From the NCBI RefSeq assembly GCF_000169175.1, contig NZ_AAWS01000046.1, forward strand, positions 1 through 64,000: a DNA stretch of 64,000 bases. Direction: 5' to 3'. The stretch is from Microscilla marina ATCC 23134 (lineage in GTDB: Bacteria > Bacteroidota > Bacteroidia > Cytophagales > Microscillaceae). The notes beneath the pieces were generated by a model. It worked only from the letters and a program-made list of their open reading frames with translations. It was not told the DNA's origin and did no database searches. Of the stretch, positions 1 through 64,000 are shown piece after piece (within the stretch, counting starts at the first letter, position 1; each line of letters opens with the position of its first letter). The translations under genes were made by a program, and so were the position numbers.

Positions 1-300
1 AGTTTGCTTTTTGAATTCCGGTATGTATCGGAGCAAACGCTACAGCTACGAAAAGTTCATAGTCTCGATTGATTGGGGAAAAACTGTTTTTTGTCCATTC
101 CTAAGAGTGTCCTGTAAAAAAACCACATAATTAAACAGCAAGGCATTACTCATTAAACCAGTAATTTGATTCTAAAACCTGAAGACTGGGTACTGGCAGA
201 AAAGTTGTTTCCTGTGTCATTTGCCTGTTTTTAAATAACTTAACTGATTAGGTGAATGAAACTTTTAGATGTTTCATAGACTAAAAGCGCCAAATTAAAC
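1..300. other. Left-edge intergenic stretch, nothing recognised
   Basis: AT-rich DNA before the SiaC-like gene. I found no convincing reading frame, RNA gene or hairpin. It probably carries the promoter of the gene that starts at 301. Confidence 0.4.
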
Positions 301-681
301 ATGAAAGATATAGCTATAAAAGGTAATAAGGGAGTGTATTTTATACCTACAGTCAATTTTAACTCAGATACTGGCGTATGTGAAATTATAGGAGAGTCAT
401 ATCATCAAGATGCTAAAAAATTTTATCGCCCTTTGATTCAATGGGTAGAAGAGTACATTCAGTCTAAACGTCCCATTCGGTTTGACTTCAAACTTACCTA
501 CTTCAACACCAATTCATCTAAAGCCTTTCTAAATATTCTCAAAGTTTTGAAAAAATACGCCGATGAAGGTGGGCAGGTAGAGGCCAATTGGTATTACCCT
601 ACCGAAGACGACGATATTTTGGAAGAAGCCGAGGATTTTATACAAGAAACCAAGTTGAACATGCACCTTATTGGCTATTGA
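301..681 (+). CDS. SiaC-family regulatory phosphoprotein (DUF1987)
   Basis: This 126-residue cytosolic protein matches the DUF1987/SiaC family. In Pseudomonas, SiaC is phosphorylated by the SiaB kinase and dephosphorylated by the SiaA phosphatase, and in its free form it activates a diguanylate cyclase. The family block YFNTNSSKAFLNIL lies around residues 67-80 and includes the Thr/Ser stretch that carries the phosphosite in the family. The acidic C-terminal half (EDDDILEEAEDF) is also typical. No SiaA, SiaB or GGDEF partner is encoded nearby, so any partner must be elsewhere. The start is the first ATG and the length is normal. The family call is fairly secure; the role here is inferred. Confidence 0.75.
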   Translation: MKDIAIKGNKGVYFIPTVNFNSDTGVCEIIGESYHQDAKKFYRPLIQWVEEYIQSKRPIRFDFKLTYFNTNSSKAFLNILKVLKKYADEGGQVEANWYYPTEDDDILEEAEDFIQETKLNMHLIGY

Positions 682-1060
682 TATCAGCATACTGCTTCTG
701 AGAAGAGACACACATGGGTTCTTTTTTTCATTTACTTTCATCAATCGTCACTATATTTTTGATGCTGTTTTACACCTATAAATAAAGTGAACAGTTTTCG
801 AGTACGCTATGGGTGTCTACTACCAAATCGATCTATCATGGGCTGAAAATAAATGCCTCGTGATAAAATTAATTGTTAGTTGCCTATGAACTGAACTTAT
901 TTTTAAATCCCAATTCATTGGGGCAGCTTGCTATGATGAGTTCTAGGGCAAAAACCTATTGCCTGGCCCCTAAAACCCTGTCAGGGCTGTGAACTATTGA
1001 TCTATATAGTTTTTGTTAATAGAGAGTAAATATTAAATGTGTCTGCATAAGAGAGAGGTA
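682..1060. other. Intergenic region upstream of the TonB-dependent receptor
   Basis: No gene is seen. It holds a short imperfect hairpin (ACCCTGTCAGGGC near 975) and presumably the receptor promoter. I do not recognise a cobalamin or other riboswitch in it. Confidence 0.35.
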
Positions 1061-3490
1061 ATGAAAAAAATCATTATATGTAGCTTCGCATCATTGCTGT
1101 TGAACCTGGCAATTTATGCTCAGTCTGATACCAATCGCCTGAATACTATTCCATTAGATGTATTGAAGGCTCAAGATATTATTGCAGGGCGTGCTTCTAC
1201 CAATGTAGAGGTTGTTTCTGCGAGTAGGTCGAGCAAAAGAATAAAAGACCTGCCGGTGACTATCCACGTAGTAACTCAAGAAGAAATCCGGAAAAATGGT
1301 TATATAACCTTGGTTGACGTTATGAAAGCGGTACCAGGGGTACGAGTATCGCAACCAGGGTCGGGACTCGACGGAGAAACATTTCTTTTTAGGGGGCAAA
1401 TAGGTAATTATTATACCAAAATACTCATCAATAACATTCCTATCCAACCTAGTGTGGCAGGAGGAATCGCCATTGGAGCGCAACTACCCATTGCTCAGGC
1501 GCGGCAAATAGAAATTATTTATGGACCAGCTTCTGCAGTGTATGGGGCTGACGCCATGACTGGAGTCATTAATATTATTACCGACTCTCCCTCTAGTTGC
1601 TCATTTGCGCAAGCCAATGTTACTTTAGGTGAATATGGCTACCAACACGTGAATTTTATGGCAGGAGGCAAGGTAGGTAAAAACAAAAACATACTCAAAT
1701 ACACTTTTTATGGCAATCGTGGCAAACGCGATGATCTAAACATTCGCCATAACAAAGAGGTAGAATTGGTAGGGCAGTTGAGTAGTGAGTTTTCATACAA
1801 AGGCAATGTATTTAGCCCTCTTCCCCACTTTTTTGCTTCTAAACGTATGTCGAGTGATCAGGTCAACTATTTAAGGTTGCTCAACACCAACCCTGACCAA
1901 GTGTTGGATAGTATTCAGGCGACTTACCCTTACTACCAAGGCGATGCAAACAAAGGTTTGGTGAACGCATTGCCCCAGGAAAGCTCGCTGTTTGGCATAC
2001 AACTGGAATATCGGGATTTTACTTTTAGTTACAATAACCTCTTTCGTAGCAACCACAGTTCTTTGGGCAGAAGCCCCGACATATTTTCTTATGCCCACCC
2101 TGACAATTACATAGCCGACCGTATAGAGCGCACTACTTTAAGCTATAACAAAGCCTGGCAACGGTTTGCGCTTACTGTCAATGCGTCTTATCTTAAGTAC
2201 AGGATGGACGTAGGCTCTACTTATGGAGTAAACTATGCCAGTTTTGCCAGCTCAAGGGCATATACTTACGAGGCTTCCGATGATTTATTTTTTGAAGCGC
2301 TAGGCACTTATTCCATCAATAAATACATGGAAGTTACCGCAGGTTTTTCTGCCACTCTTTCAGGCAATTTGCCTCCAGTCAATGAATCCGATACACCTTT
2401 TAATCCTAACGACTACCGGGCATTTAGTACTACCCAACGCCCCCCTCATGCCGTTTTTGGGCATTTTGGCGACAATCCCATTTTGCACACTATTACCGGG
2501 TATTTTGCCCAATTGCTCTATCAACGCGATAACCTTACACTAATTGCAGGAGTACGCGAAGATGCATCGTCTGAATTTACTACCAATGTAGACTCAGCCA
2601 ATGTAGTGGGTACTTTTTATCCCAGGGTGGCAGTGTTGTATAAGTTCAGCGATAACCTTTCGGTAAGGGCGTCTTATGGCAGGGCTTTCAAAGCTCCCAG
2701 TGCCCGCAATACCTACTCTTCGTTAGCCTTACCTGTAATATTCAATGGCACCAGAGTACCCAACCTGGTACAATACGAACGAGTGCCCAACGAAGATCTA
2801 TCGCCAGAGTTTGTTACGAGTTATGAGGTAGGAGTACGCTATACACTCAATAGCAATATAGATTTTGACCTGACAGGATACTATAGCCGAATAGATCAGT
2901 TAATTACCCAAAGCCTGATTCCATTAGATACTGCCATATACGGTGCCAATGCGGTGTCACAGTTTCAAGCACAGAATAGTTTCCGAACCCGTTCAGCCGT
3001 AAATGATGTAAACAGCCGAAGCGATTTGTATGGGCTGCAATTGGCTGTACGCTTGTCCAACCTGTGGCCATTGCTCAAGTTCAATGCCGATGTGTACCTA
3101 AATTATGCTGAAGGTTCAGAGGTATTGCCCAACGAAGAAAACGAAGAAATCAGTGTGCCCAGAATGGTGCCTAAGTTTATGGGACAGTTGAACTTTTCAA
3201 TAGAACCGTTTAAGCATACTTACTTTCGTTTTGAGAATGTCTTTATGACCGATTGGGTAAGGCGTTTTGTCCCCAGAGCGCAAGCCTCAGATTTCAAAAT
3301 TGCGGGCTATTATAACCTGGACTTTATTGGGCGTTATCAGCTAAGCAAAAACCTGGGCGTATTTCTGAAAATAAGAAATGTATTTGATGCTGAGTACGCA
3401 GGCATTGGTTCTGATGGACTAGACGTGGACTTGGTATACAACCCTCAAATGAAACGAAATGTACAGTTTGGTGCTTCTTTTAGGTTATAA
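1061..3490 (+). CDS. TonB-dependent outer-membrane receptor
   Basis: The protein has about 809 residues and should form a 22-strand beta-barrel that imports a siderophore, vitamin or other ligand using TonB energy. The signal peptide is MKKIIICSFASLLLNLAIYA followed by a short linker. A plug domain runs from about 50 to 175 (RSSKRIKDLPVTIHVVTQEEI, PGVRVSQPG, RGQIGNYYTKILINNIP, EIIYGPASAVYGADAMTGVINI) and the barrel fills the rest, ending in NVQFGASFRL. I chose the ATG at 1061, not the one at 1037, because it begins the signal peptide and follows a purine-rich GAGAGAGG. It stands alone on its strand and no SusD partner is present, so the substrate cannot be inferred. The adjacent leftward gene 3524-4474 encodes another outer-membrane protein. 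Confidence 0.9.
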   Translation: MKKIIICSFASLLLNLAIYAQSDTNRLNTIPLDVLKAQDIIAGRASTNVEVVSASRSSKRIKDLPVTIHVVTQEEIRKNGYITLVDVMKAVPGVRVSQPGSGLDGETFLFRGQIGNYYTKILINNIPIQPSVAGGIAIGAQLPIAQARQIEIIYGPASAVYGADAMTGVINIITDSPSSCSFAQANVTLGEYGYQHVNFMAGGKVGKNKNILKYTFYGNRGKRDDLNIRHNKEVELVGQLSSEFSYKGNVFSPLPHFFASKRMSSDQVNYLRLLNTNPDQVLDSIQATYPYYQGDANKGLVNALPQESSLFGIQLEYRDFTFSYNNLFRSNHSSLGRSPDIFSYAHPDNYIADRIERTTLSYNKAWQRFALTVNASYLKYRMDVGSTYGVNYASFASSRAYTYEASDDLFFEALGTYSINKYMEVTAGFSATLSGNLPPVNESDTPFNPNDYRAFSTTQRPPHAVFGHFGDNPILHTITGYFAQLLYQRDNLTLIAGVREDASSEFTTNVDSANVVGTFYPRVAVLYKFSDNLSVRASYGRAFKAPSARNTYSSLALPVIFNGTRVPNLVQYERVPNEDLSPEFVTSYEVGVRYTLNSNIDFDLTGYYSRIDQLITQSLIPLDTAIYGANAVSQFQAQNSFRTRSAVNDVNSRSDLYGLQLAVRLSNLWPLLKFNADVYLNYAEGSEVLPNEENEEISVPRMVPKFMGQLNFSIEPFKHTYFRFENVFMTDWVRRFVPRAQASDFKIAGYYNLDFIGRYQLSKNLGVFLKIRNVFDAEYAGIGSDGLDVDLVYNPQMKRNVQFGASFRL

Positions 3491-3523
3491 AAACAAGCCT
3501 TGGTTGGTTTGGGGACAATTTTA

Positions 3524-4474
3524 TTAAAAATTGAACACATACCCTACTGTGTTTACAAATTCGCGTGAAAGTCCATCGGGGTTTTGAGCGCGACGGATCA
3601 ATCTGAAGCCTACCCCTACTTTAATGGCTGAGCGAGTATTAAACCTAAATCCCATACCTGCCAAATAAGTAAGCGCCAGCCCATCGCTGCCATCTACATT
3701 GATGGTGCGTTCTCCCAAAGTGATTTTATCTTGATTGGGACGGTAAATAGCCAACAAACCTGTGTTAAAGTTGATGCGTGAAAAGCGCAAGTTATACTCT
3801 ACTCTTAACATAAAATCATCACCTCTAAACAGTTTGCGTGACCGAGGGTAGTGCTCAGCCCAGATAAAATTTTCGCTTCCTGCCCATTTGCCCCATAAAA
3901 ACTGATTATTTACATTATTCAACGCGCGTTGATACCCCGTAGCAATCAACCAATTTCGGCTAATCAGCGAAATTCCGGCAATCAAGTCATACGTGCCTAG
4001 GGTGTTTTGGTAATACATAGGCAGTGCCCTGCCTGACTCAGACTGTGCATTGGGAGTGCCTGTAGGTATTTTGGTACCCAGTGTAGCGTTTATCTGAAAT
4101 TTTTCTTTGTTAACGAGATTGTAACTAAAACTCAACGACACATCACCTATTCCGTGGTTGCTGCCTAAGCGCCCCTGGGCGTATTGATAAGGCAACTTTA
4201 CCTGTAAATTGGTTTTGTCATTAAAACCTATGTTAAAATCTACAGTATACGCCAAAATAAGGTTATCAAATTTGGTAACGCCCAGATAGTGACTCAGTTC
4301 TACCGAGCGTAAACGCAGCCTTATTTTTTGGTTAAAATGTTGATCGGGCTTCATGGCACCCATCGTGCAAAACCCGGCATCGCTACAGCCCTGTGCCTGT
4401 AGTTGTGCTGAGGTAGCCCATAAAAAAATGAGTAGCAATCCGTAAAACCGTATGTATTGAATCCTGTTTGACAT
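3524..4474 (-). CDS. Predicted outer-membrane beta-barrel protein, function unknown
   Basis: About 316 residues. The start chosen gives MSNRIQYIRFYGLLLIFLWATSAQLQAQG, a clear signal peptide; an upstream in-frame ATG at 4531 would only add a poor leader. The mature part has alternating short strands (for example NLILAYTVDFNIGFNDKTNLQVKLPYQY, FMLRVEYNLRFSRINFNTGLLAIY, SAIKVGVGFRLIRR) and ends in YVFNF, an outer-membrane-type C-terminus. It resembles the transporter/porin-like beta-barrels common in Bacteroidota. It converges on the TonB receptor with a 33-bp gap, which suggests neither operon nor coregulation. The barrel prediction is moderately secure; the substrate is unknown. Confidence 0.65.
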   Translation of the reverse strand: MSNRIQYIRFYGLLLIFLWATSAQLQAQGCSDAGFCTMGAMKPDQHFNQKIRLRLRSVELSHYLGVTKFDNLILAYTVDFNIGFNDKTNLQVKLPYQYAQGRLGSNHGIGDVSLSFSYNLVNKEKFQINATLGTKIPTGTPNAQSESGRALPMYYQNTLGTYDLIAGISLISRNWLIATGYQRALNNVNNQFLWGKWAGSENFIWAEHYPRSRKLFRGDDFMLRVEYNLRFSRINFNTGLLAIYRPNQDKITLGERTINVDGSDGLALTYLAGMGFRFNTRSAIKVGVGFRLIRRAQNPDGLSREFVNTVGYVFNF

Positions 4475-4602
4475 AATGGGGGCAAGTATATTGAGTTTTG
4501 TGCAAAGTAAAGAAATATAGTCAAAAACCAACTTGTTTTATGTTGTTACAACTCAAGTGAAGGAAACGTTGCCTGTGTTGGAAAGAAGATTTTGCCAAAA
4601 CC

Positions 4603-4644
4603 ACACAAACCCTCCCAAATTACTTGATTTGAGAGGGTTTGTGC
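4603..4644 (-). terminator. Intrinsic terminator of the YceI-like gene
   Basis: A long inverted repeat (CACAAACCCTCCCAAAT and its near complement) with a six-base loop lies just downstream of the leftward gene 4687-5232, followed on that strand by a short T run. Confidence 0.6.
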
Positions 4645-4686
4645 GCATGTTGTCAGGCAGTATATTTTCAATCAGGTCTTTGCCTC

Positions 4687-5232
4687 CTAATCATATTTGG
4701 CAATTAAATTAATCTCCACTACATTTTTTCCATCCTTAAACAAGGCCTGAGGTATTTTGATCTGATGATCTTTGGTATTGACCTGAAAACGACTAAAGCA
4801 ACTGATTTTGTTGTTTTTTACTACGATAGTCGCCGGAATAGAACGCTTTCTCTTTACGCCGTGCATTTTAAGGTAGCCCACCACGGTTACTTTCTGAGGA
4901 GAACTAATTTCAAAATTGATCTTTTCTTTTACTTTACCTTTAAAAGTAGAGTGGGGGTATTTGCTGGCTTCGAGGTAGGTTTCGTTAAAAGGTTGCTGCA
5001 TCACAGGGTTGCTAAAGCGAAACTTATTGGTGGGAATAATGAAAGACACTTCGTTGTTTTTGCGATTAAAGGCAGAAGTCACAGATTTATTGACCGCCTG
5101 AATGAGGGCAAGGTTAGAATTTAAAAATAGGGTGACCTGACCTGTGTGAGTGCTATATATTTTTTTTTGTGCTTTGGTGTCATGGACAAGAGTGAGCAAA
5201 AAAAAACCAAGCAGGAAAATATGCCTTTTCAT
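4687..5232 (-). CDS. YceI-like periplasmic lipid-binding protein
   Basis: 181 residues with a signal peptide (MKRHIFLLGFFLLTLVHDTKA). YceI proteins are lipocalin-like barrels that bind isoprenoid or other amphipathic lipids in the periplasm. Family features seen are AFNRKNNEVSFIIPTNKFRF, FNETYLEASKYPHSTFKGKV and a closing beta-strand block with KMHGVKRKRSIPATI, which are the usual N-x-F-x-F-P and Y-P-x-x-x-F-x-G positions. The length is normal. It is separated from its neighbours by terminator-like hairpins on both sides (4603 and 5361), so it is probably monocistronic. The ligand is not known. Confidence 0.75.
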   Translation of the reverse strand: MKRHIFLLGFFLLTLVHDTKAQKKIYSTHTGQVTLFLNSNLALIQAVNKSVTSAFNRKNNEVSFIIPTNKFRFSNPVMQQPFNETYLEASKYPHSTFKGKVKEKINFEISSPQKVTVVGYLKMHGVKRKRSIPATIVVKNNKISCFSRFQVNTKDHQIKIPQALFKDGKNVVEINLIAKYD

Positions 5233-5360
5233 GATGGAGTGTAGTTTTAAAAGTATGGAAACATTATCATAGTTTGTTTTACCGTGTCAAGGTAAGATTT
5301 GTTCAGAGATTCTACAACTTTATAAAAAAATAGAAGGCTCTTTTCCAGTCAGATAGTAGA

Positions 5361-5388
5361 ATACCCGTTAAGTTCTTTTAACGGGTAT
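5361..5388 (-). terminator. Terminator downstream of the BlaI/M56 operon
   Basis: A perfect inverted repeat (ATACCCGTTAA ... TTAACGGGTAT) with a six-base loop lies about 30 bp past the stop of the leftward M56 gene. It lacks a strong T tract. Confidence 0.5.
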
Positions 5389-5418
5389 GCTTGAACTAAT
5401 AGTATGAATTATATACGA

Positions 5419-7146
5419 TTAATCATCATTATCGTCCTCATCTTCCAACTCAAACTTGAAGTTCTTCAGTTCTTTTAATGCTTCTTTGAGGTCTTTTTTA
5501 AAGTCTTTCAGGTCTATTTTCAAATCCTTTTTTAGGTCTTTTAGATCCACCTTGAGGTTTTTCAATACATCACTGGTTACATCGAGGCTTAGACCAATCA
5601 CAGGCTTGAGCAAATCGCCCAGGTCAAGTTCGTTTTCAAGGTCAATATTGCTTAGGTCTTTGCTCGTTTTTCGTAAGCTACGTTTAAGATCTTTGCCCAT
5701 GTTTTTGAGCGATACACTCAGCTCTTTCAGCCCATCCTTTAGGGCTATCCAGTCTTGCCACATACTGTCAGTAGTTGTTTTGTACTTTTTAAATTTCCCT
5801 GACTTTATTTTTTTGCCATCTACATACAAGCGTTTTACTTTTCCGGCTTTGTCAAAACGTACCTCATAGTCGGTCCCTTTGATGTTAGCCTCCATTTCTA
5901 CATAATCATCCTCACTGTCTATTTTTCGGTAATGACGATCTTTGTGGTGAGAATATTTATTTAAACGGCGCATTTTGCTGGTTTTTTTACCCGGGGTATC
6001 CACTACTGCGGCAAGCAAGGCTAACTCTTCCTTTATTCTTTGTTTTACCATTTCCTTGATAAGGACTTTGGGCGGAGTGGATAGGTTTGTTACCTGCTGA
6101 CTACTAGTAGAGGCTGGTTTTACTGCCTTGCCTGAGGCCAACTGATGCGCTACCAAAGCACTACTGCTCAAGGCAACACTTTGCCCAAACGATACCTGGC
6201 CGAACCCAATGCCCAGGCAAGCCAACATAGGCAATATGAGGGCGTATTTCCAATAGATTTTTCGATACATGGTTTTCTTGGTCATCATATTTACTCTTTT
6301 TTTAATTTGCGATTGAACTAAACGGTTTCCCAAAGTAAACTGAGGCACACTGCCCAAACTTTGGCTAAGTAACAACATGGCATAACTGTGGGCGTCTTGC
6401 TGTTTGATCACCGCCCGATCGGCTACAAACTCGTGATTTTCACGCAAGGCATTCCGCCACCAGTACACTACTGGGTTGTACCAAAACACCGCACAAAACA
6501 ACTCCATCAACAGGACATCTATAGTATGTTTTTGTTGAATGTGCGCTGCTTCGTGGGCAATAACTTGTGCTCTTTGTTCGGGAGTAAGTTTTAGGGTATT
6601 GTCCCAAAACAAATAGTTGAAAAACGACAGCATGGGCAACTTACCATAAGTAAACACTACTTTGTAATGGTTTTGTGGCATTACTTGGGCACCTGCAACG
6701 ACCCGTATGATGCGCACCAACCGATAGGTAAAAAGTGTTAGACACACCACTACTCCTGCAATGTACAGCCCTAGCCATGTGTTCCACCAATTGATTGAAG
6801 GAGTAGTAGCCTTGGTTGTTGTCTGGTGGGTTGTTTTACCAGAAGCTTGATGCTGAGTTGTTAGAAGTAATTTTTTATTATGAACAACAGAGGTAGTTGT
6901 TTTTTTGGAGGCAACCACTGGAGAGCTTACTGCAAGCGGTTGCCACTGTCTTATATGAATTGGCACCGATTTTTTTGGCAACTTGATGTGTAACAATGGT
7001 ACCGCAAGTGCCACTCCCAAGCCTATCAGCAAATAGGCACGGTTTAAGTGAAAACTCGTCTCTTTTTTTAAGAAGATGAGATAAAAAGCATATAAAAACA
7101 ACAAGCTTAGGTTTACTTTTATAAGGTATATTATCCAATCGTTCAT
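5419..7146 (-). CDS. BlaR1/MecR1-type M56 membrane metallopeptidase with Lys/Asp-rich tail
   Basis: About 575 residues from the ATG at 7146; the in-frame start at 7194 would add residues before the first membrane helix. BlaR1-type proteins sense a signal outside the cell and switch on a cytosolic zinc peptidase that inactivates the BlaI repressor. Membrane segments lie near residues 3-20, 35-50, 120-145 and 295-315. The catalytic block is HEAAH (an HExxH zinc site) with WYNPVVYWWRNALRENHEFVADR, which holds the downstream Glu. There is no penicillin-binding sensor domain. The C-terminus instead is a periodic charged stretch (KDLKKDLKIDLKDFKKDLKE) of about 100 residues that should form amphipathic helix. 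It is the last gene of an operon with the BlaI-like repressor and a coiled-coil membrane protein. The signal it senses is unknown. Confidence 0.85.
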   Translation of the reverse strand: MNDWIIYLIKVNLSLLFLYAFYLIFLKKETSFHLNRAYLLIGLGVALAVPLLHIKLPKKSVPIHIRQWQPLAVSSPVVASKKTTTSVVHNKKLLLTTQHQASGKTTHQTTTKATTPSINWWNTWLGLYIAGVVVCLTLFTYRLVRIIRVVAGAQVMPQNHYKVVFTYGKLPMLSFFNYLFWDNTLKLTPEQRAQVIAHEAAHIQQKHTIDVLLMELFCAVFWYNPVVYWWRNALRENHEFVADRAVIKQQDAHSYAMLLLSQSLGSVPQFTLGNRLVQSQIKKRVNMMTKKTMYRKIYWKYALILPMLACLGIGFGQVSFGQSVALSSSALVAHQLASGKAVKPASTSSQQVTNLSTPPKVLIKEMVKQRIKEELALLAAVVDTPGKKTSKMRRLNKYSHHKDRHYRKIDSEDDYVEMEANIKGTDYEVRFDKAGKVKRLYVDGKKIKSGKFKKYKTTTDSMWQDWIALKDGLKELSVSLKNMGKDLKRSLRKTSKDLSNIDLENELDLGDLLKPVIGLSLDVTSDVLKNLKVDLKDLKKDLKIDLKDFKKDLKEALKELKNFKFELEDEDDNDD

Positions 7147-7303
7147 GGTATTCAATGGTTTTTTAATAAAATAGTAGTGGGTGGCATAAGCCACGGCAGG
7201 TAGTCAGCTACAAGTAAGGCTAACTATTTTATAGTGTGATAGTTACACCTATTTATTAAATGTGTTTAATTCTGCTTCGGCGCTCAATACTTGGCGAAAT
7301 ATT

Positions 7304-7894
7304 CTAATCGTCATTGAGGCTTTTTACCAGCTCACTAATATTTTTAAGCAATTCCTTTTCGTGCTTGTCTAAGTCTCTGGTATCTATATTTTTGAGTTCG
7401 TGGTTCAGGTTTTTCCTAAGCTCTTTGCCCAGCTCTTTCTTAAGCTTTTTTAGTTTTCTTTTGAGCGCTGGTAAATCCTCCTTTTTCCATTCCTGAATTC
7501 CCTTATTGAGTTCTTTTACCAAGGTTTCCTTGAAATCTTTCTCAAAGTGCTCCCCCATTTTTTCAAACTCTTTGCCCATTTGCTCAAACTCCTTTCCTAA
7601 CCTTTCTAAATCGGCTGTATTTTCAATCGTAATCTTTTCGCCATTGAGGTCAACATCCAATCTGAAGTTTTGCTCGCGTTGACGTTCAACTTCTTCTTCT
7701 TGCTGTTGTTGAAGGGCTTCCAGTCGTTCTTGTTGACTTACTTGAGCAATCGCTGATTCGTTGTCATTGTGCGAACCAAACAGGGGGCTTCGCTGCAAAA
7801 GCCAACCCGCCAGAATAACCAAGGGAATTACTAAAAAATATCGGGCAATGTCACGCTTTGGCTCAGCGTGGTTATTTCTTTCTTTCATCATCAT
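7304..7894 (-). CDS. Single-pass membrane coiled-coil protein between BlaI and M56 peptidase
   Basis: 196 residues. A short basic N-terminus is followed by one hydrophobic helix at about residues 19-34 (YFLVIPLVILAGWLLQ). A long charged coiled coil follows, rich in Glu, Lys and Leu (EQMGKEFEKMGEHFEKDFKE; RKLKKLKKELGKELRKNLNH). The start overlaps the BlaI stop by 17-23 bp; three consecutive ATGs (7894, 7891, 7888) are possible, so translation is coupled. Its amphipathic Lys/Leu/Asp repeats resemble the C-terminal tail of the adjacent M56 peptidase. A physical contact or regulatory partnership is therefore reasonable but is inference only. I do not recognise a named family. Confidence 0.7.
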   Translation of the reverse strand: MMMKERNNHAEPKRDIARYFLVIPLVILAGWLLQRSPLFGSHNDNESAIAQVSQQERLEALQQQQEEEVERQREQNFRLDVDLNGEKITIENTADLERLGKEFEQMGKEFEKMGEHFEKDFKETLVKELNKGIQEWKKEDLPALKRKLKKLKKELGKELRKNLNHELKNIDTRDLDKHEKELLKNISELVKSLNDD

Positions 7895-8306
7895 TTTTTT
7901 GTTTAAGGTTCTTGTCTATATCTTCCAAAATATCTTCAATGTCTGATATGTCCACGTTTTTGTCTTTGGCAAAAAATGACGCCAAACGAGCAAAAGATCC
8001 TCCGAAATAATCAGTCATGAAGCGGTCTAACCAAAAGCTGGTATACTCTTCTTTTTTTACCAATGGCTCATAACGATAAGTGTTGCCAAAAGTCTGGTGT
8101 GTGACAAAACCCTTTTCTTCAAGCAACCTTACTATAGTAGACACTGTACTGTAGGCGGGTTTGTTTTTGCCAGGCGCCACGGGTATATCGGCAATGATTT
8201 CTTTGATAAAAGCTTTTTCCAGTTTCCACAAAACTTTCATTACCTGTTCCTCTGCCTTGGTGAGTTGCTTGCTTTTTTGTCCTTTATTTTTCGCGTTTTT
8301 TTTCAT
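7872..8306 (-). CDS. BlaI/MecI/CopY-family transcriptional repressor
   Basis: 144 residues. The winged-helix domain is at residues 15-90 (QLTKAEEQVMKVLWKLEKAFIKEI, KPAYSTVSTIVRLLEEKGFV, TFGNTYRYEPLVKKEEY). The C-terminal part should dimerise (FMTDYFGGSFARLASFFAKD). Such repressors bind palindromic operators as dimers and are inactivated by cleavage through a cognate M56 peptidase. Here that peptidase is two genes downstream in the same leftward operon. Two palindromes upstream (8345-8385) could be its own operator. It overlaps the coiled-coil gene, which supports one transcript. The call is secure by motif and context. Confidence 0.88.
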   Translation of the reverse strand: MKKNAKNKGQKSKQLTKAEEQVMKVLWKLEKAFIKEIIADIPVAPGKNKPAYSTVSTIVRLLEEKGFVTHQTFGNTYRYEPLVKKEEYTSFWLDRFMTDYFGGSFARLASFFAKDKNVDISDIEDILEDIDKNLKQKNDDERKK

Positions 8307-8344
8307 TGATATTTTTAGTAGACGTGACTATATTTTTAAAACTT

Positions 8345-8385
8345 GTTTTATAAAACTAAAATCTCCAACTAAGTTTTTAAAACTT
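8345..8385 (-). promoter_or_regulatory. Candidate BlaI-type operator: two palindromes
   Basis: Upstream of the repressor gene lie GTTTTATAAAAC (8345-8356) and AAGTTTTTAAAACTT (8371-8385). Both are perfect dyads, and a third half-site-like TTTTTAAAACTT is at about 8333. Autoregulation by the BlaI-like protein is inferred from position; the sequence differs from the staphylococcal TACA/TGTA operator. Confidence 0.4.
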
Positions 8386-8612
8386 CTGCTCAAAAAAATA
8401 TTCCTGATACAGGAACTAAAATGTTTGACAACAAGTATTTTTGTAAAAACAAACGTATTGATGAAAGGGCGCTTAGGTTTACATCATCAATGACACTTGC
8501 CCCATGGCAAGGGTTGCATAAATGAATGCCGTAAAAAATAGTTTTGACTGGATCATCGCTTAAATTGCTGAAAGCCAGCACAATAAAAAAAATAATAATT
8601 TAGCAAACACCT

Positions 8613-11600
8613 ATGAAATATATCACTTCACTTATTTTTGCCTGCCTGCTGCTTTTTCAACACCCTACCCAGGCACAAAATTTTGCCTCCTCGTCGGTGT
8701 TGGGTACAGGTACTTGGTATAAAATAGGTACTACCCAACAAGGTATTTATAAAATAGACTATAATTTTTTGAAAGATGCTGGAGTAGATGTAGATAACAT
8801 TAACCCCCGAAACATACAACTGTATGGCAATGTAGGGGGCATGTTGCCTCAATCCAATAGTGCTTCCCGTGTAGACGATCTGCAGGAAAACTCAATATGG
8901 GTAGCGGGGCAAGACGACGGGAACTTTGACGCCAATGATTATATTTTGTTTTATGCCCAGGGAGCCGTAGAGTGGACCTATAACGCCACCAACAAACTAT
9001 TTGAACATACCCAAAATATTTATTCTGATTCAGTGTTTTGTTTTTTGACTATAGGCAGCAATGAGGGCAAAAGGGTACAGTCACAGGAAAACCTAAGTGG
9101 TACTACCCAAACCCTGACTACTTACGACGACTATCAAGTATATGAAAAAGACGAACGAACTATTTTGGAACAAGGTTCAGGCAGAGAATGGTACGGCGAA
9201 GTTTTTGATTTTGAAACGAATCAGAGCTTTACTTTTGACACTCCTGGTTTGTTAGCCAATGCCCCGCTTACACTTACTTCTTTTGTGATGGGGCGTTCAG
9301 CATTGGACACCAAGTTTTCTGTATCGCTCAATGGTGTTACTTTGGGTACTCAGTCAATAGCTGCCCAACCCACGGGCACTTATGATGTAAAAGGGATCAA
9401 CAATGTAAGGGACTTCACCCTGAACACCAGCCAACTATCCGGATTGAGTCAATTAACCATTGACCTGTTGTACGATAAAAACGGAGGAAGCTCCTCAGGT
9501 TATTTAAATTACCTGCGGGTAAATTATCAACGGCAATTACAGCTATATAATAACCAAACTACCTTTAGGGCTATAGCCAGCCTGGAGCAACCTTTGACTG
9601 CTTTTTCGGTAGCCAACGTGGGCAATGGTGCCATTGTTTGGGATATTAGCAACCCATTACACCCTGTAAACCAACCTTATACCTTAAGTGGGAGCAATGC
9701 GGTGTTTGGAGCAAGTACTGCCACTGCGTTGAAACAATTTGTGGTTTTTCAGGGCAGTGATTTTCCCACCCCTGAGTCGGTACAAACACTGCCCAACCAA
9801 AACCTACATGCTTTGCTCCCTACCAATTTGGTGATTATTGTCCCAGAAGTGTTTTTGAGCGAAGCCGAACGCCTGGCCGCCTTTAGGCGCACCAATGATG
9901 GTTTGAGCGTGACTGTAGTCAAACTTTCCCAGGTTTACAATGAGTTCTCGTCGGGCAAACAAGATGTAACTGCTTTGCGCGATTTTGCCCGAATGCTTTA
10001 CCTGCGCGATTCTCAAGTATTTAAGTACCTGTTGCTGTTTGGCGATGCCTCTTTCGACTATAAAGATCGAGTAGCAAACAATACCAATTTTGTCCCTATC
10101 TATGAATCGCGCGAATCGTTGCATCCTATATTGAGTCATTCTTCCGACGATTATTTTGGGTTTCTTGAAGCAAGTGAAGGCGAATGGACAGAAACCTCTT
10201 TGGGCGACCACACGCTGGAAATTGGCATTGGGCGCTTGCCCGTAAAAACACTCGAAGAGGCAGCTAATGTAGTAACTAAACTCATTGGGTACGCCAATAA
10301 CCAATCTAATTTGGGGAGTTGGCGTAACCGGGTGGTGTTTGTGGCAGACGATGGCGATGTAAATATTCACCAATTAGATGCAGATGTGCTTGCCGAAGAC
10401 ATTAGAAACAACCATAAGAACTTCAATGTGAGCAAGTTGTTTTTAGACGCGTTCGAGCAAGTATCTACCCCCAACGGCGAGCTTGCTCCCACGTTGAAAG
10501 AAGCCCTTACCCAAAATGTAGAAAAGGGAGCCCTCATTGTAAACTATACCGGACACGGCGGGGAAATTGGCTGGGCAGAAGAAAAGCTGCTGAATGTGCC
10601 GCAAATCAATGATTGGGAAAACTACCATAACCTCCCTTTGTTTGTAACGGCTACTTGTGAGTTTGGGCGTTATGACGACCCCTTGAGGGTGGCAGGTGCC
10701 GAATATATTTTGCTCAACCCCAAAGGCGGAGGCATTGGGCTCATTACTACCACCCGGCCGGTGTATTCGAGCACTAATTTTTTATTGAGCAAAGCTTTTT
10801 ATGCTGAAGTGTTTAAACCCATTGACGGAGCAATGCCTCGTTTGGGTGACCTAATGATCAAGACCAAAAACAACAGCTTGAATGGAGCCATTAATCGTAA
10901 CTTTGCCTTACTGGGCGATCCATCATTACGATTGGCTTATCCTAAACATAAAGTGGCCGTGACTAAAATAACCAATGCCAATACGGGGCAAGTAGTGAAT
11001 ACCATAAGTGCGCTGGACAAAGTGACTGTAGAAGGGGAGGTGACAAATGCGCAAGATATTTTGCTCGATGGATTTGAGGGAGTACTAGACATTACCATAT
11101 TTGACAAAGCGCAAGAGCTAACCACCCTGGGAACCGAGAGTAGCCGTATTCAGTTTAAGGCACAGAACAACAAAATATTTGTGGGTAAGGCCAGTGTGAA
11201 GGCAGGTAAGTTTACTTTTACCTTCATTGTACCCAAAGACATTGATTATAAGTTTGGAGAAGGGAAGTGGAGCTTTTATGCCCAGGCAAACGATGGAGTC
11301 AATGATGCCCAGGGAGCCAAAACCGATGTAATCATTGGTGGCACCAGTGCTTCTATTACCCCCGACGATACCCCCCCGGCTATTACTCTGTTTATGAACG
11401 ATGAAACTTTTGTGAATGGGGGTGTGGTACAGCCATCGGCTACTTTGATTGCCAAATTGAGCGACGAAAATGGGCTGAACATTGCCCAAACCGGAGTAGG
11501 ACACGAAATGACGGCGGTGTTGGATGGTGACCTGGAAAACCCTTGGATTCTGAACGATTTTTACGAAGGTAACCTGGACACTTATCAAGAGGGGGTAGTG

Positions 11601-12026
11601 CAATACCCTGTACGTGACCTTGCCAAAGGGAAGCATACGGTAGTAGTAAAAGTGTGGGACACCCACAACAACTCAAGCGAAGCAAGCATCGATTTTGTTG
11701 TAACCGACAATGCTGTAATGGCAATAAACGAGGTAATGAATTATCCCAACCCATTTAATCAGGCGACTACTTTTCGTTTTGACCACAACCGGGCGGGTGA
11801 AGCCCTCGAAGTAACCATTCAGATTTATAACCGCAATGGACAACACGTAAAAAAACTGCAATACACTACCAGCAAGGCGCTGACTCGTTTTGAGGGAGTG
11901 TGGGATGGCTTGGACAAACAAGGCAAAAAAATACCTCAAGGAGTGTATGTATACAAGATCACGGCACGTTCTGTTACCGATGGTGCCGAAGAGTTTGTTG
12001 TGCGAAGGTTAGTAGTGTTAGATTAG
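8613..12026 (+). CDS. porU: Type IX secretion system sortase PorU (C25 gingipain-like)
   Basis: 1137 residues with signal peptide MKYITSLIFACLLLFQHPTQAQ. PorU removes the C-terminal sorting domain from type IX cargo at the cell surface and attaches the protein to lipopolysaccharide. The C25 peptidase domain is at roughly residues 400-775. Its catalytic His lies in NYTGHGGEIGWAEE and its Cys in FVTATCEFGRYDDP. Before it is the beta-rich N-terminal region seen in PorU homologues (WYKIGTTQQGIYKIDYNFLKDAG). The end has a FlgD-like/type IX sorting-type domain (NEVMNYPNPFN, QIYNRNGQHVKKL, GVYVYKITA). Length near 1130 is typical. It lies 216 bp upstream of porV, the usual porU-porV pairing. The call is strong. 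Confidence 0.93.
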   Translation: MKYITSLIFACLLLFQHPTQAQNFASSSVLGTGTWYKIGTTQQGIYKIDYNFLKDAGVDVDNINPRNIQLYGNVGGMLPQSNSASRVDDLQENSIWVAGQDDGNFDANDYILFYAQGAVEWTYNATNKLFEHTQNIYSDSVFCFLTIGSNEGKRVQSQENLSGTTQTLTTYDDYQVYEKDERTILEQGSGREWYGEVFDFETNQSFTFDTPGLLANAPLTLTSFVMGRSALDTKFSVSLNGVTLGTQSIAAQPTGTYDVKGINNVRDFTLNTSQLSGLSQLTIDLLYDKNGGSSSGYLNYLRVNYQRQLQLYNNQTTFRAIASLEQPLTAFSVANVGNGAIVWDISNPLHPVNQPYTLSGSNAVFGASTATALKQFVVFQGSDFPTPESVQTLPNQNLHALLPTNLVIIVPEVFLSEAERLAAFRRTNDGLSVTVVKLSQVYNEFSSGKQDVTALRDFARMLYLRDSQVFKYLLLFGDASFDYKDRVANNTNFVPIYESRESLHPILSHSSDDYFGFLEASEGEWTETSLGDHTLEIGIGRLPVKTLEEAANVVTKLIGYANNQSNLGSWRNRVVFVADDGDVNIHQLDADVLAEDIRNNHKNFNVSKLFLDAFEQVSTPNGELAPTLKEALTQNVEKGALIVNYTGHGGEIGWAEEKLLNVPQINDWENYHNLPLFVTATCEFGRYDDPLRVAGAEYILLNPKGGGIGLITTTRPVYSSTNFLLSKAFYAEVFKPIDGAMPRLGDLMIKTKNNSLNGAINRNFALLGDPSLRLAYPKHKVAVTKITNANTGQVVNTISALDKVTVEGEVTNAQDILLDGFEGVLDITIFDKAQELTTLGTESSRIQFKAQNNKIFVGKASVKAGKFTFTFIVPKDIDYKFGEGKWSFYAQANDGVNDAQGAKTDVIIGGTSASITPDDTPPAITLFMNDETFVNGGVVQPSATLIAKLSDENGLNIAQTGVGHEMTAVLDGDLENPWILNDFYEGNLDTYQEGVVQYPVRDLAKGKHTVVVKVWDTHNNSSEASIDFVVTDNAVMAINEVMNYPNPFNQATTFRFDHNRAGEALEVTIQIYNRNGQHVKKLQYTTSKALTRFEGVWDGLDKQGKKIPQGVYVYKITARSVTDGAEEFVVRRLVVLD

Positions 12027-12180
12027 CACCAACTTACCAATAACAAGTTCACAAACAGCAAAGTACACGGCTTTATCCCTGATAATTTTATAACAAATAT
12101 TAGCGACTAATTAACTTTAGGGGGGAATAAAGGCATAAAACCCCCTGAGAAAAGTATACAAAAAGTATACATGTCATCTT

Positions 12181-12215
12181 TTTGCCTAAAATTCCCAACA
12201 AAAAAAGTATATTTG
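12181..12215 (+). promoter_or_regulatory. Putative Bacteroidota-type promoter of porV
   Basis: TTTG at 12181-12184 and TATATTTG at 12208-12215 fit the -33 TTTG / -7 TAnnTTTG pattern, although the 23-bp spacing is a little long. It would start transcription near 12222, before the chosen porV ATG at 12243. This argues against the in-frame start at 12171. Confidence 0.45.
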
Positions 12216-12242
12216 CAAAAGTATTATAAAAACCAAATCACA

Positions 12243-13427
12243 ATGAAATTTCATAGACGTGTAGTTTTATTAGTGGCTGCCTTTATGGTAGCTTTGGGTT
12301 CTTCCCAATCATTTAGTCAGACAGCCGCATTTATAGGGCAAGATACAGTGTCAAGACCCATCACCACTGCTGTACCTTTTTTATCTATTTCACCTGATGC
12401 CCGCGCTGCTGGTATGGGAGATGTAGGAGTAGCTACTACTGCTGATGTAAACAGTATTTATTGGAACCCGGCAAAGCTGGTTTTTGCCGAAGGCAAAATA
12501 GGTGCTTCCCTTTCTTTCACTCCTTGGTTGCGTAAGCTCGTAAACGACATGTCGTTGTCTTATTTGTCTGCCTATTACAAACTGGATAACCGTCAGGCAT
12601 TTGGTTTTTCACTAAGATATTTCAATTTAGGTAGTATTCAGTTTACCGATAATCAAGGGGGGATAATCCGTGATTTTGTGCCCAACGAACTAGCAGCTAC
12701 CCTGACCTACTCACGTAAACTTTCTGAAAAGCTAGGGGTAGCAGTAAGTGGACGCTATATTCACTCCAACCTTTCGGCCGATTTGATTTTGGCGAACCAA
12801 CAAGAAACCAAAGCTGGAAACACAGTCGCTGCCGATATAGCTGTATTTTACAAAACCGATTTGACGGTAAGTGGAATGGAGTCAAACCTGGCTTTTGGGG
12901 CAAACATTTCTAACATTGGTGCCAAAATCTCTTATACCAACAAAAACGAAAGAGATTTTATTCCTACCAACCTTCGTTTAGGTTCTGCTTTTACTCTGAA
13001 CATCGACGAATTTAATAAATTTACCGTTGCTTTAGACTTTAACAAGTTAATGGTACCCACTCCACCTCAGGTAGACAGCCAAGGAAACATTATCTCTGGT
13101 ACCAGCCCTCGCGATAAAACTTTGTTGAGTGGTATGTTTGGATCATTTGCTGATGCCCCAGGAGGTTTTAGCGAAGAACTGAAAGAATTTATCATTGCTA
13201 CCGGAATAGAGTATTGGTACAACGATTTATTTGCGGCTCGTGTAGGGTATTACAACGAACACGCTCAAAAAGGTGATCGTAAGTACTTTACTGTAGGGGT
13301 AGGTCTGCGTTATAAAAAACTTGGTTTTGATGCAGCTTATTTGCTACCACAAAGAGAAACCAACCCATTGGCAGAAACACTTCGCTTCTCAATTTTGTTT
13401 AACCTGGGTGGCAAAGACAAGAAATAG
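12243..13427 (+). CDS. porV: Type IX secretion outer-membrane protein PorV (LptO)
   Basis: 394 residues from the ATG at 12243, which starts a clean signal peptide (MKFHRRVVLLVAAFMVALGS). PorV is an FadL-like 14-strand barrel that shuttles type IX cargo from the translocon to the PorU sortase. The diagnostic N-terminal block is VPFLSISPDARAAGMGDVG followed by ATTADVNSIYWNPAKLVF. Later strands include EYWYNDLFAARVGYYNEH and FTVGVGLRYKKLGFDAAYL. The gene follows porU and is closed by a strong terminator at 13459. Length and features are typical, so the identification is firm. Confidence 0.93.
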   Translation: MKFHRRVVLLVAAFMVALGSSQSFSQTAAFIGQDTVSRPITTAVPFLSISPDARAAGMGDVGVATTADVNSIYWNPAKLVFAEGKIGASLSFTPWLRKLVNDMSLSYLSAYYKLDNRQAFGFSLRYFNLGSIQFTDNQGGIIRDFVPNELAATLTYSRKLSEKLGVAVSGRYIHSNLSADLILANQQETKAGNTVAADIAVFYKTDLTVSGMESNLAFGANISNIGAKISYTNKNERDFIPTNLRLGSAFTLNIDEFNKFTVALDFNKLMVPTPPQVDSQGNIISGTSPRDKTLLSGMFGSFADAPGGFSEELKEFIIATGIEYWYNDLFAARVGYYNEHAQKGDRKYFTVGVGLRYKKLGFDAAYLLPQRETNPLAETLRFSILFNLGGKDKK

Positions 13428-13458
13428 TTTATTACAAAGTACAGGAAAAACTTACCTG

Positions 13459-13488
13459 AACCCTTCTCCGTTTGGAGAAGGGTTTTTT
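13459..13488 (+). terminator. Rho-independent terminator of porV
   Basis: AACCCTTCTCC and its complement GGAGAAGGGTT flank a four-base loop and are followed by TTTTTT. It starts about 30 bp after the porV stop. Confidence 0.85.
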
Positions 13489-13506
13489 ATTTGCTTAATT
13501 TAGAAT

Positions 13507-13715
13507 TACAATACTCCGCAGTGATTTTAGTCAAAGTTGATTATCAGTCTATTATAAATTTAAAAACCATTTAACTGCGTGTTTAGGCATACGCCCCAAC
13601 GCCCTTTTAAAAATAAAGCGAGTACACAATTTTTACATACACCGCTGATTAACTTCGTTGAGCTCACAAGTTCGGTTTACAGATATTAATTGAGTAAATA
13701 TTTACTCGAATCCGC
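13507..13715 (+). repeat. Dispersed intergenic element, copy A
   Basis: About 200 bp that align, with substitutions and small gaps, to the reverse complement of 21368-21548. The first 30 bases (from CAATACTCCGCAGTGATTTT) are identical apart from the ends. The middle shares GGTTTTTAAAT/ACTATTTAA-type blocks and CTTTTAAAAATAAA. The far end shares GGTTTACAG and ATTTACTCGAATC. In both copies the element points toward the start of the next gene. Its nature (mobile remnant or regulatory leader) is unknown. Confidence 0.7.
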
Positions 13716-13913
13716 TATGGATTTTTAACTAATAAATCCATAAGCCACTGAAAATAAGCATACTATGAATTTGTTAGTTGTTTATAGAGCAGGGTGTAGC
13801 TTGCGACTTGTCGCTTAAAGCTTGCCCCTGTGGGTGCTACGGACTATTGAAATTAAGCACCTGAAGATAAGCCGTGTGTTAGAATCATCAGACGAGTACA
13901 AAAACGACGAACT

Positions 13914-15194
13914 ATGTTAGACAGATCACAACCCCCCGCCTTTCACGTTGCTGACAAGGTGCCTATATTGCAAGCCAAGACCCAATACCTCGACAATGGC
14001 ATACCTGTACACTTGATCAACGCCGGAGGGCAGCCAGTGCTTAGGGTGGAGCTATTTTTTAAAGCAGGGGCTTTGATTGACCCTAAACTTGCGACCTCAT
14101 TTTTTGTAATCAAGATGTTGCGTGAGGGTACAAGTACCCGCAATACGCACCAAATAAGCGAATATATTGATCAATACGGAGCGTTTATCGAATTTAAACC
14201 AGGGCCTGATCGTATAGGAGTTATTGTATACACCTTGTCGAAGTACCTCGATAAGTTGTTGGTTTTAATTACAGAATTGCTCAACGAAGCTACTTTTCCT
14301 GAAAAAGAACTGGATAGTTTTAAGAACATTACTCGCCAAAACCTGCTGCTTAACCTTAAGCGTAATGGTTTTAGGGCGTCACGCAAAATGAGTCGAGTAT
14401 TGTTTGGCAGACACCCCTATGGGTTAGACCTAACCGAAGCCGCTATAGATGAAGTAAGCCGCGAAGATTTGCAGGGGTTTTACCATAAATACATTAAAAA
14501 CAACCCTTGTGATATTATTGTGTCGGGTGATGCCAACGAGGAGGTGCTCAAGGTGCTGAACAAATATTTTGGTGGGATCAACTTGTCAGAGTTTTTACTG
14601 CACCCGCCCAAGGTAGTGCCTACCCCAATGCCTTCAGAGCAACAGTTGCATTTAGACGTCCGCGAAAATGCTACCCAGTCGTCTATACGTATGGGAGGGC
14701 TCATATTTACCAAAAGCCACCCCGAATACTCCAGGTTCATCATTCTCAATGAAATTTTTGGCGGCTATTTTGGCTCACGACTAATGAGCAACATCCGCGA
14801 AGATAAAGGCTATACTTATGGTATTTATGCCAGGGTAGCATTGCTGGAACAAGCAGCTTATTACGGTATTATGACCGATGTACGCAAAGAGTTTACCCAA
14901 CATACTATAGACGAAATTCATAAAGAATCGAAGCGCATGCGCACTGAACTGGTGCCCGAAGAAGAGCTGAGCCTTGTAAAAAACTATATGTCAGGCACAC
15001 TTACCAGCACCATTAATTCCCCTTTTGCCCTTGCTGATGTGTTCAAAGGGTTGCACTTTCACGGGTTGGACTATAGTTTTTACGACAATTACTTTGAAGT
15101 ACTTAAAAACATTACCCCAGAAGACTTGATGGAACTAGCCAATAAATATTTGCGTACCGAAGAAATGTATGAGATAGTAGTAGGAGGGAAGTAA
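13914..15194 (+). CDS. M16-family (insulinase-like) protein lacking the zinc-binding motif
   Basis: 426 residues with the M16 two-lobe layout. The N-terminal lobe begins LDNGIPVHLINAGGQPVLRVELFFKAGALIDP. The C-terminal lobe carries SNIREDKGYTYGIYARVA, the R/Y signature that helps bind substrate in the family. Where active members have HxxEH the sequence reads FFVIKMLREGTSTR, so both His and the Glu are missing and the protein should not be a peptidase by itself. In two-subunit M16 enzymes the partner without zinc supplies the R/Y pair, so this is probably such a subunit. Its catalytic partner is not in the window. No signal peptide is apparent, so cytosolic or periplasmic location is open. 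An intergenic element (13507-13715) lies upstream. Confidence 0.8.
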   Translation: MLDRSQPPAFHVADKVPILQAKTQYLDNGIPVHLINAGGQPVLRVELFFKAGALIDPKLATSFFVIKMLREGTSTRNTHQISEYIDQYGAFIEFKPGPDRIGVIVYTLSKYLDKLLVLITELLNEATFPEKELDSFKNITRQNLLLNLKRNGFRASRKMSRVLFGRHPYGLDLTEAAIDEVSREDLQGFYHKYIKNNPCDIIVSGDANEEVLKVLNKYFGGINLSEFLLHPPKVVPTPMPSEQQLHLDVRENATQSSIRMGGLIFTKSHPEYSRFIILNEIFGGYFGSRLMSNIREDKGYTYGIYARVALLEQAAYYGIMTDVRKEFTQHTIDEIHKESKRMRTELVPEEELSLVKNYMSGTLTSTINSPFALADVFKGLHFHGLDYSFYDNYFEVLKNITPEDLMELANKYLRTEEMYEIVVGGK

Positions 15195-15396
15195 GGTACT
15201 TGATAATGAGTGATTTATAAAATACCTTAGTTGGTTATTTGATTATAGCAGTTATGTTGTATAAGGTATAGATGAGTGTTAGTATTTGGATTTTTTAGTG
15301 AATTACCGAATTATATTGCGTATATTAGGGTTTTTGGTTTGTGATTTGCATATATCATAACCTATTCATCTTTGTTAAATTTAAGTTTACTTCGCT

Positions 15397-15615
15397 ATGT
15401 TGACTAATAATAATCATACTATACTCAAAGATCAATCATTTGATGCTCATTACCGTGTTTTAACCATTCGTATGCAAAAGGCCGTAAGTCCTCAGGAACT
15501 TAAACCAACTTTGCGCAAGATTGTAGAAGAAGAATTGAGAGGAAATTATGAAATGGAAAAATATGAAACCTATACAAAAACCATGTATAGAGTGGCGGCT
15601 GTCAGAAAGCCGTAG
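15397..15615 (+). CDS. Small hypothetical protein
   Basis: 72 residues, no membrane segment, charged C-terminus (IVEEELRGNYEMEKYETYTKTMYRVAAVRKP). It starts at an ATG about 200 bp after the M16 gene and is on the same strand. I do not recognise a family. Coding is supported only by a clean frame and a plausible composition. Confidence 0.45.
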   Translation: MLTNNNHTILKDQSFDAHYRVLTIRMQKAVSPQELKPTLRKIVEEELRGNYEMEKYETYTKTMYRVAAVRKP

Positions 15616-15740
15616 TTTGATATAAGCTCCTCCAACCAGTCTTGTGCTTTTCCTTTCTTTGCCCATTGTTTAGGTGCCTCCAAAAATGATTTTTTCCTTA
15701 AAACCTCTAATTAGACCCTTAAAACAGCTTCATAAGGCAG

Positions 15741-18494
15741 TTATTTTAACTTTCTAAGTGTAGCTTCAATCACCTCTATACATTTTGCCTGGTCGTATTT
15801 CCAGGTAAGGTAAGGGAGAGGAACAATGGGCACACCAGCCCTGCTTAATATCTTATAACGTTCTAGTGTAAATGCATTTTCGTAAATACCTGGAAACCCT
15901 ATCAGGTTGATACCCATTGTTTTATGTTTGTCTTGTACCACAATGTCAATGTCGAGCCCGGCAATAGGGTAAGAACGAAAGCAATGATACTTTAGTGACT
16001 GTAGTGCCGTTTCTACCTCATCGGCAAAAGTACAATGAGCTCCTGACGGATCATAGTTACGGCTGAAGTTTTTTTCCTCATCTACCACATAGCTTAAGTA
16101 CTGCTTAAGCAAAGTTTGGTTTTTTAACTCTTGAGGGGCGGCCGAAGTAACTACAAACTGCTTGGCACGGGCGCGGGTAATTGCTACATTAAATAAGTCC
16201 TCTTTGTTGATGTGTACAAACGAGCCACTTGCCGAGTGTTGATCTACTACAAATGAGATAAACATCATGTCGCGCTCTTCTCCTTGAAACGAGTGCGCAG
16301 TGCCCACCATCAGGTTATGTTTTTTGAGCGAGGCCAGTGAAATTTCCTCTGAAATACGCTTGGTCAAATAGTCAACCTGTGCCCTAAATGGTGACAGCAC
16401 CCCTATACTGTGACAAATGTCTTTTGATAAAATTTGCTCGTTTTCAACAGTCTTTTTTATGCGGGCAATAATCATCTCCGACTCTCCTTCATTGTAACCT
16501 TTGGGGCTGCGTTCTCCTTCATTGGTCAATAGTTGCAAACTTTTCACCCTTTCATTATGAGGGGTTTGGGTCATAAGGTTGAGCCTGTTTTGATAAAAAA
16601 ACTTGTTACTAAAATTGATGATTTCAGGCAAGCTACGGTAGTGTTCATCCAAAAACGTGATGGCATCCTGGGTTTCTATAGAGCCATTTACTGCATCCAG
16701 AACACTTTGATTTCGGTAGTCAAGATCAAAAACGGTTTCATTGTCTAAATGATGTTGCTTACGTAAAAAATTTTGCCTGGCCTCTGACAAAAACGATACA
16801 TGGCGCAATTGCGAAGGGTCACCCACAATGACCACCCTTTTGGCACGCTGCAAAATCGCCAAACAACTGGCAATGTCACACTGCGAAGCTTCGTCAATAA
16901 TGGCCACATCAAACATATCTTGGCGAAGCGGCAACACATTGCTCACGTCTGAAAGGTTAACCAACCAAATAGGAAAAGTACTTAGTATAGTGTCAAAATC
17001 GATGCTGTCAAAAAGCTGTGCTTGTTTGTGCCCTTTGCGTGCCTTGATAGCCTTCAGGAAATTACTCAGGTCTTTGCGTTTAAACCTGATTACATCTACT
17101 AATTTAAGTTGGTAGCCCAAGTGAATATACTCTTTCAGTAGTTTAGTACGCTGTGCCAGCAATCCCTCAAGCTTCGACACCAGTTCCCAGTGAATAGGAC
17201 GTTCAGTGCTTTTATTGCGTATTCGGTTGGTTTTAAAGTTGACAATCCAGCGCTTGATTAGGTTTTTTGCCTGGTTGTTGGCAGCAATAAAGTTTCCCCA
17301 TTTTATCTCCTCATTTACTCTTTGGTCAAACAATACCTCAAGGGCTTGTATTTCTTGCTCAATGGTTTGCAAACGGTTACCCATTTGTTGGTACTTCTTT
17401 TTTGCTTCGGGCACCTGACCAGGGTCAGGAATACCAATGCCACTCAGAATATTCTTAATATACAGTTTAAGGTCTTTCATGTACTGGCTTTTACCGCCGC
17501 GAATTACCCCATTTTTAAACCCCAGTTGTTGTTCTATTTTATCACCTACTACATCTACAGCATGATTCATTTGCGAGGCAATCAACACCGACTCGCCCCT
17601 GGTGAGGTGGTCAGTAGCAAGGGCAGCTATAGTATAAGTCTTGCCCGTGCCTGGTGGTCCTACTACAATGCTTAGCGGGTGACATTGTGCCATAGCCAAT
17701 ACTTTTTTCTGGGCTTTGCTGAGCACCGAGGGCACCAGCGATGGCTTAGGAGGAGGGTAGTGGGCGGGAGGAGCTTCACCAAACAATGCCTTGAGCGCAC
17801 TCGAAAACTGATCACTATTGCCAATGAGCCCTAGTTCATTGATTACTCCACGGGTCGTGTTTGAGCTCATCATAACACCTGCGGCACTGGCTGGCACCAA
17901 GCGCAGTATTTTCGATTTTATCAATTTTTTGAGCGCTTCTTCGGTCAGTAAATCTTCTGGATAGCGATACATTTCCTCAAAATTTACCTCAGTCCAATAT
18001 TTTTTGAGCACATCTGTCAATTCTTTGGCTTCGGTAAAAGTGATGGCTTCTTGTGGAATTTGCTTAAAAATCTCTTCCACATTATGATCTGGTTGGTTGA
18101 GCATTGCCAACAAGGGATAGTTTACTTGCTGTTTGCTAAAGTCTATTTTTACATAATAATCTTCTTTTTTTTTGACTAATTCGGCGGGGTAATAAAGCAA
18201 GGGAGCGCAAAGTTTTCGGGGTCCAATGTGTTCGTTGGGGTTATGACCCGTTACAAAAAAAGCAAAGTAATACAGCGATTTTTCCCGCTGATAAAGTTGT
18301 AGTTCTTTTTCGATGTGCTGTGCTTTGTCAAGCGGGATATATTCCTGAGGAAGATTTTGATTGAGCAATTGCTCTTGTTTGTCAGTAACGTTTTTATGCT
18401 CTATTTTTTTATCAAAAAGATTCCAAACAGTAGCCTCGCGCTGGTCTGCCTGATAACAATCTTTAAAATAATGAACCAGTTGTTGTATTCTCAT
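15741..18494 (-). CDS. SF1B (Upf1/Dna2-like) helicase with degenerate nuclease-like tail
   Basis: 917 residues. Helicase motifs in order are VVGPPGTGKT (Walker A, near 280), a coiled insertion at about 365-480, VAIIDEASQCD (Walker B), VIVGDPSQLRHVSF, LDEHYRSLPEIINFSNKFF, GVLSPFRAQVDYL, GTAHSFQGEERDMMFISFVVD and NVAITRARAKQFVV. This is the ATP-driven 5'-3' nucleic-acid helicase set. The last 95 residues (from ADEVETAL) resemble the restriction-endonuclease fold appended to many such helicases, with GLDIDIVVQD. The following strand reads GINLIGFPG where an acidic residue is expected, so nuclease activity is doubtful. A small membrane ORF precedes it on the same strand. A repair or defence role is possible but unproven. 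Confidence 0.8.
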   Translation of the reverse strand: MRIQQLVHYFKDCYQADQREATVWNLFDKKIEHKNVTDKQEQLLNQNLPQEYIPLDKAQHIEKELQLYQREKSLYYFAFFVTGHNPNEHIGPRKLCAPLLYYPAELVKKKEDYYVKIDFSKQQVNYPLLAMLNQPDHNVEEIFKQIPQEAITFTEAKELTDVLKKYWTEVNFEEMYRYPEDLLTEEALKKLIKSKILRLVPASAAGVMMSSNTTRGVINELGLIGNSDQFSSALKALFGEAPPAHYPPPKPSLVPSVLSKAQKKVLAMAQCHPLSIVVGPPGTGKTYTIAALATDHLTRGESVLIASQMNHAVDVVGDKIEQQLGFKNGVIRGGKSQYMKDLKLYIKNILSGIGIPDPGQVPEAKKKYQQMGNRLQTIEQEIQALEVLFDQRVNEEIKWGNFIAANNQAKNLIKRWIVNFKTNRIRNKSTERPIHWELVSKLEGLLAQRTKLLKEYIHLGYQLKLVDVIRFKRKDLSNFLKAIKARKGHKQAQLFDSIDFDTILSTFPIWLVNLSDVSNVLPLRQDMFDVAIIDEASQCDIASCLAILQRAKRVVIVGDPSQLRHVSFLSEARQNFLRKQHHLDNETVFDLDYRNQSVLDAVNGSIETQDAITFLDEHYRSLPEIINFSNKFFYQNRLNLMTQTPHNERVKSLQLLTNEGERSPKGYNEGESEMIIARIKKTVENEQILSKDICHSIGVLSPFRAQVDYLTKRISEEISLASLKKHNLMVGTAHSFQGEERDMMFISFVVDQHSASGSFVHINKEDLFNVAITRARAKQFVVTSAAPQELKNQTLLKQYLSYVVDEEKNFSRNYDPSGAHCTFADEVETALQSLKYHCFRSYPIAGLDIDIVVQDKHKTMGINLIGFPGIYENAFTLERYKILSRAGVPIVPLPYLTWKYDQAKCIEVIEATLRKLK

Positions 18495-18573
18495 AGTTTG
18501 ATTTTTACCTCACTATCAAATATACTATTTTCATTCTAAATTACCATCAAAGCCTTAAGACCACTGAGGTTAT

Positions 18574-18660
18574 TTACTTTTTCTTGACGCGCCTGGTCAT
18601 ATAAAGCAATGCCATCATAGCGGTTAAAAATCCTAATCCAATAAACGAAAAAAAATCCAT
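18574..18660 (-). CDS. Possible 28-residue membrane peptide
   Basis: An ATG frame upstream of the helicase encodes MDFFSFIGLGFLTAMMALLY followed by MTRRVKKK and a stop. This is one hydrophobic helix with a strongly basic, presumably cytosolic, tail, the usual look of bacterial small membrane proteins. It is on the same strand as the helicase, with 79 bp between them. No homologue is known to me and the frame could be chance. Confidence 0.35.
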   Translation of the reverse strand: MDFFSFIGLGFLTAMMALLYMTRRVKKK

Positions 18661-18860
18661 AATTGACCTGTTAGTAAAAACGAAAAAACAAAGCCCTAAA
18701 GTTTAATAGAAATAGAACCTTCTTGTCAAAAACAGGCATTGTATGTATGTTTCAAGGCATCCCATTTGCCCCATTTATCCGTTTCTCTACCCATAGCTAT
18801 TGGGTAAGCCAATTACTGGCGTGCCGAACAAAAATGCTTGTGAGGGAGTTTACTAAGTCT

Positions 18861-19271
18861 ATGAAGTTAAAAGAGTTAAGAAATACTCGCCCCCCCAAAG
18901 CATTGAAAAAATACAGTCAAGACGAATATCAGGTAATATGGATTGGGGATTATTGGGATGCTCCCATGACAGGAATACTACAAATAGCCACGCAGTTTTT
19001 TTGGTTTGAACTCATCAAAGAAAACTGGACTCAGGACGATTGGTTCAGGCGATACGCTATTGTAGAGCTTTCAACCGAGCAACTAGAGAGGGAGTGGCAG
19101 GTACACGAAGATTTTCAGCGGTATGTGGGCATTCATTGGGACGTAAATATGGTAAAACCCCCACCAGTATTTGTGGCAAATAAGCAAGACATCTTTTACG
19201 AAACTCACCTGACATATATCAATTCTAACCCTTTTGAAAACAACGAAGTAGTGGGTTGGTTTGAGCGTTGA
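18861..19271 (+). CDS. Hypothetical protein
   Basis: 136 residues from the ATG at 18861 (MKLKELRNTRPPKALKKYSQ). The same frame is open upstream with possible starts at 18747 (ATG) and 18723 (TTG), so the N-terminus is uncertain. The protein is rich in Trp and aromatic residues (VIWIGDYWDAPMTGI, FFWFELIKENWTQDDWFRRY, VGIHWDVNMVKPP). It has no signal peptide or clear membrane helix. It faces the leftward gene 19521 across a repeat-filled gap. I recognise no family and assign no function. Confidence 0.5.
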   Translation: MKLKELRNTRPPKALKKYSQDEYQVIWIGDYWDAPMTGILQIATQFFWFELIKENWTQDDWFRRYAIVELSTEQLEREWQVHEDFQRYVGIHWDVNMVKPPPVFVANKQDIFYETHLTYINSNPFENNEVVGWFER

Positions 19272-19301
19272 GGATAGTTATAGCTTCAAGTTTTTTCTGA
19301 G

Positions 19302-19445
19302 CCTTTAGCTTTTTCTTGAACTACAATTGACTTTTATCCTTTAGCTTTTTCTTGAACTACGATTGGCTTTTATCCTTTAGCTTTTTCTTGAACTACGATT
19401 GGCTTTTATCCTTTAGCTTTTTCTTGAGCTACGATGAGCTTTAGC
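19302..19445. repeat. Tandem repeat, four copies of a 36-bp unit
   Basis: Copies start at 19302, 19338, 19374 and 19410, each beginning CCTTTAGCTTTTTCTTGA. The two middle copies are nearly identical; the first and last differ by a few bases. It lies between convergent genes. Confidence 0.9.
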
Positions 19446-19458
19446 CTCGCTTCGCGCT

Positions 19459-19513
19459 AATTCGTAATTCGTAATTCGTAATTCTCAAATTCGTAATTAG
19501 TCTATTCGTAATT
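19459..19513. repeat. Short tandem repeat of ATTCGTAAT
   Basis: A nine-base word, ATTCGTAAT or close variants, recurs about five times directly beside the 36-bp repeat and next to the stop of the leftward gene 19521. Confidence 0.8.
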
Positions 19514-19520
19514 AAAAAAA

Positions 19521-19946
19521 TCACTTCTTCATTTGCTGTGCTACCAAATACCCAAATTGGTACAAGTGTTGGTGAAAGTGTTGTACACAACGTTCACGGA
19601 TGTTACTGACGTGTAACAGGTGATATCTGTCCATTTCGAGCAAACAGTGTTTTTTGCCTTGAGTATAATAATAAATGCCGTTGCGGTCCCAAAAATAGCG
19701 GACTTGCACCCCATAAATCATAAAGTCAACAAAAGGATCATCCAGTTTACCACTGCATCCGGTGTGCTCACGCAACGTCAACAGTTCCACAAACAATATC
19801 CGCAACGCCTGATCTGGAGGCATTGCTACTACGTTTACCATCAGTTGGAAGGCAAGCTCTATATTGGCAGGTTGCTGGGTATAAATCAACGACCGTATCT
19901 TGTTTATTTGCTCATGGTCAGTTTTATCTTCGTCTTTAGCAGTCAT
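19521..19946 (-). CDS. Hypothetical protein downstream of the VWA gene
   Basis: 141 residues if begun at the ATG at 19946 (MTAKDEDKTDHEQINKIRSL). The frame remains open back to a TTG at 20087, three bases after the stop of the VWA gene, so a longer, coupled start is possible. The sequence is alpha-helical with ANIELAFQLMVNVVAMPPDQ and a repeated aromatic block near YYYTQGKKHCLLEMDRYHLL. It is probably cotranscribed with the CoxE-like gene. I do not recognise a family. Confidence 0.55.
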   Translation of the reverse strand: MTAKDEDKTDHEQINKIRSLIYTQQPANIELAFQLMVNVVAMPPDQALRILFVELLTLREHTGCSGKLDDPFVDFMIYGVQVRYFWDRNGIYYYTQGKKHCLLEMDRYHLLHVSNIRERCVQHFHQHLYQFGYLVAQQMKK

Positions 19947-20090
19947 AAGTAGTAGAAATTTTTTAGGTGCCAGCGACTGGATGTTCTTTAATGAGTAACC
20001 CTCACTCGTTTTTCTTGTATTTGCAAATTGGCAACGAGCCAATAGCACTACAACCCTCCAACCTATAAATGAAGTTAAAAAAGCCAATGA

Positions 20091-21290
20091 CTAACCCTCA
20101 AACTTAAGCTTTTTATCCTTGAGCCCTCGCATTGCCTGCGTAAGCCCATCCAGCGTAAGCGGATACATTCGGTCTTTCATGATCTCCTTGATTTGTTCAA
20201 TAGACGGGGTATACTCCCAGTACTTATGATCGGTAGGGTTGAGCCAGATATAATTTGGATAGTTCTCTTTCAGGCGTTCGAGCCAAACCTTGCCCGATTC
20301 TTCATTATAATGCTCTACACTACCATATTGTGCGGTTACCTCATAAGGTCCCATAGTGGCGTCACCCACCAAAATCACCTTATAGTCTTTATTGTATTTA
20401 TTGAAAATCTCATAAGTGGGAATGCGTTCTTCATGACGACGGCGGTTGTCTTTCCAGACGTATTCGTACAGGCAATTATGAAAATAATAAAACTCAAGAT
20501 GTTTGAACTCATACTTGGCAGCAGAGAAAAACTTCTCGCACAAATGAATATAACTATCCATAGACCCCCCAATATCAAACAAAATCAACACCTTCACATT
20601 GTTCTTTTTTATAGGTACCATTTCCAGGTCTAGCCAGCCCCCATTTTTAGAAGTTTTTTTAATGGTAGTATTAATGTCCAGCTCATCCTGCACCCCCTCA
20701 CGAGTCAATATACGCAATCGGCGCAAAGCCATCTTCATATTACGGGTGTTAAGCTCTACATTGTCGTCCAGGTTTTTGTAAGTACGTTTGTCCCACACCT
20801 TGGTCGCCCTCCCGTGTCGTCCCTCTTTTTGCCCTATACGCACCCCCTCAGGGTTGTAGCCATTGGCGCCAAACGGCGAAGTGCCCATAGTACCTATCCA
20901 GGTGTTGCCCCCTTGGTGTCTTTCTTTTTGTTGCTCCATCAATTCTTTAAAACGTTCCATTAACGCTTCTAGTCCCCCCATTGCCTCAATTAGGGCTTTC
21001 TCTTCTTCGGTAAAATCGCGTGCCCCCAGGTTCTCCAGCCACTCTTTCGGAATTTCTACCAACTGTTCGATACTTTGGTTGTGTACCCCTTGCATAAACA
21101 AACCAAACAGCTGATCAAACTTATCGAGGTTTTTCTCATGTTTGACCAATATAGACCTACTTAAGGCATAAAAATCATCTACGTTGTATTCAATGACTCC
21201 CTTACTTAGTGCTTCAATCAAGGTCAGGTGTTCTCTCAGGCTTACAGGTAAACCGTTGTTTCTCAGAAGATAAAAAAAGTTGATGAGCAT
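20091..21290 (-). CDS. CoxE-like VWA-domain protein
   Basis: 399 residues, cytosolic. CoxE-like proteins usually act with a MoxR-type AAA ATPase to mature or remodel protein complexes. The N-terminal helical part has LPVSLREHLTLIEALSKG and DDFYALSRSILVKHEKNLDKFD, which is typical. The VWA domain is at about 225-385, and its metal-ion site reads LFDIGGSMDSY, a D-x-G-G-S form of the usual D-x-S-x-S. The central part is rich in Lys/Arg/Gly. No MoxR ATPase is encoded next to it. The dispersed element copy B lies 78 bp upstream, pointing toward the start. Confidence 0.8.
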   Translation of the reverse strand: MLINFFYLLRNNGLPVSLREHLTLIEALSKGVIEYNVDDFYALSRSILVKHEKNLDKFDQLFGLFMQGVHNQSIEQLVEIPKEWLENLGARDFTEEEKALIEAMGGLEALMERFKELMEQQKERHQGGNTWIGTMGTSPFGANGYNPEGVRIGQKEGRHGRATKVWDKRTYKNLDDNVELNTRNMKMALRRLRILTREGVQDELDINTTIKKTSKNGGWLDLEMVPIKKNNVKVLILFDIGGSMDSYIHLCEKFFSAAKYEFKHLEFYYFHNCLYEYVWKDNRRRHEERIPTYEIFNKYNKDYKVILVGDATMGPYEVTAQYGSVEHYNEESGKVWLERLKENYPNYIWLNPTDHKYWEYTPSIEQIKEIMKDRMYPLTLDGLTQAMRGLKDKKLKFEG

Positions 21291-21367
21291 ATTTTAGTGG
21301 GTTTAATATCAAATATTATCTATGCGGTGGTATAGTACAATAGTCCATAGTATTTAGTCGGTAGCTG

Positions 21368-21548
21368 ATTCGAGTAAATGTTTACCTTGTTAAATGCTGT
21401 AAACCAGTATTTTATATTAAGATTGCTTACTCAATTTATTTTTAAAAGTGTGTCGGTTTTACGCCCAAACACCCAATTAAATAGTTTTTAAATTCGTAAA
21501 TAACTGAGAACCAGCAAACAACTTTGACTAAAATCACTGCGGAGTATT
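21368..21548 (-). repeat. Dispersed intergenic element, copy B
   Basis: Reverse-complement homologue of 13507-13715 (see copy A). The best-conserved end, CAACTTTGACTAAAATCACT through GCGGAGTATTG, is at 21519-21548; the other end, GATTCGAGTAAATG, is at about 21368. The element is 5' of the leftward VWA gene, in the same relative orientation as copy A to its gene. Confidence 0.7.
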
Positions 21549-21671
21549 GATAGTAAACACAGTCGTTGAATACTATTGTATAAACGAAGCTTTTGGCGCA
21601 TTTCTGCAAAATATACATAACCTAATGAAAAGAAAAATTGTTGTAAATGAAAAGCGTCAGGGTGATACCTA

Positions 21672-21866
21672 CTACGAGGCGGGGGCAGGAGGCTCCTTGA
21701 GTTCCAAAAACTTACGGCACAGCTCTTTATCATAGCAATAGTATTGATGCTCGATATTGCCTTGAGCATCTTTGGTAGCAAATTTTTGTAAATGAGTGGC
21801 AGGAACCGCCAGTTGGCATACCGAGCACAGTTCCCAACCACTTTCAAGGTTATTTATGCGACTCAT
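21672..21866 (-). CDS. Small Cys-containing protein overlapping ispD
   Basis: 64 residues starting MSRINNLESGWELCSVCQLA. Four cysteines (CSVC, then YYCYDKELC) and a His (ATHLQKF) could form a zinc site. It begins 17 bp inside the 3' end of ispD and so is likely translated by coupling on the same mRNA. It ends in Pro/Ala (EPPAPAS). Function unknown. Confidence 0.6.
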   Translation of the reverse strand: MSRINNLESGWELCSVCQLAVPATHLQKFATKDAQGNIEHQYYCYDKELCRKFLELKEPPAPAS

Positions 21867-22554
21867 CCAATATTGCTTTGGCTATTGCCAAATCTTCGGG
21901 GGTAGTAATTTTAATATTTTGGTATGATCCATTGATAAGGTGGACTGCATGTCCGGCTTTCTCAAATACACTGGCGTCATCGGTCAGGTCGGGTGTTTCT
22001 TCTATTTCGTAAGCTGCTTTAATGGCGTTTACCCTAAAAGTCTGGGGAGTTTGCATTAGTCTGAAGTTATCCCGGTTGATTGCCTTGGTGCCACCGTCTG
22101 GTTTCACCTCACGAATGGAATCTTTAAGAGCTACTGAGGCAATGGCACAGCCATTGTTAGATGCTTCTACGTGACTGAGTGCAATGGTTTTGACGGCTAC
22201 CAACGGGCGAACTCCATCATGAATAGCTACTGTGCTTTGCATACCAGGCGCCACATCGTCAGCATCAGCCTCAATAGCAGTCAATCCTTTCTTTACCGAT
22301 TGAAAACGTGTTTTGCCACCTGCCACAATCTTGTAATCATGATCAAATTTGTGTTGACTCTCGAGGTGCTTCCAGTAATCTATTTCGTCTTTGGGCAATA
22401 CCAAGACAATTTTGATCAGGGGCGAAAAAAGGTGAAACCTTGAAATAGTATGCATCAAGATTGGCTTTCCAAGAATTTCGAGGAATTGTTTAGGAGTATC
22501 ATTGTTCATACGGGTTCCGCTGCCACCCGCTACTATGAGTGCATATTTTGCCAT
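21850..22554 (-). CDS. ispD: 2-C-methyl-D-erythritol 4-phosphate cytidylyltransferase
   Basis: 234 residues from the ATG at 22554; an upstream frame to 22641 is not IspD-like. IspD joins MEP and CTP to give CDP-methylerythritol in the non-mevalonate isoprenoid pathway. The nucleotide-binding loop is MAKYALIVAGGSGTRMNNDTPKQ, with the conserved Arg and Lys. Downstream come AIHDGVRPLVAV, VALKDSIREV and the end block NIKITTPEDLAIAK. All family blocks are in order and length is standard. The small Cys protein overlaps its stop. A minus-strand terminator sits 180 bp upstream, so attenuation or a separate small transcript is possible. Confidence 0.93.
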   Translation of the reverse strand: MAKYALIVAGGSGTRMNNDTPKQFLEILGKPILMHTISRFHLFSPLIKIVLVLPKDEIDYWKHLESQHKFDHDYKIVAGGKTRFQSVKKGLTAIEADADDVAPGMQSTVAIHDGVRPLVAVKTIALSHVEASNNGCAIASVALKDSIREVKPDGGTKAINRDNFRLMQTPQTFRVNAIKAAYEIEETPDLTDDASVFEKAGHAVHLINGSYQNIKITTPEDLAIAKAILDESHK

Positions 22555-22735
22555 AACTTCCAGAGATAGTTCAAAACATTTTTCAAAAGATAACGAAGGA
22601 ATGGTGGACAAATGAATGCTTACTTTTCCACCACTCCTCAAAGCAAATACAGGTAACCCTGGCTACTTTTGCTTGACCTATAAAGGTTGAAAAAATACGC
22701 TCAATATACAATGACTTGTAAACATTATTATAAAA

Positions 22736-22764
22736 AAAAGTGATTGGAATCTCCAATCACTTTT
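22736..22764 (-). terminator. Strong minus-strand terminator upstream of ispD
   Basis: AAAAGTGATTGGA and its complement flank a three-base loop; on the minus strand eight T follow. It lies in the divergent gap between ispD and the peroxidase gene and is downstream of neither. It may end a small RNA or be an ispD leader attenuator. A six-codon frame starting MKKQFS lies just before it. Confidence 0.6.
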
Positions 22765-23148
22765 ATTCATGAGAACTGTTTTTTCATAATGATCATAGTG
22801 TGCATAACAAGGTAAAAGCATTTAACTTAAACCCATATCGTTTGATTACTTTCACTTACAAGACACACTTGTGGCTAAAAAGTAGTAGGGGGAGTAAAGA
22901 TTTTTTTGTTTTTTTTCAATGTATTTCTTGTGTTTTGTTGTAATGTATTGATTGTTAGTGAGTTGGAGGTCTGGTGACTCAACGGCTTTATTTGAAATAT
23001 GCCCAAATATTTTTATATTGTTCTCTGCTAATACTCAACAGATGTAAGGGTTTAAAACACAATGATGCGTCGAATAGGTTATTATACATACATAGTATTT
23101 AAAGTGCCTGTTGATACCAGTTTCTTACAAGAAAACGCGCAAGCTTTT

Positions 23149-24246
23149 ATGATAAAAATTCGTTTTAAACATATCGGGTTGTTATTACTGGTTTTATGTC
23201 AAATGTCTTGTCGTAAGGCTGAAGATACTACGCCTGACAACCCGCCTTTTTCGTTGAATACCCCCGATCACTTCGGGAACAGTTTTGTAATACCCAACGA
23301 CAACCCCACCACCCAAGCCGGTGTAGACCTGGGGAGGCATTTGTTTTTTGACAAGCGCCTTTCTTCTACCAACCAAGTGTCTTGTGCCTCTTGTCATCAG
23401 CCTGCCAAAGCGTTTACCGATGGCAAGGCGGTAAGCACTGGGGTAAACGGACGCACTACCAGCCGAAGTGCCATGTCGTTGGTTAACTTGCTATGGGTAG
23501 ATCGTTTGTTTTGGGATGGTCGGTCAAACACCCTCGAAGAGCAAGCCCTGTTGCCTATACAAGACGAGCGTGAAATGGGGCTAACTTTGGAAGAGCTTAC
23601 GGCAAAACTACAGGCTTTGCCCGAATATGTGACCAGGTTTAAACAAGCGTTTGGCACCGAAACTATCTCGGCTGATCTGGTGGCAAAAGCCCTGGCGCAA
23701 TTTCAACGTACTTTGATTTCTGCGGGCTCAAGGTATGATAAAATAGCCAGAGGAGAGGTACAGCCCACTACCAGAGAGCAACGCGCCATTGACTTGTTTT
23801 TTACTCATCCAGAGCCTGCGGCTCCTATTCCTTTGCGAGGGGGCAATTGTGGCGATTGCCACGGGGGCAACCTCACTACTTTGAACACTTTTCATAACAA
23901 TGGGCTAGAGGTGGTACCCAAAGATTTGGGCTTGGCAATGGTAACAGGACAGGCAAGCGATCAGGGCAAAATGCGGGCACCTTCGCTCAGAAATATCGCC
24001 CTGACGGCACCTTATATGCACGATGGCAGGTTTAAAACCTTGGAAGAAGTGCTGGATCATTACAATGAACACATCCAGGCTGCGCAAAATCTTGATCCTT
24101 TGATTACGGCTGCCAGCAACGAAGTGCAAGGCAAAACGCTGGCCTTGACTACCCAAGAAAAGGCAGACATTGTTTTTTTTCTGAAAATGTTGACCGACTC
24201 TGCCTTTATTCAAAATCCAGCTTTTCAAAATCCTTTTGAGCAGTAA
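23149..24246 (+). CDS. Di-haem cytochrome c peroxidase (MauG/CcpA type), lipoprotein-like
   Basis: 365 residues from the ATG at 23149; the start at 23062 adds a tail before the signal peptide. The N-terminus (FKHIGLLLLVLCQMSC) looks like a lipoprotein signal, so the protein may be anchored in the periplasm or outer membrane. Two haem c sites are CASCH and CGDCH. The usual family blocks follow them: LGRHLFFDKRLSSTNQVSC, ALLPIQDEREMGL, APSLRNIALTAPYMHDGRF and ADIVFFLKMLTD. It reduces hydrogen peroxide with electrons from a c-type cytochrome or, in MauG-like members, oxidises a substrate. The two small genes downstream may be in the same transcript (35- and 44-bp gaps). Confidence 0.88.
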   Translation: MIKIRFKHIGLLLLVLCQMSCRKAEDTTPDNPPFSLNTPDHFGNSFVIPNDNPTTQAGVDLGRHLFFDKRLSSTNQVSCASCHQPAKAFTDGKAVSTGVNGRTTSRSAMSLVNLLWVDRLFWDGRSNTLEEQALLPIQDEREMGLTLEELTAKLQALPEYVTRFKQAFGTETISADLVAKALAQFQRTLISAGSRYDKIARGEVQPTTREQRAIDLFFTHPEPAAPIPLRGGNCGDCHGGNLTTLNTFHNNGLEVVPKDLGLAMVTGQASDQGKMRAPSLRNIALTAPYMHDGRFKTLEEVLDHYNEHIQAAQNLDPLITAASNEVQGKTLALTTQEKADIVFFLKMLTDSAFIQNPAFQNPFEQ

Positions 24247-24281
24247 AAATATACACAATATTGTACCGAAAACTATAGATT

Positions 24282-24734
24282 ATGGAAACACACAAGATTG
24301 TTACAAAAAAAGGAATGATTTACTATGAGGAATCTCTGAATGCATTGGTGGCTTTGTGGAACGACAGGTTTATGTTGCAGGGCGAATACCGCGAAACCAT
24401 GGAACAAGTGCTAGAGCTGATGAAATCTACTGGAGCCTCCAGTTTTATTACCGATGTGCGTACTTCCAAGGTGCTTTCGCGCGATCAGCAAGAGTACCAA
24501 ATCAATGAAATGTTTCCGAAATTTATCAGAGCTGGGCTCAAAAGGTCAGCCTATGTAGTACCCAAAGATGTATTTGTACAGTCGGCTATAGGCAGAGCCG
24601 AGCAAGAGCTCAGAAAATATGTAGATGTGCAAAAGTTTAAAGACTTAGAATCTGCCAAAGATTGGGTACGTGAAGAAAGCATTAGAGAAACTCAAGAGGC
24701 AAATAATAAGCCTGAAGGCACCGATACAGAGTAG
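24282..24734 (+). CDS. STAS/SpoIIAA-like small protein
   Basis: 150 residues. The pattern YYEESLNALVALWND, a central strand (SSFITDVRTSKVLS) and the closing FKDLESAKDWVREE resemble the STAS/SEC14-type small proteins of Bacteroidota that carry a short beta-alpha fold. The gene at 56912 shows the same layout and is a distant paralogue. It starts 35 bp after the peroxidase gene. The role is unknown; the fold assignment is moderate. Confidence 0.55.
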   Translation: METHKIVTKKGMIYYEESLNALVALWNDRFMLQGEYRETMEQVLELMKSTGASSFITDVRTSKVLSRDQQEYQINEMFPKFIRAGLKRSAYVVPKDVFVQSAIGRAEQELRKYVDVQKFKDLESAKDWVREESIRETQEANNKPEGTDTE

Positions 24735-24778
24735 TAAAACAATCACCTGAATATTAACACCAGAAAAGTGAAAAACTT

Positions 24779-25165
24779 ATGTTACACGTAGATAAAAATT
24801 TTTTTCTCTCAAAACAACAGGCAGAAGAGTACTTGAATGGTAAAATACTCGCCGTAATTACTGAGTATACCATTTTTAAACTAGATCTCTTGCGCGACCA
24901 GGTAATGTTTAGATGCTTGCTCAATCAACATACATTCAGTGTTTTTTTTGAAGCATTACAAAACGAAATTAATGCGTCAGACGAAGACCTGCAACAGTTC
25001 TTTTTAGATGCCCTTATTACCTATTGTGCCATCAATATAGAAGGAGAAGAAAAACGTGCCTATCCTATAGGCGAATTTAATAACAATGATGAACTGCTAG
25101 ACTGGTTTTTAGTCTGGAAGTCATGCTCAAAAGAAGAGCGCATTGATTTTATCGAAAGTACCTAA
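24779..25165 (+). CDS. Hypothetical protein
   Basis: 128 residues, acidic, no membrane segment (MLHVDKNFFLSKQQAEEYLN; FEALQNEINASDEDLQQFFL). The gene lies 44 bp after 24282-24734 on the same strand and is closed by a strong terminator. It may belong to the same operon. I recognise no family. Confidence 0.6.
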   Translation: MLHVDKNFFLSKQQAEEYLNGKILAVITEYTIFKLDLLRDQVMFRCLLNQHTFSVFFEALQNEINASDEDLQQFFLDALITYCAINIEGEEKRAYPIGEFNNNDELLDWFLVWKSCSKEERIDFIEST

Positions 25166-25174
25166 TTTTTATAT

Positions 25175-25218
25175 AACAGGGTGGGTAAGTATTTATTTAC
25201 CCGCCCTGTTTTTTTTAT
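25175..25218. terminator. Bidirectional terminator between convergent genes
   Basis: AACAGGGTGGGTAA and TTTACCCGCCCTGTT form a long stem with a T tract on one side and an A/T-rich flank on the other. It separates 24779-25165 from the leftward MaoC gene. Confidence 0.8.
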
Positions 25219-25223
25219 TATTC

Positions 25224-25628
25224 CTAAATTCTCCCTTTATTCATCAACATTGCTTCACCGTTCACGGCTTCTTTCCCATCTTCTTTATTTACTATTGACG
25301 TACTTATCACTGCCCGGTGTTTTTCGCGGTTTATGTCGGTTACTTTAAACACTGCTTCATATTCTTTGTTAACGAACATAGGTCTGCGGAACTCCATGGT
25401 TTGCTTCATATAGATGGTGCCTTCACCCGGAAATAGGGTGCCAAAAACTTTGGAAAAAATGCTGCCAGCGAGAAAGCCGTGCATAATAGGCTGAGAAAAG
25501 GGAGTGTTGGCCGCATAGTCCGCATCTAAGTGAATAGGATTTTTGTCTCCAGTAACTTCAGAAAATTTGATGACATCGTCTTGAGTAAAAGAAAATGAGT
25601 GACGGTACTCCTCGTTTTGCTCGATCAT
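25224..25628 (-). CDS. phaJ: MaoC-like (R)-specific enoyl-CoA hydratase, PhaJ-like
   Basis: 134 residues from the ATG at 25628 (MIEQNEEYRHSFSFTQDDVI); the frame is open to 25718 but that extension is not family-like. The hot-dog-fold block VTGDKNPIHLDADYAANTPF followed by PIMHGFLAGS holds the catalytic Asp and His of PhaJ/MaoC hydratases. These hydrate trans-2-enoyl-CoA to (R)-3-hydroxyacyl-CoA, the monomer for PHA synthase. The gene is transcribed away from phaE and phaC with a 217-bp divergent gap, which supports a PHA supply role. The symbol is inferred from context. Confidence 0.75.
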   Translation of the reverse strand: MIEQNEEYRHSFSFTQDDVIKFSEVTGDKNPIHLDADYAANTPFSQPIMHGFLAGSIFSKVFGTLFPGEGTIYMKQTMEFRRPMFVNKEYEAVFKVTDINREKHRAVISTSIVNKEDGKEAVNGEAMLMNKGRI

Positions 25629-25845
25629 AAGTTTTTTGTTTGAGATCAGATAATATTCGTAAAGTACAATACTATGTCTATTTGATTTAAAAATCAACCT
25701 TACATGGGATAAATACAATTCACCCTTATAATAATAGTATCAATTATTCAGAGTAATAGTTGGTAGAAGTTTTTTTAAGATATTTTTTTTATATTTTGAG
25801 CATAATCTTACATTTGTCTTGCAGACTCACATAAACTCGATTACT

Positions 25846-27216
25846 ATGGATAGTACAAAAAATTTCTTTGATGCCTGGGTAAATACCCAAACCCAGCTGG
25901 TAGACAGCATTGTAGACACCTCTAAAAAAATTCAAGAATCTTTTAACAAAAAAGAAGGCGGTAGCCAACAAGCTAGTGATGTGTATTCTAATTGGTTTAA
26001 CCAACAAAAAGGTGCTATGGATACTATGCTTGCGGAGATAAAAAATAAAGTAGGAGATGTTACTCCTGAGTTTTTACAAGAGTGGGTTTCGACACAGCAA
26101 AAGTTTACAGAGAACTGGATGACTGTGGTAAAAGAAGCCACCGAAAATTTTAGCACTGAAAACGCTGGCGACAAGCACTTGGGAAACATTAAGAAAGTGT
26201 ATGAGCAATGGAACAGCATCTATGGCCAACTCACCTCACAGTTTGGCAAACCTTTTTCTCAATCAAGTTATGTTCCCGGAGATTTTACAAAAGACACTTT
26301 TGGTGGGTTTGTAGACAGTTCGCGTGCCTATATCAAAATGTTTGAAATATGGCAACCCATCCATAAAATGATGCAAAGTAATACCATGGGAGTTGATTCG
26401 CTCCACAAAATGGTAGACATGAGCAAGTACCAATCAGTGTTTGATTCGGTGTTTCATTTTATGAATCCAACCAAAGCCAACATGATTGTAGAGCAAGGGC
26501 AAAAAATTGCTGAAATGATCAAAGGTATGACTCAAGGATTATTCAATGATCCGATGCAGCAAATTGCCAAGATGATGCCTAATGGGTTGATGGATAAGAA
26601 TTTCAATGTGTTGGCTGATTTGAACTATCAGTTTACTGACCAATTCTATAAATTTAGTAATCCTTATTTTACGATGATTCCTCCAAGTCGTGAAAAAGAG
26701 ATTTTAGCCATCATGATGCGTATACACGAAAAGCACGTTAAATACTACATCAAGTCGGTAGAGATGCAAAATCTGGTATATGTAACCGGACAAAAGTCTA
26801 TTGAGAAGGTAGTAAAAGACCTGGCAAATCGTATGTCAGAAAGTACTGACCCCGTAACTTATGATGAGTTTTACAGTCAATGGGTAAACACCCTTGAAGA
26901 CGACATGGTTGAGCTGTTTGCGGGCAATGCTTTCTCTAAAATTCAAGGAGATTTGTTGCAAATAGGCTTACAGATCAAAACCGACCTCGACAAGCAAATG
27001 GAACACTACCTGGCGCCATTGCCTGTAGTGCCTCGTTCAGAAGTAGACGAAATGAATGCGACTATCAAAGAGTTGAAAGACAGGGTACAAAGCTTGGAAA
27101 AAGCATTGGAAACCAAAGCCAAAGCGCCGAAAGAAGCTGTTAAGAAAAAACCTGCAACACAAAAAGCTACTGCAGCCACCAAAAAAACTACGACTGCGGC
27201 AAAAACCACTAAATAA
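25846..27216 (+). CDS. phaE: Class III PHA synthase subunit PhaE
   Basis: 456 residues from the ATG at 25846. PhaE pairs with PhaC to polymerise (R)-3-hydroxyacyl-CoA into polyester granules in the cytoplasm. The helical N-terminus (FFDAWVNTQTQLVDSIVDTS) and the conserved block around LMDKNFNVLADLNYQFTDQF and YDEFYSQWVNTLEDDMVELF are typical, as is the C-terminal coiled coil (DEMNATIKELKDRVQSLEKA). It then ends in an Ala/Lys/Thr-rich tail (KKPATQKATAATKKTTTAAK), histone H1-like, seen in other granule-associated proteins that bind DNA. phaC follows after 302 bp. The call is good on context and layout. Confidence 0.8.
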   Translation: MDSTKNFFDAWVNTQTQLVDSIVDTSKKIQESFNKKEGGSQQASDVYSNWFNQQKGAMDTMLAEIKNKVGDVTPEFLQEWVSTQQKFTENWMTVVKEATENFSTENAGDKHLGNIKKVYEQWNSIYGQLTSQFGKPFSQSSYVPGDFTKDTFGGFVDSSRAYIKMFEIWQPIHKMMQSNTMGVDSLHKMVDMSKYQSVFDSVFHFMNPTKANMIVEQGQKIAEMIKGMTQGLFNDPMQQIAKMMPNGLMDKNFNVLADLNYQFTDQFYKFSNPYFTMIPPSREKEILAIMMRIHEKHVKYYIKSVEMQNLVYVTGQKSIEKVVKDLANRMSESTDPVTYDEFYSQWVNTLEDDMVELFAGNAFSKIQGDLLQIGLQIKTDLDKQMEHYLAPLPVVPRSEVDEMNATIKELKDRVQSLEKALETKAKAPKEAVKKKPATQKATAATKKTTTAAKTTK

Positions 27217-27271
27217 GTGCGCTTAAGTAAACCTACAAAAATAATCTGAGCCATAAAACGGTATCTTTGCC

Positions 27272-27338
27272 GAGTGGACTTCCTCAAAAAACAGTTCCAT
27301 AGCTTGGGCTATGCAAAGGTTTTTTGACTCGCCCACTC
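27272..27338. other. Nested inverted repeats between phaE and phaC
   Basis: Three stems nest in this stretch: GAGTGG with CCACTC (27272/27333), TCAAAAAA with TTTTTTGA (27284/27320) and CATAGC with GCTATG (27298/27308). It could be a structured RNA or a fold that limits read-through. Function unknown. Confidence 0.5.
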
Positions 27339-27402
27339 AACAAATATTTTGTTTTATTGGCACATCTTATTTTTTCCGCTTTACTAGCCACCACAAAATA
27401 CC

Positions 27403-27436
27403 AAAGGGGAATTAATCAATGATTCCCCTTTTTTTT
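27403..27436 (+). terminator. Terminator between phaE and phaC
   Basis: AAAGGGGAAT and ATTCCCCTTT flank a nine-base loop, followed by a T tract. phaC would need its own promoter or read-through. Confidence 0.8.
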
Positions 27437-27518
27437 AATACTTTGAGTAAGTGTGCATAATTTATTCGTAATATTACTTGTATTAGTCATAAACAATATT
27501 TAAACTATCAATACAACA

Positions 27519-28574
27519 ATGGAAAATCAAGTTGGTGACCTATTCCAAAAAATTAATGATACTACCAGCAAACTAGTGAAAGGTTATGAAGTTTTTAATT
27601 CGCTGGATGAGGTACAAATCGGAACAGCTGCTAAAGAGTTGGTATGGTCTAAAGACAAAATAAAGCTTTACCATTATACCAGAGAAGACAAACCCACCTG
27701 TAAAACCCCTCTTGTAATTTCTTATGCATTGATTAACCGCTATTATATGATGGATCTCCAGCCAGACCGAAGCCTTATTCGCAAGCTGGGTTCATTGGGC
27801 ATCGATATTTATGTAATTGATACTGGTTATCCTACCCGCAATGACCGCTATATCACGATGAATGACTACATTAATGTGTACATTGATGGAGCGGTAGATT
27901 TTATCTGCGAAAGCCACAACATAGACAAGGTTAACTTATTGGGTGTATGCCAGGGAGGAACCTTCTCTACTATTTATAGTGCGTTGCACCCCGAAAAGGT
28001 CAAAAATTTGATTACCATGGTTACTCCTATTGACTTTTCTACTGATGACGGTTTATTGTTTAAGTGGTCGCGTAATATGGACGTAGACGCCATTGTAGAG
28101 GGTTTTGGTGGTTTGGTGCCGGGCACTTTCCTTGATATGGGCTTTCAGCAACTTAAGCCTATGCTCAAAGTGCGCAAACAAAAGAACTTGATGGATATGC
28201 TAGACGATGAGCAAAAAATCATGAACTTTATGCGTATGGAAAAGTGGATCAATGACCAGCCCGACCAGGTAGGCGAAACTTACCGCCAGTTTATCAAAGA
28301 TTTATATCAACAAAACAAATTGGTAAAAGGCGAGTTGGTTGTAGGAGGGGATAAGATAGACCTTAAAAAGGTTACTTCACCATTGCTCAATATTTATGCT
28401 GCGGCTGACCACTTGGTACCTCCAAGTTCTACCATTCCGTTGAACGACTTGGTAGGATCAAAAGACAAAAAGTTGTATGAATTTCCGGGTGGACATATTG
28501 GAGTATTTACCGGACGTCGTTCGCAAAAGGAACTTAGCCCAACCATTGCCGAGTGGTTGAAAGACAGAGATTAA
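27519..28574 (+). CDS. phaC: Class III poly(R)-hydroxyalkanoic acid synthase subunit PhaC
   Basis: 351 residues, the size usual for class III PhaC (about 355). An alpha/beta-hydrolase fold with the lipase-like box GVCQGG, in which Cys is the acyl-carrying nucleophile. The Asp is in YAAADHLVPPSS and the His in FPGGHIGVFTGR. Other family blocks are DVYVIDTGYPTR-like IDIYVIDTGYPTRNDRY and YINVYIDGAVDFICE. It joins (R)-3-hydroxyacyl-CoA units into polymer with PhaE and is closed by a terminator at 28608. A LuxR-type regulator follows, in its own unit. The identification is firm. Confidence 0.92.
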   Translation: MENQVGDLFQKINDTTSKLVKGYEVFNSLDEVQIGTAAKELVWSKDKIKLYHYTREDKPTCKTPLVISYALINRYYMMDLQPDRSLIRKLGSLGIDIYVIDTGYPTRNDRYITMNDYINVYIDGAVDFICESHNIDKVNLLGVCQGGTFSTIYSALHPEKVKNLITMVTPIDFSTDDGLLFKWSRNMDVDAIVEGFGGLVPGTFLDMGFQQLKPMLKVRKQKNLMDMLDDEQKIMNFMRMEKWINDQPDQVGETYRQFIKDLYQQNKLVKGELVVGGDKIDLKKVTSPLLNIYAAADHLVPPSSTIPLNDLVGSKDKKLYEFPGGHIGVFTGRRSQKELSPTIAEWLKDRD

Positions 28575-28607
28575 ATAGATACGGTGTTTATTACTGAATA
28601 TATTGAG

Positions 28608-28646
28608 AGCCTCACAAAGTAAATGATTATTTTGTGGGGCTTTTTT
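28608..28646 (+). terminator. Terminator of phaC
   Basis: AGCCTCACAAA and TTTTGTGGGGCT pair around a short loop, followed by TTTTTT about 35 bp after the phaC stop. Confidence 0.8.
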
Positions 28647-28670
28647 GTATAAATAGTTGATTACCCTTTC

Positions 28671-29522
28671 ATGAAATTACTGGAGATTATATTATTGATT
28701 ATTGCCTACAGCGTACTTATCCTTACTCTATTTATGCAGTTGGTTTGTTATAAAAGAAACCTTGAATTTGTTGAAACGATTTGTTTTACTGTAGCCTTAC
28801 TGTTATTGATTGTGAGTTTTACCATAAGTGCTTTTTTACCGCCTACATCTGCTACAAATGCCTTTACTTTAGTATGCATGACACTCATAGGACTTACCAC
28901 ACCGTTGAGTGTATGGGTAGAACGGAAAAATCAAGTTTCTCAAGCCTACAAAAAAATACTTTTAATAGTATCAGGCAGCTTAATATTACTTGTATTGGTG
29001 GGTAGTTTCGTTAATTTACTGGGAATTATTCAGTATGTAATAGTAATATTTATGGGTGGATCAGTGGCTGGTTCTATGCTATTCATCAAAAAGACTTCCT
29101 CAAAATTCAAAACGAAGCATCAAGAAAAAATAGAACAGTATTTTGCCAGTATTCTGTTGGTTGTGGTGCCGGTTTTGTTACTCACCGACTACATCACTTC
29201 TCTTCACCGTATCGAGGCAAAAATAGGGTTTACTCTGCCAGTAATTTTTATTATAATGGCAAGCAATAAGCTTTGGGATGATATACAGCGTCTGGCTTTG
29301 TTCAACACAGCAGCAGTAAGCAAAGAACATAGTTTGTCAAACTATGCTCTTACAAAGCGCGAGCAAGAGGTAGCCTTATTATTGATCAAAGGACACACCT
29401 ACAAGCAAGTAGCAGAACAGTTATTTATCTCGTTGCCAACTGTAAAAACCCATGCATCTAATATTTATAAGAAATGTGGAGTTAAAAGTAAAATAGAATT
29501 ACTTTCGTTAATAATATGCTGA
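28671..29522 (+). CDS. Membrane-anchored LuxR-type transcriptional regulator
   Basis: 283 residues. The first 205 residues are hydrophobic with about six predicted helices (for example LLEIILLIIAYSVLILTLF, LIVSGSLILLVLVGSF, IVIFMGGSVAGSMLFI, ASILLVVVPVLLLTDYITS). The C-terminal 65 residues form a GerE/LuxR helix-turn-helix (YALTKREQEVALLLIKGHTY and QVAEQLFISLPTVKTHASNI). The output domain should bind DNA from the membrane face. It lies 96 bp after phaC, with a terminator between them, so a role in PHA control is possible but not shown. Confidence 0.75.
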   Translation: MKLLEIILLIIAYSVLILTLFMQLVCYKRNLEFVETICFTVALLLLIVSFTISAFLPPTSATNAFTLVCMTLIGLTTPLSVWVERKNQVSQAYKKILLIVSGSLILLVLVGSFVNLLGIIQYVIVIFMGGSVAGSMLFIKKTSSKFKTKHQEKIEQYFASILLVVVPVLLLTDYITSLHRIEAKIGFTLPVIFIIMASNKLWDDIQRLALFNTAAVSKEHSLSNYALTKREQEVALLLIKGHTYKQVAEQLFISLPTVKTHASNIYKKCGVKSKIELLSLIIC

Positions 29523-29667
29523 TTATTAGTAGCTTATGTATTGTTGATACTTCTCATACTTTTGTATGATTTAACCGTTCACTTATTTTTCCATACCAAT
29601 GCCTGATTGTGCTTAGGGTTTTTCTTGCTGATTATTGTTGCATTATCAAAAAAATGTAACAAAGACA

Positions 29668-30966
29668 ATGAAACAATTATTTTTAATGACTTTACTAATG
29701 CTTTGTTCACTGAAAGCATTGACTCAACAAGACACGCTTATTCCTAAAAAAAATCAAAGGCTTGATTTTGCAAAGACCTACTTTGAGTTGGGAGGTGGCT
29801 TTTCTCCTGCCTTTAAAGGTACACGTATAGTAAACAATCAAAAAACTTCAGTGACTCATTCATCATCATTCAACCCTTACCTTAGTTGGGGTGGTTTTCA
29901 CTTCTGGGGACATGCAGAGTTTTATGTTAATTTTCCGTTAAGTCAACTAGATTTTTCGTCTAACGATCAAGTCAAAGCAGCGCTTACTCATTGGGTGACT
30001 ACTGGAGCGAGGTTTTTGCCGTGGAAGTATCAACCAGGTAAAATAAGACCCTATGTAGGCATAAGCTGGTCGGGGTTAGACCTGAAACAAAGTGTTGAAG
30101 GTGAAGATAACCCTACTTTATCTAAGAGTTTTATGTTGGTACCTGAAGCTGGTGTATTGTATGGATACAAAAATTTTTCGTTAAGGTTGGGCCTGCATTA
30201 TTTTTACGACAACAAGTGGGTTTACCCAATAAGTAAAACTAGCTTTGAAAAAATTACAACCCCTAAATTTAGAATACAAGCAGGTTTGGCGTATGCTTTT
30301 GAAGCTAGTAGGCATAAATCGGAGGAGGTGAATAAAAAATGGAATAGCTACAAAACTGTATCTAAGCTAGGAGAAGGAGCGCAATATGCCGGAGATTTTT
30401 TTGTAGGCATAGGCCCCTCTAGTTCCTTTTCCTTGACCAAGACTACCTACAATCAAGAAATGCTTCCTTATCTCAAAGACCAGATAGCATCTGAGGGATA
30501 TTTTGATATAGCCTTGGGGTATCAGTTCAATAAGGCAGGAGTGTTTTGTGCTTTGTCTTTCCGAAATCCAACATTTACCAACAATGGTTATGGGACTACT
30601 CAAACTATTAAAAAAACATCTTTGGCTTTTGAGGTAAATAAATTTCTGACCGATTATTCTGGTTTTGTGCCTTATATAGGGCTCAATGTAGCGTATGATC
30701 AACTGGGCTATACCGAAGAAACTGCCCAAAATAGCAAAGAGCTTACGTTTAGTAAAATAGAACCAGGGGTCACCATAGGCTGGGATATCTTGCCTGGCAA
30801 AACAGATGAATGCTTGATTTTAAGAACTAATTTACGTTGGTATCCATTGTCTTCCTTTGAGGTAGAAGGTAAGAAGTTTGATTTTAGTCAACTAGAGTAT
30901 AACCTCATCCAACTAGTGTTTTATCCTGGGAGGTATTTAAGGGGGAAGCGAACCAAGACTAAGTGA
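29668..30966 (+). CDS. Predicted secreted/outer-membrane beta-barrel protein
   Basis: 432 residues from the ATG at 29668, which begins a signal peptide (MKQLFLMTLLMLCSLKAL). The mature protein has repeated short aromatic strands (ISWSGLDLKQSV, FSLRLGLHYFYDN, FRIQAGLAYAFEA, ALGYQFNKAGVFCALSFRN) and an aromatic-containing end (LIQLVFYPGRYLRGK). It appears to contain two related halves (FELGGGFSPAFKG and FVGIGPSSSFSL). No ligand or family name can be given. It ends at a bidirectional terminator shared with the convergent GldN-like gene. Confidence 0.6.
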   Translation: MKQLFLMTLLMLCSLKALTQQDTLIPKKNQRLDFAKTYFELGGGFSPAFKGTRIVNNQKTSVTHSSSFNPYLSWGGFHFWGHAEFYVNFPLSQLDFSSNDQVKAALTHWVTTGARFLPWKYQPGKIRPYVGISWSGLDLKQSVEGEDNPTLSKSFMLVPEAGVLYGYKNFSLRLGLHYFYDNKWVYPISKTSFEKITTPKFRIQAGLAYAFEASRHKSEEVNKKWNSYKTVSKLGEGAQYAGDFFVGIGPSSSFSLTKTTYNQEMLPYLKDQIASEGYFDIALGYQFNKAGVFCALSFRNPTFTNNGYGTTQTIKKTSLAFEVNKFLTDYSGFVPYIGLNVAYDQLGYTEETAQNSKELTFSKIEPGVTIGWDILPGKTDECLILRTNLRWYPLSSFEVEGKKFDFSQLEYNLIQLVFYPGRYLRGKRTKTK

Positions 30967-30981
30967 TAGTCGTCTTATTTT

Positions 30982-31022
30982 AAAAACACCTTCCTGCTAG
31001 TCTATACAAGAAGGTGTTTTTA
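30982..31022. terminator. Bidirectional terminator between convergent genes
   Basis: AAAAACACCTTC and GAAGGTGTTTTT form the stem with a 16-base loop, with T and A runs on the two sides. It serves both 29668-30966 and 31031-32383. Confidence 0.8.
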
Positions 31023-31030
31023 TCTGAGTA

Positions 31031-32383
31031 CTACTTTTTACCAAAACCATCTAAGTACATCTGTACTCTTTTTCTTGCCTCTGCTGGCTTCATACTGTTG
31101 CTTTTAGCCAATTCTTTCAAGTTTTTTCCAGTACGATTGGCAAACCAGTGAATGTGTGCTTTGTAAAGCTCTTTTTCCAGCGCTTCGGTAAAACTCTTTT
31201 TTTCTTCGGGCTTCTCAGGGTTTATCCATACTGCAATGCCTTTTTCTTTTTTCTTTGGGGTTGCCTTTTTTTCTTTCTTACTCTCTTCGTAGCGGCTGTC
31301 CAAGTAACTTTTCACCTCTTTGTAGTCAAGTTGTGCCAGGTGTTTGGGTAAACTTTTGAGCGCATCGTTGGTGGTAATGATCAGAGTAATACCTGCAATC
31401 TTAAAATTACGTTTGCTCGATTTTTTATTGATCGTCCAATGCCCATCCAATCTGAGTTTTTGGATATCTGTTCCCTGCAAAGGAATAGAGTCTTTGCTTG
31501 AATTAAGGTAATATAACTTACTTGCCAGTTTTTGAGCGTCTTGTTTTACCAATGGTTTATTGGCACGAATAGAAGTAGCTTTGTAGGGGGTAAGTTTACC
31601 ATTTTTGATCCCCTCCAGCAGTTCTGCCGCTAGTGCGCCTTTTTTTTGATAAAGGGCTTTATTTTCCGGGGCTTTTAGGGGGAGCTTGTAGCTGATAGTA
31701 GTACGGTAGTTTTCAAGGTCGACCCTCACAAAACCAGGAAACCATATCTCTGTTTGAACCGCACGATAATCTTTTCCTCTGAGCCTTGCCAGCATAGGCA
31801 GAGGCAAGCCAATGGAACGAGGGATAATAGAGGCAAATTTACGTTTTTTTAGCGCCTTGGTGACTGGCCATTGTACGGTAGGATCTTCGGGCGATTGCCA
31901 AAAAGCCTTGAGTGCTTCATATTGATGCAATGGGAGCGAGTTGTTGTAGGCATCATCGAGGTGTTTTTTTGCTTCATCGTATTTAAAAAGCAAACCCAAT
32001 ATTTTGCCTTTGGCTTTGATAATGATAGACATTGCTTTAATGTCAAATTGATTTTTGTCGGGGTAATAGTCCTCGTGTAACTCCAGCGTGTTAAAGTCGC
32101 TACCCTTGATTTTGGCTTTGTCAAAGTTCTTACTAAAGCTTTGTACATTGGCAAACGAAATTACCTGAGTAACATCACCAAACTTGCCTGTATACATATA
32201 GGCAGCCAACTTCTTTTCTTTTAATCCTTCTAGCAATACAGTTCTAAAATCTTGGCAACAAGGGGTGTAAGCCGTATTGGGATATTTGCCGAGTTTGATT
32301 ACTCGCCAGAGTTTTTTCTGGGCAATTCCCTGGAATACACAACCAACCAAAAATAAAGCGGTGAACAACAGTTGTTTTCTCAT
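31031..32383 (-). CDS. GldN/PorN-like secreted protein with two domain copies
   Basis: 450 residues with signal peptide MRKQLLFTALFLVGCVFQGI. GldN (PorN) forms the periplasmic ring of the type IX secretion/gliding machine with GldK. Here WRVIKLGKY, LLEGLKEKKLAAYMYTGKFGDVTQV and the closing strand follow the GldN layout (W-x-x-I-x-L, then L..G...GKI.AY). A second copy seems to follow, with ELLEGIKNGKLTPYKATSIR and LRLDGHWTINKKSSKRNFKI, which matches the GldN W-x-x-[DN]-x-x pattern and its following I-x-G-I strand. The C-terminal quarter is Lys/Glu rich. A canonical GldN would be about 300-340 residues and next to gldKLM, none of which is here, so this is probably a paralogue. Identification is tentative. 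Confidence 0.45.
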   Translation of the reverse strand: MRKQLLFTALFLVGCVFQGIAQKKLWRVIKLGKYPNTAYTPCCQDFRTVLLEGLKEKKLAAYMYTGKFGDVTQVISFANVQSFSKNFDKAKIKGSDFNTLELHEDYYPDKNQFDIKAMSIIIKAKGKILGLLFKYDEAKKHLDDAYNNSLPLHQYEALKAFWQSPEDPTVQWPVTKALKKRKFASIIPRSIGLPLPMLARLRGKDYRAVQTEIWFPGFVRVDLENYRTTISYKLPLKAPENKALYQKKGALAAELLEGIKNGKLTPYKATSIRANKPLVKQDAQKLASKLYYLNSSKDSIPLQGTDIQKLRLDGHWTINKKSSKRNFKIAGITLIITTNDALKSLPKHLAQLDYKEVKSYLDSRYEESKKEKKATPKKKEKGIAVWINPEKPEEKKSFTEALEKELYKAHIHWFANRTGKNLKELAKSNSMKPAEARKRVQMYLDGFGKK

Positions 32384-32579
32384 ATTATATCATAAGTTTT
32401 TGTTCGTGTAGAGTTTTGTCGGGTGACTAAAATACTAAATCCTTATTAATAGTAAAGGCTTATTTCAATAAAACTCTCGATAGGGTAGGGGAGGTATATT
32501 TTTGTAGTTGATATGGCAACTTTTTGCCTACTATTAGAGTATAATATCCAGTTTGTAAAACTAAATTTTTAAAAATAAA

Positions 32580-32783
32580 ATGGCAAAGAAAAAGAAAAAA
32601 GCGCAGGCAAGCCCTGCCACCGCCGACCCAAACTTGCAAAGTATTGCACATCAGTCGCGCACCACATTGTTTACCCGAAAGGTAGTATCTAAAAAAGTAT
32701 ATAAGCGTAAGCCCAAGCACAAAAATAGCCGTGATTGGGCTTCTTTTTTGCCCACATATTTAGCTTTTTGGCGTGTTGCCTAA
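32580..32783 (+). CDS. Small basic hypothetical protein
   Basis: 67 residues, very Lys/Arg rich at both ends (MAKKKKKAQASPATADPN; KKVYKRKPKHKNSRDWASFL). The ATG follows an A/T-rich leader. The composition suggests nucleic-acid binding, but I know no homologue. It stands alone on the plus strand between minus-strand genes, so chance ORF remains possible. Confidence 0.4.
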   Translation: MAKKKKKAQASPATADPNLQSIAHQSRTTLFTRKVVSKKVYKRKPKHKNSRDWASFLPTYLAFWRVA

Positions 32784-32792
32784 CCCCACCTT

Positions 32793-33384
32793 TTACAATT
32801 TTTCGGGGGCATGATTGCCCGATACGAGCTTCCACCGTTCTTTATACACCGACTGATAAATAATTGTCAGACTCAATTTTTCTTTTTTTAGTTTCTCCAG
32901 CAAAACCAATATTTGATCAGCACTGGTTTGTGAATGATCAATTTCCAGTATATTGACGTGCACCCCAGCAGGTATCAGGTTGCCTATGGTGATGTTTGAA
33001 TGCTTCATTTTCTTGATTTGCCTGGATTCGGGCACATGTTTGTTCAAAAAACGAGGCAAATCCAGGTCATACCGTTTCCCCTTGTGCGTGATATACACTG
33101 CCTCTATAAAAGCAGATCCCATTGTTCCTAAGTGTATACTTGTAGTTTGCCCCACCTGTTCCATAGTTTTGAAACGACAAATAAGGCAAGACCGAAAGCC
33201 TTTGTTGTTGCCTGATAATGGCTGTTTGGTACCAAGATACTGCCAGTGTCATAACACTGATCATAATGGCCGAAATGCTGACTATTTTATCTGCGTTCCA
33301 AAGTCGTTTTTTTGTCATTTGGTAGGGGTAGTTAGTTTTCTCATCAGATGAAACTCTACTTTCTTTATTACTGCATTTGGGCAA
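32793..33384 (-). pseudogene. Membrane-anchored hypothetical protein split by a frameshift
   Basis: Two overlapping minus-strand frames look like halves of one protein. The first runs from 33384 (or the ATG at 33318, MTKKRLWNADKIVSISAIMI) through one membrane helix, then a QQQRLSVLPYLSFQNYG strand and YKYTLRNNG. After the GGG codon at 33118-33120 the sense continues in the other frame as SAFIEAVYITHKGKRYDLDL and on to the stop at 32793. A single extra base near 33117 would explain it. The joined product of about 175-195 residues fits a common type of small membrane protein with a C-terminal beta domain. It may be a true pseudogene or a sequencing error. The 5' start overlaps the end of the DUF5995-like gene. 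Confidence 0.6.
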
Positions 33385-34114
33385 TTTTTTGGCCGACAGA
33401 CCCTCGTTCGCTTAGCCTTACCATACCCAAAAAAATATTGGGTAACAGCCCTGGGTTAGACACCAGGTGGGCTTTAGCGGCAATGTTTTTATCACGTACT
33501 TTGATAGCATCTCTCCACTCACTATCAGGCAATAACACGAGGCTTTGGGCAAATTTCCAGGCACCATCGCGAGCAAGTTGCATGCTAAAATCGGTCACCA
33601 GTTGATCAGTTTTACCTGTTATTTTAAGCAACCACCTGAATGTAGGCCAAATGGTAGCCAAATCGTTTTGTACTTCGTGTACCAGCGACGAAAGCACTTG
33701 ATTAATTTTACTAAAATCGTCTTTTAAATCCGATATATGATGCCCTTTAGATACCTCGGCAGCTGCGATGCCCAAGTCAAGGTTAATGTGGGCGTTCATG
33801 CCCATAAGTAAGTGTTGCAACACTATAGGCCAGTAGCGCGATGCCAGAGCAAAAGCCTTTTGCCACGATTGGGTAACCGCTTTGCCCTGTTGGTAGTCGT
33901 AGTAAGCAGTCAGGTAACGGTTGGCAAAGATCACGTCCAGCTTTTCCATTCTTGTCCCATCTTCAAAAAAGTTTTGGGCAATGCCTTCCTTTACTTTGAT
34001 GGTCACTTTTTGGTACAAAGCTGCAAAGTATCCCAAAGGGCTTTTGGTTTGTTTAGATACATTGATAATGTCGTCTAATTGGGTAATCACTTCGTCTATA
34101 GTGCTTGCTTTCAT
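33368..34114 (-). CDS. DUF5995-like protein
   Basis: 248 residues, all-helical, cytosolic. It begins MKASTIDEVITQLDDIINVS and contains FFEDGTRMEKLDVIFANRYL, then YWPIVLQHLLMGMNAHINLD and LGIAAAEV, the metal-site-like His/Asn/Asp block that I associate with DUF5995. It ends ARDGAWKFAQSLVLL and VGQKIA. The biochemical role is unknown. The split membrane gene starts 17 bp inside its end, so the two are probably coupled. The DUF name is from memory. Confidence 0.6.
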   Translation of the reverse strand: MKASTIDEVITQLDDIINVSKQTKSPLGYFAALYQKVTIKVKEGIAQNFFEDGTRMEKLDVIFANRYLTAYYDYQQGKAVTQSWQKAFALASRYWPIVLQHLLMGMNAHINLDLGIAAAEVSKGHHISDLKDDFSKINQVLSSLVHEVQNDLATIWPTFRWLLKITGKTDQLVTDFSMQLARDGAWKFAQSLVLLPDSEWRDAIKVRDKNIAAKAHLVSNPGLLPNIFLGMVRLSERGSVGQKIAQMQ

Positions 34115-34246
34115 AAAAAATGCTGGGTGACGGATTGTGTTTTCACTTCTACTATATCAACTTCCAGTTTTTTGTTCTGAAAGATATAAATTTTGCGATC
34201 TATTGTCCATTATTATGTATTGGTCAAACTATGTTGGTACATCGCC

Positions 34247-34891
34247 TTAACGCCTACGCACCCTGGGCGTAATCATACGGTTGCCCATGTTTACAGGCAC
34301 ATTCTGAAACTCTGCCTGGGTTTTTACCTGCCCCAGCGCATTGTGGGTCATAGCATTTGATTCAGAGCTTTCTTCGGAAGGGGTGTGGATGGGTTGGAGT
34401 GTTTTTATCGTGATTTGGCGAAGTTTTATGGGCATTTTTTTACCCTTAAGTGGGCGTAAAGTTTGCTTGTGTTGTCTGGAAATTTTACGTAATTGCTTAT
34501 TTTTTTGCTTTAACAAAGCTTGCTCACTATTGGCAGCGTCAGTATTTTGTTGGCTTTGCGCCAATGCCACCTTGTGATCAGCAACTTGAACCTGCAACAG
34601 TTCTAGCTGTTTTTGTAGTTCATCATTTTTGTTGCGTAGTTCTCTGGCTATTTCTTCCGATGCCTCCTGGATTTGTTGCAGACTGGTATTTTGTTCCTCT
34701 AGTTTTTTGCCTTGTTGCTGCAGTTGCTGTACCTCTGTTTGTAAACTTTGGTTTTGCTGTTGCCAATTGTTGTTTTGTTTGGCCAGCGCCTGGTTTTGTG
34801 TTTTCAGGTGCTCTATTTGTTGCTGTAGTGCTTGTTTTTCCTGAGTCGCTTGTTCCTGAAAACTTTTGAGTTTGTTTTTAAATAAAGCCAT
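34247..34891 (-). CDS. Gln-rich coiled-coil protein
   Basis: 214 residues. Residues 1-130 form an almost continuous coiled coil of Gln, Leu, Glu and Lys (FQEQATQEKQALQQQIEHLK, LQTEVQQLQQQGKKLEEQNT, ELQKQLELLQVQVADHKVAL). A basic tail ends in MITPRVRRR. There is no signal peptide or membrane segment. Such proteins are usually structural or scaffolding, but no function is assigned. It lies upstream of nothing obvious on its strand and just past carB's terminator. Confidence 0.6.
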   Translation of the reverse strand: MALFKNKLKSFQEQATQEKQALQQQIEHLKTQNQALAKQNNNWQQQNQSLQTEVQQLQQQGKKLEEQNTSLQQIQEASEEIARELRNKNDELQKQLELLQVQVADHKVALAQSQQNTDAANSEQALLKQKNKQLRKISRQHKQTLRPLKGKKMPIKLRQITIKTLQPIHTPSEESSESNAMTHNALGQVKTQAEFQNVPVNMGNRMITPRVRRR

Positions 34892-34983
34892 GGGTTATTT
34901 TTTTAGATGGTTGATAAGTTTAGATACGTTTCAAGCGTTTTTGGGGGTTTAAAATGCATTATATTAAACAAGTATTTATGTAA

Positions 34984-35025
34984 AAAGCCTTACCAACTTT
35001 CGGGCTAGAAAGTAAGCAAGGCTTT
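34984..35025 (-). terminator. Terminator of carB
   Basis: AAAGCCTTACCAACTTTC and its near complement with a six-base loop; on the minus strand it ends in TTTTT. It lies 36 bp past the carB stop. Confidence 0.75.
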
Positions 35026-35060
35026 AATAAAGAATGGTCAAGAAGCAAGTGATGTTTAAA

Positions 35061-37952
35061 TTACCTGCTCAAGAACAAATTACGTTCGCTGTATACCTTT
35101 TCAAATTCTTCGTCCTGAAGGTCTTTGATAAAATAAATAGCTTCTCCGGTAGACTTCATCTCTGGACCTAGTTCCTTGTTTACATTTGGGAACTTATTGA
35201 ACGAGAATACCGGAATTTTGATGGCATAACCTTGTCCTACGGGCACAAACCACGACGTAGCCGATTTGTCAAGATCAAAGTCTGCCAACTTCTTATCACC
35301 CAGCATAATCTTAGTTGCATAATTGATGTAAGGAGTTTTGTACGCCTTACAAATAAATGGTACAGTACGCGATGCCCTTGGGTTAGCCTCAATCACATAC
35401 ACATCATTGCCTTTGATAGCAAACTGAATATTGATAAGCCCTACTGTATCCAGCGCCAGCGCAATCTTTTTGGTATACTGCGCAATCTTTTCCATCAATA
35501 ATGGGCTCAATGAAAATGGGGGCAGTACCGCGTGCGAATCTCCTGAGTGGATACCAGCCGGCTCTATGTGCTCCATAATACCAATGATATACACATTTTC
35601 GCCGTCACAAATAGCGTCAGCTTCTGCCTCAATTGCTTGATCAAGAAAATGATCTAACAAAATCTGATTGTCTGGGAAATAGTTCAACACATCTACTACG
35701 TGCTCTTCCAGTTCTTGCTCGTTAATTACGATTTTCATCTTGTTGCCCCCCAACACATAAGATGGGCGAACCAACAATGGGAAATCCAGCTTTTTAGAAA
35801 GCTCAAGGGCTCCCTCAGTAGTACTCACCGAGCCAAACTCAGGGTAAGGAATATCGTTTTCTTTGAGCAAGGTAGAAAAACTCCCACGATCTTCGGCAAG
35901 GTCGAGTGCCTTATAAGAAGTACCAATGATAGGAATATTGTAACGGTCTAGTTTTTCGGCAAGTTTAAGTGCTGTTTGCCCCCCTAGCTGAACAATAACT
36001 CCTTCTGGTTTTTCGTGCAGAATAATGTCATAAATATGTTCCCAGAACACCGGCTCAAAATACAACTTATCGGCAATGTCAAAATCTGTAGACACTGTTT
36101 CGGGGTTACAGTTGATCATGATGGCTTCATAACCCGCCTCTTTTACGGCAAGTACCCCGTGCACACAGCAATAGTCAAACTCAATGCCTTGACCAATGCG
36201 GTTAGGGCCTGAGCCCAAAATAATGATTTTCTTTTTGGCTGGAGTTACCTCCGACTCATTTACACTGTCAAAAGTATCGTCAGCATCTCCGCCCTCAAAC
36301 GAGGCATCGAGTGATGTACCAAAAGTAGAGTAGTAATAAGGGGTTTTTGCCTCAAACTCAGCTGCACAAGTATCTACTTGTTTGTATACCCTGCGAACCC
36401 CCATTTCTGCACGTTTATGGAATACTTCGCTTTCCAGGCAACCCAACAAGTGGGCAATCTGACGATCGGCATAGCCTTTTTGCTTGGCTTCTTGTATAAG
36501 TTTGGCAGGTACATTGTCCAAGGTATATTTTTGGATGACTTTATCCAGCTTTGCCAGCTCTTCTATCTGATACAAAAACCAATCATCCATTTTGGTCAGC
36601 TTCTTAATAGTACGGAAGCTAATCCCCATAGTAAAGGCGTCTTTGATATGGAAGATGCGGTCACCGCTGGGGTTTTCAAGGCTATCTAACACCTCTTGCT
36701 GGTTGGTCAGCTCCTTGCCGTCAGCTCCCAGCCCATTGCGTCGGTTTTCCAACGATTGACAAGCCTTTTGCAATGCCTCCTGAAAGTTACGCCCAATGCC
36801 CATAGCCTCACCTACTGCCTTCATTTGCAGCCCAAGTTTGGTATCGGCTCCCTGAAACTTCTCAAAGTTCCAGCGTGGTATTTTTACAATTACATAATCA
36901 ATGGTAGGCTCAAAATAAGCCGAAGTAGTCTTGGTTACCTGGTTTTTCAACTCATCGAGGTTGTAGCCAATGGCAAGCTTAGCCGCGATCTTGGCAATAG
37001 GGTACCCAGTGGCTTTAGAAGCCAACGCCGACGAACGCGAAACCCTTGGGTTGATCTCAATCACTATGATATCGTCATTTTCGGGGTTTACAGCAAACTG
37101 AATGTTACAGCCTCCGGCAAATTGCCCAATACCATTCATTGTTTTAATTGCCAGGTTACGCATTGCCTGATAGTGTTTGTCAGACAGCGTCATAGCGGGT
37201 GCTACAGTGATAGAGTCCCCGGTATGGATACCCATAGGGTCTACATTCTCAATAGAGCAAATAATGATCACGTTACCTGCACTATCGCGGAGCAGTTCCA
37301 ACTCAAACTCTTTCCAACCCAAAATACTTTGTTCAATCAACACCTCATGAATAGGCGATGCTGTTAAACCACGGGTAAGCGCCTTATTAAACTCTTCTTC
37401 GGAGTGGACAAAACCTCCCCCGTAACCACCCAGTGTATATGAAGGACGAATCACCAAGGGAAAGCCTACATCCTGGGCAATTTCTTTTCCTTTCAGAAAA
37501 GAAGTTGCGGTTTTACCTTTACACACATTGGCGCCAAGCTCGTGCATACGCAAACGAAACCGCTCTCGGTCTTCGGTAGTTTCTACTGCGTTTATATCTA
37601 CCCCAATAATCTCTACATTGAACTTCTCCCAAACGCCTGCTTTTTGGCAGTCAATGCACAGGTTTAAGGCTGTTTGTCCACCCATTGTAGGCAATACAGC
37701 ATCTATGTCGTGTGCTTCGAGAATCTCAATGATAGACTTTTTATTAAGCGGTTTAAGATATATATGATCCGCAATACTCGGATCAGTCATAATCGTTGCC
37801 GGATTAGAGTTGATAAGAGTAACCTCTATGCCTTCTTCTTTGAGAGACCGGGCAGCCTGAGAGCCAGAGTAGTCAAATTCGCAAGCCTGACCGATCACAA
37901 TAGGTCCTGAACCTATGATCAATACAGATTTAATATTGGTATTTTTGGGCAT
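35061..37952 (-). CDS. carB: Carbamoyl-phosphate synthase large chain, short form
   Basis: 963 residues against about 1070 in Escherichia coli. It makes carbamoyl phosphate from bicarbonate, ammonia and two ATP for pyrimidine and arginine synthesis, together with CarA. The first ATP-grasp half begins [20 protein letters not shown], with [20 protein letters not shown] and [20 protein letters not shown]. The second begins [19 protein letters not shown] and ends with [17 protein letters not shown]. The protein stops about 60 residues after that, at ERNLFLSR, so the C-terminal MGS-like domain that binds UMP and ornithine is missing. A shortened CarB occurs in other Bacteroidota; allosteric control should therefore differ. 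carA is not in the window. Confidence 0.95.
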
Positions 37953-38259
37953 TACTAATATTAATTGATGTACTAAAATGATGATGCTTAAAATTGCACA
38001 AAATTATAGAAACTAAACTTTTTATAACAAGGCTTGTCTGATTTTTCTCATGTTATTTTTTAACACCCTGAATATAAGCATTATATGACTAAGGGTATGG
38101 AGGGAAGACTATGTAGATTTTCAACTGTTTTTAACTTGAGGATGGGCTATCTCTGGTAAAAATGAGTGGTATGCCCCAAAGAAATGAATTAGGTAGGTGA
38201 TTATTTTTCCTTTATCTCTTTCAATAGGAGTAAAACTAAAGTAACACAAAACAGACCAA
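37953..38259. other. Intergenic region between divergent carB and a secreted-protein gene
   Basis: No gene or clear hairpin seen. It must carry both promoters. Confidence 0.35.
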
Positions 38260-39018
38260 ATGAAACAGTTACTTTTAATTTATTGCCTCACCATTGGTGT
38301 AGGTACTTTACAGGCGCAAAGTATGACCAAGAGCAGTAGAACAGATAGTCTTAAATGCCACAAGATAGAAGTTGACAGGAAAAAAACTTATCAGATAAGT
38401 CAAAGCGTAGTGGTGTGCGATACACTCATTATGCACGATAAATCGACCCTTAAAATAGTAGGAAGTAAAAAATTTGCTTTGTATGCCCGCTATGTAAAAA
38501 TAGGGCGCAGGTGTGTGATGGATGCCAGAGGAGCCCATGGCACCACGAGAAGCCCGGACGGGAAAGTTGGGATCCAATTGTTGCTTCAGATGAATATTTA
38601 TACCTTAGGTGACTTGTTGATCAATACCAGTGGCGGTAAAGGATACAACAAGTCGCGGTATTACCCAAAAGCAAGTGATGAGCAAGCGCTGATTAAACTG
38701 GGGGGGAGTGGTGGAGACATTCACTTCACGTATTATTCGCCTATAGCAATTACCCAAAGTGAACGAAAACGTGGCAGAGCTACTATTGGGTGCCATACCA
38801 AGCCTGGTGCTTCGCACTTGCCACCTTATATGTCTGGCGTTCGAGCCAGGTTTGCCACTGCCCCCAACAATTTGTTTATGCACCACACTTTGCGTGTCAC
38901 TCCTGGCCAAACTACTCCTGGGCGTGCCCAAAAAAGCAAAGATGCCAAGCATCAAATGATAAAATTATATGAAGGCAAAGTTACCTTTCTTAGAGTGGAG
39001 CAACCCCTGAAGTTTTGA
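38260..39018 (+). CDS. Secreted hypothetical protein
   Basis: 252 residues with a signal peptide (MKQLLLIYCLTIGVGTLQAQ). The central part has short beta-strand-like repeats (TLIMHDKSTLKIVGSKKFAL, YVKIGRRCVMDARGAHGTTR) and a Gly/Ser-rich stretch (KLGGSGGDIHFTYY). This could be a right-handed beta-helix or a carbohydrate-binding fold, but no catalytic residues stand out. The C-terminus is basic. It is alone on its strand and ends at a clean terminator. No family recognised. Confidence 0.55.
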   Translation: MKQLLLIYCLTIGVGTLQAQSMTKSSRTDSLKCHKIEVDRKKTYQISQSVVVCDTLIMHDKSTLKIVGSKKFALYARYVKIGRRCVMDARGAHGTTRSPDGKVGIQLLLQMNIYTLGDLLINTSGGKGYNKSRYYPKASDEQALIKLGGSGGDIHFTYYSPIAITQSERKRGRATIGCHTKPGASHLPPYMSGVRARFATAPNNLFMHHTLRVTPGQTTPGRAQKSKDAKHQMIKLYEGKVTFLRVEQPLKF

Positions 39019-39062
39019 TTAAGAGAATAGCAAATAGACAGTACCCATGCCTTGGGGGTTTG

Positions 39063-39095
39063 TTTGCCTCTGTATAATACTTGTACAGAGGCAAA
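39063..39095 (+). terminator. Terminator of the secreted hypothetical gene
   Basis: TTTGCCTCTGTA and TACAGAGGCAAA pair around a nine-base loop, about 45 bp after the stop. Confidence 0.7.
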
Positions 39096-39310
39096 ACTCT
39101 TTATAAATCAGTTTATTAAGCCTTTATGTCCGCTTTTTGCCCCAATCTTTTTATTTGAAACATTTGAGATGACTAAAATAAATTTGATACCTTCGTATTC
39201 AAATTTAGCTCAAATAGGACGCTGTAGTAAGTTTAGGGTAATATTCTTTGTGTACCCAGTCTTACAGCACTGTCAATCAATACAACCAAAGTATAAATTT
39301 AAAGAAGCCC

Positions 39311-39847
39311 ATGATTCTTTCAGGAAAGGAAATTCAACGAAATTTAGGCACTAAAATACATATTGATCCCTTCGATGAAAATCGTTTAAATCCTAATAGT
39401 TATAACTTGCGCTTGTCTGACGAACTAATGGTATACGAAGACAGCGAATTGGACATGAAAAAACCTCACAAAACCAAAAATCTGAAGATTCCGGAAGAAG
39501 GTTTTTTGATGGAAACTGGCAAGCTATACTTAGGCAAAACTGTTGAACATACTCAAACCGATTATTTCGTACCTATGTTAGAGGGGCGCTCTTCGGTAGG
39601 ACGTTTGGGGTTATTTGTGCACGTAACGGCAGGTTTTGGCGATGTAGGTTTTAGTGGATACTGGACTTTAGAAATGTTTTGTATTCATCCAGTACGTATT
39701 TATGCCGGAGTAGAAATTTGCCAAATATATTTTCACTCAGTAGAAGGAGCCTATGAGCTTTATCTTAAGAGTGGCAAGTATCAAAACAACACTGGTATAC
39801 AACCAAGTTTGCTATACAAAGATTTTGAGAAAAAGGGTTTAAAATAA
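39311..39847 (+). CDS. dcd: dCTP deaminase
   Basis: 178 residues from the ATG at 39311, which begins the standard MILSGKEIQRNLGTKIHIDP. It converts dCTP to dUTP and so feeds dTMP synthesis. The conserved blocks are NPNSYNLRLSDELMVY, EGRSSVGRLGLFVHVTAGFG and GFSGYWTLEMF, whose Glu is the catalytic base, followed by CQIYFHSVEG. The ORF extends to 39248 but the extra residues are not Dcd-like. mog follows 22 bp later on the same strand, so the two are probably cotranscribed. Confidence 0.93.
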   Translation: MILSGKEIQRNLGTKIHIDPFDENRLNPNSYNLRLSDELMVYEDSELDMKKPHKTKNLKIPEEGFLMETGKLYLGKTVEHTQTDYFVPMLEGRSSVGRLGLFVHVTAGFGDVGFSGYWTLEMFCIHPVRIYAGVEICQIYFHSVEGAYELYLKSGKYQNNTGIQPSLLYKDFEKKGLK

Positions 39848-39869
39848 AAAATATTCCTTTAAACATACT

Positions 39870-40406
39870 ATGGCAACAAATATTAAAATAGGCGTCATCA
39901 ATGTGTCAGATAGAGCCAGCAAGGGAATTTATGAAGACATTCCGGGCAAGGCAGTAGTAAGTACTCTCAACGAGTACCTGGTGTCGGAGTGGACGCCTGT
40001 GTACCAGGTTATTCCTGATGAACAGGATCAGCTAGAGGCCGCCTTCAAAAAGATGGCAGATAGTGAGGGGTGTTGTTTGATTGTGACTACAGGGGGAACT
40101 GGACCCGCCAAACGCGATGTGACTCCGGAAGCCACCGAAGCCGTGTGTCAGAAAATGATGCCAGGTTTTGGAGAGTTGATGCGACAGGAAAGTCTGAAGT
40201 ATGTGCCTACGGCTATTTTGTCACGCCAAACTGCGGGTATACGCAACCGTACATTGATTGTAAACCTACCAGGCAAACCCAAGGCTATTCGGGAGTGTTT
40301 AGACGCCGTTTTTCCGGCAATTCCTTATTGTATAGATTTGATAGAAGGCCCTTATCTAGAGTGCAACCCAGAGGTAGTCAAGGTTTTCAGACCCAAGTCT
40401 TCTTAA
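39870..40406 (+). CDS. mog: Molybdopterin adenylyltransferase
   Basis: 178 residues. MogA adenylates molybdopterin before molybdenum insertion in cofactor synthesis. Family blocks are IGVINVSDRASKGIYEDIPG, TTGGTGPAKRDVTPEATEAV, which is the MPT-binding TGGTG loop, and TLIVNLPGKPKAIREC. Start and length are normal. It follows dcd by 22 bp and ends at a hairpin terminator (40411). No other molybdenum-cofactor gene is in the window. Confidence 0.93.
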   Translation: MATNIKIGVINVSDRASKGIYEDIPGKAVVSTLNEYLVSEWTPVYQVIPDEQDQLEAAFKKMADSEGCCLIVTTGGTGPAKRDVTPEATEAVCQKMMPGFGELMRQESLKYVPTAILSRQTAGIRNRTLIVNLPGKPKAIRECLDAVFPAIPYCIDLIEGPYLECNPEVVKVFRPKSS

Positions 40407-40410
40407 GTAT

Positions 40411-40447
40411 CAATGGCTAAATGCACTGCAATAACATTTAGCCATTG
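40411..40447 (+). terminator. Terminator of the dcd-mog unit
   Basis: CAATGGCTAAATG and CATTTAGCCATTG form a 13-bp stem directly after the mog stop. Confidence 0.65.
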
Positions 40448-40584
40448 ATCAATTTCTTCACTATCAACTTTATCGTTACTTTAAAACCAGTACCTTACCT
40501 TTTGACTGATAAATTTATAACTTGCTGAGTATAAATCTGATGGTGGTTGGTAAAACAAGAAATAAAGGAGAGTTGCCGTGTGGT

Positions 40585-40911
40585 TTACTCTTCTGTATTT
40601 TCTTTGTTTGTTTTATTCTTACCTTCCAAGGGAAACTTTTTCAAGTGATCGGACTTGCGCTGGAAGTGAAAGAATATTTTAGATTCTATCTTTTTCTCAA
40701 AAAACGCTGGAAATAAAAATTGTTTGATTCTTTTTCCTTCATATACCATTTCCATTTCTTCTAGCTCTGTGCGGGGGTTAGCCCTGAGCCAGTCAAGATA
40801 GTAAGTACCCCCGTTCAGGTATTTAAGGTCAGTAATAGAAAACGCTATTCCAGCTTCCCATAGTTTTTGGTAAACTGTAACGACTCTTGGTTTTCGGGTC
40901 TTTTTCTTCAT
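40585..40911 (-). CDS. Small hypothetical protein
   Basis: 108 residues, basic at both ends (MKKKTRKPRVVTVYQKLWEA; FPLEGKNKTNKENTEE). The centre, SITDLKYLNGGTYYLDWLRA, is the best structured part. No membrane helix. Lies between the mog terminator and a 620-bp empty stretch. No family recognised and no operon partner. Confidence 0.45.
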   Translation of the reverse strand: MKKKTRKPRVVTVYQKLWEAGIAFSITDLKYLNGGTYYLDWLRANPRTELEEMEMVYEGKRIKQFLFPAFFEKKIESKIFFHFQRKSDHLKKFPLEGKNKTNKENTEE

Positions 40912-41531
40912 AGCAAAAATTTTATTTATTTAGGATTCATCAATATGCTGAACTTGGACAGTATAGAACAAAAAGTTCGCTGGTTAGCTAATGTATTGAT
41001 AATCAGGGTTTTGTAATGCTTATTTGTCTTATTTTGGAACACTATATTCCCATTTTGGGACACCAACCTATCATCGTTTACTCATTTGGCAGCCTCAGGA
41101 AAATAAACAGTAATACGATAAGTGTTTTCCAAGAGGTAGTGTATGGCAAAAGGTGATATGATCTTTGGGCAGGTATTCCCTCAATACCTATAAATGATAC
41201 ACTCAAGCAAGTTGGACACAGGATAACGTGACGCATACCTTTACTAAACAAGTACTAGTAAAGCATCTTTGAAATTAAATTTCTGGATTTTGAAAATGGG
41301 TTGGAAGCGATGTGCGGGTCAAAGAGAATGACTGAATGATGGTGTAAAAATAAGCATATTTTTTAAACTATGCATAAAAACAGCCTCCAGCTGTATATAA
41401 ACTTGGTAAAAAATTTAAAAAATCAAAGAAATTAGTAGAATACTAAAGAAGAATTGGCGCTTGGTAAAAACTACAAAGCTTACTTGCCCTGCAAGGCATA
41501 GTGCTTTATTTTTTACTTGGTGCAAACATTC
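40912..41531. other. 620-bp intergenic stretch
   Basis: I see no gene, strong hairpin or repeat other than a short near-duplicate ATTTTGGAACAC/ATTTTGGGACAC near 41031. It separates two leftward units. Confidence 0.4.
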
Positions 41532-43856
41532 CTATTGGGTTGCCTTTACAAAGTACATGTCTACTTCGCCTTTGTTTTTGGCTTTGATTTTACCCCGGTA
41601 GGTAGTTTCAAATTGATCTTTGATTAATTGGTAGGTATGCCCAGAAATGTTAACCATACCAGGTGCTCCTGAACTCTCCATACGAGCAGCAAGGTTTACG
41701 GTATCACCCCATACATCATAAGCAAACTTATTCTTGCCTACTACCCCAGCCACTACCTCGCCAGTGTGAATGCCCAGACGTAGCTCCCATACAGGCAAAC
41801 CTTGTGCTTCTTTGTTTGTTTTCCATTGTGCCATAAACGTTTGCATTTCCAGCCCGGCTTTTATAGTATCTATTGGGTTAGTATCATTAGCCACTGGTAT
41901 GCCTCCTGCGGCCATGTAAGCATCGCCTATGGTTTTTATTTTTTCGATGTTATATTTTTGGCAAATATCATCAAAAGCACTAAAGCAATAGTTGAGTTCG
42001 GCAATTACTTCAGTAGGGGTAAGTTTTTCGGCAAGTTTGGTAAACCCTTTAAAGTCGGTAAAGAGTACACTTACTTTAGGGTAGTGTTGAGGAGTAGCAT
42101 TGCCCTTCTCTTTGAGTTCTTGGGCAGTGGCATAGGGCAAAATATTGAGCAGCAAACGGTCAGACTTGTTTTTTTCTACTTCAATGGCATCGCGTTGGGC
42201 TTCTATTTCCTCATTGCGATGATGCAACTCTTCATTTTGCACCAATATCTCTTCTTGTTGTTCTTTTATTTCATTGTTGGCATCATGCAGCAAGGTATTT
42301 TTTACCTGGAGTTTTTTGCGGGAGCGTACCGTAGACACCAGCCCCATCAATACAAGTACAATCACTGCCCCAAAAAGCACAAATAAGTAATCTTTGAGCC
42401 TGCCTTGTGCTTTTTCATGTTCCAACTCTTTTTGCTGCAATGCCTGCGTTTTTTGCGAAGCTTCAAGTTTGTGCTTCTGAAGCTTTTTTTCTCTTTCTAT
42501 AGCCTCAATTGCTTGCTGTTTTTTCTCATTTTCTAGCGTTTGTTTTTCGGTGATCATTTTCTGCCTTTCGGCAACTGCTTTTTGTTGGGCAGTCAACCTT
42601 TTTTGTGCTTCTAGTACCAGCAATTGCTGTATTTTGTCTTTTTCTAATGTAGCATTTTTTACTTTTTCGTTGTTTAGGGCACGTTCTTTTTTGAGCAATG
42701 AGACCTCCTTTTCTTTGATTTTGAGCGCATTTATTTCATTTTCTTGCTTCAAAATCAAATCCTGCAAACGGCTCCTTCGTCTTTCTTTGGTAAGCAAGCG
42801 TGATTTTGTTTTACGTTGATTGTATTGTATTTTTTTTAGCTGTTTTTGTTGTGCTTTATGCTTTACCCTTACCAATGAGTCTAACACCTGCTGCACCAAT
42901 AAATATTGGGCGTAATAAACCGTAGAAGTTGAATGGTTTTTGTCTTTGGCATGTAGTTTTGCCAGCAATTGATAGCTTTTGGCCTGCACACTGTATCGGG
43001 TAACCTTACTACTTTGTTGCGTAAGTGCAAGCGCTTTTTTTGTGTATCGTTCAGCTGGTTTTTTGTTGTTTTTGTCATACTCCACCTGGGCAAGCTCATT
43101 ATATAACATTGCCTGTGATATGACATCACTGGTTTTTTGTTTTAAATACAACGCCCTGGTATAATAGTCTTGTGCCTTTGTAGGGGCATTAAGTGCTCTA
43201 TGATGTATGAAGCCTATGTTCATGAGTAAGTCTGCCTGGCGGTTGGTTTTGCCTGCCATTCCGAGATTAAGCTTACTGGCTTGTACATAGTATTGCACTG
43301 CTTGTTCAGCCTTGCCGGTTTGCTGATGCAAAAAGCCTAAATCGGCATATACCTTTACCAAGGCCTCTTGATGGTGGGCTGGAGTATATAGCTTTATCAA
43401 TACCTTATTATGTTGAATGGCCTTTTTATAGGCATGGTTGAGCTTGTGCAGTTTTACCAAGTCGTAGTGAGTCTGAACAATGGCTTCTTGTTTGTCTTGT
43501 TGCTTATATAGTGTAAGCAAGTGCTCCAAACGGTCAATGGCATCATTGTATAGCCCCAATTGTTGGTAAGCATATGCCAAATGCTCCAGATTGGTAACTT
43601 CTCTGGAAGTGTTGCCTTGTTTACGCTCTATATTATAAGCATCCTCAAGGTATTGAATCTCCTTCTCATAGTTTTTATCTCTTTCGTACCACAAGCCCAA
43701 CCGATGGAGCACTACTGCTCTTGTTGATTGGTCAGGTGCCTGGTTCAGCCCCTTGAGTAGCTTCTCTAGCCCTTTGGCAGTGTGTTGTGCTTGTGTCAGC
43801 AAGGTAGAGCATAAGAAGATAAGTATAAATATTGACCTGATTTTATTATACATCAT
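41532..43856 (-). CDS. TPR-containing membrane adenylate cyclase (class III)
   Basis: 774 residues. A signal-type N-terminus (IRSIFILIFLCSTLLTQAQ) is followed by tetratricopeptide-like repeats in about 30-330 (LGLWYERDKNYEKEIQYLED, LAYAYQQLGLYNDAIDRLEH). A long Lys/Glu/Gln coiled coil follows (330-485), then one membrane helix (YLFVLFGAVIVLVLMGLVS) and a second coiled linker. The class III cyclase domain occupies the last 185 residues. The metal-binding Asp residues lie in FTDFKGF and IGDAYMAAGG. EKIKTIGD and YDVWGDTVNLAARMES carry the Lys and Asp typical of ATP specificity, so cAMP is the likely product. The TPR part should be periplasmic and act as the sensor. Signal and partner unknown. 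Confidence 0.85.
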   Translation of the reverse strand: MMYNKIRSIFILIFLCSTLLTQAQHTAKGLEKLLKGLNQAPDQSTRAVVLHRLGLWYERDKNYEKEIQYLEDAYNIERKQGNTSREVTNLEHLAYAYQQLGLYNDAIDRLEHLLTLYKQQDKQEAIVQTHYDLVKLHKLNHAYKKAIQHNKVLIKLYTPAHHQEALVKVYADLGFLHQQTGKAEQAVQYYVQASKLNLGMAGKTNRQADLLMNIGFIHHRALNAPTKAQDYYTRALYLKQKTSDVISQAMLYNELAQVEYDKNNKKPAERYTKKALALTQQSSKVTRYSVQAKSYQLLAKLHAKDKNHSTSTVYYAQYLLVQQVLDSLVRVKHKAQQKQLKKIQYNQRKTKSRLLTKERRRSRLQDLILKQENEINALKIKEKEVSLLKKERALNNEKVKNATLEKDKIQQLLVLEAQKRLTAQQKAVAERQKMITEKQTLENEKKQQAIEAIEREKKLQKHKLEASQKTQALQQKELEHEKAQGRLKDYLFVLFGAVIVLVLMGLVSTVRSRKKLQVKNTLLHDANNEIKEQQEEILVQNEELHHRNEEIEAQRDAIEVEKNKSDRLLLNILPYATAQELKEKGNATPQHYPKVSVLFTDFKGFTKLAEKLTPTEVIAELNYCFSAFDDICQKYNIEKIKTIGDAYMAAGGIPVANDTNPIDTIKAGLEMQTFMAQWKTNKEAQGLPVWELRLGIHTGEVVAGVVGKNKFAYDVWGDTVNLAARMESSGAPGMVNISGHTYQLIKDQFETTYRGKIKAKNKGEVDMYFVKATQ

Positions 43857-44357
43857 TGAACAATGCGTGTAAGGGATAATCCTTTTATTGATTTTTATAT
43901 AAATTTAACCTTACTTGTGTGATATATCAAGTTTTTATGCTAAAAAAATACCTGTTCAATAGGTGGAGTAAGTCTGTTATAGACTACTTACACTTGGTTT
44001 TTGAAAAACAATAAAGTTGTAGTGTACAATTTTATGAATATATGATTTAATAAAATTGATGTAACTTTGGGTTTGTTTTTCTATAAAAAAAGTTGTTTGA
44101 AGAGAAAAAAGAAAACTATGTCAGAAAAACTTACCCCAAATAGGGTAGTGCGATGTAGAAATCGCACCAAAAAATAAAATGTGGATGATATGCTGTGAAC
44201 GGTGTGCTTAACCAAAAATGGTGAATGATGGTTTGTCTTGCTTTGTTATTGATTGATTACCTAAAAAACAAAGCAACAGGTGCCTGTATGTGTCGTTCAT
44301 AGCATAAAAAGGAAGGTTGGTTAGCAAATAACCGGATGAGAGGTCAATAGCAGCAAA
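43857..44357. other. 501-bp intergenic stretch
   Basis: AT-rich and without a convincing frame or strong hairpin. It separates the cyclase gene from hisA-like and presumably holds the cyclase promoter. Confidence 0.4.
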
Positions 44358-45098
44358 CTATGCTTCTTGTTCTGCTACCCCAATAAACTTCTGTAAATCT
44401 TTTAACTTGATTTGTCCATCATAGTAAGACTTACCAATAATTACTCCGGCTACACCCAGCGCGTCAAGCTGCTCTATGTCCTCTATCGAGCGAATACCGC
44501 CACTGGCAAGTATCTGTAGTTCTGGAAACTCAGTGCGTAGCTTTTTGTACGTATCAAAGTTAGGACCTTCAAGCGTTCCGTTGCGACCTATCTCAGTCGT
44601 TTTTACAAACCTTACACCTCTTTCGTGGTAGCTTTTGATATGTTCTACCAAATCTATCCCAGTGTTCTTTCTCCACCCTTTGGTGAGTACTACACCGTCT
44701 AGTGCATCGGCAGCCAATATTACCTTGTTGCCTCCATAAGTGATTACCCAAGAAAGAAACTTCTCTCGCTCGTGTACAGCTACTGTGGCAGCAGTTACGT
44801 GCTTGGCGCCACACTCAAACGCAGTTCTTATGTCATCGTCACGGGTGATACCACCTGTATAGTCAATTTCTAACTGCGTATAACTTGCCAGCATCTCCAA
44901 AATGTTGTAATTCACAATTTGGCGTGCCTTGGCTCCATCAAGGTCTACAAGATGCAGATGCTTGATGCCATTGTTTTCAAATTCTAAAGCCAAATCCAGT
45001 GGGTTGGTGTCGTATACTTGCACTTGGTCGATATCGCCTTTAATTGTGCGGACAACTTTACCACCGAGAATGGCTATAGAGGGAACTATTTTTATCAT
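44358..45098 (-). CDS. HisA-like (beta/alpha)8 isomerase homologue with altered active site
   Basis: 246 residues. HisA isomerises ProFAR to PRFAR in histidine synthesis. The scaffold is clear: GGKVVRTIKGDIDQVQVYDT, HLHLVDLDGAKARQIVNYNI, VILAADALDGVV, LQILASGGIRSIEDIEQL and GVIIGKSYYDG. But the catalytic Asp of the N-terminal IPAIDL motif is Ala (VPSIAIL, Ala9), and TDI near the C-terminal active site reads TEIGRNG. The gene is alone, not in a his operon, and divergent from lysA. It could be an altered HisA, an inactive paralogue or an enzyme for a different aldose substrate. The hisA symbol is therefore not used. Confidence 0.8.
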   Translation of the reverse strand: MIKIVPSIAILGGKVVRTIKGDIDQVQVYDTNPLDLALEFENNGIKHLHLVDLDGAKARQIVNYNILEMLASYTQLEIDYTGGITRDDDIRTAFECGAKHVTAATVAVHEREKFLSWVITYGGNKVILAADALDGVVLTKGWRKNTGIDLVEHIKSYHERGVRFVKTTEIGRNGTLEGPNFDTYKKLRTEFPELQILASGGIRSIEDIEQLDALGVAGVIIGKSYYDGQIKLKDLQKFIGVAEQEA

Positions 45099-45252
45099 GT
45101 TTTGAGATTGAATTTTATGATGAATCGAAAAAAAAGCTTACGAATATAATAAAAATTAGCTTTTATTCATAATTTGAGCCCTTCAAAGCTTAGGGTTAAG
45201 ATTGTACTTATCTAAGTTTTTTAGTTTATCTCATTTTAAATTTACCTTTTCC

Positions 45253-46509
45253 ATGGAATTAGTTGATGGACGTTACCAGATTCAAGGGGTAGATGTGTTA
45301 GACATTTGTCAAAAGTTTGACACCCCATTGTATGTGTATGATGCAGAAAAGATGGCTACCAAGCTCAATATGCTAAAAGATGCCTTTAAGGGATTAAACC
45401 TGAAGATAAAATACGCTGCCAAAGCACTTACGAATGTCTCGGTACTTAAGTTTTTGCGTACTCAGGGGGTGGGTTTAGATGTAGTATCTATTCAGGAAGC
45501 CCATCTTGGACTCAAGACAGGGTTTAAGCCTGAAGAAATATTGTTTACTCCCAACTGTGTTTCATTGGAAGAAATAAAGATGGCGGTAGAGCTTGGCTTG
45601 GTCATTAATATTGATAATATTTCTATACTTGAGCAGTTTGGCCATGCTTACGGCGATTCTGTGCCTTGCTGTATTAGAATAAACCCTCACCTAATGGCAG
45701 GTGGTAACGCCAATATTTCGGTAGGGCACATAGACTCTAAGTTTGGTGTATCTATATTACAAGCCCGTCATTTGCTCAGGGTAATCAAAACCAATAATAT
45801 CAAAGTAACCGGGCTACACATGCACACTGGGTCTGACATACTGGATGCAGAGGTGTTTTTGCGGGGAGCAGATATTTTGTTTGACCTGGCGCAAGACTTA
45901 CCCGATCTTGAGTTTGTAGATTTTGGCAGTGGATTCAGAGTAGCTTACAAAGAAGGCGACGTAACTACTGATATTGTCGACTTGGGCAAAAAGCTTACCG
46001 TGAGGTTCAAAGAATTTTGCAAAGACTATGGGCGTGAGCTAGAGATTTGGTTTGAGCCAGGCAAGTTTTTAGTAAGCGAAGCCGGGCACTTTTTGATGAA
46101 GACCAATGTAATAAAAACTACTCCGGCTACTGTGTTTGTAGGGGTAGACTCTGGGTTCAACCATTTGATTCGCCCTATGATGTACGACTCTCATCATACG
46201 ATATTCAACGTGTCGAACCCTAACAGCGAAACTACCCGTGTGTATACAGTAGTGGGTTATATTTGCGAAACCGATACTTTTGGTTGGGATCGTAAGCTCA
46301 ATGAAGTGCGCGAAGGTGATATTATCGCTCTCAAAAACGCAGGAGCGTATGGTTTTAGCATGGCATCTAACTACAACTCACGTTTTCGCCCTGCTGAGGT
46401 GTTGGTACATAATGGCAAAGCCCACCTGATACGTAAGCGCGAGACAATGGATGATATTTTGAGAAACCAAGTCATGCTTGATTTTGAAGCAGAAAAAGCG
46501 GAGGCTTAA
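45253..46509 (+). CDS. lysA: Diaminopimelate decarboxylase
   Basis: 418 residues from the ATG at 45253 (MELVDGRYQIQGVDVLDICQ). LysA decarboxylates meso-diaminopimelate to lysine, using pyridoxal phosphate on an alanine-racemase-type barrel. The PLP lysine is in KIKYAAKALTN. HMHTGSDI, FVDFGSGFRVAY, EPGKFLVSEAGHFL and CETDTFGWDRKL follow in the usual order. It is transcribed away from the HisA homologue and ends at a hairpin terminator. Identification is firm, although related fold-III decarboxylases (for carboxynorspermidine) share several motifs. Confidence 0.88.
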   Translation: MELVDGRYQIQGVDVLDICQKFDTPLYVYDAEKMATKLNMLKDAFKGLNLKIKYAAKALTNVSVLKFLRTQGVGLDVVSIQEAHLGLKTGFKPEEILFTPNCVSLEEIKMAVELGLVINIDNISILEQFGHAYGDSVPCCIRINPHLMAGGNANISVGHIDSKFGVSILQARHLLRVIKTNNIKVTGLHMHTGSDILDAEVFLRGADILFDLAQDLPDLEFVDFGSGFRVAYKEGDVTTDIVDLGKKLTVRFKEFCKDYGRELEIWFEPGKFLVSEAGHFLMKTNVIKTTPATVFVGVDSGFNHLIRPMMYDSHHTIFNVSNPNSETTRVYTVVGYICETDTFGWDRKLNEVREGDIIALKNAGAYGFSMASNYNSRFRPAEVLVHNGKAHLIRKRETMDDILRNQVMLDFEAEKAEA

Positions 46510-46589
46510 GTCTAATGGTCTTATTGCTGCAATGGTTGAATAAGCCGTTGGGTACATTAATTTTGTACCGTTATACACCTTGAATGACA

Positions 46590-46617
46590 AAGTGGGAGGG
46601 TTTATTTCTCCCACTTG
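46590..46617. terminator. Terminator between lysA and a convergent gene
   Basis: AAGTGGGAG and CTCCCACTT pair around a short loop; a T-rich tail follows on the plus strand. Confidence 0.7.
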
Positions 46618-46714
46618 TTGTATTTTTGCCTGCCGATAGCATTTATTGGTTGTTTGTGGTTCAGCCCAAGTGAGGTGCCCTACCTTACAATCCCCATAAT
46701 TAACCCACCATCAG

Positions 46715-47038
46715 TTAAGAAAACTTTTCCCTTAAAAACTCTATGCCGTGAATAAGCCCTGAGAGTGCCGCAATGTAGAAGGGTAGTACTATGCCCCATT
46801 TGAGCGGTAGTATGTCTAAAAAAATACTCATTGCCAGGAAAAGTGTACCCCATACCGACGCCATACAGTATACACAGCCCAATATAGGCGCAAAAACTTT
46901 GTAGGGGAGTTTTTCTTCGAGGTAGGTTTTTATTGGGTATAAAATACGTTTGGGTTGGGCGGCAGCTTCATAAATACCTATGATACACAAGGTATTGATA
47001 AACAGCATGATGACTAAAGTTAATAGATATGTAGACAT
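46715..47038 (-). CDS. Small integral membrane protein with CxxC
   Basis: 107 residues with three hydrophobic helices (YLLTLVIMLFINTLCIIGIY, APILGCVYCMASVWGTLFLA, GIVLPFYIAALSGLIHGIEF). The second carries CVYC, as in DUF1360-type small membrane proteins, where the pair may bind metal or be redox active. It faces lysA. Function unknown. Confidence 0.6.
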   Translation of the reverse strand: MSTYLLTLVIMLFINTLCIIGIYEAAAQPKRILYPIKTYLEEKLPYKVFAPILGCVYCMASVWGTLFLAMSIFLDILPLKWGIVLPFYIAALSGLIHGIEFLREKFS

Positions 47039-47390
47039 ATTGAGCGGCTTTTTTTACAAAGTTACTTCAGGGGTTTAGCGAAAGCAAACAAAGTACTGCA
47101 ATTACTGCTTTGCTCTATTGACAATACAGTAGGTTCAATTGTTTGATTTGAAGTGTGTCGAACAAGCCAATTTTTTTTTTGAAGTAGTGCAACCAATCTT
47201 TCAAAGGCAGTGTCTTACCTGTAAAGCATTATTTCTTAATGTACTTTTTGAAATCAATAGCAAATAATTGGTGTTTTTTTTTGACTTTACTTATTAAAAA
47301 AGCTACCTTGCATTACAAATTACTAGGTGATAAACATTGAAAAGCTTTTTTATTAGTTAAAACACCTGTTCATATAACCCATATTCTTTT
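47039..47390. other. Intergenic region upstream of the ABC exporter
   Basis: AT-rich, no gene or clear hairpin. It should hold the promoter of the exporter operon. Confidence 0.35.
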
Positions 47391-48101
47391 ATGATTACTC
47401 TGAAACAAATCCACAAATACTACTCGGTGGGTAAAAATAAATTGCATGTACTTAAGGGCATCGATGTACACATCAACCAAGGCGAGTTGGTGTCTATTAT
47501 GGGGTCTTCGGGGTCGGGTAAGTCTACTATGTTGAATATTTTGGGGATTTTGGATGATTATGACGAAGGAGAATATTACCTGAACGAAACACTGATTCAG
47601 AACCTATCGGCTAAAAAAGCCGCCTACTACCGCAACCAATTCCTGGGTTTTGTATTCCAATCTTTTAATTTACTTTCTTTTAAAAATGCCATGGAAAATG
47701 TGGCTTTGCCGCTGTATTACCAAAAAGTGGGGCGTAAGAAGCGCAACAAGTTGGCGATGGAGTATTTAGAAATGGTAGGTTTGGCAGACCGTGCCGATCA
47801 CTCGCCCAATGAGTTGTCGGGAGGGCAAAAGCAAAGGGTTGCCTTGGCGCGTGCGCTTATCTCTCAGCCTAAAGTAATACTTGCCGATGAACCTACAGGA
47901 GCATTGGACACCCAAACTACCCAAGAGGTAATGGACATATTTAAAGAAGTGCACGGCAAGGGCATTACAGTGGTAATAGTTACCCACGAAAACGAAATAG
48001 CCGGACAAACCGAACGTGTGATCCGATTGCGCGATGGGGTGATTGAAAGTGATGGAGCTGAGAATAACTCTATTATAAACGATGTAGAAACAGCAGGGTA
48101 G
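47391..48101 (+). CDS. ABC transporter ATP-binding protein, MacB/LolD type
   Basis: 236 residues. ATPase with Walker A GSSGSGKST, Q-loop FVFQSFNLLSF, signature LSGGQKQR, Walker B VILADEPT and switch His in VIVTHE. Its closest architecture is the MacB/LolD family, which works with FtsX-type permeases. It is the first gene of an apparent operon with two permeases (48202 and 50081) and an adaptor (51473). Export of a peptide, lipid or toxin is the likely role, but the substrate cannot be inferred from sequence. Confidence 0.92.
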   Translation: MITLKQIHKYYSVGKNKLHVLKGIDVHINQGELVSIMGSSGSGKSTMLNILGILDDYDEGEYYLNETLIQNLSAKKAAYYRNQFLGFVFQSFNLLSFKNAMENVALPLYYQKVGRKKRNKLAMEYLEMVGLADRADHSPNELSGGQKQRVALARALISQPKVILADEPTGALDTQTTQEVMDIFKEVHGKGITVVIVTHENEIAGQTERVIRLRDGVIESDGAENNSIINDVETAG

Positions 48102-48201
48102 CAACTGGTTTTTAGATGCGTCGATACTCAATGCATTGATAACTAAGAGCTTAGCCCTATAAAAACTGTGGATGAAACACATATAACCAAAAAATAAAGA
48201 A

Positions 48202-49455
48202 ATGTTTGATTTAGATAAATGGCAGGAAATATTAGGAACGATGCGCAAAAACAAGTTGCGTACTTTTCTGACTGCTTTCGGGGTTTTTTGGGGTATTTTT
48301 ATGTTAGTACTTTTGTTGGGTGCAGGCAAGGGCATGCAAAATGGAGTACAACGTGAGTTTGGCAATGAAGCCAAAAACAGCCTGTGGGTATGGCGCGGCA
48401 AAACCACTATGCCCCATGATGGCCTCAAGCCAGGTAGAAGCATTATTTTTTCCAATGACGACTATGAAGCTATAGAACGCGAAGTGCCTGGCATTAAACG
48501 ACTCGCCCGACGCAACCGCTTAAGTGGGGCTTATACGCTTAACCACAAAACCCGCAATGCCTCGTTCCCTTTGTATGGAGCCAACCGGGTATTTTTTGAG
48601 ATCAACGGAGAAGAATTGGTCAAAGGACGCTTTTTTAACCCTAACGATCTCAACGAAAAAAGAAAAGTAATGATTTTGGGAGAACGCGCCAAAAAAGTGC
48701 TTTTTGGTGACTCTACCAATGCCATTGGCAAATATGTAAATGTAAAAGGGGTACACTTTAAAGTGATTGGCACTTATACGTTGGATGGAGGAGGAGGACG
48801 ACGCGAAGAAAGGTCTTATATCCCTTTTAGCACTTACCAAAGCATTTTTGACACCCGCCCGCGTATTCACTTGATTGGTGCCCTTGCCGAAGACCACGTG
48901 TCAGCGGCTTCTATAGAAACAGATATACGTAGGGTATTGGCTGCACGACACCGTTTTTCTGAAGAAGACAAACAGGCAGTAGGTATTAATAATAATGAAG
49001 AAGGTTTTCAGCGATTCAACAGTTTGTTTGGTGGCATCGAGGCTTTTGTTTGGTTTGTGGGCATAGGAACCCTCATTGCAGGCATTGTGGGGGTGAGCAA
49101 TATTATGTTGATTATTGTAAAAGAACGCACCAAAGAGATTGGGGTAAGAAAAGCCATTGGAGCAACTCCCTGGTCTATTATTAGCCTTATACTACAAGAA
49201 TCGGTAGTAATTACGGCTTTCTCTGGATATTTGGGGCTCTTGTTAGGTTCGGGCTTGCTAGAGCTCATGAATTTGGGAATTCAACAAATAGAAAAATCAG
49301 GGGGGCAAGCTCCTTATTTTACCCGTCCAGAGGTAGACTTAAGGGTAGCCATTGCAGCCACTGTCATTTTGGTAATATCAGGCGCGTTTGCCGGGTTGAT
49401 GCCTGCACTGAAGGCGGCAAGGGTAAAACCAATTGAGGCGTTGCGGGCAGAGTAG
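48202..49455 (+). CDS. MacB-like ABC permease, first copy
   Basis: 417 residues. The N-terminal helix lies in KLRTFLTAFGVFWGIFMLVL. A periplasmic MacB-PCD domain follows (RRNRLSGAYTLNHKTRNASF, GRFFNPNDLNEKRKVMILGE). The three C-terminal FtsX helices (GGIEAFVWFVGIGTLIAGIV, SIISLILQESVVITAFSGYL, VAIAATVILVISGAFAGLMP) end with VKPIEALRAE. It follows the ATPase gene by 100 bp. A paralogue of the same length is at 50081. The two are divergent enough to have separate roles, perhaps as a heterodimer. Confidence 0.92.
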   Translation: MFDLDKWQEILGTMRKNKLRTFLTAFGVFWGIFMLVLLLGAGKGMQNGVQREFGNEAKNSLWVWRGKTTMPHDGLKPGRSIIFSNDDYEAIEREVPGIKRLARRNRLSGAYTLNHKTRNASFPLYGANRVFFEINGEELVKGRFFNPNDLNEKRKVMILGERAKKVLFGDSTNAIGKYVNVKGVHFKVIGTYTLDGGGGRREERSYIPFSTYQSIFDTRPRIHLIGALAEDHVSAASIETDIRRVLAARHRFSEEDKQAVGINNNEEGFQRFNSLFGGIEAFVWFVGIGTLIAGIVGVSNIMLIIVKERTKEIGVRKAIGATPWSIISLILQESVVITAFSGYLGLLLGSGLLELMNLGIQQIEKSGGQAPYFTRPEVDLRVAIAATVILVISGAFAGLMPALKAARVKPIEALRAE

Positions 49456-49464
49456 ACAACTTTA

Positions 49465-50065
49465 GCTACGCTACTTTGGTGATGGTAAATGGGGTGAAGC
49501 GATTTAAAAATGGTTTTATGGTTTTATTGTTTTATGGTTGCGCAAAGCGATTTATTAATTATGAGAAAAGCTATCGACTAAAGTAAAAACTCCCGACTAC
49601 GGACTATAAACTCCCAAAGCTACGCTACTTTGGTGATGGTAAATGGGGTGAAGCGATTTAAAAATGGTTTTATGGTTTTATTGTTGCGCAAAGCGATTTA
49701 TTAATTATGAGAAAAGCTATCGACTAAAGTAAAAACTCCCGACTACGGACTATAGACTCCCAAAGCTACGCTACTTTGGTGATGGTAAATGGGGTGAAGC
49801 GATTTAAAAATGGTTTTATGGTTCTATTGTTTTATGGTTGCGCAAAGCGATTTATTAATTATGAGAAAAGCTATCGACTAAAGTAAAAACTCCCGACTAC
49901 GGACTATAGACTCCCAAAGCTACGCTACTTTGGTGATGGTAAATGGGGTGAAGCGATTTAAAAATGGTTTTATGGTTGCGCAAAGCGATTTCTCAATTAT
50001 GAGAAAAGCTATCGACTAAAGTAAAAACTCCCGACTATGGACTATAGACTCTCAACTATTGACTA
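49465..50065. repeat. Tandem repeat between the two permease genes
   Basis: Four copies of a unit of about 146-154 bp begin with GCTACGCTACTTTGGTGATG at 49465, 49619, 49765 and 49919. Each carries GGTGAAGCGATTTAAAAATG, then TTGCGCAAAGCGATTT and GAAAAGCTATCGACTAAAGT. The last copy is shortened. Indels of a few bases account for the length differences. No ORF crosses it. Confidence 0.92.
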
Positions 50066-50080
50066 TATAACTAAAAGAAA

Positions 50081-51319
50081 ATGTTTGATTTAGACAAATG
50101 GAATGAAATATATGCCACCATCAAAAAGCACAAGCTCCGCACGGCTTTGACTGCTTTTGGGGTATTTTGGGGTATTTTTATGCTCATTGTACTTTTGGGA
50201 GCAGGGCGAGGCTTTCAGAACGGGGTAGAAGGAAGCTTTGATGTGGCAAAAAATGCCGTATTTGTTTGGGGGCGTCGTACCAGCGAACCATTCAAAGGGT
50301 TTCAGGCAGGGCGTCGTATTCAGTTTACCAACGACGACGCAGAGGCCATTCGTCATACCATACCTGAGATAGATGTAATTGCTCCCCGCAACCAGTTGAG
50401 AGGTGACTTTACGGTAAATTATAAAACAAAAAATGCTTCGTTTGAGGTAAGGGGCGAATACCCTGATTATTTGAAGGTGCGCCCTGCCGAAATGCTCACC
50501 GGACGTTTTGTGAATGAAAGAGACATTGAAAAAAAGCGTAAAGTGGCAGTGATAGGCACCAGAGTGCAAGAGTTGCTTTTCGAAGAGGGGGTGAACCCTT
50601 TGGGTAAATATATAGACATTAAGGGCATTCCGTTTAAGGTGGTGGGTACCATCAAAGGAAAAGGAGATGCCAACGATATTAAAGAAGCAGCTGAACGGGT
50701 AATTATTTCTAATACTGCCTTGCAGCAAGCCTTTAACCAGGTAAATAAGGTAGGCTTTTTTGCTTTTACGCCCAAAAACGGAGTACCCGCAGTAGTCATA
50801 GAAAAAAAGATCAAGGCTTTGCTTTCAGAGCGACATTCTATAGCCCCCAAAGATAAAAAAGCATTAGGGTCGGCAAATGTAGAAAAAGAGTATCGCCGGG
50901 TGCAGGGGTTGTTTTTTATCATAGGGGCATTTAGCTGGTTTGTAAGTATAGGAACCATCATTGCCGGAGCAGTAGGCGTAAGTAATATTATGTTGGTGAT
51001 TGTGCGGGAACGCACCAAAGAAATTGGGGTAAGAAAAGCACTGGGTGCCACCCCTTGGTCTATCATTAGTCTTATATTGCAAGAGTCTATCGTAATTACG
51101 GCACTTTCGGGGTACTTTGGTCTGTTGGCGGGCACTGCATTGATGGAGTTTATTAACTCTATGGGGGCAGAGGGCGCATTTTTTAAAAATCCGGAAGTAG
51201 ATATGACCATTGCCATTAGTGCCCTGGTAACCCTGGTAGTGACTGGAACCTTTGCAGGATTTATACCAGCACGCAAGGCGGCAAAAGTAAACCCGGTAGA
51301 AGCATTGAGTGATGAATAG
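50081..51319 (+). CDS. MacB-like ABC permease, second copy
   Basis: 412 residues, same layout as the 48202 gene: KLRTALTAFGVFWGIFMLIV, MacB-PCD domain (RNQLRGDFTVNYKTKNASFE, FVNERDIEKKRKVAVIGTRV), then FtsX helices (FIIGAFSWFVSIGTIIAGAV, SIISLILQESIVITALSGYF, ISALVTLVVTGTFAGFIPAR) and AKVNPVEALSDE. The start is the ATG after the tandem repeat. It is presumably a tandem duplication and uses the shared ATPase. Whether it dimerises with the first copy is not known. Confidence 0.92.
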   Translation: MFDLDKWNEIYATIKKHKLRTALTAFGVFWGIFMLIVLLGAGRGFQNGVEGSFDVAKNAVFVWGRRTSEPFKGFQAGRRIQFTNDDAEAIRHTIPEIDVIAPRNQLRGDFTVNYKTKNASFEVRGEYPDYLKVRPAEMLTGRFVNERDIEKKRKVAVIGTRVQELLFEEGVNPLGKYIDIKGIPFKVVGTIKGKGDANDIKEAAERVIISNTALQQAFNQVNKVGFFAFTPKNGVPAVVIEKKIKALLSERHSIAPKDKKALGSANVEKEYRRVQGLFFIIGAFSWFVSIGTIIAGAVGVSNIMLVIVRERTKEIGVRKALGATPWSIISLILQESIVITALSGYFGLLAGTALMEFINSMGAEGAFFKNPEVDMTIAISALVTLVVTGTFAGFIPARKAAKVNPVEALSDE

Positions 51320-51472
51320 TGGTGTATAATCAAAGATTGTTCAACTGTTTGGTAACATATTGCATTTGACCAAATACTGTGAGCAAAGTATAAGCACTTG
51401 CTTACTATATTCTAAAGACCATAAATTTACATCTGTTATAATAGAGAAAAAGAATTAAAACCAAGTATTGCC

Positions 51473-52609
51473 ATGAAAAAAGTATTTTTTGGAATCACAG
51501 GAGCGATTTTTATAGCTTTATCTGTCTGGTTGGGCGGTTATTTCTATAAGAAATCGAAGAAAGACCCGATTGTTTACAAAACAGAAAAACCATTTACCAA
51601 AACCATTATCAAAAAATCGGTAGCTACCGGATCGATAGTGCCACGCCGTGAGGTACAAGTAAAACCACAGGTATCGGGCATTATAGAAGAGCTATATGTA
51701 GAAGCAGGGGAGAAGGTGACCAAAGGACAAATGATTGCAAGGGTAAGGGTGGTACAAAACCTGGACGGTAAAAACCGTGATTTGCTGGGGTTAAATAGTG
51801 CCCAAAGCAATTTGCAAAATTCCCAAATCAATTATAACAACGCCAAAATAGAGTATGACAGAAACAAACGTTTATACGAGCAAAAGGTGATTTCACAGCA
51901 AGAGTTTAACCGCTTTAAGCTGGATTTGAATGTGCGCCAACAAGCCGTAGATGCTGCCAAAGATAACCTAAAGCTCACCCAACAAGGAGCTTTGCAACGG
52001 GCGGGTAACATTGCCAACAGTGTGTACTCTACGGTAGACGGTATTTTGCTAGATGTGCCAGTGCGAGTGGGTAGCTCGGTGATTGAGCGAAACAATTTTA
52101 ACGAAGGTACTACCATTGCGGTGGTGGCCGATATGAACAACTTGGTGTTTGAAGGAAAGATAGATGAGTCGGAAGTGGGCAAAATAAAAGAAGGAATGGA
52201 CCTTGGCCTGACAATAGGCGCCATCGAAAACAAGGTGTTCAAGGCAAAACTGGAATACATTTCGCCGAAAGGCAAAACCGAAGAGGGAGCGATTAAATTT
52301 GACATTCGCGCCAAGCTGTTGCTCAACGAAAAGGATAAATTAAGGGCGGGCTATAGTGCCAATGCCGATATTGTGCTTGCCAAAAAAGTGAATGTGTTGG
52401 CGATTAAAGAAAAACTGCTGCAGTTTGAAAAGTCAAAAACTAAAGGAGGCAAAGACAAACCTTATGTAGAGGTAGAAGTAAGCAAGCAAAAGTTTAAAAG
52501 AGTTGACCTCAAAACGGGTATTTCGGATGGGATAAACATAGAGGTAGTAAAAGGGGTAAAGAAAACCGACAAGATAAAAGTACCACCCCAGAAAAAACCT
52601 AAGAAGTAA
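51473..52609 (+). CDS. MacA/HlyD-type periplasmic adaptor
   Basis: 378 residues. One membrane-anchor helix (VFFGITGAIFIALSVWLGGY) is followed by the lipoyl half-motif KPQVSGIIEELYVEAGEKVT, then a coiled-coil hairpin (LNSAQSNLQNSQINYNNAKI; LKLTQQGALQRAGNIANSVY), the second lipoyl half and a beta-barrel domain (GLTIGAIENKVFKAKLEYIS). It connects the inner-membrane permease to an outer-membrane channel, as MacA does for MacB. It ends with a basic stretch (KIKVPPQKKPKK). It is the last gene of the exporter operon. No outer-membrane TolC-like gene is adjacent. Confidence 0.88.
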   Translation: MKKVFFGITGAIFIALSVWLGGYFYKKSKKDPIVYKTEKPFTKTIIKKSVATGSIVPRREVQVKPQVSGIIEELYVEAGEKVTKGQMIARVRVVQNLDGKNRDLLGLNSAQSNLQNSQINYNNAKIEYDRNKRLYEQKVISQQEFNRFKLDLNVRQQAVDAAKDNLKLTQQGALQRAGNIANSVYSTVDGILLDVPVRVGSSVIERNNFNEGTTIAVVADMNNLVFEGKIDESEVGKIKEGMDLGLTIGAIENKVFKAKLEYISPKGKTEEGAIKFDIRAKLLLNEKDKLRAGYSANADIVLAKKVNVLAIKEKLLQFEKSKTKGGKDKPYVEVEVSKQKFKRVDLKTGISDGINIEVVKGVKKTDKIKVPPQKKPKK

Positions 52610-52934
52610 TATAGCCTCTGGCTTGAAGCTGGCTTGCAGGCATGTCACCGATTTATAGCTTCTTGATTTTTAGCGGTTTATAAAGGAAGTAAATAGCCAC
52701 TGAGTTAGAAAGTCAAGGTGTTGTATTGGAGGGAGTAAGGAGAAAAAAAAATAAAGAAAAACGGTTTTAATTTTTAAAGTAGGCTGTTTAGACGCATTGT
52801 GATGATGTGACTAAGCAGCTTTTTTTGTTTTAATTATGAGTAGGTAAATTACGATTCGACTGTAGGGAGCTCTGCGAAGCGACTACGGTCTTCTATCTGC
52901 CGATTTTATAAGTATTTAAAAGTCAAGGTATTAT

Positions 52935-53135
52935 AAACCAGGCAATAGGCTTGCAAACCAGCCTAAAGGCTAATGGCACCGATATGCATCTAAGGACCCT
53001 TTGGAACGGCTACTCAAGTGTTGATGAGCCGCTTTTAGGGCGGCACAGGAGTATTTACGGAACTACAAAAAAGCAGGTAAAAAGATTTATGTGGCACCTT
53101 ACTACTGGGGAGCATTTGTGAGGGTGGGTGAGTAA
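52935..53135 (+). pseudogene. Remnant of a CHAT-domain gene
   Basis: Translation shows CHAT-domain pieces in shifting frames. NQAIGLQTSLKANGTDMHLR then LW (from about 52937) matches the CHAT GLQ...GA..v...LW block. In another frame TQVLMSRF matches the st..LM..FY block. A third frame reads AFRAAQEYLRNY and ends YVAPYYWGAFVRVGE and stop at 53133-53135, the typical HPYYWAPFVLIGD-like CHAT end. At least two frameshifts break it, and the upstream part is missing. CHAT domains are caspase-like proteases. This is therefore a decayed gene. Confidence 0.7.
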
Positions 53136-53183
53136 ACAGCTCAAGCATTAATAGATGCTGGTTTAGACCACCAGGTATGAGTT

Positions 53184-53219
53184 AAAACCCTGATAAACAG
53201 AATTGTTTACAGGGTTTTG
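53184..53219 (+). terminator. Terminator after the CHAT remnant
   Basis: AAAACCCTG and CAGGGTTTT with a partly paired loop, followed by T-rich DNA. It fits the former CHAT gene and is upstream of 53325. Confidence 0.65.
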
Positions 53220-53324
53220 TTGTATATAACAAACGTGGGGTAAATTTTAGGGCAATCGTTTTTATTTATGTGTTTTTTTTAAAATATTACACTTTAATTT
53301 CTTCATTGCTACCAAAACGATACT

Positions 53325-55025
53325 ATGGCGGACTATAAAGAACAGTTACTGGATGGGCTCTACCGCAGCCGCGAGGTGTTGATGGGCAGAATTGATAAAA
53401 AATCGCTGCAAATCAAGCAAACTTACACAAGGGCTATTTTGTTTTTAGTGGTGTTTCTTGCCTTGATTTTTAACCGGGATTTTAAACCTTCTGCCTGGCA
53501 AAAAGCAAACGACATGCTTACTCAGTGGGAGCACGTGTATGGCAAAGGGTACCTGGATAAGGTAACGTATCGCGAGTTTCTGAACAGCCAGGACTCTATT
53601 ACAAGAGTAAAGCGCCTTAACATCATGCAGCTAATAGATAGTACAGCGTCTGACGACTCCCCCATGCTTACCTATTATAATCAAACCAAAAAAGGGTTTC
53701 ACCTCGATAGTCTGCCCTCTATTCAAAAACAACTGGAAGACCTTGTAGCCAATCAAAATCAAATAGATGAAGATTCGGCCGAACTATCAAAACTTGCCCT
53801 GTCCGATTCGTTGCCCAAACTTGACAGTACTATCAAACAACTGGAAACAGTAGCAGCAAATGATACTGTACCCGAAAGCAAAGCTAAACAGTTATTGAAG
53901 GCAACCAAAGCTATCAAACAATTACTAAATACCCAGGCAGAAGGGTTATACTATAACATGAGAGTCAAAGACTCGGCAAGCAAAGCAGGGCTTGTCCGCC
54001 TCAAGAGACAGTATCGGGCTATTCAGATATGGGTAGATGAAAAAATGCCAGTAGGTGTGCAAATAGATAGCGTTCAGAGTAAATTTACCAAGCTTAAACA
54101 CAGCGATGAAATTACGCCTTGGTTAGCCATAGATAAAGAGTCTCCTTCGTGGAAGTGGAAGTATAAAACCTGGAAAATACTCAATACTTTTAGCAAAAAA
54201 AGGGTGGCCAAAAAGAAAGAAAAACCAACACCTGACCCAGCGTTGATGAGAACCAGTGTAAAGGATACCAAAAAGCTGAAGGAAGTACCACAGTTGCCAA
54301 AAGGAGCACTTAAGGCCGATACCATCAAAATTATCTCTCAATGGCAGGCAATATTTAAGGTGTTGACCGAAAAAGACCGTAACAAAATTACCCGAAAAAT
54401 AATTAAGCCCGATAGCTTATTTACTTTTAACCAACAGGAGGTAAAAAAGTACATGATTACCGCCAAAAGTAAGCAAGAAAAAATGGCCGCGCCTACTGCC
54501 GAAATTTCGTCTACCAAGATACCACTGCCCATCAAACAGGTTTTGCTGGTTTTGCCCTTGATGTATGCCGGGCTGTTACTGTTTTTGCAAATGGTTAACC
54601 TCAAGCGAAGTAGCCTGGAGATACGTACTACCGAAGTAGAAAAATGCATTAAAGAACATCTGGGAGGCGAAGACCTGGTAAGGTCAAATATATTTGGTGA
54701 TGAGATTACCAGTGGCAGAGGGAACTGGAGCTATATCAAAAAATTTCAGTTTGCCTTATTATTCAAAAACAACCCTACCTATTACAAAGATGGATTCTTT
54801 ATTTTAGTAAGTTTTCTCTTGTTTTTGTATGCCATGTACAAATGGGCATTATTGCTTCAATACAACCCACAGTTGATTAACTGGGGCATAGGCATTGCCG
54901 TATTTAGTTTGGTACTTTACCTGATACTGTTTTTTGTGAATAGAAATATAGGAAGTAAACTACGCAAAACTGAAAGAGAAAAAGCCAGACTGGAAAGAGA
55001 AAAACAAGGCTTGACAAACGACTAA
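53325..55025 (+). CDS. Membrane-anchored coiled-coil hypothetical protein
   Basis: 566 residues. One hydrophobic segment near residues 33-47 (TRAILFLVVFLALIF) follows a short charged N-terminus. A long helical charged region (50-400) contains SIQKQLEDLVANQNQIDEDS and other coiled-coil runs. Three membrane segments sit in the last 170 residues (VLLVLPLMYAGLLLFLQMVN, FFILVSFLLFLYAMYKWALL, WGIGIAVFSLVLYLILFFVN). The C-terminus is a charged helix. No catalytic motif is visible and I do not recognise a family. It follows the decayed CHAT gene and faces the WS/DGAT gene. Confidence 0.6.
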   Translation: MADYKEQLLDGLYRSREVLMGRIDKKSLQIKQTYTRAILFLVVFLALIFNRDFKPSAWQKANDMLTQWEHVYGKGYLDKVTYREFLNSQDSITRVKRLNIMQLIDSTASDDSPMLTYYNQTKKGFHLDSLPSIQKQLEDLVANQNQIDEDSAELSKLALSDSLPKLDSTIKQLETVAANDTVPESKAKQLLKATKAIKQLLNTQAEGLYYNMRVKDSASKAGLVRLKRQYRAIQIWVDEKMPVGVQIDSVQSKFTKLKHSDEITPWLAIDKESPSWKWKYKTWKILNTFSKKRVAKKKEKPTPDPALMRTSVKDTKKLKEVPQLPKGALKADTIKIISQWQAIFKVLTEKDRNKITRKIIKPDSLFTFNQQEVKKYMITAKSKQEKMAAPTAEISSTKIPLPIKQVLLVLPLMYAGLLLFLQMVNLKRSSLEIRTTEVEKCIKEHLGGEDLVRSNIFGDEITSGRGNWSYIKKFQFALLFKNNPTYYKDGFFILVSFLLFLYAMYKWALLLQYNPQLINWGIGIAVFSLVLYLILFFVNRNIGSKLRKTEREKARLEREKQGLTND

Positions 55026-55049
55026 GTAAATACAAGTACGATAGTATAT

Positions 55050-55087
55050 CAACAAGCCCACCAATAATGCCATTGGTGGGCTTGTTG
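55050..55087. terminator. Hairpin between convergent genes
   Basis: CAACAAGCCCACCAAT and its complement make a 16-bp stem with a six-base loop. It has no T tract but is placed as a shared terminator. Confidence 0.6.
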
Positions 55088-55112
55088 GGTCATATGGTGA
55101 AGTGACCATTGG

Positions 55113-56543
55113 CTATTTTTGACTGGCAGGAGCGATCACTTGTATTGCTTGCTCCAGTTCATCTAGTGACTCATAAATATTTTCAATAAATTTGTCCAGG
55201 TCGGGCATTAGTTCACGGCACGAAGTAGCACTAATAGTAATAGCCCCAGCATAACTAAAGACTACCATCAATAGCCCGGCCCCGTCTATGAGTGGCGCAG
55301 TACCATAGTGGTTCAACAGTTTAGCTCCTCCCATGTACAAGGGAATCGGAGGACCAGGTACATTGGTGATGACCAGGTTATATATAGGGCGTATATACTC
55401 TACTACTTTCGACTTGGTATACAAGCGCGCCGCCAGGGCTGCCAGTTCCGAAGGCACCAAATCCATAATCTTGTCGGCACCTATAGCCTTGCTATATACC
55501 TTAGAGCTGGTAGCACTTTCATGAATAAGCATCAAACGCTTAAAAGGGTCTTCTTCGTTGGTAGCAAGCGATACCAACATAGCCGATACCTTATTGCCCA
55601 TCGTCCCCTTGTCTTCTTCGCTGCGTACCGATATAGGAGCCATTGCCACCAAAGGCTTTTTGGGCAAGTTATTTTTGTCTTTTAGGTAACGCCGCAAAGC
55701 ACCTGCACATACTGCCAATACTACATTGTTGACAGTGGTCTTGGCAATATTTTTCATTTTTTTGATGCGTTCCAGCGGAATATTGGCTCCACCAAAAATA
55801 CGATGCGCAGTTACCGGAGCATTAAACAAAGTAGTGGGGGCAGTAAATGGCATTGGGGGGGGCTCTATCCATTTGGTAATGGCCTCTTTTGCCACATCTA
55901 TAGTATTGCCTACTGCCTCATACAAAAACTTGGCAAGCTTTACCGGGGTGCCCACCGATTTGATATAGTTACGGGCAATGATCTCTATACCAGTAGGAAT
56001 ACGCTCAGACTCCCAATAATGGTGTTCTTCATTGTCTTTGGGGCGTTTTGCGGGTGACGGATTCAGCAAAGCTCCCATCATTTCGGCGCCGGAGCCTCCA
56101 TCTATAGCCGCGTGGTGTACTTTGGTAATAAGGGCAAACGAGTTGGGTGGAATTCCTTCAATATTGAGTCCTTCGGCTATGGTAATTTCCCACAAAGGGC
56201 GTTTGCGATCCATTGTACGACTAAAAATACGGGCGGCAAGGTCGAGCAATTCTTGTGAGCCACCTGGTTGAGGAATGGCCACATGGTGTAGGTGGTATTC
56301 CAGGTCAAAATCTGGGTCTTCTATCCAATAAGGGTGACTCATGTCTAAAGGTGCTTCTACTAAGCGTTGCCTGAAAACCCTTGAAATGTGTAAACGAGAT
56401 TCGATGAAATCGCGGAATTGATAGTAATTAAAGCGCTCATTGTCTTTGGAAGGTTCAAATATGTACACCCCTCCTACGTGCATAGGGGCACGGTTTGACT
56501 CTATATATAAAAAAGTGGCATCTAAGCCCGAAAGTTGTTGCAT
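55113..56543 (-). CDS. Wax ester synthase / diacylglycerol acyltransferase (WS/DGAT)
   Basis: 476 residues, usual for the family. It transfers acyl groups from acyl-CoA to long-chain alcohols or diacylglycerol to give storage wax or triacylglycerol at the membrane. The active-site block is KVHHAAIDGGSGAEM (HHxxxDG). It begins MQQLSGLDATFLYIESNRAP, and has the PLWEITIAEGL block before the active site. NNVVLAVCAGALRRYL, MAPISVRSEEDKGTMGNKVS and NLVITNVPGPPIPLYM follow. Terminator at 55050. With the PHA locus this suggests two storage lipids. Confidence 0.9.
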   Translation of the reverse strand: MQQLSGLDATFLYIESNRAPMHVGGVYIFEPSKDNERFNYYQFRDFIESRLHISRVFRQRLVEAPLDMSHPYWIEDPDFDLEYHLHHVAIPQPGGSQELLDLAARIFSRTMDRKRPLWEITIAEGLNIEGIPPNSFALITKVHHAAIDGGSGAEMMGALLNPSPAKRPKDNEEHHYWESERIPTGIEIIARNYIKSVGTPVKLAKFLYEAVGNTIDVAKEAITKWIEPPPMPFTAPTTLFNAPVTAHRIFGGANIPLERIKKMKNIAKTTVNNVVLAVCAGALRRYLKDKNNLPKKPLVAMAPISVRSEEDKGTMGNKVSAMLVSLATNEEDPFKRLMLIHESATSSKVYSKAIGADKIMDLVPSELAALAARLYTKSKVVEYIRPIYNLVITNVPGPPIPLYMGGAKLLNHYGTAPLIDGAGLLMVVFSYAGAITISATSCRELMPDLDKFIENIYESLDELEQAIQVIAPASQK

Positions 56544-56911
56544 AATAATCGGCTTGGTTACTTGCCAGACAAATATTTGTCAAGCTATTTCAAATAAATG
56601 TAAAATTTATTTGAAACTCAAGTGGATTTGCCAAAAGAAGCGAGGGTAAGTGTAGAGGTTTGTCTGAAGCAATGCTACATACAAGTATAAAATAAGGGGA
56701 AAAAACTGAAACGATGGTTTTTACGAAAACATCTATTTTACCTTTGTTATTTAATGATTTAAATTGTTTGTGTACCATTTTGGCGATTTTTGCAAAAACT
56801 TACTCATCAGGCCTTGAGTATACCTATAGTAATATCCATTCATTTTATTATAGGTCATAGTTGAAAAACAAGTGGGTTATGCCAACTCACTATTAAATCA
56901 CCAAAATTCAT
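56544..56911. other. Intergenic region between divergent genes
   Basis: AT-rich, no convincing gene or hairpin. It holds the promoters of the WS/DGAT and 56912 genes. Confidence 0.35.
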
Positions 56912-57358
56912 ATGCGAACATTACATCAATCAGATTACGTCAAAATATTTTATGCTTCAGAAGAAAATATCTTGACATACCAATGGCTCAGTGCATCAGC
57001 AACAATGCCTGATCAAGCGTTTAAACAAGAAATGCTACGAATACCTGAGATTTCGGCAGAGTACAGACCCACAGGTTTTTTAGAAGACAATACCCAACGC
57101 GATTTCATTATCCGGCCAGAGCTACAGTGCTGGATAAGTACCGAAATAGCTCCTCATCAGTTCGAGTATGGTACTTCGTACTTTGCGCTGACTAATCCCC
57201 CTTCTTATGTGGCGCAATTGTCTACTCAACAAACGATGGACGAAATAAAAAAACAGATTAAAAAGTCGTTCAATGTAGCTTACTTCGATGATCACCCTCA
57301 AGCCTGGGAGTGGCTTTGTCTTCAGCAAATGACGGTAGGAGATGTGAGTATTGTATAA
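56912..57358 (+). CDS. STAS/SpoIIAA-like small protein, paralogue of 24282
   Basis: 148 residues. Pattern VKIFYASEENILTYQWLSAS, a central strand (RDFIIRPELQCWISTEIAPH) and a terminal VAYFDDHPQAWEWL give the same alpha/beta layout as the 24282 protein (its FKDLESAKDWV end corresponds). No catalytic or membrane feature. It precedes the terminator hairpin at 57458 and the CRISPR array, with which it is probably unconnected. Confidence 0.55.
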   Translation: MRTLHQSDYVKIFYASEENILTYQWLSASATMPDQAFKQEMLRIPEISAEYRPTGFLEDNTQRDFIIRPELQCWISTEIAPHQFEYGTSYFALTNPPSYVAQLSTQQTMDEIKKQIKKSFNVAYFDDHPQAWEWLCLQQMTVGDVSIV

Positions 57359-57457
57359 CTAAATGTAATTATTTGACTTTTATATTAAATAATACAACGA
57401 TCATCACTTGCTATTTTGTTTTTAAATTTTACTCAATCTTTATTTTATATTTACAAT

Positions 57458-57492
57458 AAACCCTCTTGATACATAAACATCAAGGGGGTTTG
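57458..57492 (+). terminator. Terminator of the 56912 gene
   Basis: AAACCCTCTTGAT and ATCAAGGGGGTTT pair around eight loop bases. Confidence 0.7.
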
Positions 57493-57597
57493 TGCTTTAG
57501 CAGTGGTTTAGTCTGTACTACCTGACAATCGCCCAGTCAATAACACCCACATTTTTGTGGAGCCAGATTATTGACGGATGTACAGAAATTGAACCTG

Positions 57598-59221
57598 TTT
57601 TCGCATCTTGTATGGTGCTATTAAGGTAAAGGTTGTGCTTCTGTTTGAGGATTTGGTAGACCTGTTTCAAATCCTATATGGTGCTATTAAGGTTATCATT
57701 GGCACAAACGAAAAAGTAAGTCGCAGGGTGATTTCAAATCCTATATGGTGCGATTAAGGTTGATTCCCTGCTTTGTTTGTACCGCAGTTGTTTCACATTT
57801 CAAATCCTATATGGTGCGATTAAGGTGTAGTCAGCACGGCTGATGATGCAAATGTAGCAGCATTTCAAATCCTATATGGTGCGATTAAGGTGGAAACTGT
57901 CAATATGCTGATCAGACTCGGTTAAAAATTTCAAATCCTATATGGTGCTATTAAGGTAGGTGGTGGCGGTGGTGGAATTTCACAACATCCACCCTATTTC
58001 AAATCCTATATGGTGCTATTAAGGTAAAACACCAACACGGCAACTAACACCTACTACTCATATTTCAAATCCTATATGGTGCTATTAAGGTTTACCAGTG
58101 CCGATGTAAACAGGCCACTACAGACCAATTTCAAATCCTATATGGTGCTATTAAGGTTTACTTCTTCTTTATCGTCGTAATAAGTAGTGTGCGCATTTCA
58201 AATCCTATATGGTGCTATTAAGGTAGTAGCCGCTTTGGTGAAAAACTCTATACGCTTTCCTGATTTCAAATCCTATATGGTGCTATTAAGGTGAGGGCAA
58301 AGTAAATCTACCAGTCCAAGCTTACTACCATTTCAAATCCTATATGGTGCTATTAAGGTATTACTGAAGATATAGATGTATATGCCCTAAAAGGATTTCA
58401 AATCCTATATGGTGCTATTAAGGTTTACACTTGTTTTCCCAACCATCACCATAAAAAAGGATTTCAAATCCTATATGGTGCTATTAAGGTTTTTACAACA
58501 GGTATATGCATCTCCCTCTTGATTAAATTTCAAATCCTATATGGTGCTATTAAGGTGCAATTCAAAAAAAGAGCACTGGAAATCCATGATACCATTTCAA
58601 ATCCTATATGGTGCTATTAAGGTATTTAGGAATTAAACCTCAACCTCAGCGCCAGTTTAATTTCAAATCCTATATGGTGCTATTAAGGTAGAAATCTATA
58701 AAACACCTTACTACATTACTACAAATTTCAAATCCTATATGGTGCTATTAAGGTATACGATGCTTATCACCCCTGGGCCAAACCTAATCAATTTCAAATC
58801 CTATATGGTGCGATTAAGGTAACGAAAGGTAAAGCAACAAGATATTGCTGATATATGTTTCAAATCCTATATGGTGCGATTAAGGTCCCTGAGAGGTATC
58901 AATCTTTAGTAGCAAACATAAGAGTTTCAAATCCTATATGGTGCGATTAAGGTTTTTTACGCTTGTATTGAACTACTTATCCCAATTCTCGTTTCAAATC
59001 CTATATGGTGCGATTAAGGTGTAAACGCTTGATTTACAGGGAGTTATGTTTTGGTAGGTTTCAAATCCTATATGGTGCGATTAAGGTCCTTTTATGATTT
59101 GGTACATTCGTATTAATCTAAATTCGTTTCAAATCCTATATGGTGCGATTAAGGTGTTTCTTGCATCATCTAATACTCCAGTGTAATAGTCGTTTCAAAT
59201 CCTATATGGTGCGATTAAGGT
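57598..59221 (-). CRISPR. CRISPR array, 25 repeats of 30 bp and 24 spacers
   Basis: The repeat on the plus strand is a 30-mer, (G/A)TTTCAAATCCTATATGG followed by TGC(T/G)ATTAAGGT; spacers are 35-38 bp. The left-most copy (57598-57627) is degenerate, so that is the trailer. Reading the minus strand, each repeat ends TTTGAAAC or TTTGAAAT, an eight-nucleotide crRNA handle of the type I-B/III kind, and cas2 lies just beyond the right end. Transcription is therefore leftward from a leader at about 59222-59560. Two positions vary: the crRNA-handle end base (C in copies 2 and 20-25, T in 3-19) and an internal T/G (G in copies 3-5 and 19-25). No spacer origins were searched. Confidence 0.97.
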
Positions 59222-59565
59222 CCGTTAAATTTAGTAAAAAAAATATGCCATACAACGTATGTGCGTAGCTTCTAGAGCTCAATATTTAAAAAAATGTCGT
59301 CGGTCTCCAGTAATACGATTTGCCCTGGAGACTGACGACATTGTAATGCGCTTATAGTCAGTTAGTTGTAAGTAAAGAAGTTTTTTCACACCAGTTTCGC
59401 CTGTATTTTTTCTGAGACCGACGACAATACCCCCTCTCAGGTGCTCTAAACTCCGGTTTTTAGCCGCCTGCTACTGTAGGGTTTTGTATCAATATTTTTC
59501 AAGATGTCAAAGAACTTTTGGCAAACGATACACATCGTTATCAGGCAACCTTTAAGTACCCCAAT
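59222..59565 (-). promoter_or_regulatory. CRISPR leader with inverted repeats
   Basis: No gene. A 16-bp stem, TGTCGTCGGTCTCCAG (59295-59310) with CTGGAGACTGACGACA (59325-59340), has one mismatch that would be a G-U pair in RNA and a 14-base loop. A third copy of the right arm, GAGACCGACGACA, is at 59414-59426. A smaller dyad AACGATACACATCGTT is at 59524-59539. Leader function is inferred from its place between the newest repeats and cas2. Confidence 0.6.
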
Positions 59566-59829
59566 TTAAATAAAATTATCCAAATCATTCTTTTCTTGCC
59601 CAACGATTTGTTTGTCCAACCACTTTTGCTCTCTGCTCTTAAACACAATGATGCTGTCATAAGCTTTGTCAATAAACTGATCAGCCTCCAGCAATAATTC
59701 CTTGAGCTTTACTTCACTTATCTCTCCCTCAAACACCGAGTTCTGTATCCAGTGGAGGTACCTGCGGCAAAGTTTCCGCATTTTATTTACCCGTTTCTCG
59801 CCACAATCATATACCAATATCACATACAT
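59566..59829 (-). CDS. cas2: CRISPR-associated Cas2
   Basis: 87 residues, the family size. Cas2 is a small ferredoxin-fold protein that forms the integration complex with Cas1. It starts MYVILVYDCGEKRVNKMRKL, whose first strand and Asp are the family signature, and has YLHWIQNSVFEGEISEVKLK in the second half. cas1 ends one base before its start (59831 versus 59829), so translation is coupled. It is the last gene of the leftward cas operon and the one next to the array leader. Confidence 0.95.
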   Translation of the reverse strand: MYVILVYDCGEKRVNKMRKLCRRYLHWIQNSVFEGEISEVKLKELLLEADQFIDKAYDSIIVFKSREQKWLDKQIVGQEKNDLDNFI

Positions 59830-59830
59830 A

Positions 59831-60841
59831 CTACCAACGCATTTTAAAAGGTGAATACTCGTCTATTCCCAACACATGCTTCACCAGCTTATAGCACTCC
59901 ATCCTTACCAACCTTCTATAGCTCACATTCTTGTTCATTGCCCGGTGTTTGATCGTTTCTTTCAGGCGTTCGTCCCAGGCCTTCAAATATATTTTTCCAC
60001 CCGACTCATTCAAGTAACAAGCATTGAGCTTTTTATCAAAATGCTTTGCCTGAATCTGTTTTTTGTTGAGTAAAGCAAATATCAACCTATCTACAAGTAC
60101 TGGTTTAAACACCTCTGCTATGTCCAGGGCAAGCGAATACCTTCGTGCTCCTGGCTCGTGCAAAAAGCTAATCGTAGGGTCGAGTTGGGTATGGTAAATC
60201 TGCCCTACACAAAGGTTATAACAAAAACTGTTGCCAAACGAAATAAGTGCATTTACCTCGTTCAGTGGAGGTTGGCGGCTCCTGCCTTGCATCGCAAAAT
60301 CGTTGATAATGGTATCAAATGCCTGGTAATACACCTGACGAACATTGCCCTCCAGCCCCATGAGTTCGGCAATAGGCATCTCCTGGGCTTGTCGGATAGT
60401 TTCATAATACTGTTTAATCTTACTTCCATACACTGTCACTTCTTTGCCTCGGTTTTGGTAATAGCCCAGGTTTTTGAGCATATTATAAATGCCCCCTTCA
60501 AGTAGCTTTCGTGCAATGACCAAACGTTGTGCAGGTTGGGTATAAGCCTGGGTTTGGGCAATATGTACTTTGCCCGCCAGCAAATAATCTTTAGGCATAA
60601 ACGAGCCTGTATAATGTTCATAGTAGTCAAAAAAATGAACCGGGATTTTTTGTTGCCCCAAAAAATTATACAAAGCGCTGTTAGCGTCTAAACTGCCCAG
60701 TACACACAATTCGTTAATATCATTAATGGGCAAATAGGTAGGTTTTTTAGCATTGCCCTCAGCATCTACCGGAGTAAACTTCAGGCTACGGTTATTTTTC
60801 GACAACCTACCAGGGTTGAACAGATAATAAGTTTTAGGCAT
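59831..60841 (-). CDS. cas1: CRISPR-associated endonuclease/integrase Cas1, subtype I-B
   Basis: 336 residues from the ATG at 60841; the frame to 60892 overlaps cas4 and is not Cas1-like. Cas1 inserts new spacers at the leader end. The metal site comprises the Glu in GLEGNVRQVYY, the His in SFLHEPGARRYSLALD and the acidic residue in LALDIAEVFKPVLVD. The N-terminus MPKTYYLFNPGRLSKNNRSL is typical of subtype I-B Cas1. Gap to cas4 14 bp, to cas2 one base, so one operon. Confidence 0.94.
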   Translation of the reverse strand: MPKTYYLFNPGRLSKNNRSLKFTPVDAEGNAKKPTYLPINDINELCVLGSLDANSALYNFLGQQKIPVHFFDYYEHYTGSFMPKDYLLAGKVHIAQTQAYTQPAQRLVIARKLLEGGIYNMLKNLGYYQNRGKEVTVYGSKIKQYYETIRQAQEMPIAELMGLEGNVRQVYYQAFDTIINDFAMQGRSRQPPLNEVNALISFGNSFCYNLCVGQIYHTQLDPTISFLHEPGARRYSLALDIAEVFKPVLVDRLIFALLNKKQIQAKHFDKKLNACYLNESGGKIYLKAWDERLKETIKHRAMNKNVSYRRLVRMECYKLVKHVLGIDEYSPFKMRW

Positions 60842-60855
60842 AGAATTTTTCTGTT

Positions 60856-61377
60856 TTAAAGGTCTTCTTCTGTTACTTCTTCGGCATAACAAAACTCAAA
60901 ATAACTACATCTACGGCAAAACGACTTCTTGAGCCGGGCAGGGCATTTGGTCTGGGCAATCAACTGTTCAATGGCTGCCAGTTGCTCAGGTATTTCTACT
61001 AAATCAATACTGGTGAGTAGTACCTCTTGGATTTTGCGCAGTTTGGGGTATTCCAACAGCCCTTTTGCATCAGTGATTCCTTGTTGATACAACAAATAAA
61101 GGTAATACTTTACTTGAGCAATGTGGGCTTCCTCCATCTTGTCCGATTTCTTTACTTCGTGGACAATACGCCGATGAGGATCATAAAAATCAATTTTAGC
61201 AATGCCCAAATCCAGCTCCGTATAACGCACGGGGCGTTGGGGGTAAGCAGCTTCGCCAATGAGTTTACCTTCATAAACCGTGTCAGAAGTATGCTCCATG
61301 GTAATGCCCGCCGCAAACAACCATAGCTTGCGGTGGCATATATGATAATAATTGAGGTGAGTAGGCGTGATTTGCAT
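60856..61377 (-). CDS. cas4: CRISPR-associated exonuclease Cas4
   Basis: 173 residues. Cas4 is a RecB-type 5' nuclease with an iron-sulfur cluster that selects and trims prespacers by PAM. Seen are the N-terminal Cys (YYHICHRKLWL), HEVKKSDKMEEAHIAQVKYY, with the catalytic E-x-K of the nuclease and the downstream Q-x-x-x-Y motif, and the C-terminal cysteines CPARLKKSFCRRCSYFEFC. It precedes cas1 by 14 bp and follows cas3 by 10 bp. All four expected cluster cysteines are present. Confidence 0.93.
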   Translation of the reverse strand: MQITPTHLNYYHICHRKLWLFAAGITMEHTSDTVYEGKLIGEAAYPQRPVRYTELDLGIAKIDFYDPHRRIVHEVKKSDKMEEAHIAQVKYYLYLLYQQGITDAKGLLEYPKLRKIQEVLLTSIDLVEIPEQLAAIEQLIAQTKCPARLKKSFCRRCSYFEFCYAEEVTEEDL

Positions 61378-61387
61378 GGCTTAAGTT

Positions 61388-63697
61388 TTAAAGTTGATTA
61401 TCGTCTATCCAGGTAATCTCTTCATCGTTTAACAAACCCAGGGCAGGGTCATATTTTTTGCGGGTTTCAAAATAGTCGATTTGTATATATCCATCCTTGT
61501 CGCCCTGTTTGCTCATCGTAAAATGATTGGTACGCACCAAGTGATTATCAAGCCACCCCTTAAATTTACCCTCTCGCACCTGCACCTTGAGATTTTCGGC
61601 ATTGATAAAATCAAAATCCTTCAAATACTCCTCAAACTGGGCGCGTTGCGCTTGCGGCAATACCTTTATCCCGTCAAACTGTCTATAGAATTCCTCTTCT
61701 TTAGTTTTAGAATGCACCAACGGCGAAAGTGTCTTCAATGATTGCTTCAAATACCCATAAGTCTTATCAAACTCCTTTTGTCCAGCCTCGTCCCAGGCAG
61801 GGTATACCTCGTCTATAAAATCCTGCAATTGATTTTCGTTGATCACCCCTTGATTGTTTACCGCGTTTCTTTCAAAAATCTCCAGAGTTTTGTCTACCAC
61901 TTGCTTGTTATAAATGTAAGTATCTGCCTTGTTACTTTGCTTAAATACCACACAGCGGCAAATCCCTTTTTTTTGTTGGCGGTTTACCCTGCCAAATCGT
62001 TGAATAAGGGCGTCTATAGGAGCAGGTTCGCTATAAATTACATCATAGTCAATATCTAAGCTCACTTCTATAGCCTGAGTACCTATCAACAGTTGTACTA
62101 CAGGGCTGGCATCTTGCGTATTCTCCCCCTTGAGCAACCGCTGTTCTTTTTGGTTGCGGTCTGCCCCATTAAAAGCCCCATGCAACAGTATTTTGGTGGC
62201 GCTGTGTTCAGCAAAGTATTGATAAGTCTCCTGGGCTTGTTTGACGGTGTTGCATACCACCAATACCTTTTTGCCAGCGTTGAGTTCTCCTTCAATCAAG
62301 GGGTAGTTATCTGCTAATAAGCCTTCTTGGAGCACCACTTGGTGTCTTCTAAAACTTTGGTACAAAGCCGCATCTGCTTCTATCTCTTGCGGGTTGCCCA
62401 AGACTTGCCTCAATTCTTGCTTGAGAAAGCGTGGCAAAGTAGCCGTCATAATCATCACCTGGCTATGCAAATGCTGGGTCATAAACTCCAGCAATACCTT
62501 GATCTGAGCCGCTACCTGGGGGCTATAGGCGTGTATCTCGTCAAAAATCAAATAGCTGCCTACCCATTCAAACACCCCTTGTTCGAAGCCCCGCAAGCCA
62601 AACAAATGCTTCAGCAATTGGAAAGGAGTCACCACTTTTATGGGAGTCAGTATATGCTTAAACTTTTCCCTTAACTCTCTTATCTTTTCTTTCCGTTCGC
62701 TGGTAGTATATTGGTGTTCCTCAAAATAATGACTCAAATAAGCACTCAATTTACCGTGCAGCATGCCCACCTTTTTGGTTGCTTCGGTGTCCATATCTTT
62801 GCTAAGTCGCTCATACATGGCATTGATAGACGCAGTAAAAGGTAAGATATAAAAAGCCCTGCCTTGCCCAGTGTGTGCCAATTGGTTTTTGAGCCAAAGC
62901 AAAGCGCTTTCTGTTTTGCCCGAACCCGTAGGCGCAGTTAAAATCAAATGTCCCTTTACCCTGCTACATAGTTTTTGGTGGGTATAAAAGTCCTTGCCCC
63001 CCAATTGCAACCTGATGCGCAAATGACGCAAAAACTCAAAGTCATAGTTTTCTAATTTAGGCAAATGAGCAACCCTTGCCGAACCCAAATGATCGCAATG
63101 TTTCAGGGCACCAAACAACAGCAACAAAAACCAGTAATTGGGATGGCTTGATACCCAAGGTCGTTTTTTATACCTTCTCACAAAACCTTCAATATCAATT
63201 GCCTGAATAGTTGTTATTTTTACCGCATAAGAATGTAACAACTCCTTTACCTTCGGTTGATCTACATAGGCGTAAAAAACTTCATGAAAAGTCTCTCTAT
63301 CATCATCAAAAGAAAACTCATCTGCCCCATAAGTTTTTTCTATAAAATCAGTCAAAAGCACCTGAAAGTTTTTGTGATGCCCTGCCACCACTAACATCAG
63401 CACCTCCTGAATGGCCTCATCTATATCAAAAGCCTTGATAAAAGGCACCGAAAACAATTCATGCCTTTGGCGGTTCCACTCATTCTTTTTATCCCTCAGT
63501 AGTTTTTGAAACTCCTGGTGTGCCTTGCCCAAATCATGAAAAACAATGGCAAGCCACAACACCTCCCAAAATCGTTCAAAACCAGGCAGTTTGTCTATAG
63601 CAGGAAACAATGTGGGCAAGTATTTATGTATGCCCAAGCAATCATCTATATGTTGTTTTAGCGTAAGCGGTGGGGTTGATTTTGCCAGTATATCCAT
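61388..63697 (-). CDS. cas3: CRISPR-associated helicase/nuclease Cas3
   Basis: 769 residues. Cas3 is recruited by Cascade and unwinds and degrades target DNA. An N-terminal HD nuclease domain has LKQHIDDCLGIH, WLAIVFHDLGKAHQEFQ and a later VAGHHKNFQ. The helicase carries LTAPTGSGKTESAL, FDEIHAYSPQ (DEIH box), MTATLPRFL, IGTQAIEVSLDIDYDVI and LIQRFGRVNRQ. Order of motifs and length are normal for HD-helicase fusions of type I-B. The gene upstream ends 73 bp before it and is probably Cas5. Confidence 0.95.
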   Translation of the reverse strand: MDILAKSTPPLTLKQHIDDCLGIHKYLPTLFPAIDKLPGFERFWEVLWLAIVFHDLGKAHQEFQKLLRDKKNEWNRQRHELFSVPFIKAFDIDEAIQEVLMLVVAGHHKNFQVLLTDFIEKTYGADEFSFDDDRETFHEVFYAYVDQPKVKELLHSYAVKITTIQAIDIEGFVRRYKKRPWVSSHPNYWFLLLLFGALKHCDHLGSARVAHLPKLENYDFEFLRHLRIRLQLGGKDFYTHQKLCSRVKGHLILTAPTGSGKTESALLWLKNQLAHTGQGRAFYILPFTASINAMYERLSKDMDTEATKKVGMLHGKLSAYLSHYFEEHQYTTSERKEKIRELREKFKHILTPIKVVTPFQLLKHLFGLRGFEQGVFEWVGSYLIFDEIHAYSPQVAAQIKVLLEFMTQHLHSQVMIMTATLPRFLKQELRQVLGNPQEIEADAALYQSFRRHQVVLQEGLLADNYPLIEGELNAGKKVLVVCNTVKQAQETYQYFAEHSATKILLHGAFNGADRNQKEQRLLKGENTQDASPVVQLLIGTQAIEVSLDIDYDVIYSEPAPIDALIQRFGRVNRQQKKGICRCVVFKQSNKADTYIYNKQVVDKTLEIFERNAVNNQGVINENQLQDFIDEVYPAWDEAGQKEFDKTYGYLKQSLKTLSPLVHSKTKEEEFYRQFDGIKVLPQAQRAQFEEYLKDFDFINAENLKVQVREGKFKGWLDNHLVRTNHFTMSKQGDKDGYIQIDYFETRKKYDPALGLLNDEEITWIDDNQL

Positions 63698-63770
63698 AGT
63701 TGAGATGGTTTGTTAAATGATATCACTGCTTCTCGGCTAGGCAACCCAAAAAGCAGGGATAAAAAGCATA

Positions 63771-64000
63771 CTAAAAACTTAAGTCGTGAAAATAAACATC
63801 TACCTCTTTCTCCTCATCCCTAAACGCCTCCAGGCGAGCACTTACCCCTTGCCCATGTCCAATCACCGAGTAAGGCTCTACCCCTAAATTGTTTCGCGGA
63901 AAAGAGTCAGTAAAGTATTTAGGCAAAGCTTGTATTTGCCCTGGTAATTGATGCTTACTAAAAGGCACTACTTGCCCCCTGAGTTGGTCGGCATGATCTC
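63771..64000 (-). CDS. Partial Cas gene at the window edge, probably Cas5
   Basis: Open frame running off the right edge (the 3' end is inside the window). The visible C-terminal 76 residues include PGQIQALPKYFTDSFPRNNL and GVEPYSVIGHGQGVSARLEA, ending EVDVYFHDLSF. In type I-B operons the gene just upstream of cas3 is normally cas5, which fits a Cascade subunit. The sequence itself does not let me exclude Cas7. The GTG at 63968 is not the start because the frame continues upstream. Confidence 0.5.
   Translation of the reverse strand, partial: DHADQLRGQVVPFSKHQLPGQIQALPKYFTDSFPRNNLGVEPYSVIGHGQGVSARLEAFRDEEKEVDVYFHDLSF

What the first reader, a model, noticed from the sequence alone, without database searches (positions are those of the whole stretch)
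59295..59426. Strong hairpin and a third arm copy in the CRISPR leader
A 16-bp inverted repeat with one RNA-tolerable G-U position lies between cas2 and the newest repeat, and a 13-base copy of one arm recurs 75 bp away. Leaders usually carry AT-rich DNA and integration motifs, not a near-perfect 16-bp hairpin. It could be an operator for a cas regulator, a structured RNA or the binding site of an adaptation host factor. The compensated mismatch hints at selection on RNA pairing.
Basis: partly seen in the sequence, partly recalled or inferred. Interest (0 to 1): 0.65.

Follow-up and report, generated by a model that had tools for sequence, protein, structure and literature searches.

The report
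Phased integration landmark in CRISPR leader
The hairpin-like sequence beside this bacterium's CRISPR array is one copy of a set of conserved DNA landmarks found next to arrays of the same CRISPR type in many bacteria and some archaea, most likely marking where new virus memories are inserted; it is a widespread and testable DNA signal rather than a special RNA.

Summary
The inverted repeat and third arm are real, but are one example of something general. In type I-B CRISPR leaders of Bacteroidota a 44-bp dyad (GTYGTCGA...TCGACRAC, AT-rich centre) sits at a set distance from the first repeat, with a third half-site about 87 bp upstream and sometimes a fourth at the leader-repeat junction. A model of the dyad, run on whole genomes without protein context, finds mostly CRISPR leaders: 31 of 34 places at E<=1e-3 in 116 genomes (window and training loci included). 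The three half-sites change together between species over about 10 bp, arm1 as much as the inverted pair. Distance to the repeat falls near 32, 53, 64, 74 and 84 bp, steps of about one helical turn. A same-genus relative has all three arms rewritten at nearly the same spacing. This argues for DNA recognition by a co-evolving partner, most likely the Cas1-Cas2 adaptation complex with a DNA bender; no binding was tested. A shorter core (GTCGA, 38-39 bp span) was found in 8 of 8 haloarchaeal and 2 of 2 Firmicute leaders read, not in several others. The claimed G-U exists only in antisense RNA; the sense strand has an A.C mismatch.

The parts
59222..59565 (-). CRISPR leader (cas2 stop to first repeat), 344 bp; about 138 bp longer than most relatives, the extra part lying between the cas2 stop and arm1
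59414..59425 (-). arm1 (third copy), half-site GTCGTCGGTCTC, 86 bp upstream of arm2 start
59328..59339 (-). arm2, left half-site of the 44-bp dyad (GTCGTCAGTCTC); the complementary stretch in this genome covers 59325-59342
59308..59327 (-). AT-rich centre of the dyad (CAGGGCAAATCGTATTACTG), weak resemblance to an IHF-type site
59296..59307 (-). arm3, right half-site in inverted orientation (GAGACCGACGAC); ends 74 bp from the first repeat
59288..59294 (-). T-run right after arm3
59500..59515 (-). boxA-like sequence GTTCTTTGACATCTTG; in most relatives that have it, it lies between arm1 and arm2, here upstream of arm1
59192..59221 (-). leader-proximal CRISPR repeat (30 bp)
57599..59221 (-). CRISPR array, 25 repeats with up to 6 mismatches
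59566..59829 (-). cas2
59831..60841 (-). cas1, type I-B (TIGR03641 above cut-off)
60856..61377 (-). cas4
61388..63697 (-). cas3

Best explanation
The hairpin is a DNA landmark, not primarily an RNA. Three copies of a roughly 10-bp half-site (arm1, arm2 and inverted arm3) frame an AT-rich centre and lie at a preferred helical phase from the leader-repeat junction. The type I-B adaptation complex (Cas1-Cas2, probably with Cas4) reads the half-sites. A DNA-bending protein of the HU/IHF family probably folds the centre so that arm2 and arm3 come together and arm1 loops in. This places the integrase on repeat 1, so that new spacers enter at the leader end. Shown here by comparison: conservation, geometry, helical spacing classes, concerted change of the three arms, presence at I-B-type arrays with no cas2 in the fetched stretch, absence of the dyad at the four other arrays checked.
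For: Rigid dyad: with L015 set aside, GTC and GAC at the same spacing in 76 of 77 distinct best-scoring elements; gapless 60-column alignment of 76. arm1-to-arm2 start 85-91 bp in 67 of 78. Distance to repeat in 111 elements (some near-identical or from one genome): 32 (1), 53 (2), 62-66 (21), 72-80 (85, of which 81 at 72-77), 83-84 (2); best period for the 26 outside the main class 10.5-10.75 bp. The 64/74 label needs 3 changes on a Cas1 tree of 76, at least 2 forced; 32, 53 and 83-84 come from one further genome each. Sister-pair test, 35 pairs: concordant double changes at positions 1-10 arm1-arm2 14 vs 4.6, arm2-arm3 11 vs 3.0, arm1-arm3 12 vs 4.1 expected, 0 of 2000 shuffles each; positions 11-14: 3 vs 3.4, 7 vs 5.0, 7 vs 3.9 (p 0.68, 0.23, 0.09). 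L015, same genus: arm2/arm3 GTCTGAAACC, arm1 GTCTGTAACC (9/10), dyad 45 bp, arm1-arm2 87 bp, 75-76 bp to the repeat; a second place in that genome has the same rewritten dyad before a single repeat-like sequence. Genome-wide model search: 31 of 34 places at E<=1e-3 in 116 genomes next to an array, 13 of the 31 with no cas2 in the fetched stretch; 14 of 16 new places phylum-wide. Half-site density 152 hits in 15,038 bp of leader vs 73 in the 106,500 bp upstream of the cas2 stops. Fourth copy near the junction in 13 of 71. Divergence of Cas1, not Cas2 or Cas4, correlates with off-consensus arms: rho 0.34 p 0.004 (n 72); 0.02 p 0.84 (71); 0.13 p 0.29 (68). Core GTCGA dyad in 8 of 8 haloarchaeal and 2 of 2 Firmicute leaders read.
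Against: No binding or integration experiment exists here. G.U-type mismatches exceed A.C-type 51 to 11 at positions 1-8 in the sense strand of 77 elements, a hint of RNA tolerance that arm-specific base preferences or the T-run may explain. Without ancestry control arm2-arm3 also match at position 11 (33 vs 22.4, p 0.0025). A T-run follows arm3 in 41 of 71. The centre matches the IHF consensus (recalled) only slightly better than shuffles, 6.69 vs 6.02 of 9. Four of 21 leaders without nearby cas2 lack arm1; the second G007 place and L126 show none either. No dyad above chance in two Campylobacterota I-B leaders or in Salinibacter; Thermus only a variant. In the two own-genome extra arrays the dyad is 38 bp with its centre flipped, arm1 is only 6/8, and the model match is weak, E 0.113. 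Firmicute dyads lie 136-139 bp from the repeat. The Cas1 correlation is not corrected for ancestry, and L015's Cas4 is also divergent (rank 2 of 81). First-repeat positions are uncertain by 1-2 bp and the main spacing class is broad.
Confidence: 0.7

Rival explanations
1. A structured leader RNA: the arms pair in the transcript that runs from cas2 into the array and control its elongation, stability or processing, together with the boxA-like element (terminator/antiterminator or nut-like arrangement).
For: Very stable fold in the window; 12-pair covariation 0.298 vs 0.150 shuffled and 0.05-0.11 when slid; G.U-type mismatches exceed A.C-type 51 to 11; arm2-arm3 match at position 11 without ancestry control; boxA-like element in 43 of 71 cas2-linked leaders and T-run after arm3 in 41 of 71.
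Against: arm1, outside the hairpin, co-changes as strongly, and no significant excess beyond position 10 in sister pairs; spacing classes near one helical turn; boxA-like element in only 2 of 21 leaders without nearby cas2 that keep the dyad; sense-strand A.C mismatch in the window; consensus RNA fold only -3.35 kcal/mol over 5 pairs.
Confidence: 0.13
2. An operator: a transcription regulator, perhaps the product of the gene divergent from cas6, binds the half-sites and controls the array promoter.
For: Repeated half-sites with dyad symmetry and concerted evolution fit any co-evolving DNA-binding protein; a gene of unknown family lies divergent from cas6 (I took it for a WYL-type regulator from memory, Pfam gives no match).
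Against: No half-site at 7/8 in the intergenic region upstream of cas6; the own-genome model hits below E 1 are only the three array leaders; spacing classes are relative to the repeat and a fourth copy abuts the integration site in 13 of 71. The array promoter itself was not mapped, so this is not excluded.
Confidence: 0.13
3. An intrinsic terminator of the cas operon.
For: Hairpin plus T7 on the sense strand in the window.
Against: 14-nt loop here and a conserved centre with fixed 44-bp span in relatives; not found by the terminator scan; T-run also at 17 of 21 leaders with no cas2 in the fetched stretch.
Confidence: 0.03
4. A small mobile element (MITE) bounded by the outer arms 59295 and 59426.
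For: 13/13 inverted copies flank 132 bp and the leader is about 138 bp longer than in most relatives.
Against: The arms are conserved at the same spacing in relatives and the extra length lies outside arm1; exact copies elsewhere in the genome are only in two other CRISPR leaders.
Confidence: 0.01

Closest known systems
Type I-F leader inverted-repeat motifs with IHF (Pseudomonas aeruginosa Cas1-2/3)
   Same: Inverted repeats in the leader, DNA folding, recognition by the integrase (PMC12259127, passages)
   Different: Type I-B; GTCGA-type half-sites in three or four copies; separate Cas2, Cas4 and Cas3; no protein contact shown
Type I-E leader: IHF site plus integrase-anchoring site
   Same: A bend in the leader helps dock Cas1-Cas2 at repeat 1 (IHF role in passages of PMC5815122; the anchoring site is recalled)
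   Different: Here the leader is about 200 bp or more and the dyad lies mostly 74 bp from the repeat
Inverted-repeat motifs reported in Clostridioides difficile I-B leaders
   Same: Same CRISPR subtype, two conserved inverted-repeat motifs upstream of every array (PMC8406132, passages)
   Different: That figure was not seen; I do not know whether sequence, spacing or phase agree
boxA elements upstream of CRISPR arrays (Stringer et al. 2020, not held)
   Same: boxA-like GTTCTTTGACAT is in many of these leaders (cited in PMC7862264, passages)
   Different: A separate element: it goes with cas2 linkage, the half-sites do not

Membership tests
Type I-B CRISPR-Cas leader | Adjacent Cas1 of the I-B family, cas2, and array in the right order | tested here: met
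   TIGR03641 428.5 bits vs cut-off 304.1; order; cas6 in the same operon
Phase-dependent, bend-directed leader (I-E/I-F kind) | Recognition motif kept on one helical face relative to the repeat | tested here: met
   Distance classes 32, 53, 62-66, 72-80, 83-84; comparative only, main class broad
Phase-dependent, bend-directed leader (I-E/I-F kind) | IHF-family binding site in the leader | tested here: inconclusive
   6.69 vs 6.02 of 9 consensus positions; one HU/IHF-family gene found in the genome
Phase-dependent, bend-directed leader (I-E/I-F kind) | Direct contact of Cas1 or Cas2 with the upstream motif | not testable with these tools
   Only an ancestry-uncorrected correlation with Cas1 divergence
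Intrinsic terminator | GC-rich stem, loop of 3-8, T-run | tested here: not met
   Scan finds none at this place; loop 14 nt
Rfam RNA family | Match to a curated covariance model | tested here: not met
   No match with E up to 1 in 56000-61000
MITE or insertion sequence end | Several dispersed copies in the genome | tested here: not met
   Exact arm copies only in three CRISPR leaders; seven one-mismatch places, close to the control level, were not examined
boxA antitermination element | boxA consensus in the leader transcript | tested here: inconclusive
   Alignment-derived 16-mer matched at 12/16 or more in 43 of 71; its identity as boxA is recalled and no transcript was seen

The most novel reading that the evidence does not exclude
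A leader code shared by much of type I-B across bacteria and archaea: a core dyad GTCGA-N28/29-TCGAC at a preferred helical phase from repeat 1, reinforced in Bacteroidota by a third and fourth half-site, read directly by Cas1 with a specificity that evolves with the leader (all three arms can be rewritten together). It would be the subtype's own address system and would also keep arrays away from the cas genes trainable.
Probability: 0.42. Interest if true: 0.75.

Novelty: new variant of a known kind. Interest (0 to 1): 0.6.

Why it matters
How adaptation complexes other than those of I-E and I-F are brought to the right end of an array is described as largely unknown (PMC9456107, passages). 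A conserved, phased, multi-copy motif with a natural rewritten version gives precise predictions about which bases and spacings matter for type I-B, and may offer a way to tell which arrays away from cas genes can still acquire spacers.

Tried and rejected
Considered and rejected: MITE (exact copies only in CRISPR leaders, arms conserved in relatives); intrinsic terminator; known RNA family (no match); operator shared with the cas promoter. A direct DNA search with the whole 344-bp leader was uninformative: the own genome and one 79% partial match, over query bases 271-331, in 57 genomes; no array was detected in that 3-kb stretch. Two literature searches gave mostly unrelated papers.

Rows dropped: of 94 loci had no recognisable cas2 (8 of them with distant Cas1) and were not used; L026 (no array by cas2) and L065 (contig end) were left out; the remaining 82 were used, 76 of them with a detected array. 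L015 and L048 were left out of the alignment A1 because their dyad is in another register. Five of 77 distinct elements without a clear arm1 were left out of the three-arm tests. An earlier count said 15 of 17 phylum-wide places; the recount is 14 of 16 new places.

I tried to name the binding partner by looking for unusual residues. The two leaders with odd arms (window and L015) have the two most divergent Cas1 proteins of 86, while their Cas2 proteins are ordinary (ranks 13 and 25 of 83); but both are long branches and L015's Cas4 is divergent too (rank 2 of 81), so this is only suggestive. No structure prediction was run. Of 40 plasmid hits listed (174 records in all), 19 were read. In one search the leader start was not annotated for L181 (I used a guessed cas2 end) and for the two Thermus records I used the cas1 end.

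My statement that I found no description of this layout rests on the searches in the held library only. Papers not held.

Full report
Setting. The window ends in a type I-B CRISPR-Cas locus on the minus strand: cas3, cas4, cas1, cas2, then a 344-bp leader (59565 to 59222) and an array of 25 repeats. Cas1 scores 428.5 bits against the I-B model TIGR03641 (cut-off 304.1). In the direction of cas2 and the array, the arms read arm1 (59425-59414), arm2 (59339-59328) and, inverted, arm3 (59307-59296).

Observation. The inverted repeat and the third arm are as described and well beyond chance. The 'RNA-tolerable G-U' is on the plus strand only; in the strand that would carry leader RNA it is an A.C mismatch.

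Relatives. Cas1 was used to fetch 80 loci from named genomes (the best 80 of 190) and 14 from the window's own genome and unnamed family members. Of these 94, 84 have cas2 and 82 were used. An alignment of 72 distinct leaders shows a common layout: arm1 soon after cas2, often a boxA-like GTTCTTTGACATATTG, arm2, an AT-rich centre, arm3 inverted, often a T-run, then a conserved leader end and the repeat. The dyad is rigid: 44 bp, with GTC and GAC at the same spacing in 76 of 77 distinct best-scoring elements, L015 set aside. arm1 lies 85-91 bp before arm2 in 67 of 78 (86 in the window). The window leader is longer only because about 138 bp lie between the cas2 stop and arm1, and its boxA-like sequence sits in that extra stretch.

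It marks CRISPR leaders. A covariance model of the dyad (R1) was run on whole genomes without protein context. In the window's own genome the only places below E 1 are the window (1.6e-11) and, weakly (0.113), the leaders of two other arrays on contigs C9 and C45; the only Cas1 matches in this genome are on C46 and C8. In 116 genomes, 34 places reached E<=1e-3, the window and several training loci included; 31 have a repeat array just downstream, 13 of these with no cas2 in the stretch fetched (about 1.5 kb each side, less at contig ends); of the other three, L128 has a single repeat-like sequence and L155 and L135 have nothing. Some of the 13 may flank a cas locus further away. Phylum-wide, 16 of 296 genomes had a match, and 14 of 16 new places lie at an array. 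Four arrays with other repeats, beside distant Cas1 genes of the same family, lack the dyad; one 7/8 half-site lies near one of them, and flanks on one side were short or absent for three. The half-site is about 15 times denser in leaders than in the 1.5 kb upstream of the cas2 stop (152 in 15,038 bp vs 73 in 106,500 bp).

DNA or RNA. Base-pair counting on the 76-row alignment gives strong covariation (0.298 vs 0.150 shuffled, 0.05-0.11 when slid). Taken alone that would look like RNA, but three results speak for DNA. First, the arm outside the hairpin co-changes as strongly: in 35 sister-like pairs, concordant double changes at positions 1-10 were 14 vs 4.6 expected for arm1-arm2, 11 vs 3.0 for arm2-arm3 and 12 vs 4.1 for arm1-arm3 (0 of 2000 shuffles each); at positions 11-14 they were 3 vs 3.4, 7 vs 5.0 and 7 vs 3.9 (p 0.68, 0.23, 0.09). 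Second, distance from dyad to repeat falls in classes 32 (1), 53 (2), 62-66 (21), 72-80 (85, of which 81 at 72-77) and 83-84 (2) bp in 111 elements, about one helical turn apart; the 64-bp label changes three times by parsimony, at least twice, on a Cas1 tree, and the 32, 53 and 83-84 classes come from one further genome each (G002, G296, G101). Third, in the same-genus genome G007 all three arms are rewritten (GTCTGTAACC; GTCTGAAACC and its inverse) in a 45-bp dyad with arm1-arm2 87 bp and 75-76 bp to the repeat; a second place in that genome has the same rewritten dyad before a single repeat-like sequence, without a visible arm1. Results for RNA: G.U-type mismatches exceed A.C-type 51 to 11 at positions 1-8, arm2 and arm3 also match at position 11 when ancestry is ignored (33 vs 22.4), a T-run follows arm3 in 41 of 71, and the fold is stable in the window. 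A minor RNA role is therefore not excluded.

Separate element. The boxA-like sequence is in 43 of 71 cas2-linked leaders but in 2 of 21 leaders with no cas2 in the fetched stretch, where arm1 is kept in 17 of 21 (19% in shuffles) and the T-run in 17 of 21. The plausible reading is antitermination when the array is transcribed from the cas operon; the link between boxA and CRISPR arrays is cited in PMC7862264 (passages), the original paper not being held.

Mechanism. Most likely the adaptation complex recognises the half-sites and a bender folds the centre. A fourth half-site lies 12-17 bp before the repeat in 13 of 71 leaders. The centre resembles an IHF site only weakly (6.69 vs 6.02 of 9), and one HU/IHF-family gene was found in the genome. 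Among Cas1, Cas2 and Cas4, only divergence of Cas1 tracks departure of the arms from consensus (rho 0.34, p 0.004; 0.02, p 0.84; 0.13, p 0.29), without correction for ancestry. The stretch upstream of cas6 (Pfam Cas6) has no half-site, which speaks against an operator shared with the cas promoter; the divergent gene there has no Pfam match.

Scope. Of 40 plasmid-borne relatives listed, 19 were read. With a search for a GTCGA dyad of 34-45 bp span, 11 of 19 beat all 100 shuffles: 8 of 8 haloarchaea (span 38-39, 56-57 bp from the repeat), 2 of 2 Firmicutes (span 38, but 136-139 bp from the repeat) and Flammeovirga; Hymenobacter (15/100) and one Thermus (10/100, GCCAACC...GGTTGAC) are weaker; Salinibacter, two Campylobacterota, a cyanobacterial I-D, a second Thermus and Aureibacter (the last two without an array within 700 bp) show nothing convincing. 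By arithmetic the same core in Bacteroidota spans 38 bp and mostly ends about 77 bp from the repeat, about two turns further than in haloarchaea.

What is known. Passages read: IHF directs I-E and I-F integration and elsewhere the recruitment is largely unknown (PMC9456107); [quoted passage not shown] I-F inverted repeats are contacted by Cas2 in the folded leader (PMC12259127); Cas1 and leaders co-evolve (PMC5815122); C. difficile I-B leaders share two inverted-repeat motifs (PMC8406132); leader differences may explain why one Haloferax volcanii array does not acquire spacers (PMC7521656). The paper on distribution and phasing of leader motifs (Santiago-Frangos 2021) is not held; from memory its abstract names I-C, I-E, I-F and II-C. 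In the searches I found no description of this three-site, phased I-B layout, but the paper most likely to hold one could not be read.

Verdict. In kind this is an ordinary, widespread part of type I-B leaders; its layout and co-evolution signal make a specific adaptation mechanism testable.

Noticed in passing
57599-59221: Repeat variants are in blocks: the 7 leader-proximal repeats have G where the next 13 have T, then 3 older ones have G and the last 2 T, as if the template repeat changed during array growth.
   Followed up: no
L001 and L002 (own genome contigs C9 and C45): Two arrays on contigs without a Cas1 match, with near-identical leaders and the same neighbouring gene but different spacers in the parts printed, apparently a duplicated CRISPR locus; their dyad is 38 bp long with the centre reversed.
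   Followed up: partly
L028, L033, L034, L035, L056 and others, last 40 bp of the leader: Besides the fourth half-site these leaders have a short GCCT..AGGC-type stem with T-run, like an intrinsic terminator, just before the array (seen by eye).
   Followed up: no
L126: Compact leader: the dyad starts about 5 bp after cas2 and only 32 bp from the repeat; no arm1 (best 4/8).
   Followed up: yes
L009:10903-11445 (beyond the window end): 180-aa open frame divergent from cas6, without a Pfam match; it reminded me of WYL-type regulators, from memory only.
   Followed up: partly
L110 (own genome contig C8): A second CRISPR array with a different repeat on the contig of a distant Cas1; its 250-bp flanks have no half-sites at 7/8.
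   Followed up: partly
56912-57358: 148-aa open frame beside the old end of the array with no Pfam or NCBIfam match.
   Followed up: no
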